A stretch of DNA of 64,000 nt, taken from Methylotenera sp. Its GTDB lineage: Bacteria > Pseudomonadota > Gammaproteobacteria > Burkholderiales > Methylophilaceae. Below the pieces are notes generated by a model. The model worked only from the letters and a program-made list of their open reading frames with translations. It did not search any database and was not told the DNA's origin. The translations under genes were made by a program, and so were the position numbers. Each line of letters begins with the position of its first letter. The stretch's first letter is position 1. The stretch is taken from the NCBI RefSeq assembly GCF_030684185.1, contig NZ_JAUXOY010000014.1:280001-344000 (forward strand), in the 5' to 3' direction. Shown here piece after piece: positions 1 to 64,000 of the stretch.

Positions 1-45
1 CTTTGTTTTTATGTGGTGAAATATTGTTTGATGGAATTGGCTAAG

Positions 46-837
46 TTAGTCACCAAGGTTAGATGAAGCTGTACCAAGAATCACGCCTTGGCTTCTTAGG
101 TTCTCCAGAGTTTCCAGCCCAAATTGAATGATAGTTTCAGGATGTGGTTGCGCTATCTCATTAGCGAGCAATGTGAGTGCTTGCTCACCAGTGATTTTAT
201 TTTGTTGTAATAATAAAAGCAGTCTAAATGTAATAGCATTTAATTCTGTAAACTTAACCAAATCCTCTGTGTTGCGGTGCACCAAAAGATGTGTGCTTTG
301 TTTTTGTTTGGGTTTGTTACGAAGTGAAATTTTGTGCACGGCATAGTCATAATGCAGTAATTGCATTGTTGGTGCAAAAACTGGGTGTCCTGTGAGTAAA
401 TTACCTGCTAGGTTGATTTTTTCACTGGCCAACTCAGGCGCTGGCATTGAAGCTACCAACAGTTCTATCCATTCATAATGGCATAGGCTTGCGAGATAAG
501 GCGGCAGTAACGGCTTAACATCAGTGTTTGCATGTGTGTTTGTGTCACTTAAAAAACTTAAGAACTCTTCAGGAATTTGTCTAAAAATTGGCGTATTTGC
601 AGCGTGTTCCCGCAAAAAAGCTTGAGTTAATTTTAACCATGCACGCTTGCCTAAAACTTTTTGCGCAACGGGAAAGCAGGCAGATACTGATGCAAATAGA
701 TTATTAAACACAATTTCTTGATATACAGCCATGCGGTTAGCATCCACGCCTTGAGGACGTGGCTGATGGTGTGGGTTGCGTATGTGTGCGGTAAATGCTA
801 ATTGATAGCGCTGAAAGCTCGGCAGGTTAGCACTCAT
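46..837 (-). CDS. DUF2063 / HvfC-like putative DNA-binding domain protein (MNIO partner)
   Basis: 263-aa ORF; N-terminal 'LPSFQRYQLAFTAHIRNP...GVDANRMAVYQEIVFNNLFASVSACFPVAQKVLG' is characteristic of DUF2063; directly downstream of and overlapping the DUF692 gene. Confidence 0.85.
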   Translation of the reverse strand: MSANLPSFQRYQLAFTAHIRNPHHQPRPQGVDANRMAVYQEIVFNNLFASVSACFPVAQKVLGKRAWLKLTQAFLREHAANTPIFRQIPEEFLSFLSDTNTHANTDVKPLLPPYLASLCHYEWIELLVASMPAPELASEKINLAGNLLTGHPVFAPTMQLLHYDYAVHKISLRNKPKQKQSTHLLVHRNTEDLVKFTELNAITFRLLLLLQQNKITGEQALTLLANEIAQPHPETIIQFGLETLENLRSQGVILGTASSNLGD

Positions 838-1715
838 GATATTTGTTGATTGCTTTGGTTAAGTTGTAACTGGGCAATTTTATTGATTTCGCTCATCAAA
901 ATTTTCAAAGGTGGGATATTGGTGTCTCGTTCTAGCAGGGTCGGGAAAGTGCCAAATAGTTGGTAAGATTCTTCGAGCAAAGCCCAAACAGGGTCAATGA
1001 TGTTTTCACCATGTGTATCTATCAATAAATTCGGGGTTTGTTGGTAATGCCCCGCCACATGGCTATAGATAATACGTTCACCTGGGATGCCACGTAAAAA
1101 TTCATGCGGGTTAAAGTTGAAGTTAACGCTATTCACGTAAATGTTATTGATGTCTAGGTGAAGCAAGCAATCCGCTTCATCTAGCACGGCTTTAAGGAAT
1201 GTTAGTTCGCTCATTTCTGACACGGGCGCCGCTACATAAAATGAGGCATTTTCAATACCAATCTGCTGCCCTAAAATATCTTGTGTTTGACGTATGCGTT
1301 GAGCTACGTAATGCACAGCTTCTTCAGTAAATGGAATGGGTAGCAGGTCATATAAATAACCTTGTTTACCTTTATAGCCATCCGTGGAGTAGCTTAAATG
1401 TTCGGTGTAAATGGGTATCTGATACTGATGCAGAAAGTTTTTGACTTGTTTTACAAAGCCAACATTAAGCGGGCTTAGCCCACCTAGTGATAGGCACAAG
1501 CCGTGACAAACAATCGGGTATCGTTCTACAAACCAATCAAGTTGCTTGGCGGCTTTGCCACCTGCATTAATCCAGTTTTCAGGGGCAATTTCAAGAAAGT
1601 TGATATTGGCGATAGACTCCTCGCCAAATGCAGCTTGAATTTGGGGAATCAGCTCGCGCTTTAACCCCAAACCCACGCCATTGATTTTAGATTTTGCATG
1701 ATTAAAAGTGGTCAT
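834..1715 (-). CDS. DUF692 family (MNIO, multinuclear non-heme iron oxidative enzyme) protein, HvfB/BufB-like
   Basis: 293-aa ORF with 'GVGLGLKRELIPQI', 'FLEIAPENWINAGG', 'HGLCLSLGG', 'EHLSYS', 'GIENASFY', 'LHLDINNIYVNSVNFNF', 'HVAGHY', 'DTHGENI', all typical DUF692 motifs. Confidence 0.93.
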   Translation of the reverse strand: MTTFNHAKSKINGVGLGLKRELIPQIQAAFGEESIANINFLEIAPENWINAGGKAAKQLDWFVERYPIVCHGLCLSLGGLSPLNVGFVKQVKNFLHQYQIPIYTEHLSYSTDGYKGKQGYLYDLLPIPFTEEAVHYVAQRIRQTQDILGQQIGIENASFYVAAPVSEMSELTFLKAVLDEADCLLHLDINNIYVNSVNFNFNPHEFLRGIPGERIIYSHVAGHYQQTPNLLIDTHGENIIDPVWALLEESYQLFGTFPTLLERDTNIPPLKILMSEINKIAQLQLNQSNQQIS

Positions 1716-1794
1716 GTTAAATCTAATTAAAACTAAACCAGTAATTCATCTGGGTTTATTTACTTGGTATATTTATTAGGATTATTTATACGGT

Positions 1795-2184
1795 TTATTT
1801 AGTAGTGCTTTCCATTTCTTTTTTCATTTCAGCGCTGCAAGAACCCTCTTTCATTTTCTCTGCGCTGCAAGATCCTTCACGCGCTTTATCGGCTGACCCT
1901 TTCATCTCTGCACTACAAGATCCATCTTTCATTTTTTCTGCACTGCATGAACCTTCTTTAGCTTTTTCAGTTTGAGTCTTTTTTGTTTTTTTCATGTTAG
2001 CGCCACATTTGCCAGCACCGCATTTACCGTCCTTCATTTTTGCATCTTGTTCGGCAACTTGATAGCCTGAGGATAATGATTTTGCTGCAAATGGATTTTC
2101 TGCAGCATTCACTGAAGTTGCTGCGATTGATAAAGCGAATGCACCGCTAACAGCAAGTGCGATTGATTTTTGTGTGTTGTTCAT
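1795..2184 (-). CDS. small secreted Cys-repeat protein, candidate MNIO-modified RiPP precursor (HvfA/BufA-like)
   Basis: 129-aa ORF; N-terminal signal peptide (ALAVSGAFALSIAATSVNAA); six Cys in DGKCGAGKCG and four (K/R)(E/D)GSCSAE repeats; upstream of DUF692. Confidence 0.8.
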   Translation of the reverse strand: MNNTQKSIALAVSGAFALSIAATSVNAAENPFAAKSLSSGYQVAEQDAKMKDGKCGAGKCGANMKKTKKTQTEKAKEGSCSAEKMKDGSCSAEMKGSADKAREGSCSAEKMKEGSCSAEMKKEMESTTK

Positions 2185-2228
2185 GATAAGTCCTTCAAAT
2201 AAATATTGTTAAAAAGTAAATTACGTCA

Positions 2229-2501
2229 TTAATGTTTTTTAGATTCAATCGCACTAGAAATTTTTTGAAAAATTCTAGCTTTAGACTCTAATGGAAGCTG
2301 TACAGAACTGTCATTTTCAATATTATGTTTAATGCGTATAACCGCACTGCTAAGTAAACGCAATTGACGGCTAAAACGAGTACAAGCACCGCATAAAAAT
2401 AGATGAAACCTCAATTTCATACGGTCTGAACCTGACAAAGGACTGTCTAACGACTGTGAGATAATTTGGCTTGCCTGTTTGCAGCTGAGCATCCATTTCA
2501 T
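2229..2501 (-). CDS. zf-HC2-type putative anti-sigma factor
   Basis: 90-aa ORF with 'LSCKQASQIISQSLDSPLSGSDRMKLRFHLFLCGACTRFSRQL' (C...HxxxCxxC zinc-binding anti-sigma signature), directly downstream of an ECF sigma gene. Confidence 0.8.
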   Translation of the reverse strand: MKWMLSCKQASQIISQSLDSPLSGSDRMKLRFHLFLCGACTRFSRQLRLLSSAVIRIKHNIENDSSVQLPLESKARIFQKISSAIESKKH

Positions 2502-2505
2502 ATTG

Positions 2506-3078
2506 TTACCCGGTAATCCAATGTATCTCTAAACATTTCCTTAATCCCATACGGGCTCTGTACAACATCACCCAAGCATTGGTCGCAGTAACTTCCAGTT
2601 CCTTACAAATAGCTTCATTGTCAGTTTCCTGGACGTCACGCATCATGAAAATTGTCGCCAATTTGGCTGGTAGCTTATCAATACAGCCACTTAATATGTT
2701 TAAAAATTGTTTTTGCTCAAGTGCTTCTTCTGGCATGTCCAATGTTTGCGGTTTATCAAGCCAATGGCCGTTTTTGTCAAAAAAGTCATCCATACTGGTA
2801 TCGGATGCATCTAGATCAATTAAATCAGAGAGCGGTTGCTCGCGAAATTGCTTACGCTGCGAATCAATGATTTTATGTTTAAGTATGCCGGTCAGCCAGG
2901 TTCTGGCTGAAGATGCACCTTCAAAACTATTACTTTTAATGGCTGCGAGCATGGTTTCCTGCACGGCATCCTCGGCTTGATGCGGGTCGCGCAACCTAGC
3001 CAGAGCGAAGCGATAGAGGTAATCACCGTGTTCATTTAGCCAGTCATTTACATTTTTATTCAGCAGACTTGTATTCAT
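2506..3078 (-). CDS. ECF-type RNA polymerase sigma-70 family factor
   Basis: 190-aa ORF with sigma2 'LYRFALARLRDPHQAEDAVQETMLAAIKSNSFEGASSARTWLTGILKHKIID' and sigma4 'LPAKLATIFMMRDVQETDNEAICKELEVTATNAWVMLYRARMGLRKCLE'. Confidence 0.92.
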   Translation of the reverse strand: MNTSLLNKNVNDWLNEHGDYLYRFALARLRDPHQAEDAVQETMLAAIKSNSFEGASSARTWLTGILKHKIIDSQRKQFREQPLSDLIDLDASDTSMDDFFDKNGHWLDKPQTLDMPEEALEQKQFLNILSGCIDKLPAKLATIFMMRDVQETDNEAICKELEVTATNAWVMLYRARMGLRKCLEIHWITG

Positions 3079-3518
3079 TACACATGCCCCAGCTTTTGTT
3101 TTAGTAAATTCAAATAATGTTCGGAATCCATCGGTTGATTATTACGTTGTGCTTGCCAAATTGTTTCTGCGAGACAGTCTATTAAGTCATGATACGCAAG
3201 ATGGGTATCGTTATGTTGCTGTCGTAATTTATCATAAATCTCGCGAATTCCAATAGGCTGGTTGATGCTAATTTGCTCGATGACTGATAAGTGTAAACTT
3301 AAATGCAAAAATGGATTGGTTTCACCCATTTCTGGAAAGTATTGTTGGTGCATATAGCGTTCTGGCGCATCTAATACTGCATGATACTCAGGATGCATTT
3401 GTATGACTTCAACCGCTATTTTTTCTAAATCTGTTAGTGTCAGGTACTGTTTGAATTTTCCCCACGCATCAAACAAAAACTGACGGGCTTGGTCACGGCT
3501 TGGGTTATATAAGCTCAT
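3078..3518 (-). CDS. DUF1841 family protein
   Basis: 146-aa ORF; 'RDQARQFLFDAWGKFKQYLTLTDLEKIAVEVIQMHPEYHAVLD...NPFLHLSLHLSVIEQ' resembles DUF1841. Confidence 0.8.
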   Translation of the reverse strand: MSLYNPSRDQARQFLFDAWGKFKQYLTLTDLEKIAVEVIQMHPEYHAVLDAPERYMHQQYFPEMGETNPFLHLSLHLSVIEQISINQPIGIREIYDKLRQQHNDTHLAYHDLIDCLAETIWQAQRNNQPMDSEHYLNLLKQKLGHV

Positions 3519-3534
3519 TTTTTAACTCAATTTT

Positions 3535-4650
3535 TTATTTAAGGTTAAGTGTAGCCAGTTCGCTAAATAAACTTAGAACTGCGGAATACGGCAGTAATTG
3601 ATTTTTACCGCCAATAGTCGCAATTTCACTGTTACCATAAAAACCTAATAATGGCATGTTGGGTAGCTGCTGAGTAATCACTTTTAGATCATGGTCTATG
3701 CCGTCATAAAAGGGGCCGCGACCTATACAGGAAAATAGCAGACCAAAATCAGCTTTAGCCCCTAATTCTTTTGTCAATGATTGAGTGGTAAGGACTAAGT
3801 CTACTTCTGCTGTTGCTTGATCCCGCAAACCCCAGCACAAATATTGCCCAACTTCCAGAGTTTGAGCCAGCGTTATGCTGCCAGTAGACTCATCGACACT
3901 GATTAAATTAGCTTGCTCATACTCCCCTTTGTGGATAACCTCGGCACTGCTTGCGTATACAGCCATGACCAAATGTGAGGGTAACGTTGTATCACTTTTA
4001 ATATTTGCGTTACTTTTACGATGTGATTCCCAAGCTTTTTGTAGTGCTGCAAAAGGTGATTTATTGTCTAGTAGCTCAATATCATAACCATTTATGTGCT
4101 GAATTTTTTTTGGTTTAGTGAGTAGTTTTAACCCATGTGAAGCTTTAGTGGCTAATTTAACGCCAGTAAAAAAGGCCTCTATCCGGCCCGTGCTGTCAGC
4201 TTTGGCATTTTGCCATACAGAAAAAGGCCCTTGGCCAAGCGCATCACCTGACACTCCGCCATAACGTGCATTGCCGTCATTTAGCCAAGTACTATTAATC
4301 GCATTAGGTGCAGTCAGGGTTAACAAGGCTTGTTGCGTGTGGTTAAACTTGGCCGAGTGAATGCTGACATCACCACCAAATACCATTACGGCTACTGCTG
4401 GAGAGTCCAACACCCAGTCTTCTTCAGTGAAGATTCCTGTTGCTGAGCATCCAAGGACCTGCGTACAGTTGGCCGCTTTAGCGGCCGCTTTAATAGCTGG
4501 TTGAGGATTATCTGCAAACTCGGTGGTGAGTAACAGCAGGACTGAGTTTGCAATAGAAATATCTGCCTTAAGCATCGCCTTGGCAACAGCTTCTGCCACC
4601 AGCGCGGGTGTGGCTTTATTGCCCAGCACAATGCTTGTTGCTACTTTCAT
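3535..4650 (-). CDS. FIST N/C-domain signal transduction protein
   Basis: 371-aa ORF; FIST-like N region and C region ending 'GLLFSCIGRGPFYDG...PLLGFYGNSEIATIGGKNQLLPYSAVLSLF'. Confidence 0.85.
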   Translation of the reverse strand: MKVATSIVLGNKATPALVAEAVAKAMLKADISIANSVLLLLTTEFADNPQPAIKAAAKAANCTQVLGCSATGIFTEEDWVLDSPAVAVMVFGGDVSIHSAKFNHTQQALLTLTAPNAINSTWLNDGNARYGGVSGDALGQGPFSVWQNAKADSTGRIEAFFTGVKLATKASHGLKLLTKPKKIQHINGYDIELLDNKSPFAALQKAWESHRKSNANIKSDTTLPSHLVMAVYASSAEVIHKGEYEQANLISVDESTGSITLAQTLEVGQYLCWGLRDQATAEVDLVLTTQSLTKELGAKADFGLLFSCIGRGPFYDGIDHDLKVITQQLPNMPLLGFYGNSEIATIGGKNQLLPYSAVLSLFSELATLNLK

Positions 4651-4687
4651 TGATGGCCTTGGGGTAATTTAGTCAGGGACATATTCT

Positions 4688-5335
4688 TTAGTTTGCGTAT
4701 TCTTTTGCCGTGTATTCACATAAATCCTCAATGCAACATTCTGCGCATTTCGGCCTGCGTGCTGTGCAAATGTAACGTCCATGCAAGATGAGCAAATGAT
4801 GCGCATCTTTTATGAATTCGGCAGGTATCGTTTTGAGATACTTCATTTCCACTTCCAGCACGGTTTTGCCTGTAGCGAGTTTAATGCGATTACCTAATCT
4901 AAATAAATGAGTGTCTACAGCAATGGTCGGTTCACCAAATGCCGTATTCAAAATCACATTGGCAGTTTTTCTCCCTACGCCTGGCAGCGCTTCGAGCGCC
5001 TTACGGGTATTTGGCACTTGTGATTGATGATGTGAAATTAACATCTGACAGGTCGCTAGTACATTTTTCGCTTTGGAGTGGTATAAACCGATAGTTCTAA
5101 TGTATTCCTCTAACCCATGTAACCCTAATGCCAATATACTTTCTGGAGTATTGGCGACGGCAAACAACCTTTCAGTGGCAATATTCACACTTTTGTCTGT
5201 AGCCTGTGCTGACAAGATGACAGCAATTAGCAGTTCAAACGTACTGTTATGCTTGAGCTCTGTAGTGGGGTTAGGAATAGCAATACTTAAGCGCTTAAAA
5301 ATTTCAAAGCGATGCTTAGCATTCATTGTTGACAC
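4688..5335 (-). CDS. nth: endonuclease III
   Basis: 215-aa ORF; HhH 'LEALPGVGRKTANVILN', 'VDTHLFRLGNRI', C-terminal FeS Cys cluster; follows rsxE as in many proteobacteria. Confidence 0.96.
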   Translation of the reverse strand: MSTMNAKHRFEIFKRLSIAIPNPTTELKHNSTFELLIAVILSAQATDKSVNIATERLFAVANTPESILALGLHGLEEYIRTIGLYHSKAKNVLATCQMLISHHQSQVPNTRKALEALPGVGRKTANVILNTAFGEPTIAVDTHLFRLGNRIKLATGKTVLEVEMKYLKTIPAEFIKDAHHLLILHGRYICTARRPKCAECCIEDLCEYTAKEYAN

Positions 5336-5377
5336 CTGAGCTGGTTGGTGAGCATGTCGAACTAGACGAAGGGCTGA

Positions 5378-6064
5378 TTAGTGGCTGAGTGCTGGCTCAA
5401 GTTGTGCCGTTGGTGCATTGGTTTTAGCTGTTTTTTTGATTTCAATCCAATTGCGCACAGCAATCAGTGCACCTAGCCCTAAAAATGCGCCGGGCGGCAA
5501 CACGGCTAATAAGAATCCGTGATAATCAGGAATTACCGTTAATATAAACTGCTTGGCTTCAGGGCCGAATACCAAATCTAAGCCAGAAAACAGCGTGCCC
5601 TTGCCTATAATTTCACGCATGCCGCCTAGTAAGCCAAGCACTAACGCTAAGCCTATTCCCATCATGAAGCCATCCAGTATTGAAGGGACTGGCGAATTTT
5701 TTGCGGCAAATGATTCTACCCGCGCAAGTACGATGCAATTGACTACTATCAGCGGGATAAAAATCCCTAAGACTTTATGCAGCGGATGTGCAAACGCATT
5801 GATGGATAAATCAATGACGGTAACTAAAGCCGCAATCACTAAAATAAAAACGGGCACGCGGATTTCGCTTGGAATGAATCTGCGCACAGGGGATACTGAG
5901 CCATTAGATGCCGCCATGACAAGTGCGGTTGCAAGTCCTAAGCTTAAACCATTTACCGCAGTCGTCGTCACTGCCAGCGTTGGACATAAGCCCAGTAGCT
6001 GAACTACGCCTGGATTTTGTTTCCATAGGCCGTTGATGGTGATTTCTTTATAGAGGTTGCTCAT
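5378..6064 (-). CDS. rsxE: electron transport complex subunit RsxE/RnfE
   Basis: 228-aa membrane ORF 'NGLWKQNPGVVQLLGLCPTLAVTTTAVNGLSLGLAT'; operon context. Confidence 0.95.
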   Translation of the reverse strand: MSNLYKEITINGLWKQNPGVVQLLGLCPTLAVTTTAVNGLSLGLATALVMAASNGSVSPVRRFIPSEIRVPVFILVIAALVTVIDLSINAFAHPLHKVLGIFIPLIVVNCIVLARVESFAAKNSPVPSILDGFMMGIGLALVLGLLGGMREIIGKGTLFSGLDLVFGPEAKQFILTVIPDYHGFLLAVLPPGAFLGLGALIAVRNWIEIKKTAKTNAPTAQLEPALSH

Positions 6065-6073
6065 AATACTTCC

Positions 6074-6712
6074 TTAAACGGCTTCATTTGCAACGGCAAA
6101 TACTGTTTGCTTATTCATTTCAAAATACTGCAACGCTTTTAAAACCGCTTTTACCACGGCACGAGGTGTAATGGTGGCTCCGACCATGTAATCAAACTTG
6201 CCGCCATCTTTTAGCACCTGCCATTTTTCAGCTGGTGTTTTATGGACAGATTCGTCATTAAATAGTTTTATCCAATTGCCATGTGCAATATCGATATAAT
6301 CGCCCAAACCAGGTGTTTCTTTGTGCGCCAATACACGCACACCACTAATAGAGCCGTCAGCACGAATCGCGATTAGTAATTTGATGTCACCGCTATAACC
6401 ATCGTGTGCAACGGCTTCTAATATAACACCCACGGTTTTGTTGTCGAATTTAGCGATATTGGCGATGCTGGCTTGGCGGTTGCCTAACTGCTCATTAGGC
6501 GGTATCTCTACAGTCTCTTTTAACAACTCGTTATCGTAAGCGTTTTCAGGCAAAATTTGTTTAAAAAGCGCCAAACGAGCTTCTTTCTCGCTAGCCTCAA
6601 TAGGCGCGCGCGTGATTTCAAACACATAAGCGAGTAGCAACGTTCCCACGAACGCAAAAGCGAGCATGGTGACTGCGGTTTTTAAAGCATGTTTAAATAT
6701 GGTTTCTGGCAT
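6074..6712 (-). CDS. rsxG: electron transport complex subunit RsxG/RnfG
   Basis: 212-aa ORF with FMN-binding 'DYMVGATITPRAVVKAV' motif; operon context. Confidence 0.95.
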   Translation of the reverse strand: MPETIFKHALKTAVTMLAFAFVGTLLLAYVFEITRAPIEASEKEARLALFKQILPENAYDNELLKETVEIPPNEQLGNRQASIANIAKFDNKTVGVILEAVAHDGYSGDIKLLIAIRADGSISGVRVLAHKETPGLGDYIDIAHGNWIKLFNDESVHKTPAEKWQVLKDGGKFDYMVGATITPRAVVKAVLKALQYFEMNKQTVFAVANEAV

Positions 6713-6733
6713 ATTTATTTTAATAGTCCATAT

Positions 6734-7756
6734 TCAAGGTTTTTTGTGCCCGAATACGCGGGGCTGCGTATGTGCATCTATGAGCGGCACACACATATTC
6801 ATAATTAAAACTGCAAATGCGACGCCATCTGGATAGCCGCCATATACGCGAATTAAATAGGTCAGAACTCCAACGCCAGCGGCGAAATAAAGTTTACCGC
6901 GTGGTGTTGTCGGCCCACTGACAGGATCAGTAATGATAAAAAATGCACACAACAAAGATGCCCCACTCATTAAATGGAATAGCGGATTAGCAAAGTGTGT
7001 AGGGTTCACAGCGTAAAATGCTAAAGAAATAGTCGCTAATGCTGCTAAAAATGCGGTGGGTAAATGCCAGCTTATAATCCGCTGTTGTAATAAATATAAA
7101 CCGCCTAGCAAATAGGCACCTGTGATTACCTCTCCACCCTTTGCGCCATACATGCCGAATATCGGTGATTCTATAATGCTCGCCACTTCATGTTTGAGCG
7201 TTAATTGTGTTTTTAAGTAATCAAGAGGAGTAGCGGAGGTGATGGCATCGACTTTAATATCCGTCGGCAGCACACCGCTAAAAATATAATTTAATTGATC
7301 CATAAAATTAAGCGGATGTTCTGCCAATAATAGCGGTGCAGGCCATTTAGTCATTATCAGCGGAAAAGAAATAAGTAGTACCGCGTAACCAACCATAGCG
7401 GGGTTGAACGGATTGTAGCCCAAGCCACCATAAAGTTGCTTGGCAATGACGATAGCAAAGAACGTACCCACTACGACTAGCCACCAAGGCGCCAAGGGCG
7501 GTAACGCAAGCGCTAATAACCATGCTGTGACTACTGCGCTCATGTCCATTAAATACGGCTTAATAGGACGCTGGCGAATTTTTAGCAAGGCAGCTTCTGC
7601 CGCTAAAGCTGTGATGGTTGCTAGCGTAATGCTCACTAAAATACCGCCACCATAAATCCATACATACGCAATAATGCCAGGCACCAGCGCAAGCAGCACC
7701 TTAAGCATAATGGCGCTAACGGTTGGTGCGTCTGTAATATACGGAGAACGGTTCAA
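6734..7756 (-). CDS. rsxD: electron transport complex subunit RsxD/RnfD
   Basis: 340-aa membrane ORF; 'SATPLDYLK' flavinylation-type motif; operon context. Confidence 0.95.
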   Translation of the reverse strand: MNRSPYITDAPTVSAIMLKVLLALVPGIIAYVWIYGGGILVSITLATITALAAEAALLKIRQRPIKPYLMDMSAVVTAWLLALALPPLAPWWLVVVGTFFAIVIAKQLYGGLGYNPFNPAMVGYAVLLISFPLIMTKWPAPLLLAEHPLNFMDQLNYIFSGVLPTDIKVDAITSATPLDYLKTQLTLKHEVASIIESPIFGMYGAKGGEVITGAYLLGGLYLLQQRIISWHLPTAFLAALATISLAFYAVNPTHFANPLFHLMSGASLLCAFFIITDPVSGPTTPRGKLYFAAGVGVLTYLIRVYGGYPDGVAFAVLIMNMCVPLIDAHTQPRVFGHKKP

Positions 7757-7785
7757 GTCTTTAGTCCTATTAGGGTTACTTAATT

Positions 7786-9699
7786 TTAATTCTTATTATC
7801 GGTAGAAAGTTTTGCTTTTTCACGAATAGCATCTGTTTCATTGATTTCAGCTTGAACCGAAGCGCTTATATTGTCTACATTTTTCGGGACAACACCCGCT
7901 TGGGCTGCCGCTAGTTTTTGCGCTTTTGCACGCTCAATGGCTGCCGCTATCAGCGCTTGTTTATCTTGCTTTACCTGGGTTTCATTAACAGATAATCCTG
8001 CGGCCTCCATTTCTGGGGTTTTAGCTATATTAGTCGCTTCAGCTTTTTCTGCTGCTAATTCTTGATTAGCGGGGGCAGATGATAATTTCTGTGCTTTCGC
8101 TCTTGCTATTGCAGCGGCTATTGCCGCTTGTTTGTCGTTAACGCTAGGTGTGGCTTCGCTTGAAACGGTAGACTCAGCTTCTGATTTATTAGCTGATGCA
8201 TCTTCAACTTTAGCTTGCGTTTTTCCTGCCTGAGCACGCTCGGCATGTTTTTGAGCACGTTCTAGTTTTTCACGCTCAATACGCGCTAATCTGAAATCAT
8301 TGCGTTCACGCGCCAAATCAGCGGCTTCTTTGGCCTTGTCAGTTGCAATGATTTCACTTTTTGCATATCGATAATATTGCACCAGCGGAATGTCGCTTGG
8401 GCATACATAAGAGCAGCAGCCACATTCGATACAATCAAATAAATTGTAGTCGCGTGCCTTTTCAAAGTTATCTGATTTTGCAAACCAGTAAAGTTCTTGT
8501 GGCTGCAGGTTAACTGGGCAGGCGTCCGCACAACGTGCGCAACGTATGCAAGGCATGGCAGGCGGCGGTGGTGCAAATAGGCCTGGCGCTGCAGCAATTA
8601 TGCAGTTAGCGGCTTTAGTAATCGGTACATGCTCATTAGGCAAGTCAAACCCCATCATCGGGCCACCCATAATGAAGTGCGTTGTATCTTGCTTAGTGCC
8701 GCCCGCAGCTGCTACCAATGATTCAAGCGGGGTTCCAAATAACACTTCAAAATTTTGCGGTGTATGTACATTGCCTGTAATGGTCACAATGCGGCTAATA
8801 GAGGGTTCGCCGAATTCAAAGTAACGGTAAATAGCTAACACGGTGGCTATGTTGAATACTTGTACGCCTACATCGGTTGAGCGTTTATCGTGAGGGATTT
8901 CAATATCCAGCAACAAATGAATCAGGCGACGCGCATCACCGCTAGGATATAGCGTGGGTACAACCTTCACTAGCATATCGTCACTTACGCATGCGGCTGA
9001 CATGGCACGGGCAGCTTCCGGCTTGTTATCCTCAATGCCAATAATACTTTTTTCTGCACCTAGCAGATACTTTACGATTTCAATGCCTTTGACGATTTCA
9101 TCTGCACGTTCGCGCATCAGCATGTCGTCGCATGTAATATACGGCTCACATTCTGCGGCATTAATCACTAAGGTATGTACATTAGATTTGCCGTTTGAGT
9201 GCAATTTAATATGGGTTGGGAAAGTGGCGCCACCCAAACCAACAATGCCTGATTCACGCAAGCTATCAACCAATATTTTTTTATCGGTATGCCGCCAGTC
9301 GATTGGGTGCAGCTGTCCCCATGTGTCTTTGCCATCTGGTGTTAGTGTAATGCACATATCAGGCAAGCCGGAAGGATGCGGAATCACCTCTTCACTAATG
9401 GCTGAAATAGTGCCAGAAGTTGGCGCATGAATGGCTGCAGATACTGTGCCTTCAGGCTCTGCGAGCATTTGACCTTTAAGAACTTGGTCGCCCACTTGCA
9501 CTTTAATTTTAGGGATATAGCCTACATGCTGACGTAGAGGTAGTATCAGTTTCTCAGGGATGGCAAGCTTGGCTATTGGGCGTGTTGTTGATTCAGCTTT
9601 GTGATCGCGAGGATGCACACCACCATTAAACTTAAAAACATCTTTATTGCTAGAGACGCCGCGAATCAAGTTGCTCGCAAAATTGATAATTGCATTCAT
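7786..9699 (-). CDS. rsxC: electron transport complex subunit RsxC/RnfC
   Basis: 637-aa ORF; two 4Fe-4S motifs (CIRCARCADACP, CIECGCCSYVCP), C-terminal Ala/Lys-rich repeated tail. Confidence 0.95.
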   Translation of the reverse strand: MNAIINFASNLIRGVSSNKDVFKFNGGVHPRDHKAESTTRPIAKLAIPEKLILPLRQHVGYIPKIKVQVGDQVLKGQMLAEPEGTVSAAIHAPTSGTISAISEEVIPHPSGLPDMCITLTPDGKDTWGQLHPIDWRHTDKKILVDSLRESGIVGLGGATFPTHIKLHSNGKSNVHTLVINAAECEPYITCDDMLMRERADEIVKGIEIVKYLLGAEKSIIGIEDNKPEAARAMSAACVSDDMLVKVVPTLYPSGDARRLIHLLLDIEIPHDKRSTDVGVQVFNIATVLAIYRYFEFGEPSISRIVTITGNVHTPQNFEVLFGTPLESLVAAAGGTKQDTTHFIMGGPMMGFDLPNEHVPITKAANCIIAAAPGLFAPPPPAMPCIRCARCADACPVNLQPQELYWFAKSDNFEKARDYNLFDCIECGCCSYVCPSDIPLVQYYRYAKSEIIATDKAKEAADLARERNDFRLARIEREKLERAQKHAERAQAGKTQAKVEDASANKSEAESTVSSEATPSVNDKQAAIAAAIARAKAQKLSSAPANQELAAEKAEATNIAKTPEMEAAGLSVNETQVKQDKQALIAAAIERAKAQKLAAAQAGVVPKNVDNISASVQAEINETDAIREKAKLSTDNKN

Positions 9700-9739
9700 G
9701 CTTAAGTTTTATTTATTTGAGTACTATTTTAATTTAGTG

Positions 9740-10321
9740 TTATTTAGTTAAATTGGCGTTATTTGCATCAAAAGACACGGCGATAATGGGTATCACCGGA
9801 TATTTCCATTTCCAGTTATCCGGGTTCTCTGCAATTGGTATCATTGTAATGCAGTCCACAGGACAAGGCGCAAGGCATAGTTCGCAACCAGTACATTCAG
9901 AGGCAATAATGGTGTGCATATGTTTTGCTGCACCTAGAATAGCGTCTACAGGGCAGGCCTGTATGCACAAAGTGCAGCCAATGCAGGTGGCCTCATCTAT
10001 AAAGGCGACAGATTTAGGTTTAGGCAAGCCATGTTCAGCGTTGAGTGGCTTGTATTCCACCCCCATTAGGTCCGCTAATGCATGTGCGCCAGCCTCGCCA
10101 CCCGGCGGGCATTGATTGATATCCGCTTCACCAGCCGCAATCGCCATCGCATAGGGTTTGCAGCCTGGGTAGCCGCATTGCCCGCATTGTGTCTGTGGCA
10201 AGATAGCATCTATTCGTGCGACCAATGGGTCACCCTCTACTTTAAATAATAAAGCAGAAATGCCTAATAACACTCCAAGCACTAGAGCAAGGCCAAGCAT
10301 GATATAAAGGGCTGTTAACAT
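9740..10321 (-). CDS. rsxB: electron transport complex subunit RsxB/RnfB
   Basis: 193-aa ORF; '[34 protein letters not shown]' and two 4Fe-4S clusters. Confidence 0.96.
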
Positions 10322-10345
10322 GTTTTTATAACTTGAATACTTTGA

Positions 10346-10939
10346 CTAATATTTATCGAGACCAGCAAAACCCATAAACGCCAGGCTCATGAGTGCTGCC
10401 GTGACCATGGCGATTGCTGACCCTTTAAATGCCACAGGGATATCGGCGGCTTCTAAGCGTTCGCGCATGGATGCAAATAGAATCAACACCAGTGAAAATC
10501 CAATCGCGCCGCCTAAGCCAAAGAATAATGATTCTGTAAAGCTATGGCTTGCTTGGGCGTTCAGCAAAGGGATGCCCAGTACCGCGCAATTAGTGGTGAT
10601 GAGCGGTAAAAAGATACCTAACCCCTGGTATAGCGGGGGGAAGTTCTTTTCCATTACCATTTCAGTGAGTTGCACTACCCCGGCGATAATCACAATGAAC
10701 GAAAGCGTACGCAGGTACTGTAAGTTATTAGGTTCAAGTAGGTAGTGGTTGATGCCCCAGCTGGTCATTGAGCCTATGCTTAGAACAAATGCAGTAGCGC
10801 CAGCCATGCCGATGGAGGCTTCTAGTTTTTTAGAAACACCCATAAAGGGGCAGAGCCCCAGAATTTTAACCAGCACGATGTTATTCACAAGCACTGTGCC
10901 GATTAAAATCATAATGTAATGATGGAAATCAATAGTCAT
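10346..10939 (-). CDS. rsxA: electron transport complex subunit RsxA/RnfA
   Basis: 197-aa membrane ORF '[20 protein letters not shown]'; first gene of operon. Confidence 0.95.
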
Positions 10940-11201
10940 GGTCAGCGTCTGAATTGTTACCTTGAATTATACAGCGTTTACTCTTCACCAAATCAAGCAA
11001 AAGGGCACCCAAACCAATGGGACGCCTAATATAACGATAAGTTTTGACCTTGGCAAAGTATAAGTAATTATACCTTTATAACTATATCGAATATCCATAT
11101 GCGAGACTCAATTGATGGGGCGTTAAGTTTGCATTGAGAAACTATATATTTACCAAGCTTTTAAGTTAAAATGAAGGATTATAAATAGTTTTAGGTTTGC
11201 T

Positions 11202-12095
11202 ATGTTGCAAGGGAATTTTGTCGCTCAAGGCAGTTTAGTTGCTATTGTCACGCCAATGTTTGAAGACGGCCGTTTAGATATTCCATCTTTGAATGCGCTG
11301 ATTGATTTTCATGTGGCCCAAGGCTCTGATGGTATTGTTATTGTAGGTACTACTGGCGAGTCGCCTACAGTAGATTTTGACGAACATTGTTTGTTGATAA
11401 AAACGGCTGTGAGCCAAGTCAACGGGCGTGTTCCGGTCATCGCAGGCACTGGCGCCAACTCAACGAAAGAGGCCATTGCCCTTACACAAAAAGCTAAAGA
11501 ATTAGGTGTAGACGCTTGCTTACTTGTAGCGCCGTACTACAACAAACCTACACAAGAAGGCTTGTACCAGCATTTTATAGCGATTGCTGATGCAGTGGAT
11601 GTTCCGCAGATTCTTTACAACGTGCCAGGCCGCACGGGTTGCGATATTAGTAACGAAACAACATTACGGTTAGCTATACATCCTAATATCGTTGGTATTA
11701 AAGATGCTACTGGCGGCATAGAACGCGGTACGGATTTAATTCTGAGAGCCCCTAAAGAATTTGCAGTGTTAAGCGGAGATGATGCTACCGCGATGTCTTT
11801 AATGCTATTGGGCGGAAAAGGCGTGATTTCAGTAACGGCTAATGTCGCACCAAAACTCATGCATGAAATGTGTGTGGCTGCAGTGGCTGGCGATGCGATC
11901 AAAGCACGTGAAATCAATGCAAAACTGTTTCAACTTCATCAAAAGTTATTTGTTGAGGCTAATCCAATTCCAGTTAAATGGGTGCTGGCGCAAATGGGCT
12001 TGATTAAAACAGGTATTCGATTACCTATGGTGCCTTTGTCGGTGCAGTACCATGATGTATTGCGCGGCGCGTGCAAGGCCGCCAGTATTTTATAA
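11202..12095 (+). CDS. dapA: 4-hydroxy-tetrahydrodipicolinate synthase
   Basis: 297-aa ORF; 'GTTGESPT', '[14 protein letters not shown]', '[11 protein letters not shown]', 'GIKDATG'. Confidence 0.97.
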
Positions 12096-12126
12096 TGAGC
12101 AATATCGTTTTTTTAAAGAGGTCTGA

Positions 12127-13413
12127 ATGAAACAAATGAATATCAAGCCTAGTATTATTAAACCCAGTACTATGAAACACTTAGCAATTTATATGCTGAT
12201 TACCGCCAGTTTAGTAGGTTGCGATTCTATTCCGTTTATTAATAACACTTCGGATTACAAAGGTGCAGGTCGCTCTAAGCCATTAGAAGTGCCACCAGAT
12301 TTAACTGCAAGCCCAGTTAGCGATGCATATTCTATTCCTGGCAGCACCAGTTACTCTACCTATAGCCAAGCGCAAGAAGGTCAAGAGGCTGCGGTTGAAA
12401 AAGTATTGGCTACACCTGAGGGAGTCCGTTTAGAAAAAGCAGGTGCACAACGTTGGCTAGTAGTGAATGCGCCAGCAGAAAAAATATGGCCAGTGATACG
12501 TGAGTTTTGGACCGACCAAGGCTTTGCAGTTCGCTCTGAAAATGCGCAGCTTGGCGTGATGGAAACAGAGTGGATTGATGCTGATGCCATTAAAAAAGAT
12601 GAGACTGGTAATTTAGGCGATAAATTTGATAAATGGCTGGATAAATTATCGGGCTTTGCAGATAAGAAAAAATTTAAAACACGTTTAGAGCATGGCAACG
12701 AACCGAATACCACTGAAATTTATATGACGCATCGCTCCGTTGCGGGGGCTCCAGATGATGGTAAAAATAGAGTTAGGACTAATTATGGTGAAATTGAGAC
12801 AGGATATAGGCTGGAAGCAAAAACTGTAGTTGTAGCAGATGCCAGGGATGCTGAGTTAGATGCTGAACTATTACGCCGTTTAATGGTGAAGTTAGGCATC
12901 GAAGAGCAGAAGTCCAAGGCTATTATTGCTTCTGCGGTCAGTTTGAAACGTGCTGAAGTCGTGAAAGAAGCCGATGGCAGCGCAACATTGTTACTCAATG
13001 ATCCATTTGACCGTGCATGGCGTCGTGTAGGTTTGGCGCTAGACAGAATCGGTTTTGTGATTGAAGATAAAGATCGTTCTAATGGTATTTTCTTTGTACG
13101 CTATGCAGATGTAGACATAGACGATACGCCTAAGAAAAAGAAAGGCCTGTTCGAAACTTTGAAATTCTGGGGTAATGATGACGAGAAAAAAGAAGTCACA
13201 TCAGAAAAACAAGACAAGAGCATGGTTGAGAAATTGAAGTTCTGGGGCAGTGACGATAAGCAAAAAACAAATCCAGAAAAGCAATATCGTATAAAAGTGG
13301 CTGATGATGCTAAAGATGGTGCAATAGTGACGGTGGTAGATAAAGAGGGCACACGTATCCGCACTACTACCGCAAATCGCATAGTCGCGCTTATGTATGA
13401 ACAGCTAAAATAG
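12127..13413 (+). CDS. bamC: outer membrane protein assembly factor BamC
   Basis: 428-aa lipoprotein (LITASLVGC); 'YKGAGRSKPLEVPPDLT' BamC N-terminal motif; downstream of dapA as is typical. Confidence 0.92.
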   Translation: MKQMNIKPSIIKPSTMKHLAIYMLITASLVGCDSIPFINNTSDYKGAGRSKPLEVPPDLTASPVSDAYSIPGSTSYSTYSQAQEGQEAAVEKVLATPEGVRLEKAGAQRWLVVNAPAEKIWPVIREFWTDQGFAVRSENAQLGVMETEWIDADAIKKDETGNLGDKFDKWLDKLSGFADKKKFKTRLEHGNEPNTTEIYMTHRSVAGAPDDGKNRVRTNYGEIETGYRLEAKTVVVADARDAELDAELLRRLMVKLGIEEQKSKAIIASAVSLKRAEVVKEADGSATLLLNDPFDRAWRRVGLALDRIGFVIEDKDRSNGIFFVRYADVDIDDTPKKKKGLFETLKFWGNDDEKKEVTSEKQDKSMVEKLKFWGSDDKQKTNPEKQYRIKVADDAKDGAIVTVVDKEGTRIRTTTANRIVALMYEQLK

Positions 13414-13434
13414 TTTTTTTAGGTAATACTACAA

Positions 13435-14208
13435 ATGCGCTTTGCTTCGCTGGGTAGCGGCAGTGCTGGCAATGCGCTGGTAGTAGAGGTTAACAACACG
13501 AGGCTTATGCTGGATTGTGGTTTCAGTGTTAAAGAAACCCAGGCAAGGCTGGCGCGATTGCGTCTTAACCCCAGTGATTTGACGGGTATAGTCATTACGC
13601 ATGAGCATGACGATCATGCTGGGGGTGCGTTTAAGTTCGCAGCTAAATATAATATTCCAGTGTGGCTCAGTTATGGCACACTTAAAATGTCGGCAAGATA
13701 TATTCCCAGCCAGCATAATCTTCAATTTAATATCATTGACAGTCATCGAGACTTTTCAGTCGATGATATACAGGTGCAGCCCTACCCCGTGCCGCATGAT
13801 GCTCGCGAACCAATTCAGTGTATTTTTTCTGACGGAAATCACAAGTTAGGCGTACTTACAGACGTTGGGCGTAGCACGCCGCATATTGAAGCGCAATTAA
13901 GCGGATGTAGGGCAATAGTATTGGAATGCAATCACGATGCCAGTATGCTGCAAACTGGTCCCTATAGCTGGACGCTTAAAAAGCGTGTGGGTGGAGATTT
14001 AGGGCATTTAGAGAATTTGGATTCAGCAAAATTATTAGAAAAATTAGATAACAGTCAACTGCAACATATTGTTGCTGCACATTTAAGCGCTAAAAATAAC
14101 ACGCCAGAATTAGCTAAGTCAGCTTTAGCTAAAGCACTAGGTTGCGATGATGGGTGGATCGGTATTGCGGATCAGTTGTTAGGTTTTGACTGGCGAGGGA
14201 TGAGTTAG
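13435..14208 (+). CDS. MBL-fold metallo-hydrolase (YycJ/WalJ-like)
   Basis: 257-aa ORF; 'RFASLGSGSAGNALVVE', 'THEHDDHAGG', 'VLECNHD', 'HLSAKNNTPELA'. Confidence 0.9.
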   Translation: MRFASLGSGSAGNALVVEVNNTRLMLDCGFSVKETQARLARLRLNPSDLTGIVITHEHDDHAGGAFKFAAKYNIPVWLSYGTLKMSARYIPSQHNLQFNIIDSHRDFSVDDIQVQPYPVPHDAREPIQCIFSDGNHKLGVLTDVGRSTPHIEAQLSGCRAIVLECNHDASMLQTGPYSWTLKKRVGGDLGHLENLDSAKLLEKLDNSQLQHIVAAHLSAKNNTPELAKSALAKALGCDDGWIGIADQLLGFDWRGMS

Positions 14209-14233
14209 TTAATTAAACATAGGGCATGAAAAT

Positions 14234-14263
14234 AAAAAAGCCGACTAAAAGTCGGCTTCTTCA
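14234..14263 (-). terminator. rho-independent terminator
   Basis: aaaaaaGCCGACTaaaAGTCGGC inverted repeat with A-run on + strand (T-run for minus-strand transcript), just past the 14282-14557 minus-strand gene. Confidence 0.75.
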
Positions 14264-14281
14264 ATTACAACTAATAGCTAA

Positions 14282-14557
14282 TTATTTAGCAGCTTCAGTT
14301 GCAGCAGCAGCAGAATCCGTTGCAGCAGCAGCAGAATCAGTTGCAGCAGCAGCAGAATCCGTTGCAGCAGCAGCAGCTTCAGTTGCAGCAGCAGCGTCAG
14401 TTGCTACAGCATCAGCAGCTTCAGTTGCAGCAGCAGCAGCGTCAGTTGCTACAGCAGCAGCGTCAGTTGCAGTTGCTGCAACTTCTTCAGCAGGTTTTTC
14501 ACCACAAGCAGTAACAGCAAGAGCTAACAATGCAGCAAGTAAAATAGAACGTGTCAT
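14282..14557 (-). CDS. small Ala-rich lipoprotein with heptad repeats
   Basis: 91-aa ORF, lipobox 'LALAVTACGEK'; body composed of ATDSAAA/ATEAAxA heptads; own minus-strand terminator. Confidence 0.7.
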   Translation of the reverse strand: MTRSILLAALLALAVTACGEKPAEEVAATATDAAAVATDAAAAATEAADAVATDAAAATEAAAAATDSAAAATDSAAAATDSAAAATEAAK

Positions 14558-14747
14558 TTTTGATTCCTTAAGGTTTATAACTAGTGAAAAAACTTTTTTC
14601 GATAACCGCTTAAAAGTTTTACCTAATTAGCTATACCGAGTGGCGCAAATTTTACCAGCTTTTTTTAAAAAAACTAGCTTATTTCAAGGGTAAAGCAACA
14701 GAATTACAAAAAAATGTATTTTTTTTACCACAAATATCAATTTTTGG

Positions 14748-15614
14748 CTATTCCACACGAATGGATAGATTGTTGTTTCGGGATTGAATACTATTTTGTT
14801 GGCTTAAAATTGCGCGACTTACCTCATCTTTATCTTGCATGATGTTACCCAGGTTCAGCCATTCACCACGCTTAACTCGTACAGTAGTGTTAAGCTCTTC
14901 AAAATCAATATAGCCACGTTGATTTAGTTGAGCTATTCTTGGTGTAATTTGCAGTTCAATTTCATCGCCTATGCTTCTGGGCCTTACAGAAAAACCAGTG
15001 CTGATATCTATAAACTCGGTGGTTTTCTGTAATCTGATATATCGACGCGTTAATGTTACCCACTCTTGTGTAAACGGCACAGATTGGCCAACGCGAATAA
15101 AAGCAGCTTCACCGTCAATCACATTGATATATTGATTGCTACTACTACGCGTGTTGTGCTGACTGTTCTCAATATCAAGCTGAACACCGTCCCTTACGTT
15201 TTTTTGGTATCTGTTAGTGCCTATGTCCACATTGCCGATTTGTTTCCGGCCGCTTACGGCAACACCTTCGCGCTCTGTTTGTAGGTTATTTTGGTGACTC
15301 ACCGTAATCTTTAGATTTTGACGGGCCACATCTAAAGTTGAAATGACTTGTTCAATTTCAATCATTCTTTCAGGGGTGGCACGAATGATTAAATGGTTCT
15401 GCATGCCAGTCACAGCGCCCTCACTGCCAGCTAAAGGTTGAATAATCGGTATGATATCCTCTGCAAAACGATGCTGCAAGTCGATGATTTTAAAATCAGT
15501 AGCTGCGATTGCGTGAAGTGGTAACAGAATTGTGGTAAATAAAAAATATAGCGAAAGTAAAAGGCGGTATAAATATATCTTCATTTCAAAATGCCTATAA
15601 AGTTCATAGGCCAA
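14748..15614 (-). CDS. orphan secretin-like (GspD/type II-III secretion family) periplasmic protein
   Basis: 288-aa ORF; 'HRFAEDIIPIIQPLAGSEGAVTGMQNHLIIRATPERMIEIEQVISTLD' resembles a secretin N-domain; 'GFSVRPRSIGDEIELQITPRI' resembles part of a secretin domain; likely start MKIYLYRLLL at about 15584. Confidence 0.65.
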   Translation of the reverse strand: MAYELYRHFEMKIYLYRLLLSLYFLFTTILLPLHAIAATDFKIIDLQHRFAEDIIPIIQPLAGSEGAVTGMQNHLIIRATPERMIEIEQVISTLDVARQNLKITVSHQNNLQTEREGVAVSGRKQIGNVDIGTNRYQKNVRDGVQLDIENSQHNTRSSSNQYINVIDGEAAFIRVGQSVPFTQEWVTLTRRYIRLQKTTEFIDISTGFSVRPRSIGDEIELQITPRIAQLNQRGYIDFEELNTTVRVKRGEWLNLGNIMQDKDEVSRAILSQQNSIQSRNNNLSIRVE

Positions 15615-16161
15615 GTTTGCTAATCACAACCACATCATGTGTCGCATCAAGCAGTTCTTTAAATCTGGTATTCAGTAAGCTAGCGCTCGCAAGGTCATTC
15701 AAGCCGTACTTAAAGCGTGCTTGGTAGATGTGAATTCGTTTGATGTAATTTTGGTCATCCGCCAATATGAAGCAATCTTTTGCATGTTTTACCGACTCAT
15801 TGGTTTCATATACGGCCATTTTATGCCCGTATGTGGTTAATAAATCTAATAACTGTGGGCATTTATTTTGAAAAAAATCAGTATCTTGCAGAATAATAGT
15901 TAGTTGATTGCTAGGACTTTTGTTTAAAAATTGCCGAAACAGCTCATACTTTTGTTTGCTGGCAAAATCCCCGTGACTAAAATCCTGGTCAAAAATCAGC
16001 AACTCGCGCTGAGCGCCGTCTAAAATAATATTAATTGCTTCAGCATAAAGCTGTTCGCCAACAATTATTTGGTCTGGGATAAGTGCTTTGTCGTTATTCA
16101 TGAGATTTTTATCTCCAAGTTTAGCCTCGCCAATTTTGAATTGTTTAGTAGAGAGTTTCAA
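15604..16161 (-). CDS. conserved hypothetical protein (phospholipase D-like/DUF7931-type)
   Basis: 185-aa ORF overlapping the secretin-like gene; 'AINIILDGAQRELLIFDQDFSHGDF'. Confidence 0.55.
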   Translation of the reverse strand: MKLSTKQFKIGEAKLGDKNLMNNDKALIPDQIIVGEQLYAEAINIILDGAQRELLIFDQDFSHGDFASKQKYELFRQFLNKSPSNQLTIILQDTDFFQNKCPQLLDLLTTYGHKMAVYETNESVKHAKDCFILADDQNYIKRIHIYQARFKYGLNDLASASLLNTRFKELLDATHDVVVISKLGL

Positions 16162-16183
16162 TTAAATTGGGAATTCAAAGCCG

Positions 16184-17371
16184 CTAGTAATTAAAATTTA
16201 AGTAACCTGCCATATACCAATCATAAAGCTGTTGTATTAATTGAGCATCTTGAATTATATGAGCTGTAAAATCGGCTGCTAAAATACAGCGTTTATCTGC
16301 GAGTGACTGCAATATGATTGCGGCTTCACCAGTAAATTTTACTCCTTCGCTATTCATAAAAAAATTATCACCAAAAAACAGCATTTGGCTTTTAAGGTCA
16401 AGTGCAATACCTAACTTTGTTAATTTCTCAGAAAAAGTAGGTAAAGCTATTTTTTTATGAGCATCAAATACAACTTCGGCTTTAGGGTCAGAAAGATATG
16501 TGCCCAAAAACTCCGCAACTACATCGTCTGACCATTTAATTTTTTGTAAATTAGCACTGACTTTACTAATCATTTTGCTGTCAATTTCAGCTGGGTGGAT
16601 TTGCAAAGTTAAATCAGCATCCTGATATATACCCTCTAAAACCAACTTATCTTGATTTAATCTATCCTGCATAAATCCTAAAAACTCAGTAGCAAGTTCT
16701 TGGTTTTTTGGCGCACGAAAACCAATCGAATATGTCATGCAATCAGTCGCTCCCTCTGAAACGGCAATGCCCCAGTGTGCAAGGTGTGGCGGTAGATACA
16801 GCATATCGCCTGCTTCTAATAGCCATTCCTGTGATGTATCAAAACTCTTTAAAATACGCAAAGGCGCATCTTCAACTAACGTTAAATCGGTTTGCTGGCT
16901 AATGCGCCATAGGCGTTTACCTTGGCCTTGCAATAAAAACACGTCATAGCTATCAAAGTGTGGCCCTACGCCACCACCATCAGGGGCATAACTCACCATT
17001 AAGTCATCAAGTCTAGCATGCGGAATAAAATCAAACTGCTGCAATAGTGCCGTTGCTTCCGGCAAGTAATGGTTCACGCTTTGCACCAACAATGTCCAGT
17101 TATGCTCTTTTGTTGGCCTTTCAGGTAGTATGGCAAAGTCAGAATCATCAAAGGGCCCGTGTTTTGCAGACCATTTCCCCTTTTTATACTCAACAATCCG
17201 CGATTGCACATCATCCTCACAGGCTAAGCCAGCAAGTTCATCAGGACTTAGTAGGCCAGTAAAATCAGGGATGGCATTTTTAATGAGCAGCGGCTTTTTT
17301 TGCCAATATTCTGCGAGAAATTGCGTTGGTGTTAGCCCGCCGAGTAATGAGAGTGCTTGGTTGTTTGACAT
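16184..17371 (-). CDS. JmjC/cupin-domain ribosomal oxygenase (RoxA/YcfD-like)
   Basis: 395-aa ORF; 'FLAEYWQKKPLLIKNA', 'GGVGPHFDSYDVFLLQGQGKRLWRI' (HxD), 'LEAGDMLYLPPHLAHWGIA'. Confidence 0.9.
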   Translation of the reverse strand: MSNNQALSLLGGLTPTQFLAEYWQKKPLLIKNAIPDFTGLLSPDELAGLACEDDVQSRIVEYKKGKWSAKHGPFDDSDFAILPERPTKEHNWTLLVQSVNHYLPEATALLQQFDFIPHARLDDLMVSYAPDGGGVGPHFDSYDVFLLQGQGKRLWRISQQTDLTLVEDAPLRILKSFDTSQEWLLEAGDMLYLPPHLAHWGIAVSEGATDCMTYSIGFRAPKNQELATEFLGFMQDRLNQDKLVLEGIYQDADLTLQIHPAEIDSKMISKVSANLQKIKWSDDVVAEFLGTYLSDPKAEVVFDAHKKIALPTFSEKLTKLGIALDLKSQMLFFGDNFFMNSEGVKFTGEAAIILQSLADKRCILAADFTAHIIQDAQLIQQLYDWYMAGYLNFNY

Positions 17372-17551
17372 TATTTGAATTCAATTTAATTTTAATAGCT
17401 TGGTAATCATTATGCCATTGGTTCGGTAGGCTTGCTATCTATGTGCCGGCATTGTGTGACTGGTAAAAAAATGGCAAAAGAGTGTGGCTGAATATGTCGG
17501 CGTTCAGCGTTGTTAATAGGCGGCAAAATAGTTTTGCAGTAAAATGCAAAT

Positions 17552-18568
17552 ATGAATATCTATCCGCTCGCAAAACCCTTACTTTTTCAGTTTGATGCTG
17601 AATCTACCCACGATTTTACTTTAAAAAGTCTCAAGCTTGCCGAGAAAACTGGTCTATTATCAATTTACCCAGCGCCTCCTGCCTGCCAGCCGAGGCAAGT
17701 TATGGGAGTTACTTTTCCAAACCCTGTGGGGTTGGCTGCAGGGTTGGATAAGAACGGTGCGGTGATTGATGGGTTGGCAACACTGGGCTTTGGTTTTATT
17801 GAAGTGGGTACGGTTACGCCACGCCCACAGCCTGGCAACCCTAAGCCGCGTTTATTTCGCGTAAAAGAAGCACAAGGGATTGTGAACCGCTTTGGGTTTA
17901 ATAACCTGGGTGTCGATAATTTAATCGAGAACGTAAAAGCTGCTAAATACAAGGGCGTGCTGGGTATTAACATCGGCAAGAATTTTGATACGCCTATAGA
18001 AAATGCGGTAGATGATTATTTAATTTGTATGCGTAAAGTTTACGAGTACGCCAGTTATATCACGGTTAATATTTCATCGCCCAACACTAAAAACTTGCGT
18101 GTTTTGCAAGAAAAAGAGGCGTTATCACATTTGCTGGCTACGCTTAAATTAGAGCAAACTAATCTCGCAAACCAGCATGGTAAATATGTGCCTATTGCCT
18201 TAAAAATAGCGCCAGACTTGGAGTGTGAGCAAGTCAGTGAAATCGCTGACTTGCTGATGGAGCATAAAATTGATGGTGTGATTGCGACCAACACTACGTT
18301 ATCACGCGAGATGGTGCTAGGCATGAAGAATGCTGATGAAACTGGCGGCTTATCGGGAGCGCCAGTGCACGAAAAATCAACTTTGGTGATACAGCAGTTA
18401 TCCCTACGATTACAGGGTGCACTACCTATTATTGGTGTTGGCGGTATTTTAAGCAGTGCAGATGCCGTTGAAAAAATTGCCGCGGGTGCTGATTTGGTGC
18501 AAGTCTATAGCGGTTTGATTTATAAAGGCCCAAAATTAGTACATGATATTTGCCGAACGTTGGGCTAA
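17552..18568 (+). CDS. pyrD: dihydroorotate dehydrogenase (quinone)
   Basis: 338-aa ORF; '[13 protein letters not shown]', '[14 protein letters not shown]', '[15 protein letters not shown]'. Confidence 0.97.
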
Positions 18569-18580
18569 TTTTTTAGTGGT

Positions 18581-19198
18581 ATGGCGTTGAATATCCTTTA
18601 CTCGTATCGCCGCTGCCCTTATGCCATGCGAGCCAGAATGGCGCTTAAATATGCTGAGATACCTGTTGTAATCCGCGAAATTTCTCTAAGATACAAACCT
18701 GCAGAAATGCTGAAGGTATCGCCAAAAGGCACTGTGCCTGTTCTTGTATTTTCAGACGAAAGTTTAAATAAAACAGTAGTCATCGAGCAGAGCTTGGAAA
18801 TTATGTACTGGGCTTTGCGGCAGAGGGATGTTGATGGTTGGTTAACTACGGATGGCGCGTTGACTGAGCAATTGATTGCTGAGAATGATGGAGATTTTAA
18901 ACGTGCGTTAGATAAGTACAAGTATGCGATTCGTTTCCCCGAACATACTGTCGAGACTTACAGGACGCAAGGTGAAATTTTTTTACTTAAGCTTGAAGTG
19001 TTATTAAATCAATCGCAATTTTTATTGAATGACAAAGTCAAATTGGCTGATATCGCCATATTCCCATTTATCAGACAGTTCGCTTCGGTAGATAGTATTT
19101 GGTTTGAATCTGCCCCATATCCAAGATTAAAAATCTGGCTGAAAACGCTTGCTGAGTCTGAACTGTTCCTGAGTGTGATGGAAAAACAGCCAACTTAA
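18581..19198 (+). CDS. glutathione S-transferase family protein
   Basis: 205-aa ORF; 'LYSYRRCPYAMRARMALKYAEIPVVIREI' thioredoxin-like N domain. Confidence 0.88.
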   Translation: MALNILYSYRRCPYAMRARMALKYAEIPVVIREISLRYKPAEMLKVSPKGTVPVLVFSDESLNKTVVIEQSLEIMYWALRQRDVDGWLTTDGALTEQLIAENDGDFKRALDKYKYAIRFPEHTVETYRTQGEIFLLKLEVLLNQSQFLLNDKVKLADIAIFPFIRQFASVDSIWFESAPYPRLKIWLKTLAESELFLSVMEKQPT

Positions 19199-19200
19199 TT

Positions 19201-19235
19201 TAGTCGTTCCCTTCGACAAGCTTAGGGAACAACTA
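19201..19235. repeat. small inverted repeat GTTCCCTtcgacaagcttAGGGAAC
   Basis: palindromic sequence between convergent genes; resembles the widespread 'CCTTCGACAAGCTCAGGG' intergenic repeat. Confidence 0.6.
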
Positions 19236-19239
19236 AATG

Positions 19240-21516
19240 TTATATAGCTGTCGCGAGTGAACCTTCTGAAGAGTGATTATTCTCTGCAAAAATAAGTTTT
19301 ACCTCATCTTTATCATCAATATCAACATGTACGCTGCCACCGTTGGCTAACCTACCAAATAGCAATTCATCAGCAAGAGCCTTTCGTATCGTGTCTTGAA
19401 TCAACCTTGCCATTGGGCGGGCGCCCATCAGCGGGTCAAAGCCTTTTTTGCCTAAGTATGCTTTTAATGTGTCGCTAAATGTCGCTTCAACTTTTTTGTC
19501 ATGCAACTGGTCTTCAAGTTGAATCAAGAATTTATCTACAACACGAATGATAATGTCTTGTGATAATGGCGCAAACGACACCGTAGCATCTAAACGGTTA
19601 CGGAACTCAGGTGAGAATAAGCGTTTGATATCGGCTTGCTCATCACCTGCTTGCTTAGCTGTGGTAAAGCCCATGCTGGATTTAGATAAGCCCTCAGCGC
19701 CAGCGTTAGTTGTCATAATGATAGTCACGTTTCTAAAATCCGCTTTGCGACCATTATTATCAGTCAGCGTACCGTGATCCATGACTTGTAGCAGAATGTT
19801 GAAAATATCAGGATGCGCTTTCTCAATCTCATCAAGCAACAACACGCAATAAGGGTGTTTGGTAATCGCCTCGGTCATCAGGCCGCCTTGCTCAAAACCC
19901 ACATAGCCAGGAGGTGCGCCAATCAAGCGTGATACTGCATGGCGTTCCATGTATTCACTCATGTCGAAACGAATCAATTCTATGCCCATAATGTAGGCTA
20001 ATTGTTTAGCGACTTCAGTTTTACCTACGCCTGTTGGACCGCTGAATAAGAAGCTGCCGATGGGCTTGTTGCCTTGGCCAAGGCCGCTGCGCGCCATTTT
20101 GACGGCTGAAGTCAGCGTTTCAATCGCCTTGTCTTGACCAAATACTACTGCTTTTAAATCGCGCTCTAATGTTTTTAGCGCATTTCTATCGTCGCTAGAG
20201 ATATTTTTGGGTGGAATGCGCGCGATTTTAGCGATGATGTCTTCAATCTCTTTATTGCCAATCACTTTTTTCTGTTTAGATTTTGGCAATATGCGTTGTG
20301 CAGCACCAGCTTCATCAATCACATCAATCGCTTTGTCAGGCAAATGACGGTCATTGATATACTTGGCTGACAGCTCTGCTGCCGTAGTTAAAGCACTCGC
20401 ACTGTATTTCACGCTATGGTGAGATTCAAAGCGTGATTTCAAACCTTTTAAGATTTCAATGGTTTCAGCTACGCTTGGTTCCGCCACATCTATTTTTTGG
20501 AAGCGGCGTGATAGTGCGTGGTCTTTTTCAAATACGCCACGATATTCCTGGTAAGTGGTTGCGCCTATGCATTTTAGCGTGCCATTGGATAATGCAGGTT
20601 TTAACAAATTGCTCGCATCTAAAGTGCCGCCGCTGGCAGAGCCTGCACCAATCAAGGTGTGAATCTCATCAATAAATAAAATGGCATCCGGATTATCAGC
20701 GAGTTGTTTCATCACGGCCTTTAAACGTTGCTCAAAGTCACCGCGATATTTTGTACCAGCAAGCAGCGCACCCATATCAAGCGAGTACACGGTTGCATTT
20801 GCCAGTATGTCCGGAATATCTTTTTCAACGATACGACGCGCTAAACCTTCTGCGATGGCAGTTTTACCCACGCCAGCCTCACCCACTAACAAGGGGTTGT
20901 TTTTACGGCGGCGGCACAGTGTTTGTACCACTCTTTCTAACTCTGGGCCGCGTCCGATGAGCGGGTCAATTTTTCCAGCAGCTACTTGTACATTTAAGTT
21001 AAGTGTAAAATTTTCCAGTGCAGTATTTGGCGCGGACTCCACATCAGCTTCCTGTTCAGCTCCGTCTGGCTTTGCAGCCTCACCAATTTTCGATACGCCA
21101 TGTGAAATAAAATTAACGACATCTAAACGCGTAACGCCTTGCTGATGCAAGAAAAATACCGCATGAGAGTCTTTTTCACCAAAAATTGCCACCAGCACGT
21201 TTGCGCCAGTGACTTCTTTTTTTCCGGAAGACTGAACGTGCAGCATTGCACGCTGGATAACGCGTTGAAAGCCTAATGTAGGTTGTGTATCAACGTCATC
21301 TTGCCCATTAACGGTTGGAGTGTGTTCTTCAATATATTGAGTGAGTTCGGTACGTAATACCTCTAATTTTGCACCACACGCTCGCATTACTTCCGCGGCA
21401 GTCGGGTTATCAATCATAGCAAGCAGCAAATGCTCAACTGTAATGAGTTCATGGCGCTTTTGTCTAGCGTCCATAAATGCCATGTGAAGACTAACTTCTA
21501 ACTCTTGTGCGATCAT
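19240..21516 (-). CDS. clpA: ATP-dependent Clp protease ATP-binding subunit ClpA
   Basis: 758-aa ORF; two AAA+ modules (GEAGVGKTAIAEGLA; GPTGVGKTEVAKQLA); follows clpS. Confidence 0.97.
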   Translation of the reverse strand: MIAQELEVSLHMAFMDARQKRHELITVEHLLLAMIDNPTAAEVMRACGAKLEVLRTELTQYIEEHTPTVNGQDDVDTQPTLGFQRVIQRAMLHVQSSGKKEVTGANVLVAIFGEKDSHAVFFLHQQGVTRLDVVNFISHGVSKIGEAAKPDGAEQEADVESAPNTALENFTLNLNVQVAAGKIDPLIGRGPELERVVQTLCRRRKNNPLLVGEAGVGKTAIAEGLARRIVEKDIPDILANATVYSLDMGALLAGTKYRGDFEQRLKAVMKQLADNPDAILFIDEIHTLIGAGSASGGTLDASNLLKPALSNGTLKCIGATTYQEYRGVFEKDHALSRRFQKIDVAEPSVAETIEILKGLKSRFESHHSVKYSASALTTAAELSAKYINDRHLPDKAIDVIDEAGAAQRILPKSKQKKVIGNKEIEDIIAKIARIPPKNISSDDRNALKTLERDLKAVVFGQDKAIETLTSAVKMARSGLGQGNKPIGSFLFSGPTGVGKTEVAKQLAYIMGIELIRFDMSEYMERHAVSRLIGAPPGYVGFEQGGLMTEAITKHPYCVLLLDEIEKAHPDIFNILLQVMDHGTLTDNNGRKADFRNVTIIMTTNAGAEGLSKSSMGFTTAKQAGDEQADIKRLFSPEFRNRLDATVSFAPLSQDIIIRVVDKFLIQLEDQLHDKKVEATFSDTLKAYLGKKGFDPLMGARPMARLIQDTIRKALADELLFGRLANGGSVHVDIDDKDEVKLIFAENNHSSEGSLATAI

Positions 21517-21559
21517 TTTAGATCCTTAATTTCTATATTAACTATACGCCTGACAGTTA

Positions 21560-21886
21560 TCAGGCTGGTTCTACTGCACACTGCAATGGATGCTGCTGTT
21601 CATTTGCGAAGCTAAGCACTTGATTCATTTTGGTTTCTGCAATATCTTGCGGATAAACACCGCATACCGCTATTCCCTCAGTATGTACTTTGAGCATAAT
21701 TTGTGTCGCTTGTTCACGGCTTTTGTTAAAAAAACGTTCTATACACTCTACTACGAACTCCATAGGTGTGTAATCGTCATTTAATAACAACACCTTAAAC
21801 ATGGGTGGCAGCTTTGGTTTTACTACTTCAGGTTTAAGTGCCGTATCGTTATCAGCAGGCTTTGCAGTTTTAGGTAAGTTAGCCAT
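21560..21886 (-). CDS. clpS: ATP-dependent Clp protease adaptor ClpS
   Basis: 108-aa ORF; '[27 protein letters not shown]'. Confidence 0.96.
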
Positions 21887-22099
21887 ATGAGACTATTTTG
21901 AGCCAAACTGTAGAAATTTCAAGCCCAATTTGAATAAGCTTATGATAAATGGTAAATTAAATTTCATTAAGGAGAACAAACCTGAAAAAGAGTGCTTACT
22001 TTAAAAAGAGCGCTAGCGTTGTTTTTTTGCAGACGAAGTTTACTTGTAGTCGTTGCTAGCGTAACTTGGTTCTACTGCGCTAGTTAACTGAAGATGCGA

Positions 22100-23371
22100 T
22101 TAAGGAAATATTTTAACGCTTTTGACAATACGATCTTGTGTTTGCACAATTTCAATCACGTGTGTGCCAACTTTGAAGCTGGTATTAGACTCTGGAATAT
22201 CTTCAAAATGTTCCAGAATCAAGCCGTTGAGTGTTTTAGGGCCATCTAGCGGTAAGCGCAGGTTCAGCTTTTTATTTAAGTCGCGCAGTGTGCTGCTTCC
22301 ATCCACCAGCCAGCCGCCGTCAGTATCTTTTCGGTAGCTGCCAAGACGAGAAGGCGATTGCGTTGTAAAGTCACCAATCACCTCTTCCAGAATGTCCTCT
22401 AAGGTCACTAAGCCTTTAAACTCGCCATACTCATCTACTACCAGGGCGACGCGTTGCTGCTTCTCTTGAAACTGCTGCATTTGGGTATATAGCGGTGTAC
22501 CCGACGGGATGAAATAAGGTTCTGAAATGACTTCACGTAATGCGTCTTTATCTAAATCATTGTTCTCATGATGAGAGCGTAATTGGGACATGACTTTGCG
22601 CAAGTGCAAAACGCCGATAATTTCTTCTTGCTCACCTTGTCTCACAGGCAGACGAGTATGGTGACTGCTAGAAATTTGCTGCAAAATGTCATCTAGTGGT
22701 GCATCGAAATCGATGGCTTCCACTAGAGTATGGGCTGTCATTACATCATCAACCGTAATTTTTTCTAATTCAAAAAGATTGAGCAAAATCGTACGATGCT
22801 TTTTAGGCAAAAAATGTCCGGCATCGGTCACAATGCTTCGGAGTTCATCCATCGTAAGCGCGTTTGCCACTTCGCCGAAATTTACCTTTATGCCCAGTAT
22901 TTTTAGCCAGCCTGCAACAATCAGGTTGACGAACCAAACAACAGGATAAAGCAGCTTTAGCAAGGGATAAAGAATGTAACTGCAAAAAATACCGATTCTT
23001 TCAGCATGCGCTGCAGCAATGATTTTGGGTGATATTTCACTGAAAATTAATATGGCAAACGTGACAGAAACTGTGCTTAGCATTAGTACCCACTCTTTTT
23101 CACCTAATAATTGCACGGTAATCACTGTTGCCAGCGTGGCTAGAGTGGTATTAACTAAATTGTTGCAAAGCAAAATTACGCCGAGTAACTTGTCCGTTTT
23201 AGCTAGTAGTGTGCTTGCGAGTTTTGCACCTCGGTGCCCTTGTTTGACCAAATGCCGCAATCGATAGCGGTTAAGCGACATTAAGCTGGTTTCGGACATG
23301 GAGAAAAATGCAGACAATAGCAACATGACGACAAGCGCGCCAAATTGCCAGGAAAGTGGGATGTTATTCAA
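22100..23371 (-). CDS. HlyC/CorC (CNNM/YfjD) family transporter with CBS domains
   Basis: 423-aa ORF; N-terminal DUF21 'SAFFSMSETSLMSLNRYRLRHLVKQGHRGAKLA', CBS 'VDEYGEFKGLVTLEDILEEVIGDF'. Confidence 0.93.
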   Translation of the reverse strand: MNNIPLSWQFGALVVMLLLSAFFSMSETSLMSLNRYRLRHLVKQGHRGAKLASTLLAKTDKLLGVILLCNNLVNTTLATLATVITVQLLGEKEWVLMLSTVSVTFAILIFSEISPKIIAAAHAERIGIFCSYILYPLLKLLYPVVWFVNLIVAGWLKILGIKVNFGEVANALTMDELRSIVTDAGHFLPKKHRTILLNLFELEKITVDDVMTAHTLVEAIDFDAPLDDILQQISSSHHTRLPVRQGEQEEIIGVLHLRKVMSQLRSHHENNDLDKDALREVISEPYFIPSGTPLYTQMQQFQEKQQRVALVVDEYGEFKGLVTLEDILEEVIGDFTTQSPSRLGSYRKDTDGGWLVDGSSTLRDLNKKLNLRLPLDGPKTLNGLILEHFEDIPESNTSFKVGTHVIEIVQTQDRIVKSVKIFP

Positions 23372-23491
23372 GTGGAGATTTGTTGGTATTCACGATATGT
23401 TAAGTTTAACCGCGAGCGATGTTAATAATCAAGAGCGTTTTATTAAAGATGCTCTAGCCGCATGCCCGCGGCTTATGAGTTTGCTTTTTTA

Positions 23492-24457
23492 TTATGCGAA
23501 GTCAGAAGGGTGTGGCTCAGCGACAGCTTCTTTTTTCTCGCCTTCTTTTTTCTCAACATCACCAATCAGGTTTGTGCGATTCACGCCCAAATACATGGCG
23601 ATTGGGCAGGCAACCAGTACTGAAGAATAAATGCCAAATAAAATACCGATGGTGAGTGCTAAAGAAAAGTTATGTAATACTTCGCCACCAAATAACAACA
23701 TTGACAATACCATCAGCTGCGTTGAAAAGTGGGTAATCACTGTACGTGACATGGTGCGGGTGATGGCGTTGTCAATCACTGTGACCACGCTAGCTTTGCG
23801 CATTTTGCGGAAGTTTTCGCGTACTCGGTCAAATACCACGACAGATTCATTTACAGAGTAACCTAATACCGCCAATACGGCTGCAAGTACGGTAAGGTTG
23901 AACTCCCATTGAAAGAATGCAAAAAACCCCAGAATAATAATAACGTCATGCATGTTAGCGATGATGGCTGCCACGGCAAAACGCCATTCAAAGCGCATGG
24001 CAAGATACAACATGATGCCAACAGTTACCAATAACAAGGCGAGCGCTCCATTTTCATATAGTTCTTCGCCTACTTGGGGCCCTACAAATTCCACGCGGCT
24101 CATTAGCACAGAGCTATCTACAGTCTTTAGGCTGGCAAGCATTTGCTCTGAAAGTTGTGAGCCGGAAATGCCTTCCCGTGCCGGAAGTCGTATCAGTACA
24201 TCACGACTGCTGCCAAAGTTTTGTACAGTGGCGTCTTTGAGTCCAATGCTGTCTACAGCTTGCCTGATCTTATTTAAATCGGCAGCTTGCGGATAGCTGA
24301 CTTCCATCATGGTGCCGCCAGTAAAATCCACCCCAAAATTAAGTCCGCGGGTTGCTAAAAAGAATATGGCGAGAATAAAGGTAATCAGTGATATGGCGGT
24401 GGTAAGCCGGCCATAGCTCATGAAGGGGATATCTTTTTTTACTCTGAATAATTCCAT
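23492..24457 (-). CDS. secF: protein translocase subunit SecF
   Basis: 321-aa ORF; 'GLNFGVDFTGGTMMEV', 'GYSVNESVVVFDRVREN'. Confidence 0.97.
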   Translation of the reverse strand: MELFRVKKDIPFMSYGRLTTAISLITFILAIFFLATRGLNFGVDFTGGTMMEVSYPQAADLNKIRQAVDSIGLKDATVQNFGSSRDVLIRLPAREGISGSQLSEQMLASLKTVDSSVLMSRVEFVGPQVGEELYENGALALLLVTVGIMLYLAMRFEWRFAVAAIIANMHDVIIILGFFAFFQWEFNLTVLAAVLAVLGYSVNESVVVFDRVRENFRKMRKASVVTVIDNAITRTMSRTVITHFSTQLMVLSMLLFGGEVLHNFSLALTIGILFGIYSSVLVACPIAMYLGVNRTNLIGDVEKKEGEKKEAVAEPHPSDFA

Positions 24458-24511
24458 AATTATTTACTCTTTAAATTTAAGTGTTATTTTGCAACGGCAT
24501 TGAAGTCAATA

Positions 24512-26341
24512 TTAGCCGATAGAAAGTTTATTCACTTTTCGGCGATAGCCATGAAGCAAGTTAACGATGGCGCGAGAAACCACGACCGCACTGAACATAG
24601 AAGTCAATATGCCAAGCACATGCACTACTGCAAAGCCTTTTACTGGGCCTGAGCCAAACATGAAGAGCGCAAGGCCTGCGATTAATGTAGTGACGTTTGA
24701 GTCTAAAATGGTATCCCATGCACGCTCATAGCCTGCATGTATTGAAGCCTGCGGTGTATTGCCGTTGCGCAACTCTTCTCTGATACGTTCGTTAATGAGT
24801 ACATTAGCATCAATTGCCATGCCTAGTGTGAGCGCTACTGCGGCAAGGCCGGGTAAAGTAAGCGTGGCTTGCAGCATTGATAATACGGCTACTAACAGCA
24901 GTAGGTTAACACTGAGCGCGATGACAGAAATACCACCAAACATCGCATAGTAAACAATCATAAACACGGCTATAGCGGCAAAGCCCCATAAAGTTGAATG
25001 CATGCCGCGTTTGATGTTTTCTTCACCCATGCTTGGGCCAACAGTACGCTCTTCAACAATGTCCATAGGCGCGGCAAGTGCGCCCGCGCGAAGTAGTAAT
25101 GCAATATCAGTCGCTTCTTGTGTGTTGGCCATGCCGGAGATTTGTACGCGACCACCACCAATTTCTTCGTTAATCACAGGCGCAGTAATGACCTCGGTAT
25201 TGCCTTTCTCAATTAACAGTATCGCCATACGTTTGCCTACATTTTCACGTGTAACCTGTTGAAAAATACGTGCGCCGCGCGCATCTAGCGTTACATTTAC
25301 GGTAGATCTTCCTGATTGACCATCAACACCCGGGCCAGCATCCGTAATGTAGTCGCCAGTGAGTACCACATTCTTTTTCACTAAAATAGCGCGACCTTCG
25401 CGATCTTTAAATACATCATCGCCAATGGGCGCTTGGCCTTTATCAGCCATTTCAAGCGTTGCAAAGTCGGATTTATCTTCATCTACCAAGCGAATTTCCA
25501 GCGTGGCGGTGCGACCTAAAATCTCTTTGGCTTTTGCGGTATCCTGCACGCCTGGTAATTGCACTACAACACGGTCAGCACCTTGTTGTTGAATGATTGG
25601 CTCGGCTACCCCTAATTCGTTGATGCGGTTGTGCAGTGTTTGAATATTTTGCTTGATAGCGAAATCTTGAATCGTTTTTTGTTCGACTAAATTTAAAGAT
25701 GCTTTCAGTATTTTTTCTTCGCCAACTGTTGATTCATTAAGTGTTAAGTTCGGGTATTCTTTGCTGATAACGGTTTTAGCTTTAATAAGCTCCGCTTCAT
25801 TGTTAAAGCGAATCTGCACCGTTTCGCCTTCGCGGGTAACACCAACGTAGGAAATCCGCTCTTTACGCAGTGCGATTCTAAAGTCGCCTACAAAACGTTC
25901 TGCCGCTTTGCTTAACGCCGCTTTCATGTCTACCTGCAATAAAAAATGTACACCGCCACGTAAATCTAAACCTAGATACATAGGTTTTGCGCCCAAGCTC
26001 CGTAACCATGCAGGCGAGCGAGAGAGCAAGTTAAGCGCAACCGTATAATCTTTACCTAAATTAGCCTGCAACACATCTTTTGCTTTGATTTGCGTATCAG
26101 TATTGGCAAAGCGTGCCTTAATACCGCGGGCATCTTGGTATACGCCATCATATTCAATTTTTTCTTGCTTGAAAATCTCCTCAACCTTGCCTAGTAATGC
26201 TGGATCAAGTTTGGTTGTGTTCTTGGCTGGTGTAATTTGAACAGCTGGAGATTCGCCGAAAAAGTTTGGAATGGTGTAGATCAGCCCCATCAAAATCATG
26301 GTTGCAACAAGGATGTTCTTCCACATTGGATAGCGGTTCAT
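24512..26341 (-). CDS. secD: protein translocase subunit SecD
   Basis: 609-aa ORF; 'LGLDLRGGVHFLLQVD', 'GMAIDANVLINERIREE'. Confidence 0.97.
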   Translation of the reverse strand: MNRYPMWKNILVATMILMGLIYTIPNFFGESPAVQITPAKNTTKLDPALLGKVEEIFKQEKIEYDGVYQDARGIKARFANTDTQIKAKDVLQANLGKDYTVALNLLSRSPAWLRSLGAKPMYLGLDLRGGVHFLLQVDMKAALSKAAERFVGDFRIALRKERISYVGVTREGETVQIRFNNEAELIKAKTVISKEYPNLTLNESTVGEEKILKASLNLVEQKTIQDFAIKQNIQTLHNRINELGVAEPIIQQQGADRVVVQLPGVQDTAKAKEILGRTATLEIRLVDEDKSDFATLEMADKGQAPIGDDVFKDREGRAILVKKNVVLTGDYITDAGPGVDGQSGRSTVNVTLDARGARIFQQVTRENVGKRMAILLIEKGNTEVITAPVINEEIGGGRVQISGMANTQEATDIALLLRAGALAAPMDIVEERTVGPSMGEENIKRGMHSTLWGFAAIAVFMIVYYAMFGGISVIALSVNLLLLVAVLSMLQATLTLPGLAAVALTLGMAIDANVLINERIREELRNGNTPQASIHAGYERAWDTILDSNVTTLIAGLALFMFGSGPVKGFAVVHVLGILTSMFSAVVVSRAIVNLLHGYRRKVNKLSIG

Positions 26342-26397
26342 AGTCTGGCTCTAGTTAATAACGGTATATGGTTTTAGAAACTGCTTATTATTTAAGC

Positions 26398-26715
26398 TTA
26401 AATATTCTTAATGGTGCCTTTAGGCAATGCGCTTTGCACCGATTGTTTCTGCACCACAATCTCAGTGTTTTCAGCAATTTCAACCGTTACAAACGTATCA
26501 GTTACTTTAGTCACTTTGCCTACAATGCCGCCACTGGTAATGACTTCGTCGCCTTTTTGCAAGGCTGCGATCATATTGCGCTGTTCTTTAGCGGCTTTCA
26601 TCTGCGGGCGAATAATCATGAAGAAAAATAATACAAAAATGATGATGAGTGGAAGAAAACTCATTAACTCATTACTTGCTGGGGTGCTGGCTGCGTATGC
26701 ATTTGAAATAAACAC
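26398..26715 (-). CDS. yajC: preprotein translocase subunit YajC
   Basis: 105-aa ORF; 'FFMIIRPQMKAAKEQRNMIAALQKGDEVITSGGIVGKV'; upstream of secD. Confidence 0.96.
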   Translation of the reverse strand: MFISNAYAASTPASNELMSFLPLIIIFVLFFFMIIRPQMKAAKEQRNMIAALQKGDEVITSGGIVGKVTKVTDTFVTVEIAENTEIVVQKQSVQSALPKGTIKNI

Positions 26716-26803
26716 GATATGGCTCTCTTTAAATTAACTAGAATATTATAAAAAATTAGCTTCGGATTTTAACACAGACTATTAGTTATTGCAGACTAGT
26801 CGT

Positions 26804-27931
<1,128 letters not shown>

Positions 27932-28034
27932 TTAATAATCAGCCGCGATATTATCACAAGGCTTTGCTATACTCATTTTTGTCTAATAAAACTGTCATTT
28001 AAATATAAACTTTAAGAAAATTAGTGCAGTAAAA

Positions 28035-28640
28035 ATGCTCACACATTTAGCTAGATTAGGACTGATAGCTTTGGTAAGGCTTTTGATTGGCGCTAATCCG
28101 CGCTGGGTTAATGCTGCACCAAGTTTGGCGCAAAGCATTTACTTTACCAATCATACTAGCCATCTCGACACGCTAGCCTTGTGGGTGGCACTGCCAGCTG
28201 AAATTCGTGCCAATACAAGACCCGTAGCAGCTAAAGATTATTGGGGTAAGGGCATAATTAAACAATTTATTGCCTTAAAAGTGCTGAATGCGGTGTTGAT
28301 AGATCGTGAGGTATCACGCCATACTGACCCGCTAGCGCCTTTGTTAGCCGCTTTGGATGCAGGCGACTCGTTGATAATATTCCCGGAAGGCACACGCAGG
28401 GCGCAAGCAGAGCCAAGTGACTTTAAGGGCGGTTTATATCATTTGGCAGAAGCCTTTCCGCAGGTGATATTAATCCCTGTATATTTAGATACCCTGCATC
28501 GCAGTATGCCCAAAGGTAGCTTTCTGCCTGTGCCACTGATATGCACAGTGCGTTTTGGTGCGCCGCTGGTGCGGCAAGAAAATGAACATAAAAAAGTATT
28601 TTTAGCTCGCGCTCGCGAGGCGGTTTTGAGTTTGATTTAG
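28035..28640 (+). CDS. lysophospholipid/1-acyl-sn-glycerol-3-phosphate acyltransferase family protein
   Basis: 201-aa ORF; 'FTNHTSHLDTL' and 'IFPEGTRR' PlsC motifs. Confidence 0.9.
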   Translation: MLTHLARLGLIALVRLLIGANPRWVNAAPSLAQSIYFTNHTSHLDTLALWVALPAEIRANTRPVAAKDYWGKGIIKQFIALKVLNAVLIDREVSRHTDPLAPLLAALDAGDSLIIFPEGTRRAQAEPSDFKGGLYHLAEAFPQVILIPVYLDTLHRSMPKGSFLPVPLICTVRFGAPLVRQENEHKKVFLARAREAVLSLI

Positions 28641-28653
28641 GAGTTAATGAAAC

Positions 28654-29646
28654 ATGCTAGGTAACCTGATTAATGCTTTGGAGGCACTGAGTCCGAGTCA
28701 AAAATTTTACTGGCTTATCGGTGGAGTGGCGGCGTTATTGCTGATTGCGTCTGTTATCGGCTGGCTGCTTAATCGACGTTTGTTAGCCAGGCAAAACCCA
28801 TCCGAGACATCTCAAAAAGTCATCAATAACCTGATTGCGCGTGTAAACGCATGGTGGGTGATGGTGGTGATACTTGGGATAGCGTTTTTAGCAGGAAAGT
28901 TAGGCACGATTATTTTGTTTGGTTTTATTTCATATTTCGCATTGCGCGAATTTATGACGCTTACACCCACGCGTTCGGGCGATCATCGTACTTTGTCATT
29001 AGCTTTTTTTTTGCTAATTCCGCTCCACTATTATTTGATTTACATTGAGTGGTATGGGTTATTCAGCACTCTGATTCCGGTATACGCATTCTTGCTGATG
29101 CCTTCTATTTCTGTGCTGGCGCAAGATACCGAGCATTTTTTAGAGCGCGCTGCCAAAATTCAATGGGGCGTGATGATTGCGATTTATTGCATAAGCCACG
29201 CACCAGCACTACTTTTATTGCCCATCATTAATTTTGAAGGTCAAAACCTATTGTTGCTATTTTACTTTTTACTTATCGTTCAATTGAGCGATGTGTTGCA
29301 ATATGTGTTTGGTAACTTGTTCGGCAAAACAAAAGTAGCACCTGTCGTTAGCCCTAATAAGACTCTGGAAGGCTTGGTTGGCGGTGGCCTATCTACTATT
29401 TTGGTAGGTGCGGCCTTGTGGTGGATGACGCCTTTTACCCCTTTGCAAAGCGCAGGCATGGCAGCAGTGATTGTTGTTATGGGCTTTCTCGGAGGCTTGG
29501 TAATGTCCGCCATTAAGCGCAGTTTGGGCGCTAAAGATTGGGGAAGTATGATAGAAGGCCATGGCGGGATGCTTGATAGAATGGATTCTGTCAGTTTTTC
29601 TGCGCCGATTTTCTTTCATTTGGTGCGCTATTTTTTTACGTCTTGA
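28654..29646 (+). CDS. phosphatidate cytidylyltransferase (CdsA-like)
   Basis: 330-aa membrane ORF; 'VSPNKTLEGLVGGG...KRSLGAKDWGSMIEGHGGMLDRMDS' CDP-DAG synthase signature. Confidence 0.92.
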   Translation: MLGNLINALEALSPSQKFYWLIGGVAALLLIASVIGWLLNRRLLARQNPSETSQKVINNLIARVNAWWVMVVILGIAFLAGKLGTIILFGFISYFALREFMTLTPTRSGDHRTLSLAFFLLIPLHYYLIYIEWYGLFSTLIPVYAFLLMPSISVLAQDTEHFLERAAKIQWGVMIAIYCISHAPALLLLPIINFEGQNLLLLFYFLLIVQLSDVLQYVFGNLFGKTKVAPVVSPNKTLEGLVGGGLSTILVGAALWWMTPFTPLQSAGMAAVIVVMGFLGGLVMSAIKRSLGAKDWGSMIEGHGGMLDRMDSVSFSAPIFFHLVRYFFTS

Positions 29647-29698
29647 GTAAAAAGTGTTTATTATAATAGCTCAACTTAATAACTGATGGTTTCCAAGC

Positions 29699-30508
29699 AT
29701 GGCTGAGCCTAACGAGAAGATTAAACTTAACGACAAAGTTAAACGTAGGGAAACCGACAGCGCTAGCCTTCGTGCGCGAGGCATCTATCTGCTGCCCAAC
29801 TTATTCACCTCGGCAGCATTGTTTGCAGGTTTTTTTGCCATTGTGCAGGCAATGAATGGCAACTTCGAACTTTCAGCAATCGCAATTTTTATTGCCATGG
29901 TGTTAGACGGGCTCGATGGTCGCGTTGCTCGTATGACTAATACGCAAAGCGCATTTGGTGCAGAATACGATAGCTTGTCAGATATGGTGTCTTTCGGTGT
30001 AGCGCCAGCGCTTATTTTATATGTTTGGGCATTAAAGCCGTTGGGTAAACTAGGCTGGTTAGCCGCATTTACTTACTGCGCCTGCGCAGCGTTACGTTTA
30101 GCTAGATTCAACACCAAATTAGACGATGAACATCAAGATAAACGCTATTTTCAAGGTTTGCCTAGCCCAGGCGCTGCCGCTTTGTTAGCGGGTTTTGTAT
30201 GGGTTTCATATGAATATGGCGTGAGCGGGCGCGATGTATTTTTTGGCATATTGCAATGGAAATGGATGGCTTGGGGCATCACTATATTTGCGGGACTTTC
30301 GATGGTGACAGATTTGCGTTATTACAGCGGCAAAGATATTAACTTGAAGGAGAGCGTGCCATTTTTCGTGATCCTAGGAATCATGCTGGTGATAGTGTTG
30401 ATTTCATATAGCCCGCCCGAAGTGCTATTTTTCGTGATGGCTTCCTATGCACTTTCTGGCTATATCATGTGGGTGCAAGATAAGTTAGAAAAAGGTAAAA
30501 AAGATTAG
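29699..30508 (+). CDS. pssA: CDP-diacylglycerol--serine O-phosphatidyltransferase
   Basis: 269-aa ORF; 'DGLDGRVARMTNTQSAFGAEYDSLSDMVSFG' CDP-alcohol phosphatidyltransferase motif. Confidence 0.95.
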   Translation: MAEPNEKIKLNDKVKRRETDSASLRARGIYLLPNLFTSAALFAGFFAIVQAMNGNFELSAIAIFIAMVLDGLDGRVARMTNTQSAFGAEYDSLSDMVSFGVAPALILYVWALKPLGKLGWLAAFTYCACAALRLARFNTKLDDEHQDKRYFQGLPSPGAAALLAGFVWVSYEYGVSGRDVFFGILQWKWMAWGITIFAGLSMVTDLRYYSGKDINLKESVPFFVILGIMLVIVLISYSPPEVLFFVMASYALSGYIMWVQDKLEKGKKD

Positions 30509-30890
30509 GTCCATTTATAATTTGTGCGATATATATAACGAGTTAAATACTTTCAAATTAAACACTTGCAGAATCCTGTAAAAAATACTATATTTCTATC
30601 ATTATGTTGAATTCATACATTTCAGATATTTTTTTTGTAGCTAGCCTTTTGGCTAGTGCATTGTTTTGGCGCAAATTATTTGAAATTTACAATTCAAAAT
30701 CTCGTGCTGTTGCGCTTCGTGCCAACAACCTGCGCTAGCGCGCAAACTACACCCCTCCCACACCATGTATTAAATGACGTTGCGTAATCATTGCGACGAG
30801 ATGCTACTATTTGAGCTCGATTTCATGTACATCAATCAAGTTGAGTTAAATAGCGCTAAAATTAAACAGAATAAAAATTAGGTAATTACT

Positions 30891-32465
30891 ATGAATCAAG
30901 CGACTAATCAAGCTGCAAGCCAAACAACAAAACAAGATCAAATTATTATTTTTGATACTACCTTGCGCGATGGCGAACAAAGCCCGGGTGCAGCGATGAC
31001 TAAAGAAGAAAAAATCCGTATTGCCCGCCAGCTTGAAAAGTTGGGTGTAAACGTGATTGAGGCAGGCTTTGCCGCTGCAAGCCCTGGCGATTTTGATGCA
31101 ATTTCAGAGATTGCCAAAATCATTAAAAACTCGACGGTTTGTTCGTTGGCACGCGCGAGCGAGAACGATGTGCGCCGTGCAGGCGAAGCTATAAAACATG
31201 CGGCTAGCGGGCGTATACACACGTTTATTGCTACCAGCAAAATCCACATGGAAAACAAACTTCGCATGACCGAAGACCAAGTGGTTGAGCGCGCCGTACA
31301 AGCGGTTAAATGGGCGTTGGAATACACTAATGATGTTGAATTTTCAGCTGAAGATGCAGTGCGCTCAGACATCGATTTCTTGGTGCGCGTATTTGATGCC
31401 GTCATTGAAGCAGGCGCTAAAACCATCAATGTGCCAGATACGGTGGGCTATAGCATTCCCGCTCCTTGGGGTGAGCGCATGGCCATTTTGATTAAGCGCG
31501 TTAAAAACTCTGATAAGGTGGTATGGAGTACGCACTGCCATAACGATTTAGGTATGGCAGTCGCTAACTCCTTGGCCGCCGTCATGAACGGTGCGCGACA
31601 AGTTGAATGCACGATTAATGGCTTGGGAGAGCGTGCAGGCAATGCAAGTCTTGAAGAGATTGTAATGGCGATTAAAACCCGCAGCGATATTTTCAACTTA
31701 ACTACGCGTATTGATGCGACGCAAATCGTGCCAACAAGTAAATTAGTGTCGACGATTACAGGTTACCCAGTACAGCCAAACAAGGCTATTGTTGGCGCGA
31801 ATGCCTTCGCGCATGAGTCTGGTATACATCAGGACGGCGTATTAAAACACCGTGAGACTTACGAAATCATGCGCGCAGAGGATGTGGGCTGGAATGCCAA
31901 TAAATTAACCTTGGGTAAATTGTCTGGTCGTAATGCGTTTAGAACACGCTTAAAAGAGCTTGGTATAGAGTTGGAAACAGATGATTTGCTTAATGTTGCC
32001 TTTGCAAAATTCAAAGATTTGGCGGATAAAAAATCTGAGATATTTGATGAGGATTTGCATGCTTTAGTAAGCGATGAATTTGTTTCAGAGGCGGCAGAAA
32101 GCTTCAAATTAGTGTATTTGCAAGTTTCCTCTATTACAGGTGAAGTGCCACATGCGATTATTACCATATCAGAAAATAGCATTGAGAAACGTGCTGAGGC
32201 TGACGGTGGCGGGCCGGTTGATGCAGCCTTCAAGGCGATTGAAACTATCGTACAAAGTGGTGCTGAATTGCAGCTTTATTCTGTAAACAATATTACCAGT
32301 GGCACGGATGCACAGGGCGAGGTAACTGTGCGTCTTTCTAAAGGCGGCCGTATTGTAAATGGCCAAGGCGCGGATACTGACATTGTAGTTGCCTCGGTAA
32401 AGGCCTATTTGAATGCGTTGAATAAGATACAGTCTAAGTCTGAGCGTGCGCATCCTCAAGTATAA
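30891..32465 (+). CDS. leuA: 2-isopropylmalate synthase
   Basis: 524-aa ORF; '[17 protein letters not shown]', '[19 protein letters not shown]', 'HESGIHQDG'. Confidence 0.97.
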
Positions 32466-32564
32466 CCATTACAACATTGCGCGATAACTTTGTTGTCTGA
32501 ACTTGCCGTACAAAATGTACTGTCTTCGTTCAGGCGCTTTGTTCTCGCGCAATCTTGAAATGGT
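32465..32564. repeat. ~100-nt imperfect palindrome (large hairpin/REP-like)
   Basis: nested arms ACCATT/AATGGT, TTGCGCGA/TCGCGCAA, CTGAAC/GTTCAG and GTACA/TGTAC around AAAA centre. Confidence 0.6.
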
Positions 32565-32576
32565 AAGACGCGTCAA

Positions 32577-33452
32577 ATGAAAATTAAAAATCAAGGTCTG
32601 CTAATTGTTTTAGCGCTGTTCTGCACCTATTTTATATGGGGTTCAACTTATCTCGCCATACGTTTTGGTATAGAAAGCTTTCCGCCATTTCTCATGGCAG
32701 GTGTGCGCTTTACTATTGCAGGGGCGATTTTATATTGCGTGATGCGTTTTTTTGGCGCACCAAATCCTACCAGGCAGCAATGGTTAGGTGCAACCGCGGT
32801 TGGTATTTTTCTGCCAGCTTTGGGCAATGGAACGGTATGCTATGTGCAGCAAACGGTTTCATCTAGCGTGGCAGCGCTATCTATTGCCACTGCACCGATT
32901 TGGATGGCGATTTTCTCGTCCATTTGGGGGCATAAAATCACCAGTAAAGAATGGCTTGGTATTGCTGTTGGCCTAGCAGGTATTGTGCTGTTAAATGTGG
33001 GTGGCAGCCTGCACGGCGAACTAGCGAGTGCAATGTTGCTGATTTTTGCAGCAGCGAGTTGGTCATTTGGTTCAGTGTGGAGCAAGCGTTTGGATATGCC
33101 TGATGGTTTGATGGCAAGTGCCTCACAAATGCTGGCCGGTGGTGTGGTATTGTTAATGGTGAGTTCTCTGCAAGGTGAAACTTGGCCGCAAACAATTAGC
33201 CAAAAATCATGGGGTGCTATGTTGTTCTTAGTGGTATTGGGCTCATTGGTTGCATACAGTGCTTACCAATATTTACTTAAAACCGTGCGCCCGCTAGTCG
33301 CCAGCAGTAATACATTTGTGAACCCCGTAGTGGCGTTTATCGTGGGCATTTGGTTTGCAAATGAGCATGTGACAACGACTGAATTCATTGCGCTTGGCGT
33401 GATATTGATTGGCGTGTTCCTAGTGCTGTCTGCCAGCAATAAAGAAATTTAG
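32577..33452 (+). CDS. EamA/DMT family transporter
   Basis: 291-aa membrane ORF; 'YFIWGSTYLAIRFGIESFPPFLMAGVRF' EamA motif. Confidence 0.92.
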   Translation: MKIKNQGLLIVLALFCTYFIWGSTYLAIRFGIESFPPFLMAGVRFTIAGAILYCVMRFFGAPNPTRQQWLGATAVGIFLPALGNGTVCYVQQTVSSSVAALSIATAPIWMAIFSSIWGHKITSKEWLGIAVGLAGIVLLNVGGSLHGELASAMLLIFAAASWSFGSVWSKRLDMPDGLMASASQMLAGGVVLLMVSSLQGETWPQTISQKSWGAMLFLVVLGSLVAYSAYQYLLKTVRPLVASSNTFVNPVVAFIVGIWFANEHVTTTEFIALGVILIGVFLVLSASNKEI

Positions 33453-33484
33453 AGCATTTAATTTACAAAAGTTTAATTTAAAAG

Positions 33485-34162
33485 ATGTTTAATATGAAAC
33501 AAAACCTAGCACTATTTGACTTAGACAATACCCTGCTTGCTGGTGATAGCGACTATAACTGGAGCTTATTTTTGATAAGTGAAGGTTTGCTTGATGCGAA
33601 AACGCATCATGACCGTAACGAACAGTTTTATCTGGATTATAAAAATGGCTGTTTAAATATTACGGAATTTTTAAAATTTCAGCTAAAACCGCTTTCACAG
33701 CACTCCAAAAAGTTCTTGGATGAGCTTCATTTAAAATATATGCAAAAAATCATCCGCCCGATGATGACGCAAAAAGCGCAGGATTTGGTAGATAAGCATA
33801 AGCAAGCAGGTGATTTATGTGTGGTCATTACTGCAACCAATAGCTTTGTAACCAAGCCCATTGCAACCGCTTATGGCATCGAGCATTTGATTGGCAGTGA
33901 CCCGGAAATGGTGAATGGCGAATATACGGGTGGTGTGACCGGTGTGCCAACTTACAAAGAAGGCAAGGTCATTCGAATCAATCAATGGCTAGAAGCACGT
34001 GGGCAACAGTTGTCAGATTTTAAAACCAGTTATTTCTATAGCGATTCGCACAACGATTTGCCGCTGATGAAGTTGGTAACTGATCCTGTAGCGGTAGATG
34101 CTGATGAAATACTAACGGCCTATGCAAAACAGCAAGGGTGGCCACAAATTAGCTTGCGCTAG
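33485..34162 (+). CDS. HAD-IB family hydrolase (SerB-like)
   Basis: 225-aa ORF; 'LALFDLDNTLLAGDSDYNW', 'YFYSDSHNDLPLM'. Confidence 0.92.
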   Translation: MFNMKQNLALFDLDNTLLAGDSDYNWSLFLISEGLLDAKTHHDRNEQFYLDYKNGCLNITEFLKFQLKPLSQHSKKFLDELHLKYMQKIIRPMMTQKAQDLVDKHKQAGDLCVVITATNSFVTKPIATAYGIEHLIGSDPEMVNGEYTGGVTGVPTYKEGKVIRINQWLEARGQQLSDFKTSYFYSDSHNDLPLMKLVTDPVAVDADEILTAYAKQQGWPQISLR

Positions 34163-34182
34163 AATCTGGATTTTTAAGGCTT

Positions 34183-35007
34183 TTATCGACCCAGTAACAC
34201 TTCCAATATGAACTTACTGCCTACGTAAGCCAGTACAAGCAAGATAAAGCCACTCAAAGTCCAACGAATGGCTTTTAAGCCACGCCAGCCGTATTGGTAG
34301 CGACCATATAAAAGCCCGCCATATATAAACCAGCTGGCAATTGAAAATACGGCTTTATGATTAAATTGCATGGGTTTTCCAAAAATCTCCTCAGAGAACA
34401 ACATGCCGCTAACGAGCGTGATAGTCAGCAAAATAAAGCCTAAGCTAATGATTCTGAATAACAAGCTCTCCATTACCATGAGTGGCGGAAAGCTCGGCAA
34501 TTTGATAGGCGTTGGCTTGTTATGCAAACTGCGCTCAGCCACTGTCATAAGTAGAGCGTGAAATGTAGCGAATGTGAATAGACTGTAAGCCAGCAAGGCG
34601 ATGGTGATGTGTGCTAAAAACAGTGGTGACTCAGCTAAGGGCATGAAGTGATTGGTTGCATTGGATGCAGGTAAAAGTGCAAAGATAGCCGCTGGCGGCA
34701 GTACAAATGCTTGCAGGCTGGTGAGCTTGTGATTGAGGTCAGCCACCCAGTAAATTAGTACGGTGAGCCAGGCTATTGCTGAAAGAACATTAAAAAATCC
34801 TAAATTATAGCCATTAACAAAAATGGTTTGATATAACAGCCAGGCGTGAATAATTAATCCAAACGCTATCATGGTGGAATGTAGCTTCAAGTATTGGGAC
34901 ATTGCCGGGGTCTTAGCACAGCGCCAGAAATCTGTTGCAACAGCTAAATAGATAAATACAACAGCGAAATATGAGATTAATTTTTGCATAACGTGATTAT
35001 GGCGCAA
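34183..35007 (-). CDS. CcsA/YpjD-like cytochrome c assembly membrane protein
   Basis: 274-aa ORF; multiple TM helices, divergent from ffh; 'GFILLTITLVSGMLFSEEIFG...FNHKAVFSIASWFIYGGLLYGRYQYGWRG'. Confidence 0.88.
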   Translation of the reverse strand: MRHNHVMQKLISYFAVVFIYLAVATDFWRCAKTPAMSQYLKLHSTMIAFGLIIHAWLLYQTIFVNGYNLGFFNVLSAIAWLTVLIYWVADLNHKLTSLQAFVLPPAAIFALLPASNATNHFMPLAESPLFLAHITIALLAYSLFTFATFHALLMTVAERSLHNKPTPIKLPSFPPLMVMESLLFRIISLGFILLTITLVSGMLFSEEIFGKPMQFNHKAVFSIASWFIYGGLLYGRYQYGWRGLKAIRWTLSGFILLVLAYVGSKFILEVLLGR

Positions 35008-35070
35008 TTATGCTGTAAATATAATAGGTTGATGTAAAATTGAGTATCTAATGATTCGTAAGAGAATGCA

Positions 35071-36435
35071 ATGCTAGAAAATCTGACCGACCGCCTACAG
35101 GGCGTTATTAAAACTCTACGTGGCCAAGCTAGGCTAACTGAAGAAAATATTGCAGATGCAATGCGCGAAGTGCGCATGGCCTTGCTTGAGGCCGATGTGG
35201 CTCTGCCCGTGGTGAAAGAGTTTATTGCGCAAGTTAAAGTGCGCGCTCAAGGCAAAGAGGTATTGCAGAGCCTTACACCAGGTCAGGCGGTTATTCAAGT
35301 TGTGCACGATGAACTTACCGCCCTTATGGGTAAGGCTAATGTAGGCTTGAACTTAGCAGCCGTGGCGCCCGCCATTATTTTGATGGCAGGTTTACAAGGT
35401 TCGGGTAAAACCACTACATCTGCCAAACTGGCAAAATTGTTAAAAGAGCAAAAAAAGAAAGTGTTGTTAGCCAGTGCGGACGTCTATCGTCCGGCTGCGA
35501 TAGAGCAACTTAAAACACTCGCCAAACAATTAGAAGTAGATTGCTTTGATAGTAATGCCAGTCAAAAACCAGCAGATATTGCCCATGCCGCACTAGATTT
35601 CGCCAAGCGCGGTTATTACGATGTGGTGATTTTCGATACTGCAGGTCGCCTAGGTATTGATGAAGCGATGATGGCAGAAATCAAAGCACTGCACACGCTA
35701 CTGAACCCGATTGAAACATTGTTTGTGGTCGATGCGATGCAAGGTCAGGATGCTGTAAACACAGCAAAAGCCTTTGGTGACACATTGCCACTCACAGGCG
35801 TGATACTTACCAAGCTCGATGGCGACTCGCGCGGCGGTGCGGCACTATCTGTGCGCCATATTACTGGCAAGCCAATTAAATTTATCGGCGTAAGTGAAAA
35901 AGTAGATGGACTAGAGCCATTTCACCCAGAGCGTATGGCTTCACGTGTATTGGGCATGGGGGATGTGCTTAGCTTGATTGAACAAGCCCATAAAAACGTT
36001 GATATGGCAGAGGCACAAAAGCTTGCCGATAAAGTTAAATCTGGCAAGAATTTCGATTTAGACGACTTCAAAGCGCAAATGTCGCAAATGCGAAAAATGG
36101 GTGGCATGGGCGCACTCATGGATAAAATGCCAGCACAGATGTCCGGTATGGCAGCCAAAATGAACCCTGACGATGCGGATAAAGCCATTCGTCGCATCGA
36201 GGGTATTATTAACAGCATGACTGCGTTAGAGCGCCGCAAGCCTGAGTTAATTAAAGCTACACGTAAGAAACGCATTGCAGATGGTTCTGGCGTACAGGTG
36301 CAAGAAGTGAATCGTTTATTAAAGCAGTTTGAAGAAACGCAAAAAATGATGAAAATGTTTGCCAAAGGCGGCATGGCCAAAATGATGCGCAGTATGGGTA
36401 ATTTAATGGGCGGAAAAATGCCTGGTATGCGCTAA
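35071..36435 (+). CDS. ffh: signal recognition particle protein
   Basis: 454-aa ORF; 'GLQGSGKTTTSAKLA', 'DTAGRLGIDE', Met-rich C-terminal M domain. Confidence 0.98.
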   Translation: MLENLTDRLQGVIKTLRGQARLTEENIADAMREVRMALLEADVALPVVKEFIAQVKVRAQGKEVLQSLTPGQAVIQVVHDELTALMGKANVGLNLAAVAPAIILMAGLQGSGKTTTSAKLAKLLKEQKKKVLLASADVYRPAAIEQLKTLAKQLEVDCFDSNASQKPADIAHAALDFAKRGYYDVVIFDTAGRLGIDEAMMAEIKALHTLLNPIETLFVVDAMQGQDAVNTAKAFGDTLPLTGVILTKLDGDSRGGAALSVRHITGKPIKFIGVSEKVDGLEPFHPERMASRVLGMGDVLSLIEQAHKNVDMAEAQKLADKVKSGKNFDLDDFKAQMSQMRKMGGMGALMDKMPAQMSGMAAKMNPDDADKAIRRIEGIINSMTALERRKPELIKATRKKRIADGSGVQVQEVNRLLKQFEETQKMMKMFAKGGMAKMMRSMGNLMGGKMPGMR

Positions 36436-36546
36436 ATAATGCAGTGATAGCTAGTAATGCCTGGCAATCTACGTAAATTGCTGAAAAATTTCATTAGCCC
36501 ATCAATATAAAGAATATAAAAAGTTAATTTATTTGTTAGTTTTGCA

Positions 36547-36575
36547 TTGACCAAGCCAGTAGTTTCTAGCATAAT
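36547..36575 (+). promoter_or_regulatory. putative sigma70 promoter for tRNA-Lys
   Basis: TTGACC - 17 nt - CATAAT upstream of tRNA-Lys(UUU). Confidence 0.5.
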
Positions 36576-36667
36576 TGCGCCCTTTCGTAAGTAATGCTTT
36601 ATTAAGTAATAAAGTGGCTTTAGAAAAAAATCACACCAGAAACACAGTATTACCCATGTAACACAAT

Positions 36668-36743
36668 GGGGCGTTAGCTCAGCTGGTAGAGCAGCGGACT
36701 TTTAATCCGTTTGTCGTGGGTTCGATCCCCGCACGCCCTACCA
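36668..36743 (+). tRNA. tRNA-Lys (anticodon UUU)
   Basis: 76-nt cloverleaf GGGGCGUUAGCUCAGCUGGUAGAGC...CUUUUAA...GGGUUCGAUCCCCGCACGCCCUACCA; acceptor stem GGGGCGU/ACGCCCU. Confidence 0.97.
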
Positions 36744-36750
36744 ATATCTA

Positions 36751-36780
36751 AAAGGCTTCCAGCGATGGGAGCCTTTTTCT
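36751..36780 (+). terminator. terminator after tRNA-Lys(UUU)
   Basis: AAAGGCTtccagcgatggGAGCCTTTTTCTTTT. Confidence 0.65.
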
Positions 36781-36848
36781 TTTCTAGTGAATTTTATTTC
36801 GTGTAGGCGCTGTGTAGGCAAATTCAATCAATACAGATTGTTAATTTC

Positions 36849-37224
36849 TCAATAATCGTCATCGCTAGGAATATCCGCATCGCTAACGACTGGCAATGCA
36901 CTTCCTTGTATGCGCTTTATTAACGCAGTTAGTGGATCATCCTGATCTCCACCAAATTTACTTTTCTCGATATAAAAGCCTGATGCTTTTCCACGATTGA
37001 CTTCGGCAGTAATGGCCGCACTGAACTGATTAGCCATGGCGGCATCATCTCTAAGTTTTTTAGGGCATTCAAATGTTCTTCAAGCGTGAATTGAGCGGCA
37101 TCGATTGCTGGCTTGCGTAACTCCTGAATCCTCCCTGCAATATCCCCTCGATTGATAAACTCGCTGGCTCGTTTCGTAATGGTCACAGGCTTCATTTTTT
37201 CCGCATTGAAGCTACGGCGACCGT
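36849..37224 (-). pseudogene. phage terminase small subunit remnant (frameshifted, 5'-truncated)
   Basis: two overlapping frames: 'RRSFNAEKMKPVTITKRASEFINRGDIAGRIQELRKPAIDAAQFTLEEHLNALK' and 'RDDAAMANQFSAAITAEVNRGKASGFYIEKSKFGGDQDDPLTALIKRIQG'; frames join if one base is added at the T6/A6 tract 37056-37061. Confidence 0.7.
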
Positions 37225-37377
37225 AAAATCTTCCCCAATGACAATGCGGCATTTAAAGTAGTATATTTGGCGATGCTACAAGCTTCCAAGAAATGGACGA
37301 TGCCATTACGGGATTGGAAGGCAGCGCTAAATCGGTTTAGTATTGAATTGGGTGACAGACTGCCACCCTTCAATTAA
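37225..37377 (+). pseudogene. IS256-family transposase C-terminal fragment
   Basis: + strand translation KIFPNDNAAFKVVYLAMLQASKKWTMPLRDWKAALNRFSIELGDRLPPFN* matches the classical IS256 transposase C-terminus; no upstream transposase body. Confidence 0.85.
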
Positions 37378-37390
37378 TGTACTCAAACAG

Positions 37391-37413
37391 CATTTACACA
37401 GAATTATTTACAG
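37391..37413. repeat. probable IS256 right terminal inverted repeat
   Basis: catttacacagaattatttacag just downstream of the transposase tail resembles IS256-family ends. Confidence 0.45.
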
Positions 37414-37417
37414 GTTC

Positions 37418-37452
37418 AAAAAAGAAGCCAGATTGCTCTGGCTTCTTTTTTA
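37418..37452 (-). terminator. hairpin terminator, downstream of the toxin-like gene
   Basis: AAAAAGAAGCCAGAttgcTCTGGCTTCTTTTTT perfect inverted repeat with A/T runs. Confidence 0.75.
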
Positions 37453-37770
37453 CTTCTTCCCGTAGGTCGCGTCGTGATCAGGCGAAATAATCAAAAAACT
37501 CATTATGTCACCATTTCTAAATGTAACAGCTCGGCAGGATTGTGTGATTCTAAGTGAATAAATTGCCTCAATGCCCTTGGGGGGCTTAACGCTGACAATT
37601 TTTTCCCACTTCAAACCTTGATCCTTATATACCTGCTCCCAGCTTAATTGGCTTAACTTTTTAAGTGTATCTGTAACCTTGTTACGCTCTACCTTATCAA
37701 GCCTTAGCCAACTTTCCTGAAACTCGGGATTGTTTAAGTCCAGCTTTATTTTTTCTTTCATTTTCAACAT
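37450..37770 (-). CDS. RelE/ParE-like candidate toxin
   Basis: ORF 37450-37836; likely start MLKMKEKIKLD; 'VERNKVTDTLKKLSQLSWEQVYKDQGLKWEKI...YSLRITQSCRAVTFRNGDIMSFLIISPDHDATYGKK' resembles the RelE/ParE fold; overlaps upstream gene. Confidence 0.65.
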   Translation of the reverse strand: MLKMKEKIKLDLNNPEFQESWLRLDKVERNKVTDTLKKLSQLSWEQVYKDQGLKWEKIVSVKPPKGIEAIYSLRITQSCRAVTFRNGDIMSFLIISPDHDATYGKK

Positions 37771-38035
37771 TCCCAAAAAATGCGTCAATGTCGTCGGTTT
37801 CTTGGGGTGAATTAGCTTGTGCATATGCCAAAGCACGTTGCAAACCTTGTTTCACTTGAGGTTGGTGTAGCCATAACTCATTCTCAGGAATGACTAAGGC
37901 AGTACGTACCATCCAAACACCAGGCTCACGCTCCTCTACAAGCACCTGCTTGCCAGCAAACTCTTTCCCAAGTGAAATCTGGCCATTTAAGCCGACTACT
38001 TTTACGCTTGATTTAATTTCATGTGTATTCATCAT
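37697..38035 (-). CDS. AbrB/antitoxin-like protein paired with downstream toxin-like gene
   Basis: 112-aa ORF; 'KSSVKVVGLNGQISLGKEFAGKQVLVEEREPGVWMVRTALVIPENELWLHQPQ' SpoVT-AbrB-like beta region; overlaps toxin-like ORF out of frame. Confidence 0.6.
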   Translation of the reverse strand: MMNTHEIKSSVKVVGLNGQISLGKEFAGKQVLVEEREPGVWMVRTALVIPENELWLHQPQVKQGLQRALAYAQANSPQETDDIDAFFGNVENERKNKAGLKQSRVSGKLAKA

Positions 38036-38113
38036 TATTTACTCCTAACTTTGTTTGAATTATCTTCAAACGCCGCTTTGGGTTTAGTTTCGCTATTTTG
38101 TGTATTTGTCGTG

Positions 38114-38257
38114 TTTAGTTTGTTTAGTTTGTTTAGTTTGTTTAGTTTGTTTAGTTGGTTTAGTTTGTTTAGTTTGTTTAGTTTGTTTAGTTTGTTTAGT
38201 TTGTTTAGTTTGTTTAGTTTGTTTAGTTTGTTTAGTTTGTTTAGTTTGTTTAGTTTG
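38114..38257. repeat. tandem repeat (TTTAGTTTG)x16
   Basis: 16 consecutive 9-nt units; one variant unit TTTAGTTGG at 38150-38158. Confidence 0.97.
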
Positions 38258-38513
38258 TCGATTTATAATAATGCACTAAAATACTATAGCACTAATTTAT
38301 TAAATTAACAAACTTTGATTTAATAAATTTCCTAACATCCCTACTCATAACTATTGATCATAGTTGTGATTAACCAAAAGTATTAAATGAACGTAGCCAA
38401 AACGTAACTAATTGGTACTAAATATGACTAATCTGTATTAAATACAACTAACTTTACAAGTCGCGAGCGTTGCAAGTAGTTGATTTATATAGGACTGTAA
38501 CTAGACCTACGTT

Positions 38514-38555
38514 CTTTTAATCCGCTTGTCGTGGGTTCGATCCCCGCACGCACCA
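38514..38555 (+). pseudogene. displaced 3' tRNA-Lys fragment (attachment-site remnant)
   Basis: CTTTTAATCCGCTTGTCGTGGGTTCGATCCCCGCACGC-ACCA versus 36699-36743 CTTTTAATCCGTTTGTCGTGGGTTCGATCCCCGCACGCCCTACCA. Confidence 0.85.
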
Positions 38556-38560
38556 AATAC

Positions 38561-38592
38561 AAAGCCTAGTCAGAAATGACTAGGCTTTTTTG
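38561..38592 (+). terminator. rho-independent terminator
   Basis: AAAGCCTAGTCAgaaaTGACTAGGCTTTTTTG. Confidence 0.85.
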
Positions 38593-38675
38593 TTTTTTTA
38601 CTCGCTCACATCTTAAAACATACGATAGATTTTAATTTTGGTATAATTAGCTTAGATATTTAAAGATGCTGTAAT

Positions 38676-38751
38676 GGGGTGTTAGCTCAGCTGGTAGAGC
38701 AGTGGACTCTTAATCCATTTGTCGCGAGTTCGATCCTCGCACGCCCTACCA
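38676..38751 (+). tRNA. tRNA-Lys (anticodon CUU)
   Basis: 76-nt cloverleaf GGGGUGUUAGCUCAGCUGGUAGAGC...CUCUUAA...GAGUUCGAUCCUCGCACGCCCUACCA. Confidence 0.95.
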
Positions 38752-38798
38752 ATGTTATGGAATTCACGGAAGTGTGTGTCGTTTTAATTAATGTCGAT

Positions 38799-39680
38799 TT
38801 ATTCTACAGAGTTCTTGATAATCTCTGTCATACGCCTTATTCCTGGACCTGCGAAATCTGGATTAGCCAGTACTAGATATAACGGAATTTCGCGAACGCC
38901 TCCTTCCAGCAAGGGGAGTGGTCTAAGTAGGCCTGACTTAAGTTCCAGCTTGATATGCTCTTCGGGCAGCCATGCAAAGCCATAGCCCATGGCAACCGCT
39001 TCAATTGACGTAGCAACTTGGCTTACGGTCCATCTTTGATCTACTTCTACAAAAGCCGCACGCTGGTCGCGCTTTTTGCTTGAATCCCTTACTACTAAAT
39101 GGCGATAAGCTCTCAGGTCTGTAAAAGTTAACATATGACCTATATGGTGTAGCGGATGCTCGGCGTGGGCAACTGCGACTAATCTCACTCGCATCAGAAG
39201 GTCTCCCAAAAAACCGGGAGGTAACTGAGGTGAAATGGCTATATCTGCTTCTCCCTTGAGTAGGGCTTCGGATGTCCCTCCTATGACGGACTCAACCAGC
39301 TCTATTCGTGTATGCGGGCTTTCTGATCCAAATTGCGCCATACATGACAATAAAAGGTGGGAAGGGAATAATATTTCTGCTGCAATATTAATGACTGCTT
39401 CCCAGCCGGCAGACAAAGCGTGAGCTGCGTGCTCAAGTTCATTTGCTTCATTCACTAGCGCTAATGCACGACGATAGAGCATCTGGCCTGTTGGTGTAAG
39501 AATTGCCTTACGCCCTTGTATTTCAAAGACTTTGACCTCAAGTAGGGATTCAATTTTTTGGATAGCGTAGGTTACAGCAGATTGGCTTTTATACATGATT
39601 TCTGCGGCTTGGGCATAACCGCCAGCATCTACAATGGTGATTAGTGTGCGCCATTGCTCCAGACTGATATTAGGGGTCAT
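38799..39680 (-). CDS. LysR family transcriptional regulator
   Basis: 293-aa ORF; N-terminal HTH 'EQWRTLITIVDAGGYAQAAEIMYKSQSAVTYAIQKIESLLEVKVFE'. Confidence 0.93.
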   Translation of the reverse strand: MTPNISLEQWRTLITIVDAGGYAQAAEIMYKSQSAVTYAIQKIESLLEVKVFEIQGRKAILTPTGQMLYRRALALVNEANELEHAAHALSAGWEAVINIAAEILFPSHLLLSCMAQFGSESPHTRIELVESVIGGTSEALLKGEADIAISPQLPPGFLGDLLMRVRLVAVAHAEHPLHHIGHMLTFTDLRAYRHLVVRDSSKKRDQRAAFVEVDQRWTVSQVATSIEAVAMGYGFAWLPEEHIKLELKSGLLRPLPLLEGGVREIPLYLVLANPDFAGPGIRRMTEIIKNSVE

Positions 39681-39880
39681 TTATACTTATCTAATTAACT
39701 GATGATTAATAGCAAATTATTATACTTTTTTATCTTATTAGTAAAGTGTTTAATAGCAAATATTCTATTGCGATATGACTTTTACGTTGTAATAAATAAC
39801 AAAAAAGTCGAATTTCTTTCTAGTAATTACTAGGAAAAATGTATTACTTTTTTAATCGCTATTTATTTAGGAGTAAATCA

Positions 39881-40447
39881 ATGAAACGCTTTGCCGTACT
39901 TGCTATCGCTGCAACTATTTCCACAGCTGCTATCGCTGCCCCGGAAACATATATTATCGACAGTAATCACACATTACCGCGATTTTCCTATAACCATTTT
40001 GGCTATTCGACTCAATTAAGCCGCTTTGATAAAGCCACGGGTAAAATCGTTATTGACCGGGTTGCTAAAACTGGCTCTGTAGATGTGACGATTGATACTA
40101 CCTCTGTGAACACTGGGGTCACTTTATTTAACGAGCATATTCAAGCTGAAGACTTTTTTAATACTGCAAAATTTCCGACGGCTACTTTTGTTTCTAAAAA
40201 AATCAATTTTGAAGGGGACAGGCCTGTTTCAATTGATGGCACGCTGACTATCAAAGGCATTAGCAAGCCAGAAACGCTTACGGTGACATCTTTTATGTGC
40301 ATGCCACACCCAATGTTAAAAAAAGATGCTTGCGGTGCAAATGCCACTGTAGTAGTAAAGCGTTCAGATTTTAATATGGCTAAACATGTGCCTTACGTAA
40401 GTGATGAAGTGACGATCACTTTACCGGTTGAAGCCGTTAAGCAATAA
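39881..40447 (+). CDS. YceI family periplasmic protein
   Basis: 'YIIDSNHTLPRFSYNHFGYSTQLSRFDKATGKI...VDVTIDTTSVNTG' YceI signature; signal peptide MKRFAVLAIAATISTAAIAA; start chosen at 39881. Confidence 0.93.
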   Translation: MKRFAVLAIAATISTAAIAAPETYIIDSNHTLPRFSYNHFGYSTQLSRFDKATGKIVIDRVAKTGSVDVTIDTTSVNTGVTLFNEHIQAEDFFNTAKFPTATFVSKKINFEGDRPVSIDGTLTIKGISKPETLTVTSFMCMPHPMLKKDACGANATVVVKRSDFNMAKHVPYVSDEVTITLPVEAVKQ

Positions 40448-40510
40448 CGAGTAAATTAAAATGTCGTAAGCACAATGGAATGGCAGACTAGTTTTGTTTG
40501 CCATTGAGTT

Positions 40511-41380
40511 ATGGAGGTTAAAATGCAAGCTCGCCAATTACAAAGAGTGATTCAGTCTATTCCAACCTCAGATGGTGGGGGCGTGAAGTTACGCCGAAGC
40601 CTTGGTCAGTCTGGCTTTACGCGATTAGATCCATTTTTAATGTTGGATGAATTTTCTTCTGAAAATGCTGATGACTACATCGCTGGCTTTCCAGATCATC
40701 CGCATCGTGGATTTGAAACAGTCACTTACATGCTCGATGGCCATATGTTGCATCAGGATCATCTAGGCAATAAAGGTGATTTAAAAAGTGGAGGTGCACA
40801 ATGGATGACCGCTGGACGCGGCATTATTCACTCTGAAATGCCTCAACAAGAAAGCGGGCGTATGCGTGGTTTTCAACTTTGGATAAACCTGCCTGCCAGT
40901 GAAAAGATGAAGCCAGCCGCTTATCTGGATATTCGACCGGAAGAGATTCCGTTAGTGAATCTGAACAATGGCGGCATGGTCAAAATCATTGCTGGAACAG
41001 CGATATTAGACGGTAAAACTATTTCAGGGCCTATTCAAGGCCTAAGTACAGCCCCGCTATTTATGGATGTGCACCTACTTGCAGGAGAAAGCTTTACCCA
41101 ATTGATTGCAGAAGGACACAATGCATTTGTGTATCCTTACGAAGGTAAAGTATTGGTGGGACCTATGGCAGAACAGCGCCTATTGGAGCCACAAGCGGTG
41201 GGGGTTCTGACTGCAGGCGAACGTGTTGAGGTTAGTGCTGGAGATACAGCGGTTGCATTTTTGGTGCTTGCTGCCCGTCCCTTATTAGAACCCATCGTTC
41301 AATACGGCCCTTTCGTAATGAATACTCGGGAAGAAATTAAGCAAGCAATCACTGATTATCAGAATGGCCAACTTGCATGA
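40511..41380 (+). CDS. pirin family protein
   Basis: 289-aa ORF; 'LDPFLMLDEFSSENADDYIAGFPDHPHRGFETVTYMLDG', 'MTAGRGIIHSEMP'. Confidence 0.95.
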   Translation: MEVKMQARQLQRVIQSIPTSDGGGVKLRRSLGQSGFTRLDPFLMLDEFSSENADDYIAGFPDHPHRGFETVTYMLDGHMLHQDHLGNKGDLKSGGAQWMTAGRGIIHSEMPQQESGRMRGFQLWINLPASEKMKPAAYLDIRPEEIPLVNLNNGGMVKIIAGTAILDGKTISGPIQGLSTAPLFMDVHLLAGESFTQLIAEGHNAFVYPYEGKVLVGPMAEQRLLEPQAVGVLTAGERVEVSAGDTAVAFLVLAARPLLEPIVQYGPFVMNTREEIKQAITDYQNGQLA

Positions 41381-41410
41381 TGTAGTTATCATACTTCATG
41401 TTTTAACTCA

Positions 41411-41446
41411 CATTAAGGCCCTGTCAGAAATGACTGGGCCTTAATG
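41411..41446. other. strong near-perfect hairpin
   Basis: CATTAAGGCCCTGTCAgaaaTGACTGGGCCTTAATG. Confidence 0.7.
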
Positions 41447-41556
41447 GTTTTGCCACTTTGCATTAATGACGCGCTTAAGAATGTGTACAATGAAGCAGAT
41501 TGCTTATTACCTGTGCAATCACCATATCGCTACTGAATTGTTTGATACTTAACCAT

Positions 41557-41967
41557 ATGATTTTAATCCCCGAAACCGAGTATGAACTTACCGCTATTCG
41601 CGCGCAGGGCGCAGGTGGGCAAAATGTGAACAAAGTATCGAGTGCGATTCATTTACGCTTTGATATTCAGGCCTCATCACTCAGCGATTGGCTTAAAGCC
41701 CGGTTGATGCATTTGAAGGATAATCGCATTACTGATGAAGGTGTTTTGGTGTTAAAGGCGCAGCAATACCGTACGCAAGAGGCAAATAAAAAAGATGCGA
41801 TTAAACGTTTGCATGAAATTATAAATGCAGCAAATCAAGTAAAACCTACACGTTACGCCACTCGCCCTAGTTACAGTTCTAAACAGCGACGCTTAGAAAG
41901 TAAAACACAACGTGGGCAAATTAAGCAGATGCGTGGCAAAATAGCGTCTGACAAAAATGAGCATTAA
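41557..41967 (+). CDS. arfB: alternative ribosome-rescue factor / peptidyl-tRNA hydrolase ArfB
   Basis: start MILIPETEYEL; 'RAQGAGGQNVNKVSSAIHLRFDI' GGQ motif; basic C-terminal tail. Confidence 0.93.
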   Translation: MILIPETEYELTAIRAQGAGGQNVNKVSSAIHLRFDIQASSLSDWLKARLMHLKDNRITDEGVLVLKAQQYRTQEANKKDAIKRLHEIINAANQVKPTRYATRPSYSSKQRRLESKTQRGQIKQMRGKIASDKNEH

Positions 41968-42664
41968 ACCTATCGTGAATTTATTAGCCTTTGATACCTC
42001 TACCGAATACTTATCAATAGCCTTGTTAAAAGGTAATGAAACTCTAATGTTTGACATCAACGCAGGTCAAACACATTCGCAAATCATATTGCCGCAAATA
42101 CAAGCCTTGCTTGATGCCGCAGAGTTGCAATTAAATGAGTTGCAATGTATTGCTTTTGGGGCGGGACCAGGATCATTTACTGGTGTACGTATTGCTGCAG
42201 GAGTGGCGCAGGGTTTGGGCTTTGGTGCTAATTTGCCTGTTGTAAGTGTTTGCACCTTATTAGCGTTGGCTGAAGCAAGTGGTGCCAATAAAGTGATTGC
42301 CTGCCTGGATGCGCGCATGGGTGAGGTATACCATGCGGCTTATGAAAAAACAGGCAATGAGTGGCAAACTATCTTTGCTCCTGGTTTATATAAGCCAGAT
42401 GTTGTGCCTGCAATAATTGGTGATGGCTGGGTTGGTGCAGGCAGCGGTTGGCAGACTTATGCCGAACAATTAAACCTTGTGTATGCAGGGCAATTGCAAG
42501 CAACCCAACCGCAATTATTGCCCACTGCTAGTGCAATACTTAAACTTGCTGAGCCAATTTTAGTTAATGGTGAAGCTAGGCCTGCGGGTGAGGCTATGCC
42601 AATTTATATTCGTAACCGCGTGGCACTTAAAACCACAGAGCGGGAGCAAGGTTTGCGTTTATGA
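41957..42664 (+). CDS. tsaB: tRNA threonylcarbamoyladenosine biosynthesis protein TsaB
   Basis: 235-aa ORF; 'LLAFDTSTEYLSIAL', 'GPGSFTGVRIAAGVAQGL'. Confidence 0.96.
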   Translation: MSIKPIVNLLAFDTSTEYLSIALLKGNETLMFDINAGQTHSQIILPQIQALLDAAELQLNELQCIAFGAGPGSFTGVRIAAGVAQGLGFGANLPVVSVCTLLALAEASGANKVIACLDARMGEVYHAAYEKTGNEWQTIFAPGLYKPDVVPAIIGDGWVGAGSGWQTYAEQLNLVYAGQLQATQPQLLPTASAILKLAEPILVNGEARPAGEAMPIYIRNRVALKTTEREQGLRL

Positions 42665-43122
42665 GTGCTATGCTAAAAACTCAATATCAATTTCGCCCTA
42701 TGCAAATGGATGATCTGGACGCGATTATGGCAATTGAACCACATATTTACCCCTATCCCTGGACGCGCGGCAACTTTAGTGATTCATTGACTTCTGGTTA
42801 CAGTGCTTGGGTACTGGTGTGGAATGAACAAATCATTGCTTACTCACTGATGATGATGGTGTTAGATGAGGTGCATTTGCTTAATTTGAGTGTAGCTAAA
42901 GATTACCAAAAACAAGGATTAGGTCGGCTGTTATTAGAATATATGGTGGGAATTGCCAAAAATAATCAGATGGCTAATATGTTTTTAGAAGTGCGCCCAA
43001 GTAATATTCCTGCCATTGCGTTATATGAAAATATGGGTTTCAATGAAATGGCAATCCGTCGCGCTTATTACCCGGCAGTAGATGGTCGTGAGGACGCTGT
43101 GTTAATGGGCTTGGCACTTTAA
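42661..43122 (+). CDS. rimI: ribosomal-protein-alanine N-acetyltransferase
   Basis: 153-aa GNAT ORF; 'YPWTRGNFSDSL', 'VAKDYQKQGLGRLLLEYMV', 'EVRPSNIPAIALYENMGF'; overlaps tsaB. Confidence 0.95.
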   Translation: MSAMLKTQYQFRPMQMDDLDAIMAIEPHIYPYPWTRGNFSDSLTSGYSAWVLVWNEQIIAYSLMMMVLDEVHLLNLSVAKDYQKQGLGRLLLEYMVGIAKNNQMANMFLEVRPSNIPAIALYENMGFNEMAIRRAYYPAVDGREDAVLMGLAL

Positions 43123-43146
43123 GATTTTATACATGAAACTAAAACC

Positions 43147-43827
43147 ATGATGACACGTGAAGATATTATGCGCGAACTCGAGTTGCTGCCTGTCTGGCAA
43201 CTGCGAGTGCCTTTGCCGTCGCAAGTGGAGGCTGAATTGCCGCAGGTTGAAGCAGAGATAACCTTGCTAGAGGAGTTAAAGGCAGAAGGGTTATTGGTAG
43301 AAAATATATTGACAGGAGATATATTGGAATCCGAGTCAGTCAATTCTGAACAAGAAACACTTTTAGTAGAGCTTACATCTGATTTAGCCGTGACGTTAGA
43401 ACCGCAAGCAGCTGTACCGCAGCTATTCACGCACATCGCTAGTGAAGATGATGATTGGTTATTTGTGATGCCCGATGTTGCACTGCCTGGCGATGAAGCA
43501 CTTTTGCTTCAAAATATTTGCAAGGCGATACACATCAAAACCAAGCCAGCGGAGATATCTAAAAACCCACTGGATGTTTTAAAGAATATGCGCCCCAAGC
43601 TGTTGATTGCGATGGGGGAATCTACTGCGCAAGCCATGCTGCAATCAACAGCAGCGCTAGATGATCTTCGTGGCACACCCAAAAAATTCCAAGATATAGC
43701 ATTAGTGGCTACCTATGATTTAGCGCATTTATTGCGAAACTCACAAGATAAGGCAAAAGCATGGGATGACTTTTGTGTTGCGATGCAAGTTTTACAGGAT
43801 ATGAGTTTACAAAATTCTGAATTGTAA
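43147..43827 (+). CDS. uracil-DNA-glycosylase-like protein, probably non-catalytic (HolD/psi-like candidate)
   Basis: 226-aa ORF; C-terminal 'PKLLIAMGESTAQAMLQSTAALDDLRGTPKKFQDIALVATYDLAHLLRNSQDKAKAWDDF' aligns with family-4 UDG 'TYHPAYLLR' region but lacks HP; adjacent to rimI. Confidence 0.65.
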   Translation: MMTREDIMRELELLPVWQLRVPLPSQVEAELPQVEAEITLLEELKAEGLLVENILTGDILESESVNSEQETLLVELTSDLAVTLEPQAAVPQLFTHIASEDDDWLFVMPDVALPGDEALLLQNICKAIHIKTKPAEISKNPLDVLKNMRPKLLIAMGESTAQAMLQSTAALDDLRGTPKKFQDIALVATYDLAHLLRNSQDKAKAWDDFCVAMQVLQDMSLQNSEL

Positions 43828-43916
43828 ACTCTTGAAATATGTAGTCTTGGGTGCAATTTATATCAGTATACTTTTGTTTTATTGACGGCTTTATAACTTT
43901 GATTTATTCGTAAGGA

Positions 43917-44522
43917 ATGGACATGCAAAAAATCTACCTAAAATTATTGACAGCTTTACTGTTGTTAAACTTAACTGGCTGTGGCTACAACAAATTTCAA
44001 TCATTAGACGAAGAGGTAAAAGCTAGCTGGTCTGAAGTACTTAACCAATATCAACGTCGTGCAGATTTAGTGCCTAATTTGGTGAATGTAGTTAAGGGTT
44101 ATGCTGCGCATGAAAAAGAAGTGCTGACACAAGTTGCAGATGCGCGTTCGCGCGTTGGCAGTATGCAGGTCACAGCAGAAGTGCTGAATGACCCAGAGGC
44201 ATTTGCTAAATTTCAAGCGGCACAAGGACAGATGACCTCTGCTTTATCCCGCTTAATGGCGATTGCAGAAAACTACCCAAACTTGAAGGCCGACCAAGGC
44301 TTTAGAGACTTGCAAGCTCAGCTTGAGGGTACTGAAAATCGCATTACAGTCGCGAGGAATCGTTATATTGAAACGATTAAAGGCTATAACGTCGCGGTAC
44401 GTTCTTTCCCGGAAAACCTAACTGCGATGATGTTTGGGTACAAAACCAAGCCATCATTTATTGTGGAAAATGAGAAGGCAATCTCGGTAGCGCCAACTGT
44501 GGATTTTGGTGATAAGAAGTAG
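43917..44522 (+). CDS. LemA family protein
   Basis: 201-aa lipoprotein ORF; 'LDEEVKASWSEVLNQYQRRADLVPNLVNVVKGYAAHEKEVL'. Confidence 0.95.
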   Translation: MDMQKIYLKLLTALLLLNLTGCGYNKFQSLDEEVKASWSEVLNQYQRRADLVPNLVNVVKGYAAHEKEVLTQVADARSRVGSMQVTAEVLNDPEAFAKFQAAQGQMTSALSRLMAIAENYPNLKADQGFRDLQAQLEGTENRITVARNRYIETIKGYNVAVRSFPENLTAMMFGYKTKPSFIVENEKAISVAPTVDFGDKK

Positions 44523-44561
44523 CAGTCATTATTTGACCTATCATTTCAAATTAGTAATAAA

Positions 44562-45419
44562 GTGATTTCTCAGCTAAAAGCGAGCTTGCTCGTGCTTTGC
44601 GCGATACTGTTATTTGCTTCATGCAATGTGCGAGCTGAGTTGGCTGCTATTCCAGCAATTGAAAAACGTGTCACCGATTTAACTCAAACTCTAACACAGG
44701 ATCAGCAAAGCCAGCTCGAAGCCAAATTGGCAACTTTCGAGCAACAAAAAGGCAGTCAAATAGCGGTGTTAATCGTACCAACTACAAAGCCGGAAGAAAT
44801 AGAGCAATATAGTATTCGAGTGGTTGATGCTTGGAAGCTAGGGCGAGAAAAACAAGATGATGGTGTGTTGGTTTTGGTTGCAAAAAATGACCGTAAAATG
44901 CGCATTGAAGTAGGGTATGGTTTAGAAGGTGCGATTCCGGATTTAACAGCAAAACGTATTATCAGCGAGATTATGACACCCAGTTTTAAGCAGGGTGACT
45001 TTTATGGCGGTATTAACAATGCCACTGATAAGCTTATTGGCTTGGTATCAGGTGAGCAACTGGCTCCACCTGCGTCGCCAGCATTTAATAGCAAGAGTTT
45101 TGAAAACATGTTGCCAATTTTGCTGTTTGGCGGGCTTATACTAGGCGGCATATTGCGCGCTATGTTTGGTAATTTCTTTGGTGGCGTACTCAATGGCGGT
45201 GCTATTGGTATACTGGCTTGGATACTTGGTGGCGGTTTATTGGCGGCGATATTGTTTGGTATTGTGGCATTTTTTATAACACTCGTCGGCCATTCTGGCA
45301 TGGGCCAAGCGGGTGGTTATGGTGGAGGCTATGGAGGCGGCAGAAGTAGTGGTGGCAGCGATCCATTTTCTGGTGGCGGTGGCGGTTTTGGTGGCGGTGG
45401 CGCGTCTGGAGATTGGTAA
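44562..45419 (+). CDS. TPM domain (YgcG-like) protein with Gly-rich tail
   Basis: 285-aa ORF; 'VTDLTQTLTQDQQSQLEAKLATFEQQKGSQIAVLIVPTT'; GGGGGFGGGGASGDW tail. Confidence 0.93.
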   Translation: MISQLKASLLVLCAILLFASCNVRAELAAIPAIEKRVTDLTQTLTQDQQSQLEAKLATFEQQKGSQIAVLIVPTTKPEEIEQYSIRVVDAWKLGREKQDDGVLVLVAKNDRKMRIEVGYGLEGAIPDLTAKRIISEIMTPSFKQGDFYGGINNATDKLIGLVSGEQLAPPASPAFNSKSFENMLPILLFGGLILGGILRAMFGNFFGGVLNGGAIGILAWILGGGLLAAILFGIVAFFITLVGHSGMGQAGGYGGGYGGGRSSGGSDPFSGGGGGFGGGGASGDW

Positions 45420-45925
45420 TGTCACTCAAATTCATCCAGCGGTTATTTAAGCATCTCTTTGTTTTGCCAGGGGCGGTCAGGCGGTATTTCCCTGCAGACT
45501 CTATGCGGCACATCGAAGCAGCCATTGCTGCCAGCGAAAGTTCACACATGGGCGAGATTCGTTTCGTGGTTGAATCCAATTTGCATATATTTGATATTTT
45601 TAGAGGAAAATCAGCCAAAAAACGCGCAATTGAAGTGTTTTCACAATTCCATGTGTGGGATACCGCGCAGAATAACGGCGTGTTAATTTACTTGCTGTTA
45701 GCCGACCGTGACTTTGAGATTTTGGCAGATCGCGGCGTTCATCAGCATGTTGGCAATCAAGGTTGGGAAAAGATAAGCCATGAGATGGAGGCTATGTTTA
45801 GACACGGTCAATTTGAAGGTGGGGTGATATATGGCATTGCGCAAATTGGTGCGCTATTGATGCAACACTACCCTATAGATAGTGAAAACGTTAATGAGCT
45901 ACCCAATACACCTATCATTATTTAG
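45419..45925 (+). CDS. TPM domain protein (second copy)
   Basis: ORF 45413-45925; 'HIEAAIAASESSHMGEIRFVVESNLHI...AIEVFSQFHVWDTAQNNGVLIYLLLADRDFEILADRGVHQHV'. Confidence 0.9.
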   Translation: MSLKFIQRLFKHLFVLPGAVRRYFPADSMRHIEAAIAASESSHMGEIRFVVESNLHIFDIFRGKSAKKRAIEVFSQFHVWDTAQNNGVLIYLLLADRDFEILADRGVHQHVGNQGWEKISHEMEAMFRHGQFEGGVIYGIAQIGALLMQHYPIDSENVNELPNTPIII

Positions 45926-46535
45926 TTTTATATTTTGCTTAATCACTACGTTGAGTGCTGAAGCTGCAGTATCGGATATATCAAAGATTTATCAGGAACA
46001 GCCGACGCTGGAAGCATTTGATGTCTGTTTTGGCGGTGGCTGCGCTGAAATTAGGCGAGTTTCACTGAGTCCAGTAGAGTGGTTAAAGGTGGAAGCAATC
46101 TTTGCAGATAAAACTAAAGATGCGCAGTTAAAGGCGGAGTTTGAGCGTAAGCAAATTGCAAATGCAATCGGTCTGTTGGAAACTATTGTAGGAGAAAAAA
46201 TAGGCACTGCCACAGACCGCGCAGGCACGTTTAACAATTCAAAGTTTCCTGGCCAGTTAGATTGCAATGATGAGTCCATCAACACCACGACTTACATGCA
46301 ATTAATGCATCATTACGGCCTAATAAAATTGCATGCATTAGAAGACATGCGTACACGTAACTTCTTTTTTAACGGATGGCCACATACTACTGCGGTGATT
46401 CGCGAAGTTGCTACAGGCCGGCGTTATGCGGTGGATAGCTGGTTTTATGATAATGGCGTGCCCGCTACCATTGTGCCGTTTGAAGTATGGAAGTCTGGCT
46501 ATATACCAATAGATAGCCCAGTCCAGCGTCATTGA
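45882..46535 (+). CDS. secreted/membrane-anchored protein of unknown function, transglutaminase-like C/H/D residues
   Basis: 217-aa ORF with N-terminal signal; 'LDCNDESINTTTYMQLM', 'WPHTTAVIREVATGRRYAVDSWF'. Confidence 0.65.
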   Translation: MKTLMSYPIHLSLFSFIFCLITTLSAEAAVSDISKIYQEQPTLEAFDVCFGGGCAEIRRVSLSPVEWLKVEAIFADKTKDAQLKAEFERKQIANAIGLLETIVGEKIGTATDRAGTFNNSKFPGQLDCNDESINTTTYMQLMHHYGLIKLHALEDMRTRNFFFNGWPHTTAVIREVATGRRYAVDSWFYDNGVPATIVPFEVWKSGYIPIDSPVQRH

Positions 46536-46658
46536 GAGAGGTTTATTCAATGGATTGTTGATGGAATAACCCCGAATAAATACCATAACAATTGCTGACT
46601 AAATCACTGATTATATGTAAAATTCGGTCTTTGATTTTTGCACAGACTTGATACCACC

Positions 46659-48383
46659 ATGCGCGCCTCACAATTTTTCTTTAACACCCAAAAAGAAGCC
46701 CCCAACGATGCAGAGTTGCAAAGCCATATATTAATGGTGCGTGCTGGATTGATTAAACGTTTAGGTTCTGGTCTTTACAGCTGGATGCCGCTAGGCTTGC
46801 GCGTATTGCGTAAAGTTGAGGCCATCGTGCGCGATGAAATGAATAAAGCGGGTGCGCTTGAGCTGTTGATGCCAGCCGTACAACCAAGAGAGCTATGGGA
46901 TGAAACGGGTCGCTGGGCAGTGTTTGGCCCACAAATGCTCAAAATTACAGATCGCCACTCACGTGAGTTTTGTTTTGGCCCAACGCATGAAGAAGTGATT
47001 ACCGACATTGCACGTTCAGAAATCCGCAGTTATAAACAGCTACCACTCAATTTCTATCAAGTTCAAACTAAGTTCCGTGATGAGATTCGCCCGCGCTTTG
47101 GTGTGATGCGTGCACGTGAATTTATGATGAAAGATGCTTACTCTTTTCATGCGGATTTTGCTTCGCTAGAGCAAACTTATCAAACTATGTTTCAGGCCTA
47201 CAGCAATGTATTTAATCGTTTAGGCCTAAAGTTTCGTGCAGTAAAAGCCGATACAGGTGCTATAGGCGGTGATGGTTCGCATGAGTTTCACGTACTTGCT
47301 GATTCTGGTGAAGATGGCTTAGCTTATTGCGAAACCTCGGATTATGCAGCGAACGTAGAGCTTGCAGAGGCTTTGCCGGCAAGTAGCAGCCGAAGTGCTG
47401 CGACCGAGATGATGCGCGAAGTGGAAACGCCTAAGCAAACCGCTTGCGAAGATGTCGCGAAGTTATTGGGTATCAGCATAGAGCGAACAGTCAAAGCAAT
47501 TGCTCTGATAGCTAAAACTGAGCCTGCAAATGAAAAGTTTTATTTAGCATTGTTGCGTGGCGACCATACTTTAAATGAGGTAAAAGTCGGAAAGTTGACA
47601 GGTTTGTCAGATTTCAGGTTTGCTACAGAAGAAGAAATACGCGCTAACCTGAGTTGCCCACCTGGATTCATCGGGCCAGTAAATGTGAGCGAAAACGTGA
47701 CCATCATTTCAGATAGAACGGTTGCAGCGATGAGTGATTTTGTTTGTGGCGCCAATAAGCCTAAGTTTCACTTGGCTGGCGTGAATTTTGCTAGAGATTT
47801 ACCAGAGCCAGGTTTAGTGGCGGATATCCGCAATGTGGTCAAAGGTGATGCTAGTCCGGATGGTAAAGGCACATTATCACTTTGCCGTGGCATTGAAGTA
47901 GGCCATATTTTTCAGCTGCGTACTAAGTACTCAGAAGCCATGAATGCCACCTATCTAGATGAAAATGGTCAGACAAAGGTAATGGAAATGGGTTGTTATG
48001 GTATCGGCGTATCGCGTATTGTAGGTGCAGCTATTGAGCAAGGGAACGACGAGCGCGGAATAGTGTTCCCTGTCAGCATGGCACCTTTTACGGTAGCGAT
48101 TTGCCCGATTGGCTATGATAAATCAGAGGCTGTTTCATTGGCAGCTAATAAAATGTACGATGACTTGTTAGCCGCAGATGTTGATGTGATGTTAGACGAC
48201 AGGGGTGAGCGCCCAGGCGTGATGTTCGCCGAGGCAGATTTAATGGGCATTCCGCATCGCTTGGTGATAGGTGAGCGCGGTTTAGCTGAAGGTGCTGTGG
48301 AGTATAAAGGGAGAACTGATGCAGAAGGGCAGTCAGTTCTATTATCGAATATAGTTGAGTTTATGCAAAAAGTGGCACTATAA
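46659..48383 (+). CDS. proS: prolyl-tRNA synthetase
   Basis: ORF 46638-48383, start [15 protein letters not shown]; class II aaRS motifs '[25 protein letters not shown]', '[12 protein letters not shown]'-like, editing insertion. Confidence 0.97.
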
Positions 48384-48389
48384 TCAAAC

Positions 48390-49019
48390 ATGCTTAAATT
48401 GTTACAAATGACATTATTTGCTTTGATTGGAACTTTAGTTTCAATGACTAGCATTGCTGGATCTCAGCGCGAAGAGCCTTTGTCGAATAGTGTAAAGGCT
48501 TTGATGCAGCGCAGTATCAGCGACAGAGCCTCGCCAAAACTTGTATTTGCAACACAGGAAGAAGGTCAAGCATGGTTAAATGAAATGTCCCGGCGCTTAC
48601 AAAAGCGTATTCCAGATACTTCGTATCGTGAAGATTTTTTACGTACGGTACATTATGAAGCTACCCGTGCTGGCATTGATCCGCAAATGGTACTTGGACT
48701 AATTCAAGTGGAAAGTGGCTTTAAAAAATACGCAGTCTCATCGGTAGGCGCACGTGGTTTTATGCAGGTAATGCCATTCTGGGTGCGTAGTATTGGTGCC
48801 AATGACCATAATTTGTTTCATTTGCGTCTTAATCTCCGCTATGGATGCACAATTCTGAGGCACTATATTGACATTGAACGTGGTGATTTGTATCGCGCTT
48901 TAGGTCGATATAACGGTAGTTTAGGTAAGCCGCAGTATCCAAATCTAGTGCTTGGTGCCTGGCGTAAAAATTGGGATTACGCACCAAAAAACTGGGATTA
49001 CGCACCAAAAAATATCTAA
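48390..49019 (+). CDS. lytic transglycosylase domain protein
   Basis: 209-aa ORF; 'ATRAGIDPQMVLGLIQVESGFKKYAVSSVGARGFMQVMPFW' SLT signature. Confidence 0.93.
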   Translation: MLKLLQMTLFALIGTLVSMTSIAGSQREEPLSNSVKALMQRSISDRASPKLVFATQEEGQAWLNEMSRRLQKRIPDTSYREDFLRTVHYEATRAGIDPQMVLGLIQVESGFKKYAVSSVGARGFMQVMPFWVRSIGANDHNLFHLRLNLRYGCTILRHYIDIERGDLYRALGRYNGSLGKPQYPNLVLGAWRKNWDYAPKNWDYAPKNI

Positions 49020-49233
49020 AATCGGATGTTTTTATCAGTTTACGTACATTTTGCACTAGATTAGTGCTAAAAAGTATCGCAAAAAAGTTTACATTTTTGT
49101 AAAAATCATTCAGTATTCCCCTCAGCGTTTATATGTTAGGGGTGAATTCTTCGCACTATTCCGAATAAGCCCTCGCACATTACGTTGCTATTCGAATTAA
49201 CTTGCTACTCAATATAATAATTAGGAGAAAAGT

Positions 49234-49737
49234 ATGTCGAAATTAACTGCACTTGCATTAAGTATTGCTGTTTTAGGGGGTGTGTGGGCATTTTTAGCGT
49301 TAAACCCACTCGCTGGTGCTGCATTGGTATGGGTTGGTTTTATCGCATGGGGTTGCTATTTTCACACGGGTGGTGATGGTGCTGCATTGCAAAAAACAAT
49401 TGCAGGGATGATATTTGGTGCGGTCATGGCTGGTATTGCTTTGTATCTGGTAAGCTCTGGCACGCTAGGTGGTTTAGGTGTTTTAGCAGCTCCTGTCATT
49501 ATTGCAGTAACCGTGTTTCCGTTAGTGATTGTAGCGGGAATTAACTTGTTATCAGTAGTTCCTGCTAATGTGTATGGTTACGCCGCAACGGCAGGCTTGG
49601 CATTAACAGCTGGTACAGCAGGCAATGCAATGGCGATGAATATGACAAATCCAGTGTTATTAGTGGCAGTTTCAGTTGTGCTTGGCGCATTATTCGGTAT
49701 GGCTTCTGGAAAGTTAGCTGGTATGCTTGGAAAATAA
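49234..49737 (+). CDS. DUF1097 domain-containing membrane protein
   Basis: 167-aa hydrophobic ORF; 'LAGAALVWVGFIAWGCYFHTGGDGAALQKTIAGMIFGAVMAGI'. Confidence 0.8.
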   Translation: MSKLTALALSIAVLGGVWAFLALNPLAGAALVWVGFIAWGCYFHTGGDGAALQKTIAGMIFGAVMAGIALYLVSSGTLGGLGVLAAPVIIAVTVFPLVIVAGINLLSVVPANVYGYAATAGLALTAGTAGNAMAMNMTNPVLLVAVSVVLGALFGMASGKLAGMLGK

Positions 49738-49761
49738 TTTTAGCTTAAATTTTAAGTGAAA

Positions 49762-49794
49762 TAAAAAACCGCCTATTAGGCGGTTTTTTATTTG
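49762..49794. terminator. bidirectional rho-independent terminator
   Basis: AAATAAAAAACCGCCTATTAGGCGGTTTTTTATTT. Confidence 0.85.
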
Positions 49795-49840
49795 TGAATT
49801 GAAACTCAAAACTGAATATTAACGGTTGTTAGGTTTAGTT

Positions 49841-50710
49841 TTATTTTAAGACCTTAAAGCCATAATAAGTGCCAAACTCACCCTCTGACTCATGGTATAC
49901 AAACATCATGTCATTGGCATAGCCAGCACCATTGTGATGGTTATGTGAACGCAGTTTTAAATCTTTTGGCAGTGCGCTCTTACTGACATATTTGCCACTT
50001 AAATCAAAAATCAATACCGACTTATGATCAATATCAAGCAACGCAAGTTCTTCACCTTTTGCACCGGTGTAAGCCACAAAATAATCGCTTACATCATCAA
50101 ATGCTGCGCCTGCGCTAGCTAGGTCTAGGTTTATTTCACGAACATACTCGCGCTGCTTTAGATCAACCATCAACACCTTGTTGCTGCGACCCTGTTTTGC
50201 ATAATACTGATTGGCCTCATGGTTATAGCTTGGCATAGTATTGGCATCACCAAAGGCTGGGTTGAATCCAAAGATGTCAGTAGAGGTGTCTTTGACTTCA
50301 CCAGATTCGGTAAGGTCAATTGAGAAAATACCTGTGTTAGGTGTGAAGCCACCAAAACTAGAAATATTATAGGTAATAGTTTCTAAGTTTTTTGAATTTA
50401 GATTGTAATAAATCGAGCGATTGTCATAGCCAGGTCGGGCAGAGTTGACGTATTTTCCTTCATTATCATAAGCATGAATCTGTGATTTTGAGATAGGAGC
50501 TTCAATTTCGCTACCCATAGGTGCCAATCCGCCATCTGCAATGTAGTAGCGTTTTAAACCAGGAATATATGCCACAGTCATTGGGCGTGTGCTTGGTTTC
50601 TGTACTAATGGAATCCTAATGCCAACTTCAGCATTGGGTAGAATCGCAGCATGTATTGGCTGTAGTGCTCCTGCTAAGGCAATTGAAAATATCGCTGTTG
50701 AAATACGCAT
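49841..50710 (-). CDS. secreted protein of unknown function, possible beta-propeller
   Basis: 289-aa ORF with signal peptide; repeated strand-like 'YIPGLKRYYIADGG', 'QIHAYDNEGKYV', 'VLIFDLSGKYV'. Confidence 0.6.
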   Translation of the reverse strand: MRISTAIFSIALAGALQPIHAAILPNAEVGIRIPLVQKPSTRPMTVAYIPGLKRYYIADGGLAPMGSEIEAPISKSQIHAYDNEGKYVNSARPGYDNRSIYYNLNSKNLETITYNISSFGGFTPNTGIFSIDLTESGEVKDTSTDIFGFNPAFGDANTMPSYNHEANQYYAKQGRSNKVLMVDLKQREYVREINLDLASAGAAFDDVSDYFVAYTGAKGEELALLDIDHKSVLIFDLSGKYVSKSALPKDLKLRSHNHHNGAGYANDMMFVYHESEGEFGTYYGFKVLK

Positions 50711-50811
50711 AATTAATCTTTCATTTAATACTGAATTAGGAATGTTTGGTTATAAAGCCTGCTGAGTTTAGTCAATGTTGGGTCTGCATTCGTTCAGCCA
50801 ACAATATTAAG

Positions 50812-51864
50812 TTACGCATTAGTCTGCTTTTCCAGCAGCATGGCATCACCATAACTAAAAAAACGATAATGCTTGGCTATAGCGTGCTGATAAGCTCTTT
50901 TAATATTTTCTACACCGGCAAATGCGGACACTAGCATGAGTAAGGTGCTCTTAGGTAAATGAAAGTTAGTAAATAAACGATCTACGACTTTAAAATGATA
51001 ACCAGGTGTAATGAATATGTTGGTTTCGCCACTTCCAACTTGTAAATGACCATCAGTATTAGTGTCACTTATACGAGCAGCACTTTCTAATGCACGTAAT
51101 ACAGTCGTGCCAACGGCAGTAACTTTACCGCCATGCATTTTTGTTTCGGTAATCATGTCAATCGTGGTTTGCGAAATACTATAGAGCTCGCTGTGCATTA
51201 TATGCTCATGAATATTTTCCACGCGCACTGGTTGAAAAGTGCCAGCGCCAACATGCAGGGTTACATACGCAATATTGATGCCTTTTTCTTTAAGCGTCTG
51301 TAAAACAGACTCATTAAAATGCAAACCAGCAGTGGGTGCCGCAACGGCACCTAGGTGTTTGCTAAACACGGTTTGGTAACGTTCTTCATCTTCACTTGTG
51401 GCTTTATGAGTAATATAGGGTGGCAAAGGCAATGCGCCGTATTGTTCAAGTAGGTCCAGTACAGAGAATTCGCTTAAAAATCGTAACTCAAATAAATCAT
51501 CGTGACGTGCTGTGACTTCTACATCAAAAGCGTTAGCAAGTTTGATGCGGCTGCCTATTTTTGGTGCCCGAGATGCCCGCATGTGTGCATAAGCAATGTG
51601 CTGGTTGATGACACGCTCTATTAAAACCTCAATATTACCACCGCTATGCTTATGACCGAATAAACGCGCCTTGATCACACGCGTGTCGTTAAATATCAAT
51701 AAATCACCAGCTTGTAAGCAATCAGGTAATTCTATAAATGCTTTATCCGCCAGGTGGTTGTCTATAGCATTGAGGTGCAACATACGACTGGCGGACCTAT
51801 CAGCGGTAGGGTGTTGTGCAATTAATTCGTTGGGTAAATAAAAATCGAAATCTTCTGTTCGCAT
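50812..51864 (-). CDS. queA: S-adenosylmethionine:tRNA ribosyltransferase-isomerase
   Basis: 350-aa ORF; '[15 protein letters not shown]', '[12 protein letters not shown]', '[17 protein letters not shown]'. Confidence 0.97.
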
Positions 51865-51925
51865 AATTCTCAGAGCTTGCTATAATAGCGACGTTGCAAT
51901 TATACAGTAATGTGTATTCCCAAAA

Positions 51926-52010
51926 GCCCGGGTGGCGGAATTGGTAGACGCACGGGACTCAAAATCCCGCGCAGCAATGCGTGCCGGTTCGATTCCGGCC
52001 CCGGGCACCA
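51926..52010 (+). tRNA. tRNA-Leu (anticodon CAA)
   Basis: 85-nt class II tRNA GCCCGGGUGGCGGAAUUGGUAGACGC...CUCAAAA...CCGGUUCGAUUCCGGCCCCGGGCACCA. Confidence 0.97.
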
Positions 52011-52019
52011 ATAAAAAAC

Positions 52020-52050
52020 AATGACTTGCATTTTGCAGGTCATTTTTTTT
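52020..52050 (+). terminator. rho-independent terminator after tRNA-Leu
   Basis: AATGACTTGCAttttGCAGGTCATTTTTTTT. Confidence 0.8.
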
Positions 52051-52329
52051 GCCCATTTTCGTTGCGCAGTTGTTACGCAAAAAAAATCTATTAGAATAAG
52101 CGTTAAAAATGTATATTTATCGTAACGATTTTTCCGTTCATGTGCCCAAAAAGCCGTCATGCTGAAGTGTGTTCTGAATTTTGTGTAAATGGCGGTTAAT
52201 TGCCACTGAGGCATCTTCTAATCATGCTTGTTTACCTGGCAAAGCTCATTCAACTAAATTTTAAACTTATCTAAATTGTTACAAAGTTGTAACAATTCGC
52301 TTGAGTGTAAGTTTTTTTTATGCTACTTT

Positions 52330-52343
52330 TTGATGTGCGTCAA
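52330..52343. promoter_or_regulatory. candidate FNR/Anr/Dnr-type box
   Basis: TTGATgtgcGTCAA upstream of the DUF2244-cytochrome oxidase gene cluster. Confidence 0.5.
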
Positions 52344-52406
52344 ATTGTCGCACCTCTAATGACTGTAAGAGGTTTAATTTTATGCTTGCTTATTGAAAAA
52401 CAGTAT

Positions 52407-52886
52407 ATGGCAATGTCTGATTTAGGTTTCAAGATTATTGTAAGGCCAAATAATTCACTGACGCCTGAGGCTGGTCTGAAAGTGCTTGCTGGATTGGCTG
52501 CAATAATTTTGGTAGTGGGGTTGGGGTTCTCGCGTATCGGCGCATGGTGGGTGTTGCCTTTCGCTGGGCTAGAGATTTTGGCATTTGCTTACGCTTTTCA
52601 CTATATTCGAATACATTCAGGTGATTTTGAAAGTATTACGATAGAAAATGACCAGATAGTAATAGAAAAAAGAAATTATAAGGAAGTCACTACAACCGTA
52701 TTTCAAGCGCATTGGGCGCAAATAAGTGTGCGTGGTGTAGCTGGCGGCAAGGGTGCAATTGGAAAAAGCGGACTGTTTATTCGTTCGCATGGAAAAGAAA
52801 TTGAGTTTGGTAGAAATTTTATAAATGATGAGCAACGTGCGGAACTAGCGCGTAAGCTTAAACAAAAATTAAAAAATATTTATTAA
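52407..52886 (+). CDS. DUF2244 domain-containing protein
   Basis: ORF 52320-52886; likely start MAMSDLGFKI at 52407; 'FKIIVRPNNSLTPEAGLKVLAGLAAII...IRSHGKEIEFGRNFINDEQRAELARKLKQKL'; upstream of coxB. Confidence 0.85.
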   Translation: MAMSDLGFKIIVRPNNSLTPEAGLKVLAGLAAIILVVGLGFSRIGAWWVLPFAGLEILAFAYAFHYIRIHSGDFESITIENDQIVIEKRNYKEVTTTVFQAHWAQISVRGVAGGKGAIGKSGLFIRSHGKEIEFGRNFINDEQRAELARKLKQKLKNIY

Positions 52887-52906
52887 TTAGTTTTGGAGCA
52901 TGTTTT

Positions 52907-54079
52907 ATGCAAGTTTTTAAAAAAATTGGCTTAGGGTTGTTTGCATTCCTAGCCTCGCTCAATGCGTATGCTGAATATTCCTGGAATTTCCCTGAGCCAG
53001 TAACGCCAATGGCGTTAGATACATTGCACGTGCACAACAAATTTATGTTAATTACGATGGCAATATTTGTAGTCGTGCTCGCTATTATGATTTATTCGAT
53101 TTTTGCACATCGTAAAAGCAAAGGTTACAAAGCAGTAGCTGATAAAGCGCCATCAACTGCGGTTGAAATTTTCTGGACGCTTGTACCGTTTGTAATTTTA
53201 TTACTAATTGACTTTGTGATAATGGGTATTCCAGCGTATCACAGTGTGATTATGATGGAGGATACGCGTGATAAAGCTACGATGGTTGTAAAAGTCACAG
53301 GGTCTCAATGGCGCTGGCAGTATGAATATATGGACGGAGACGCCAAGGGTATTAAATTCGTAAGTAACTTGTCTACGCCAAAAGAGCAGACGGATAAAGG
53401 TTTTGACGGTAAAAAAGATGAACAGTATCTGCTTGAAGTTGATAATCGACTGGTGTTGCCGGTGGGTGAAAAAGTACGTATTTTGATGACCGCAACTGAT
53501 GTTATGCACAACTGGTGGGTGCCGCAATTTGGTTCTTCACGCCTTGCCGTGCCAGGATTTATTCGTGAAACATGGGTGCAGGTTGATAAAGCGGGCACTT
53601 ATCGCGGTCAATGTAAGGAGTTGTGTGGCAAAGGTCACGGTTACATGCCAGTAGTGGTTGATGCTGTGCCGATGAATGAGTTCAAAGTATGGGTAGCCAC
53701 CAAAAAAGAAGAGCTAGCAAAAGCAGATGCGGGTGCTGATAAGGAGTGGACAAAAGAAGAGCTTGTTGCTACTGGCAAGGGTGTTTACGATAAAAACTGT
53801 GCGGTATGTCACCAAGTGAGTGGTGCCGGTCTGCCACCAGCTTTCCCTGCATTAACAGGAAGTAAAGCTGTAACGTCACCTATTTTTGGTGAAGATGGTA
53901 AGTATCTGAAGGACGGGCATCTGGATCGCGTGTTGAATGGTATACGTGTGATGCCCGGATGGAAAGCGTTGCTTAATGATACGGAAATTGCGTCAGTCAT
54001 TACCTATGAGCGAAACGCTTTAGGAAATAGTGTCGGCGATGTATTGCAACCAGCGCAAGTTAAAGCTGCTCGCCAGTAA
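52907..54079 (+). CDS. coxB: cytochrome c oxidase subunit II with C-terminal cytochrome c domain
   Basis: 390-aa ORF; CuA 'YRGQCKELCGKGHGYMPVVV'; heme site 'NCAVCH'. Confidence 0.97.
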   Translation: MQVFKKIGLGLFAFLASLNAYAEYSWNFPEPVTPMALDTLHVHNKFMLITMAIFVVVLAIMIYSIFAHRKSKGYKAVADKAPSTAVEIFWTLVPFVILLLIDFVIMGIPAYHSVIMMEDTRDKATMVVKVTGSQWRWQYEYMDGDAKGIKFVSNLSTPKEQTDKGFDGKKDEQYLLEVDNRLVLPVGEKVRILMTATDVMHNWWVPQFGSSRLAVPGFIRETWVQVDKAGTYRGQCKELCGKGHGYMPVVVDAVPMNEFKVWVATKKEELAKADAGADKEWTKEELVATGKGVYDKNCAVCHQVSGAGLPPAFPALTGSKAVTSPIFGEDGKYLKDGHLDRVLNGIRVMPGWKALLNDTEIASVITYERNALGNSVGDVLQPAQVKAARQ

Positions 54080-54144
54080 GTAATTGTCGCAATTTGAGTT
54101 TAAACAATAATTAATTATTTAGTTTGAGTAATTAGGAGATAGCA

Positions 54145-55737
54145 ATGAGTACAACAACGACAGCACATCATGAAGAACATGCTGAACACCCGACAGGGAT
54201 TATGCGCTGGTTGACCACCACCAATCATAAAGACATCGGTACGATGTACCTTACTTTCGCTCTGATTATGTTTTTTGTGGGCGGCGCCATGATTTTGGCT
54301 ATTCGTGCTGAATTATTTCAGCCTGGTCTTCAGCTATTGAACCCGGAGTTCTTTAATCAGCTGATTGGTGTACATGCCTTGATTATGATTTTTGCCGCAT
54401 TGATGCCGGCAGCTACAGGATTTGCTAACTGGATGATTCCATTGCAGATTGGTGCGCCAGATATGGCGTTGCCTCGCTTGAACAACTGGGGTTTTTGGTT
54501 GTTGCCTCCGTCAGCGATTCTACTAACATTACCATTTACGCTGGCGATGTTCGGTATTGGTGATGGTGCCTTAGCTACGGGTTGGACGTTTTACCCGCCT
54601 TTATCTATTCAAGGTGGTATTGGTGTAGATTTTGCAATTTTTGCAGTTCATTTGTTGGGTATTTCTTCTGTGCTAGGTTCAATTAACATTATTGTTACGC
54701 TGTTTAATATGCGTGCGCCTGGCATGACACTAATGAAAATGTCTTTGTTTTGCTGGGGTTGGTTGATAACGGCATTCTTATTAGTGGCGACTATTCCTGT
54801 TTTAGCTGGCGCAGTCACGATGTTGTTAACAGATCGCCACTTTGGTACTCACTTCTTTGATGCGGCGGGCGGTGGTGATCCAGTCATGTTTCAGCATTTA
54901 TTTTGGTTTTTTGGCCACCCTGAAGTGTATATTTTATTACTTCCAGTGTGGGGTTTCATTCCACAAATCCTGGAAACCTTCTCACGTAAACCAATGTACG
55001 GCTATAAAGCACAAGTGTATTCATTCTGGGCAATTGGTGCATTGTCAGTGGTAGTTTGGGCTCATCACTTTTTTACATCTGGAATGCCAGTACCAGCATT
55101 GCTTTACTTCATGTATAGCACAATGGCTATTTCATTGCCGCTAGCGGTGATGTTCTTCTGCTGGATTAAAACAATGTGGAAAGGCTCTATGAGCTTTGAA
55201 ACGCCAATGTTATTCACGGTGGGCTGGATTATATTGTTTGGTATCGGTGGACTGACAGGCTTGGTGCTTGCTGACGTTGCAGCTGATGCGCAATATCATA
55301 ATAGTTATTTTGTGGTTGCTCATTTCCATTACACGCTGTTTGCTGGCGGCATCATGGGTATTATGGCTGGAACGTACTTCTGGCTGCCTAAGATGACTGG
55401 ACATATGTATAACGAGAAGTTAGGTAAGTTGCATTTCTGGTTAACTGCAATTTCATTTAATCTGACGTTTATTCCACAATTCTTCTTAGGTTTGGCTGGT
55501 ATGCCTCGTCGCATTCCGGACTACGCATTACAGTTTGCTGAATTTAATATGATTTCTTCAATTGCCGCCTTCGTACTTGGTTTGTCACAGTTGATATTTG
55601 TTTACAACATTGTGAGTTGTGTAAAAGGTGGTAAAAAAGCGACAGATCGAGTTTGGGAAGGTGCGCATGGCTTGGAGTGGACTTTGCCATCACCACCGCC
55701 GTACCATAGCTTTTCTGAGCAACCGACGGTTAAGTAA
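54145..55737 (+). CDS. ctaD: cytochrome c oxidase subunit I
   Basis: 530-aa ORF; 'FWFFGHPEVYILLLP', 'VVWAHHFFTSGM', 'VVAHFHYTLFAG'. Confidence 0.98.
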   Translation: MSTTTTAHHEEHAEHPTGIMRWLTTTNHKDIGTMYLTFALIMFFVGGAMILAIRAELFQPGLQLLNPEFFNQLIGVHALIMIFAALMPAATGFANWMIPLQIGAPDMALPRLNNWGFWLLPPSAILLTLPFTLAMFGIGDGALATGWTFYPPLSIQGGIGVDFAIFAVHLLGISSVLGSINIIVTLFNMRAPGMTLMKMSLFCWGWLITAFLLVATIPVLAGAVTMLLTDRHFGTHFFDAAGGGDPVMFQHLFWFFGHPEVYILLLPVWGFIPQILETFSRKPMYGYKAQVYSFWAIGALSVVVWAHHFFTSGMPVPALLYFMYSTMAISLPLAVMFFCWIKTMWKGSMSFETPMLFTVGWIILFGIGGLTGLVLADVAADAQYHNSYFVVAHFHYTLFAGGIMGIMAGTYFWLPKMTGHMYNEKLGKLHFWLTAISFNLTFIPQFFLGLAGMPRRIPDYALQFAEFNMISSIAAFVLGLSQLIFVYNIVSCVKGGKKATDRVWEGAHGLEWTLPSPPPYHSFSEQPTVK

Positions 55738-55809
55738 AGCTGATAGATATTGATGACGTTATTAAAACCCCAGTTTGATGAGTAAGATAATTAAACTGGG
55801 TTTGTTTGG

Positions 55810-55929
55810 ATGAATATGGATAACAAAGAAACAAAAACTAAAATCAGCAGTAAAAAAATTGCACTCATTTTAGGGGGCATTGCATTGATTTGGTATGTAG
55901 TGTCAATATTTACAATATGGCATCAATAA
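55810..55929 (+). CDS. 39-aa single-TM membrane protein (cytochrome oxidase small assembly-type ORF)
   Basis: MNMDNKETKTKISSKKIALILGGIALIWYVVSIFTIWHQ*; between ctaD and ctaG, 13-nt overlap with ctaG; not in the supplied ORF track. Confidence 0.7.
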   Translation: MNMDNKETKTKISSKKIALILGGIALIWYVVSIFTIWHQ

Positions 55930-56489
55930 ACGAAATCAAAGCATTAACTGCTAAAGAGCAGCTTGATTTAAAAAACAAATTACTGGTACGTAAGATTTTA
56001 TGGATGTTGCTGGGTTCGTTGTTGTTTGCTTTTGCACTTGTGCCTTTGTATGACGTTTTATGTAGTTTAACTGGATTGAATGGAAAAACTAACAATTCTA
56101 CCGCTGTGTTATCAAAGGCAAAAGTAGATAACACGCGTTGGTTAAATGTTCAGTTCACCACGAATGTAATGCCAGGGCTTGGTTGGAATTTTTACCCTAA
56201 GCAGACAAGTATCAGGTTACACCCAGGACAAATTGAAACGGTCATATTTATTGCAAAAAATACTACAAATGAAGTGGTGGTCGGCAGGGCGGTTCCAAGT
56301 GTTACACCTGGCATTGCAGCCGCCAATCTTAAAAAAATTGAGTGTTTTTGTTTTGTAAACCAATCCCTTAAACCAGGTGAGGAAAAAGAAATGCCCTTAC
56401 GTTTTTTTGTTAGCCCTGAGCTACCGAAAGATGTTTCTGACATGACGTTATCATATGCATTTTTTCCATCGGTGGATGGTGCTAAGTAA
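55917..56489 (+). CDS. ctaG: cytochrome c oxidase assembly protein (CtaG/Cox11)
   Basis: start MASINEI; 'FALVPLYDVLCSLTGLNGKT', 'KKIECFCFVNQSLKPGEEKEMPLRFFV'. Confidence 0.96.
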   Translation: MASINEIKALTAKEQLDLKNKLLVRKILWMLLGSLLFAFALVPLYDVLCSLTGLNGKTNNSTAVLSKAKVDNTRWLNVQFTTNVMPGLGWNFYPKQTSIRLHPGQIETVIFIAKNTTNEVVVGRAVPSVTPGIAAANLKKIECFCFVNQSLKPGEEKEMPLRFFVSPELPKDVSDMTLSYAFFPSVDGAK

Positions 56490-56579
56490 GTACGGTTGTT
56501 TGCAGTTTATGGTGAGGTAATGGCGGCTTATTGGCCATTGTAAATTTAATATTTATAAAAAATGCACGGGAGTTATTGC

Positions 56580-57488
56580 ATGGCGACACATTCTAACAAT
56601 CAATATTACGTACCGCACGGTAGTATATATCCAGCTATCATCTCTATTGGGCTGCTTTCTTTAGCGTCGGGTTTTGTTTTTAGCATAGCTAATAATCAAA
56701 GCGCAGATTTAGCTTATCTTCAAACACCTGGTAAATGGATGATGGTTTTTGGCGCGCTTCTCATTCTATCTATGGTATTTAAGTGGATGGGTTCCGTAAT
56801 TACCGAAAGTTTGACAGGTAGTTATAAAAGTTGGGAAGATAAATCGTTTCGCATTGGCATGATTGTTTTCATTTGTTCTGAACTTGCCTTTTTTGCAGCC
56901 TTTTTTGGCGCATTATTTTATATGCGCGTATTGTCTGTGCCAGAGTTGGCATCGTTTGACCCCTTATTCACGCCGTATAAAGACTTTCTAGGCACATGGC
57001 CTTCAATAGGTCCTGGCGGCGCGGTATTAGGCGCAGAATATGTGCCAGATCCTAAGTTTATGGCTATGGGCTGGAGTGGCTTGCCAGCAATAAATACGGC
57101 TTTATTGTTATCTTCTGGTGCCACTATCACATGGGCACATTGGGCATTGATTAGAAATAATCGTAAACAACTCATTCTTGGCATGGCACTCACCGTGGCG
57201 CTTGGCGTAACTTTCCTGATTTGTCAGGGTTTGGAATATCACCATGCCTATACTGAAATGGGCTTAACGCTCGGTAGCGGCGCTTATGGTGCGAGCTTCT
57301 TTATGTTGACTGGTTTTCACGGTTTTCATGTGTTGCTCGGTACTTTGATGTTGATCGTTATTCTGCTCCGTTGTATAAAGGGCCATTTTACGCCAGAGCA
57401 TCACTTTGGTTTTGAAGGTGTCGCGTGGTATTGGCACTTTGTTGACGTAGTTTGGTTAGGTTTGTTTATATTTGTCTATATTCTTTAA
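56580..57488 (+). CDS. ctaE: cytochrome c oxidase subunit III
   Basis: start MATHSNNQYYVPHGSIYP; 'FHGFHVLLGTLMLIVILLRC', 'VAWYWHFVDVVWLGLFIFVYIL'. Confidence 0.97.
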   Translation: MATHSNNQYYVPHGSIYPAIISIGLLSLASGFVFSIANNQSADLAYLQTPGKWMMVFGALLILSMVFKWMGSVITESLTGSYKSWEDKSFRIGMIVFICSELAFFAAFFGALFYMRVLSVPELASFDPLFTPYKDFLGTWPSIGPGGAVLGAEYVPDPKFMAMGWSGLPAINTALLLSSGATITWAHWALIRNNRKQLILGMALTVALGVTFLICQGLEYHHAYTEMGLTLGSGAYGASFFMLTGFHGFHVLLGTLMLIVILLRCIKGHFTPEHHFGFEGVAWYWHFVDVVWLGLFIFVYIL

Positions 57489-57502
57489 AATAAGCCAATA
57501 AA

Positions 57503-57533
57503 AAAGGCGATGCCCATGCATCGCCTTTTTTAT
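57503..57533. terminator. bidirectional terminator
   Basis: AAAAAAGGCGATGCccatGCATCGCCTTTTTT. Confidence 0.85.
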
Positions 57534-57577
57534 TCAACTGATCAAGATGATTGCTAGTAGTAAACCCAGTAATAATG

Positions 57578-57772
57578 TTAATGACCAATTAGGCCAAAAT
57601 AGTAGCCTAACATCAATAGGATAAACAATGTAATTGAAAGGCCAATACGTAGAGTGAGGGCTTTCACAGTTCTTTCGCCGCCAGTTTTGTCTTTAGCCAA
57701 AAAATAAAGTGCGGAAAATAAACTGCCAATAATCACAATTAAAGCTAAAACAATAAATACTTTTATTAACAT
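57578..57772 (-). CDS. DUF2909-like small membrane protein
   Basis: 64-aa ORF with two TM helices 'MLIKVFIVLALIVIIGSLFSALYFLAKDKTGGERTVKALTLRIGLSITLFILLMLGYYFG'. Confidence 0.85.
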   Translation of the reverse strand: MLIKVFIVLALIVIIGSLFSALYFLAKDKTGGERTVKALTLRIGLSITLFILLMLGYYFGLIGH

Positions 57773-57804
57773 GATTTTGCCTAATATGAATTTGAATAAG
57801 CATT

Positions 57805-58656
57805 ATGAGTCACACAGGAAACAAATTCAATCGTGAAACAAAAGCAATGATAAAACCCATTCAATTTAGAGTAAATCGTTATATTTTCAGGCCAACACTA
57901 ATGGGTATAGTAATTACTTTGATATGTATCCCATTATTTATTAAGTTCGGTCTATGGCAATATAATAAAGCACAGCAAAAGCTTGCAATACAAACGGCAT
58001 ATAACCATGCAAAAGTAGATGAGGCCATTCAATTCCCGCTGAATAATATAAAAAATCAACAGTTGGATATTGATGATTGGAAGTTTAAAAAGGTGGCGGT
58101 AACGGGGGTATATGATACAAAGTATCAGTTTTTACTAGATAATCAGGTGGAAGGTAAACGAGTTGGCTTTCACGTTATCACCCCTTTAAAAATTGATCAT
58201 ACTTCGCGATACGTGTTAATTAATCGTGGTTGGGTGTTAGGTAAAGATACACATACAGATTTGCCTATATTTAATACCCCTGTGGGGACGCAAACAATCA
58301 TAGGTCAAATTTGGGTTCCCAGTAAGAAAATATTTACATTAGAAGCTGAGCCTATGGCCGTAAATAGTGGAAAAAGTAATAGCGAACCATGGAAAATGGT
58401 TTGGCAGAATATGGATATTGATAAATATAAGCAGCTCGTGCCGTTTACTGTGTCTGATATGGCAATTAAATTGGATCAAAATAGTGAGGCGGGTGGTTTT
58501 GTTAGAAACTGGCAGGTGCCAGCAGAGCGTATAACCACGCATATTGGCTATGCCTATCAGTGGTTTGGCTTTGCATTCGCAACGCTGCTTATTTTTATTT
58601 ACATGAGTTTTACCAAGGATAGGCATGAAATAAAGCCGGAGATAAATGCTAAGTAG
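57805..58656 (+). CDS. SURF1 family cytochrome oxidase biogenesis protein
   Basis: 283-aa ORF; 'PLFIKFGLWQYNKAQQK', 'LLDNQVEGKRVGFHVITPLKI', 'RYVLINRGWVL', 'HIGYAYQWFGFAFATL'. Confidence 0.95.
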   Translation: MSHTGNKFNRETKAMIKPIQFRVNRYIFRPTLMGIVITLICIPLFIKFGLWQYNKAQQKLAIQTAYNHAKVDEAIQFPLNNIKNQQLDIDDWKFKKVAVTGVYDTKYQFLLDNQVEGKRVGFHVITPLKIDHTSRYVLINRGWVLGKDTHTDLPIFNTPVGTQTIIGQIWVPSKKIFTLEAEPMAVNSGKSNSEPWKMVWQNMDIDKYKQLVPFTVSDMAIKLDQNSEAGGFVRNWQVPAERITTHIGYAYQWFGFAFATLLIFIYMSFTKDRHEIKPEINAK

Positions 58657-58734
58657 TTTAGATATCACCATGTATTTAGATTGGCAATTTATAATGATAT
58701 TGATATTTACCCTTATTAATTAAATGAGTTTTAC

Positions 58735-59346
58735 ATGCAAAACGAACAACAATTACCTGAATTAAAAATGCAGCGTAAAGGTCGCATAATCCTGATTCTG
58801 ATGCTGATATTTTTTGTTGTACCTATCGCCGTTGTCATCATGATGTATAAATTTAATTGGATGCCAAATGGCGCAAGCGTAGGCGAGTTGGTTCGTCCAG
58901 CACGCTTATTAAGCGCAACTGGTGAGTTAAAGAACAGCGAAGGATTGGACTTGCCAAACCAGTTCTGGAAGGATAAGTGGAGTGTTGTATATATTGCTGG
59001 CGATTGCCAAAAAAAATGTTTAGATAAATTGCACGATATGCGTCAGTTGCATGTTTCACTTTATAAAGACATGCCACGTGCTCAGCGTGTATTGATGACT
59101 ACGACTCAAGATGTGAATAGAATTAAACTCGACTATCCTGATTTAATTATCGTTAATCAATCAATCGAAAATATATCAAATTACACAAAGCAGTTTCAAG
59201 TCAATGATGAAAACGTAATTTTGAGTAATCGCTTATATTTAGTTGATCCACTTGGCCATTTGATGATGAGTTACCAATCGCAGGTGCCGCTGCCTGAAGT
59301 TCGCAAAGATATTACGCGATTGTTAAGATTCTCCTGGGCTGGTTAA
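58735..59346 (+). CDS. membrane-anchored Sco-like protein of the cytochrome oxidase region
   Basis: 203-aa ORF with one N-terminal TM helix; 'WSVVYIAGDCQKKCLDKLHDMRQLHVSL' CxxxC in thioredoxin-like context; between SURF1 and ctaA. Confidence 0.7.
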   Translation: MQNEQQLPELKMQRKGRIILILMLIFFVVPIAVVIMMYKFNWMPNGASVGELVRPARLLSATGELKNSEGLDLPNQFWKDKWSVVYIAGDCQKKCLDKLHDMRQLHVSLYKDMPRAQRVLMTTTQDVNRIKLDYPDLIIVNQSIENISNYTKQFQVNDENVILSNRLYLVDPLGHLMMSYQSQVPLPEVRKDITRLLRFSWAG

Positions 59347-59347
59347 G

Positions 59348-60355
59348 ATGTATTTAACTACAAAAATCTACAGGTATTTTAAAGCTTTAGTATTAATCGC
59401 TTCAGTTTTAGCATTATGTGTTGCTGTGCTTGGTGCTTATGTCAGGCTTACCGATGCTGGTCTAGGCTGCCCTGACTGGCCAGGTTGTTATGGTACGCTG
59501 ACCGTGCCGCAAAGTGAAGCGGCGATTGCCAGTGCACAGGCAGGCTACCCGCACAGTACCGTTGAAGTGGGTAAGGCGTGGCGTGAAATGGCACACCGTT
59601 ACTTAGCTGGTATATTGGGTTTGATTGTTCTGGCTATTTTTATATTCGGATGGCGCGCAAAAGCCGAAATAAAATGTTCCCCGTGGACACCGACCTTTCT
59701 ACTCGTACTGATTACATTTCAGGCGATGCTGGGTATGTGGACAGTCACAATGTTACTCAAACCAGCCATCGTCAGCGCGCACCTGCTGGGCGGAATGTCG
59801 ACACTGGCTATTCTAACTTGGCTAGCACATCGGCATTGGGGGCATTACTCCGCGAGTATTGTGAAATCAGGCCGCCTTAAGTTTGCTATACGCTTCGCAC
59901 TATTGATTCTATTTATGCAGATTTTTTTAGGTGGCTGGACTAGCACCAATTACGCAGCCCTTGCTTGTACTGACTTTCCAACCTGCCACGGCATGTGGGT
60001 GCCGGAAATGGATTTTAAAGATGCATTTCACATGGTTCGTGAGTTAGGGCAAAGTGCCAATGGTGGTGGCTTAACGCTTGCTTCAATCACTGCAATTCAG
60101 TGGGCGCATCGAGTTGGTGCGCTGATCACCTTTATTTATTTGGGTTTACTGGTGCTCAACATAATGAAGTACTGGCAGTTAAAACGTCTGGGCATAACCT
60201 TGTTTGTAGTGCTATGTGCCCAAATTTTGTTAGGAATTTCTAATCTGATATTGCATTTGCCCTTAGTCCTTGCTGTTGCACACAACTTTACTGCGGGCTT
60301 GCTAGTGATTATTTTGGTGACGTTAAACTCCAAAATTTCTAGCTCTTCTAGGTAA
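59348..60355 (+). CDS. ctaA: heme A synthase (COX15/CtaA)
   Basis: 335-aa membrane ORF; 'GAYVRLTDAGLGCPDWPGCYG', 'HRYLAGILGLIVL'. Confidence 0.95.
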   Translation: MYLTTKIYRYFKALVLIASVLALCVAVLGAYVRLTDAGLGCPDWPGCYGTLTVPQSEAAIASAQAGYPHSTVEVGKAWREMAHRYLAGILGLIVLAIFIFGWRAKAEIKCSPWTPTFLLVLITFQAMLGMWTVTMLLKPAIVSAHLLGGMSTLAILTWLAHRHWGHYSASIVKSGRLKFAIRFALLILFMQIFLGGWTSTNYAALACTDFPTCHGMWVPEMDFKDAFHMVRELGQSANGGGLTLASITAIQWAHRVGALITFIYLGLLVLNIMKYWQLKRLGITLFVVLCAQILLGISNLILHLPLVLAVAHNFTAGLLVIILVTLNSKISSSSR

Positions 60356-60401
60356 TCTATTACTGATGAACCAGCATCTTTAATCTTATAAGTAGCTTCA
60401 C

Positions 60402-61343
60402 ATGATAGTTGAATTAAACAAAAGTAAGCGAGAGCGTCAAATGAGTATCAATGCAACCACAATGCAAAGTATAGGCTTAAGCATTAAAAGCTTCTTTTCT
60501 CTATGTAAACCTAGAGTCACATCGCTTATCGTATTTACGGCAATTATCGGCATGTACCTCGCCAAACCTGCTGTCGAGGCAATGCCGCTAACGTTGCTGC
60601 TTGCAACCACGCTTGGTATCGCATTTGCGTCGGGTGCAGCGGCAGCATTTAATTGCCTGATTGAACATAAAATCGATGCAGTAATGGCGCGCACGCGTGC
60701 ACGAGCCTTGCCGACAGGCCAAGTTTCTTCAATGCAAACCATGATATTTGCAACCATACTTGGTGGCAGTGGTTTAGCTATACTTTACTTTTATGTAAAC
60801 CCGCTCACAATGTGGCTAACGTTTGCAACCTTCGTCGGTTATGCGGTTATTTATACTGTATTCTTAAAACCAGCGACACCAATGAACATCGTCATAGGTG
60901 GCGCATCAGGTGCCATGCCGCCAATATTAGGCTGGGCAGCAGTAAACAATACCGTTTCACCAGAGTCGCTTATTATGTTTTTAATTATCTTTGCGTGGAC
61001 CCCGCCGCATTTTTGGGCATTGGCGCTATATAGACGTGAAGAATATGCGAAAGTAGGTATGCCTATGCTACCCGTTACGCACGGCGAGGCGTTTACGCTG
61101 CTACATATATTGCTCTATACCATTATTTTGGTGGCGGTATCACTTATGCCTTATGGACTAGGTATGAGTGGCTTAATCTATCTGGTATCAGCAGTTGTTT
61201 TAAATGCTATTTTTATGGCCTATGTGATTGGTTTGTATCGACAATATTCAGATGATTTGGCAAAACGTACATTCAAATATTCAATTATTTACTTAACATT
61301 ACTTTTTGCAGCGCTATTAGTAGACCACTACTGGCTAATTTAG
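60402..61343 (+). CDS. ctaB: protoheme IX farnesyltransferase (heme O synthase)
   Basis: 313-aa UbiA-family ORF; '[20 protein letters not shown]', '[23 protein letters not shown]', '[13 protein letters not shown]'. Confidence 0.96.
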
Positions 61344-61421
61344 GTGCACTAAGAGCAATTTATAGGGTAACTTTCAAGTTAAAATACAAAATAGCCTGTT
61401 TTAAATTGAGATGGTATTGCT

Positions 61422-61467
61422 GACAAAACAAAAGAGATTGGCTGTCAAGCTAATCTCTTTTGTTTTA
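61422..61467 (+). terminator. rho-independent terminator after ctaB
   Basis: ACAAAAGAGATTggctgtcaagctAATCTCTTTTGTTTTAG inverted repeat. Confidence 0.75.
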
Positions 61468-61769
61468 GTACGTCTAGGGCTATTCAAATGTCCGGCTCTT
61501 TGGTTAATATAAGCTATTTACAAAGGATTCGTGCTACTTAAAACACCCCCTTTTTACCTATGTAAAAAAGAAAGCGGATAGCCTATTTTAAAGTGAGCAA
61601 TTATTTCCTTTTTGAGAATGGCTATATTGCTGTGTTTGAAATATAAGAAGTTAAATCAGTCACTACTTTAGCAGTGGGGCTACAGCGGGCAAGATGATTT
61701 CTATAAATAGTTTGATTAAAGAAAGCTTATTACAAGAACCATCTAGTTTGTAATCTGTAAGGAACATTA

Positions 61770-63755
61770 ATGGCAGAAAAAGAATACAGTGCAGACTCGG
61801 TAAGAGTTTTGCGTGGGTTAGAACCAGTACGTGCTAGACCAGGTATGTACACCAGGACAGATTCACCTACGCATATCGTGCAAGAGGTGATTGATAATGC
61901 GGCGGATGAAGCACTTGGCGGTCATGCAACACATATTAGCGTTACTATTTATAAGGATGGCGCTGTTGAGGTGTCTGACAATGGCCGAGGTATTCCGGTA
62001 GAAATACCTACAGGCGAGTCTCAGCCTGCCGTTGAATTAGTCTTTGTCCAACTGCACGCGGGCGGTAAGTTTGATAAGGAAGACGAAAACAGCTCCTACA
62101 GGTTCTCCGGAGGATTGCATGGTGTTGGTGTTTCTGTGACCAATGCGCTATCTACCAGACTAGAAGTAAAAGTCAAAAGAGACGGCAAGGTTCACGGGCT
62201 AGTATTTGCTAATGGTGATTGCATAGAGCCGCTAAAAGAAATTGGCAAATGTTTGAAGAAAGATACTGGCACTTCAGTGAAATGCTGGCCAGATCCACAA
62301 TATTTTGACTCTCCAAGAGTGTCGCTCTCGCAGCTAGAGCATCTAATTAAATCCAAGGCAGTACTTTTACGAGGCGTTAGCGTCACCTTAACGACTGAAG
62401 GTGCTGATGGTTTCGATGAGCGTTCATGGACGTATGAAGGTGGGCTACCCCAATATTTAGAAGAAATGATTGGCGAGCGCGATGAGGTTGATAATGAGCC
62501 GCCAATTCCTATTATTTCAGGCGAGTTTTACCATAACGAAAGTAATGACGGTATATCAAAAGGCGAAGGCGCTTTATGGGCATTGTCATTTGGCGCAGGC
62601 GGTGCGCGCGGTGAATCCTACGTAAACCTTATTCCAACATTATCTGGCGGCACACATGAAGCCGGATTGCGTAATGGCGTATTTGAAGCTATCAAGTCGT
62701 TTATGGAGCATCACAGTATGATGCAACGTGGCATTAAGGTTTCATCGGAAGATGTTTGGAATAATGTGTGTTACGTATTGGCGGCAAAAGTATTGGACCC
62801 GCAATTCCAAGGACAAACTAAAGAAAAGCTGACTAATCGTGACGCCATGAAAATGGTGGCTTCATCAGTCAAGCCAATCATGGAAACTTGGCTTAGTCAG
62901 AATGTTGAGTCTGCAAAGCGTATTTCTGATTTAGTGAATCGCTCTGCGGCTGCTCGAAATAAATCGACGCAGAAAATCGAGAAGCGTAAATCTTCTGGCG
63001 TCAATATGATGCCTTCCAAACTTACTGATTGTGAGGCGGCGGGCACGATGGCCGCTGAACTGTTTCTAGTTGAGGGTGATTCTGCTGGTGGTAGCGCCAA
63101 GATGGGGCGCAATAATGAATTCCAGTCATTGCTGCCGTTACGCGGCAAAGTGCTGAATACTTGGGAGGTCGATGCCGGGCGTATCTTTGGTAATTCTGAA
63201 GTTCATGACATTTTTGTAGCACTAGGTATTGAGCCTCATACCATCAAAGATAATCCTGACTTCTCAGGCCTGCGTTACGGCAAGTTATGCATATTATCCG
63301 ACGCTGATGTTGACGGCTCGCATATTCAGGTGTTGCTGCTTACCTTGTTATTGCGTCATGCGCCTAAATTGATTGAACGCGGTCATGTTTATATTTCACA
63401 ACCACCTCTTTATCGAATAGATGTTCCAGCACAGGGTAAGAGTAAGCCTGCCAGAAAAATTTACGTGTCAGATGATGCTGAAAAAGTGTCGACACTGGAA
63501 AAGCTCAAGAGAGAGGGTGTTTCCGAGGATAAAGTTGGCATTCAGCGTTTTAAAGGCCTAGGTGAAATGAACCCGGATCAGCTATGGGAAACCACGTTAT
63601 GTCCCGATACACGTCGGTTAGTGCAAGTGAGAATGCCTGAGGGTGAAGCTAACAGTGCGCATAAGATGTTTGACATGCTGATGGCTAAGAATGAATCTGC
63701 CGCCCGTAAAGAGTGGATTGAACGTCGTGGTAATGATGTTGAGGCGGACGTTTAA
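61770..63755 (+). CDS. parE: DNA topoisomerase IV subunit B
   Basis: 661-aa ORF; GHKL 'EVIDNAADEALGG', 'YRFSGGLHGVGVSVTNALS', TOPRIM 'EGDSAGGSAKMGR'. Confidence 0.97.
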   Translation: MAEKEYSADSVRVLRGLEPVRARPGMYTRTDSPTHIVQEVIDNAADEALGGHATHISVTIYKDGAVEVSDNGRGIPVEIPTGESQPAVELVFVQLHAGGKFDKEDENSSYRFSGGLHGVGVSVTNALSTRLEVKVKRDGKVHGLVFANGDCIEPLKEIGKCLKKDTGTSVKCWPDPQYFDSPRVSLSQLEHLIKSKAVLLRGVSVTLTTEGADGFDERSWTYEGGLPQYLEEMIGERDEVDNEPPIPIISGEFYHNESNDGISKGEGALWALSFGAGGARGESYVNLIPTLSGGTHEAGLRNGVFEAIKSFMEHHSMMQRGIKVSSEDVWNNVCYVLAAKVLDPQFQGQTKEKLTNRDAMKMVASSVKPIMETWLSQNVESAKRISDLVNRSAAARNKSTQKIEKRKSSGVNMMPSKLTDCEAAGTMAAELFLVEGDSAGGSAKMGRNNEFQSLLPLRGKVLNTWEVDAGRIFGNSEVHDIFVALGIEPHTIKDNPDFSGLRYGKLCILSDADVDGSHIQVLLLTLLLRHAPKLIERGHVYISQPPLYRIDVPAQGKSKPARKIYVSDDAEKVSTLEKLKREGVSEDKVGIQRFKGLGEMNPDQLWETTLCPDTRRLVQVRMPEGEANSAHKMFDMLMAKNESAARKEWIERRGNDVEADV

Positions 63756-64000
63756 ATGGATAATAGCAATATGATTGAAAATAATGGTGATAATGAGGAT
63801 GGCGCTGTTGCTATTGGTGAGTATGCTGAAGAAGCCTATCTGGCTTATGCTGTCTCAGTTGTAAAAGGCCGCGCGTTACCGTCAGTAGAGGACGGCCAGA
63901 AGCCTGTACAACGACGCATCCTGTTTGCCATGAAAGAAATGGGTTTGGTTGCTGGCGTTAAGCCGGTTAAATCAGCGCGTGTTGTTGGTAATGTGCTTGG
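63756..64000 (+). CDS. parC: DNA topoisomerase IV subunit A (N-terminal part, truncated by window end)
   Basis: in-frame from ATG 63756: [82 protein letters not shown]. Confidence 0.95.

Follow-up and report, generated by a model that had tools for sequence, protein, structure and literature searches.

The window analysed here, a 64,000-nucleotide stretch of a Methylotenera sp. contig (NZ_JAUXOY010000014.1), encodes a precursor that is likely to be an HvfA/oxazolin-type, Cu(I)-binding 5-thiooxazole peptide, with its usual rule for the residue after cysteine (+1) relaxed through loss of a Phe residue from the modifying enzyme, an MNIO. The genes, their families and the co-variation of enzyme and substrate were observed directly. 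By analogy with characterised relatives, the Ser-Cys-Ser (SCS) units would be modified, the product would contain thiooxazoles and bind copper, and the operon would be regulated. HvfBC, FonBC and their relatives form thiooxazoles on EGKCG repeats and the resulting peptides bind Cu (PMC13097082, PMC13419390).

The precursor and its operon

The genes are arranged in the following order on the minus strand: an ECF sigma factor of the TIGR02943 family (2506–3078; 201.8 bits, cut-off 162.2), a zinc-type (ZAS) anti-sigma factor (2229–2501; NF052368, 66 bits, cut-off 50; zf-HC2), the precursor (1795–2184), an HvfB-family MNIO maturase of 293 aa (834–1715; NF003818, 387 bits, cut-off 360) and an HvfC-family partner with DUF2063 and NGO1945_C (RRE) domains (46–837; NF050145, 259 bits, cut-off 142). 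The MNIO also matches PF05114 (E = 9.9e-98) and PDB 3bww (E = 2.9e-70), and the HvfC partner matches PF09836, PF22106 and PDB 3dee. The precursor gene is 79 nt upstream of the MNIO gene. The anti-sigma factor has the motif C7...H33xxxC37xxC40, with spacing identical to that of meningococcal MseR (Cys4, His30, Cys34, Cys37). Relatives of the ECF sigma factor are present in 76 of 86 Methylophilaceae clusters, and by analogy this protein is probably the activator of the operon. We observed no DoxX-like ORF (hvfX) beside the operon in this genome, and the genes past HvfC look unrelated. A small ORF of unknown family on the minus strand (3078–3518) stops where the sigma factor gene begins, and the two may share a transcript. 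Just to the left of the window (L142, 8269–9804), HvfC is followed, without a change of strand, by a transporter-like ORF that resembles a SulP-family permease.

The precursor ORF reads from an ATG at 2184 to 1795 on the minus strand and encodes 129 aa with six Cys. Residues 1–27 (2104–2184) form a predicted Sec signal peptide, judged by eye from its charged N-terminus, hydrophobic core and end ...SIAATSVNA-A, and conserved in an alignment of 23 precursors. The same alignment revealed a conserved segment, NPFAAKSLSSGYQVA (residues 30–44; 2053–2097); the segment after the signal reads ENPFAAKSLSSGYQVAE, with the general form NPFAxKxLSSGYQVA. P31, F32, G40, Y41 and V43 are invariant among the 23 aligned precursors, which include plain EGKCG ones, as are C55 and K59. 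Residues 30–44 are probably the recognition region for HvfC/HvfB, judging from this conservation. A canonical block, DGKCGAGKCG, occurs once (Cys55 and Cys60; 2002–2031) and is followed by four divergent (E/D)GSCSAE units in two pairs (Cys80, 90, 106 and 116; 1828–1956), namely KEGSCSAEKMK, KDGSCSAEMKG, REGSCSAEKMK and KEGSCSAEMKK, such that each pair reads (E/D)GSCSAEKMK-(E/D)GSCSAEMK. The ORF thus confirms the composition described in an earlier note on this DNA, including the replacement of K-C-G by S-C-S in most (four of six) Cys units; the homologous positions in relatives read KCG.

The precursor falls below the cut-offs of the curated models, scoring 27 bits against the NCBIfam HvfA equivalog NF050188 (E = 5.4e-6; cut-off 95) and 18.6 bits against the domain model NF050137 (cut-off 19.5). 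It has no match to the BufA2 profile and does not follow the six-Cys Cys-Lys pattern of BufA2. We assign it to the HvfA/captophorin type because it lies between the sigma/anti-sigma genes and the HvfB and HvfC genes; the scores of these last two, each above its NCBIfam cut-off, bear out the proposal that it is an HvfA/bufferin-like MNIO precursor. Homologues were found in 72 of 150 related genomes (E ≤ 1e-3), with identity falling to 37–50% in other families, and this distribution, together with the invariant residues, indicates that the ORF is not a chance one. The paired units overlie a DNA repeat of two 69-nt copies, 78% identical, with a spacing of 78 nt. The units had therefore been read correctly as an internal duplication but wrongly as a recent one: several relatives at 75–80% identity have the same 2+2 layout, indicating that the duplication is old.

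Drift of the cysteine repeats across clusters

We collected 218 distinct clusters by relatedness and by HvfB searches across the order and class, each containing an MNIO and a precursor with E/D-G/A-x-C repeats; 86 are from Methylophilaceae and 132 from elsewhere. Named matches of the neighbouring enzyme are from Methylotenera, Methylophilus, Methylovorus and Methylobacillus. GSCSAE is present in 26 of the 86 Methylophilaceae clusters, and S-C-S was found in the precursor core region of none of the 132 clusters outside the family. EGSCSAE is the commonest Methylophilaceae unit (37 copies); other frequent units are EGKCSAE, EGACSAE, EGSCSAD, EGSCGGE, EGNCSAE, EGSCHHD and EGKCGAE, and GSCSAE intergrades with GKCSAE, GACSAE, GSCHAD and GKCGGE. 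The earlier note had suggested checking whether GSCSAE forms a separate clade. We rejected this, since the variants blend into one another and GSCSAE is one of many interchangeable Methylophilaceae forms; on the sequences compared, it is drift at the level of the family. A literature search on the motif strings returned no relevant paper.

Drift is unevenly distributed along the Methylophilaceae precursors. At the first two Cys, the preceding residue (−1) is Lys in 163 of 172 cases and the +1 residue is Gly in 130 of 172, whereas later Cys are followed by Ser in 162 cases, by Gly in 121 and by His in 28. The drifting units retain the E/D-G-x-C frame. Departures from EGKCG were also seen beside Phe-type MNIOs: a precursor-like ORF in L192 has odd AKCGNICGG repeats in place of EGKCG, and in L182 and L183 the first four precursor units are EGxCAGM. 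The Cys-Ala units of L182 and L183 fit the published tolerance for Gly or Ala after Cys.

Co-variation of an enzyme residue with the residue after cysteine

The FonBC study (PMC13097082) reports that double variants with residues other than Gly or Ala after Cys are rejected, and that Lys at −1 can be replaced with Ala, Arg or Thr. In a model, FonB Phe250, beside the catalytic Asp249, contacts both residues that flank the Cys. The same work found the +1 residue to be nearly fixed and proposed a pocket around Phe250. The F250D substitution widens tolerance at −1, and its product retained thiooxazole absorbance; among the tests consulted in that study, no +1 change was combined with a Phe250 variant.

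We placed the FonB sites on the window enzyme by the Asp-Phe and Arg-Arg motifs rather than by alignment with FonB. Asp264 (924–926, minus) is the equivalent of Asp249 and would be catalytic; Asp is found at this position in 218 of 218 enzymes. The next residue, Thr265 (921–923, minus), is the equivalent of Phe250 and is predicted to flank the substrate, and Lys19 (1659–1661, minus) is the equivalent of Arg15. The window MNIO thus lacks two features of HvfB MNIOs with Lys-Cys/Cys-Gly specificity, namely the Phe beside the catalytic Asp, which is present in PDB 3bww, and the N-terminal Arg-Arg, in place of which it has Lys19-Arg20.

Phe or Tyr occupies the Phe250 site in 121 of the 218 clusters, and the +1 residue is Gly only in 113 of these and another residue in 8. 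Asn, Thr, Leu, Ile or Met occupies the site in 66 clusters, 62 of which have a non-Gly residue at +1, and these enzymes accompany Cys-Ser, Cys-His and Cys-Ala units. Of the 31 clusters whose enzyme has Ser, Val or Ala, 8 depart from Gly at +1. Outside Methylophilaceae, enzymes without Phe (non-F) mostly go with +1 Ala, a few with Ser and some with Gly only. Cys-Ser units were seen next to a Phe enzyme in L105, L106 and L184. Three HvfB-like MNIOs (L172, L174 and L177) have Glu at the site and no E/D-G-x-C precursor just upstream, suggesting that their substrates may differ.

The association held when each family and state was counted once (Fisher test, non-F versus +1 non-Gly, p = 2.2e-4; control, −1 non-Lys, p = 1). 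It held also in a correlated-evolution likelihood test on an MNIO tree built without the trait columns (p = 4e-6 for +1 non-Gly; p = 0.12 for the −1 control). The suggestion in the earlier note of a different enzyme specificity is thus supported for the residue after Cys but not for the residue before it, since the change from Lys to Ser at −1 had no association with Phe loss.

These data bear on the possibility that DGKCGAGKCG alone is modified and that the four SCS cysteines are free thiols, forming a metallothionein-like or redox-buffering tail. We consider this unlikely. The first two Cys do retain Lys-Cys and, for the most part, Cys-Gly while later Cys drift, and the published finding that wild-type FonBC takes double variants with Gly or Ala at +1 and refuses all others also speaks for a tail of this kind. 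However, drift at +1 goes with a residue of the enzyme pocket in family after family, a pattern that unmodified Cys would leave unexplained, and the frame around the drifting Cys has been kept.

We next consider whether the association is a lineage effect, with low-complexity repeats and the enzyme residue drifting independently in Methylophilaceae. The non-F data come mainly from this family, which contributed 58 of the 70 such enzymes of the first sample, and a second position, column 225, is associated as well. In a family-level scan for association with +1, the Phe250 column (numbered 10 higher there because of an N-terminal extension) ranked first of 218 enzyme columns, and it still ranked first, of 216, when Methylophilaceae were left out. 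It also gave the largest value in both runs of a per-column test on the tree (LR 24.3), followed by column 225 (LR 18.5). Within Methylophilaceae, Phe occurs in a single enzyme, that of L048 (Methylobacillus sp. MM3), which accompanies Cys-Gly only, and Ser265 enzymes mostly do so too, the exceptions being Methylophilus Ser265 enzymes with Cys-His and Cys-Ser; on the tree, L048 and the Ser265 clades are within-family returns to Cys-Gly. These returns, the rank of the column outside the family and the lack of association at −1 make a lineage effect quite improbable. Residue 225 of the window MNIO (Gln, in GHYQQ) lies just past a conserved Gly-His, where it could make a further contact. We rejected the idea that a change from Arg to Lys at the Arg15 site is the driver. 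This change goes along with Phe loss (Lys in 88 of 97 enzymes without Phe or Tyr at the Phe250 site, Arg in 116 of 121 with either), yet its LR for +1 was 9.5, the eighth highest.

The tree contains about ten state changes. There are four independent, well-supported F/non-F contrasts, of which on average 2.9 agree and 0 disagree, and we dropped a sign test on independent pairs because these contrasts are too few. Grouping Asn, Thr, Leu, Ile and Met, a choice made post hoc with the data already seen, gave ten supported contrasts, with 6.4 in agreement, 0 in disagreement and a median p of 0.03; with this grouping the −1 control was weakly associated as well (p = 0.003). As a positive control, the second MNIO of this genome, beside BufA2 precursors, has Asp at the Phe250 site, as is reported for Cys-Lys enzymes (PMC13097082). 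At this locus (L001, G000:C9, outside the window), two tandem BufA2 precursors, both above the NF050166 cut-off, precede the MNIO. The upstream copy has a lipobox-like LSGC, suggesting that one copy may be membrane-anchored.

That the altered Cys context changes the modification itself or, as the earlier note had raised, the metal bound is chemically possible, since Ser or His beside a thiooxazole could supply a ligand, but we regard it as very improbable given the invariant catalytic Asp, the unchanged HvfB and HvfC families and the thiooxazole absorbance reported for the F250D product.

Proposed mechanism and significance

In the mechanism that we propose, an oxidative or metal signal would inactivate the zinc anti-sigma factor, and the freed ECF sigma factor would transcribe the operon. 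HvfC would then present the precursor to HvfB, which would convert Cys to 5-thiooxazole, and the peptide would be exported by Sec and would chelate Cu(I) in the periplasm. The regulatory steps are proposed by analogy with Neisseria, in which the sigma factor, the anti-sigma factor and genes of this class form one autoregulated operon, and with H. influenzae, in which a DoxX-gene cluster is RpoE2-dependent and induced by hypochlorite. Methylophilaceae MNIOs appear to have lost the Phe beside the substrate Cys (Thr265 in the window), and we propose that Gly after Cys consequently became less required, so that repeats drifted to Cys-Ser, Cys-His and Cys-Ala; the first DGKCGxGKCG block is still mostly canonical.

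Judged by its context, the window precursor belongs to a known class, as a divergent substrate with a matching enzyme change, and what is new is the pairing of an enzyme residue with the motif more than the oddity of the motif. The loss of Phe and the spread of +1 residues in Methylophilaceae constitute an evolutionary test of the substrate rule of the enzyme. We tentatively suggest that, in HvfB-type MNIOs, the position directly following the catalytic Asp might be a one-residue gate for +1, and that Methylophilaceae enzymes might be naturally relaxed, giving Ser- or His-flanked thiooxazoles and altered copper sites. These MNIOs would provide an enzyme ready for use on substrates with Cys-Ser or Cys-His, and the pocket residue could provide a rule for predicting the substrates of many unannotated MNIO clusters. 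Curated HvfA models can overlook divergent precursors, such as this one from a methylotroph.

Comparison with known systems

The H. influenzae HvfA/HvfBC oxazolin system shares with the window a signal peptide, Cys repeats and HvfB and HvfC proteins of the same NCBIfam families. By contrast, HvfA has AEGKCGEGKCG repeats where the window precursor has a single KCG block followed by GSCSAE in four copies, and the window has adjoining sigma and anti-sigma genes and no adjacent DoxX gene (hvfX). Fontiphorin, of the captophorin 'Lys-Cys' group (FonA/FonBC; PMC13097082), has the same enzyme-partner pair and the E-G-x-C frame; FonB has Phe250 and Arg15, whereas the window enzyme has Thr265 and Lys19 and a substrate with Ser at +1. 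The Buf_EGKCG/oxazolin family (Antoine et al., 2025; PMC12452194) is alike in its Sec signal, Cys repeats and MNIO and DUF2063 neighbours, but is defined by repeated EGKCG, which the window precursor has largely lost. BufA2 bufferins, found in the same genome, belong like the window precursor to the MNIO-modified copper RiPP class, but have Cys-Lys motifs and an MNIO with Asp at the Phe250 site. The Neisseria rpoE operon (NMB2140–2145) comprises sigmaE, MseR, three hypothetical proteins and DoxX; it differs from the window operon in having DoxX, and resembles it in gene content, combining an ECF sigma factor and a ZAS anti-sigma factor of the same Cys/His spacing with such genes in one operon.
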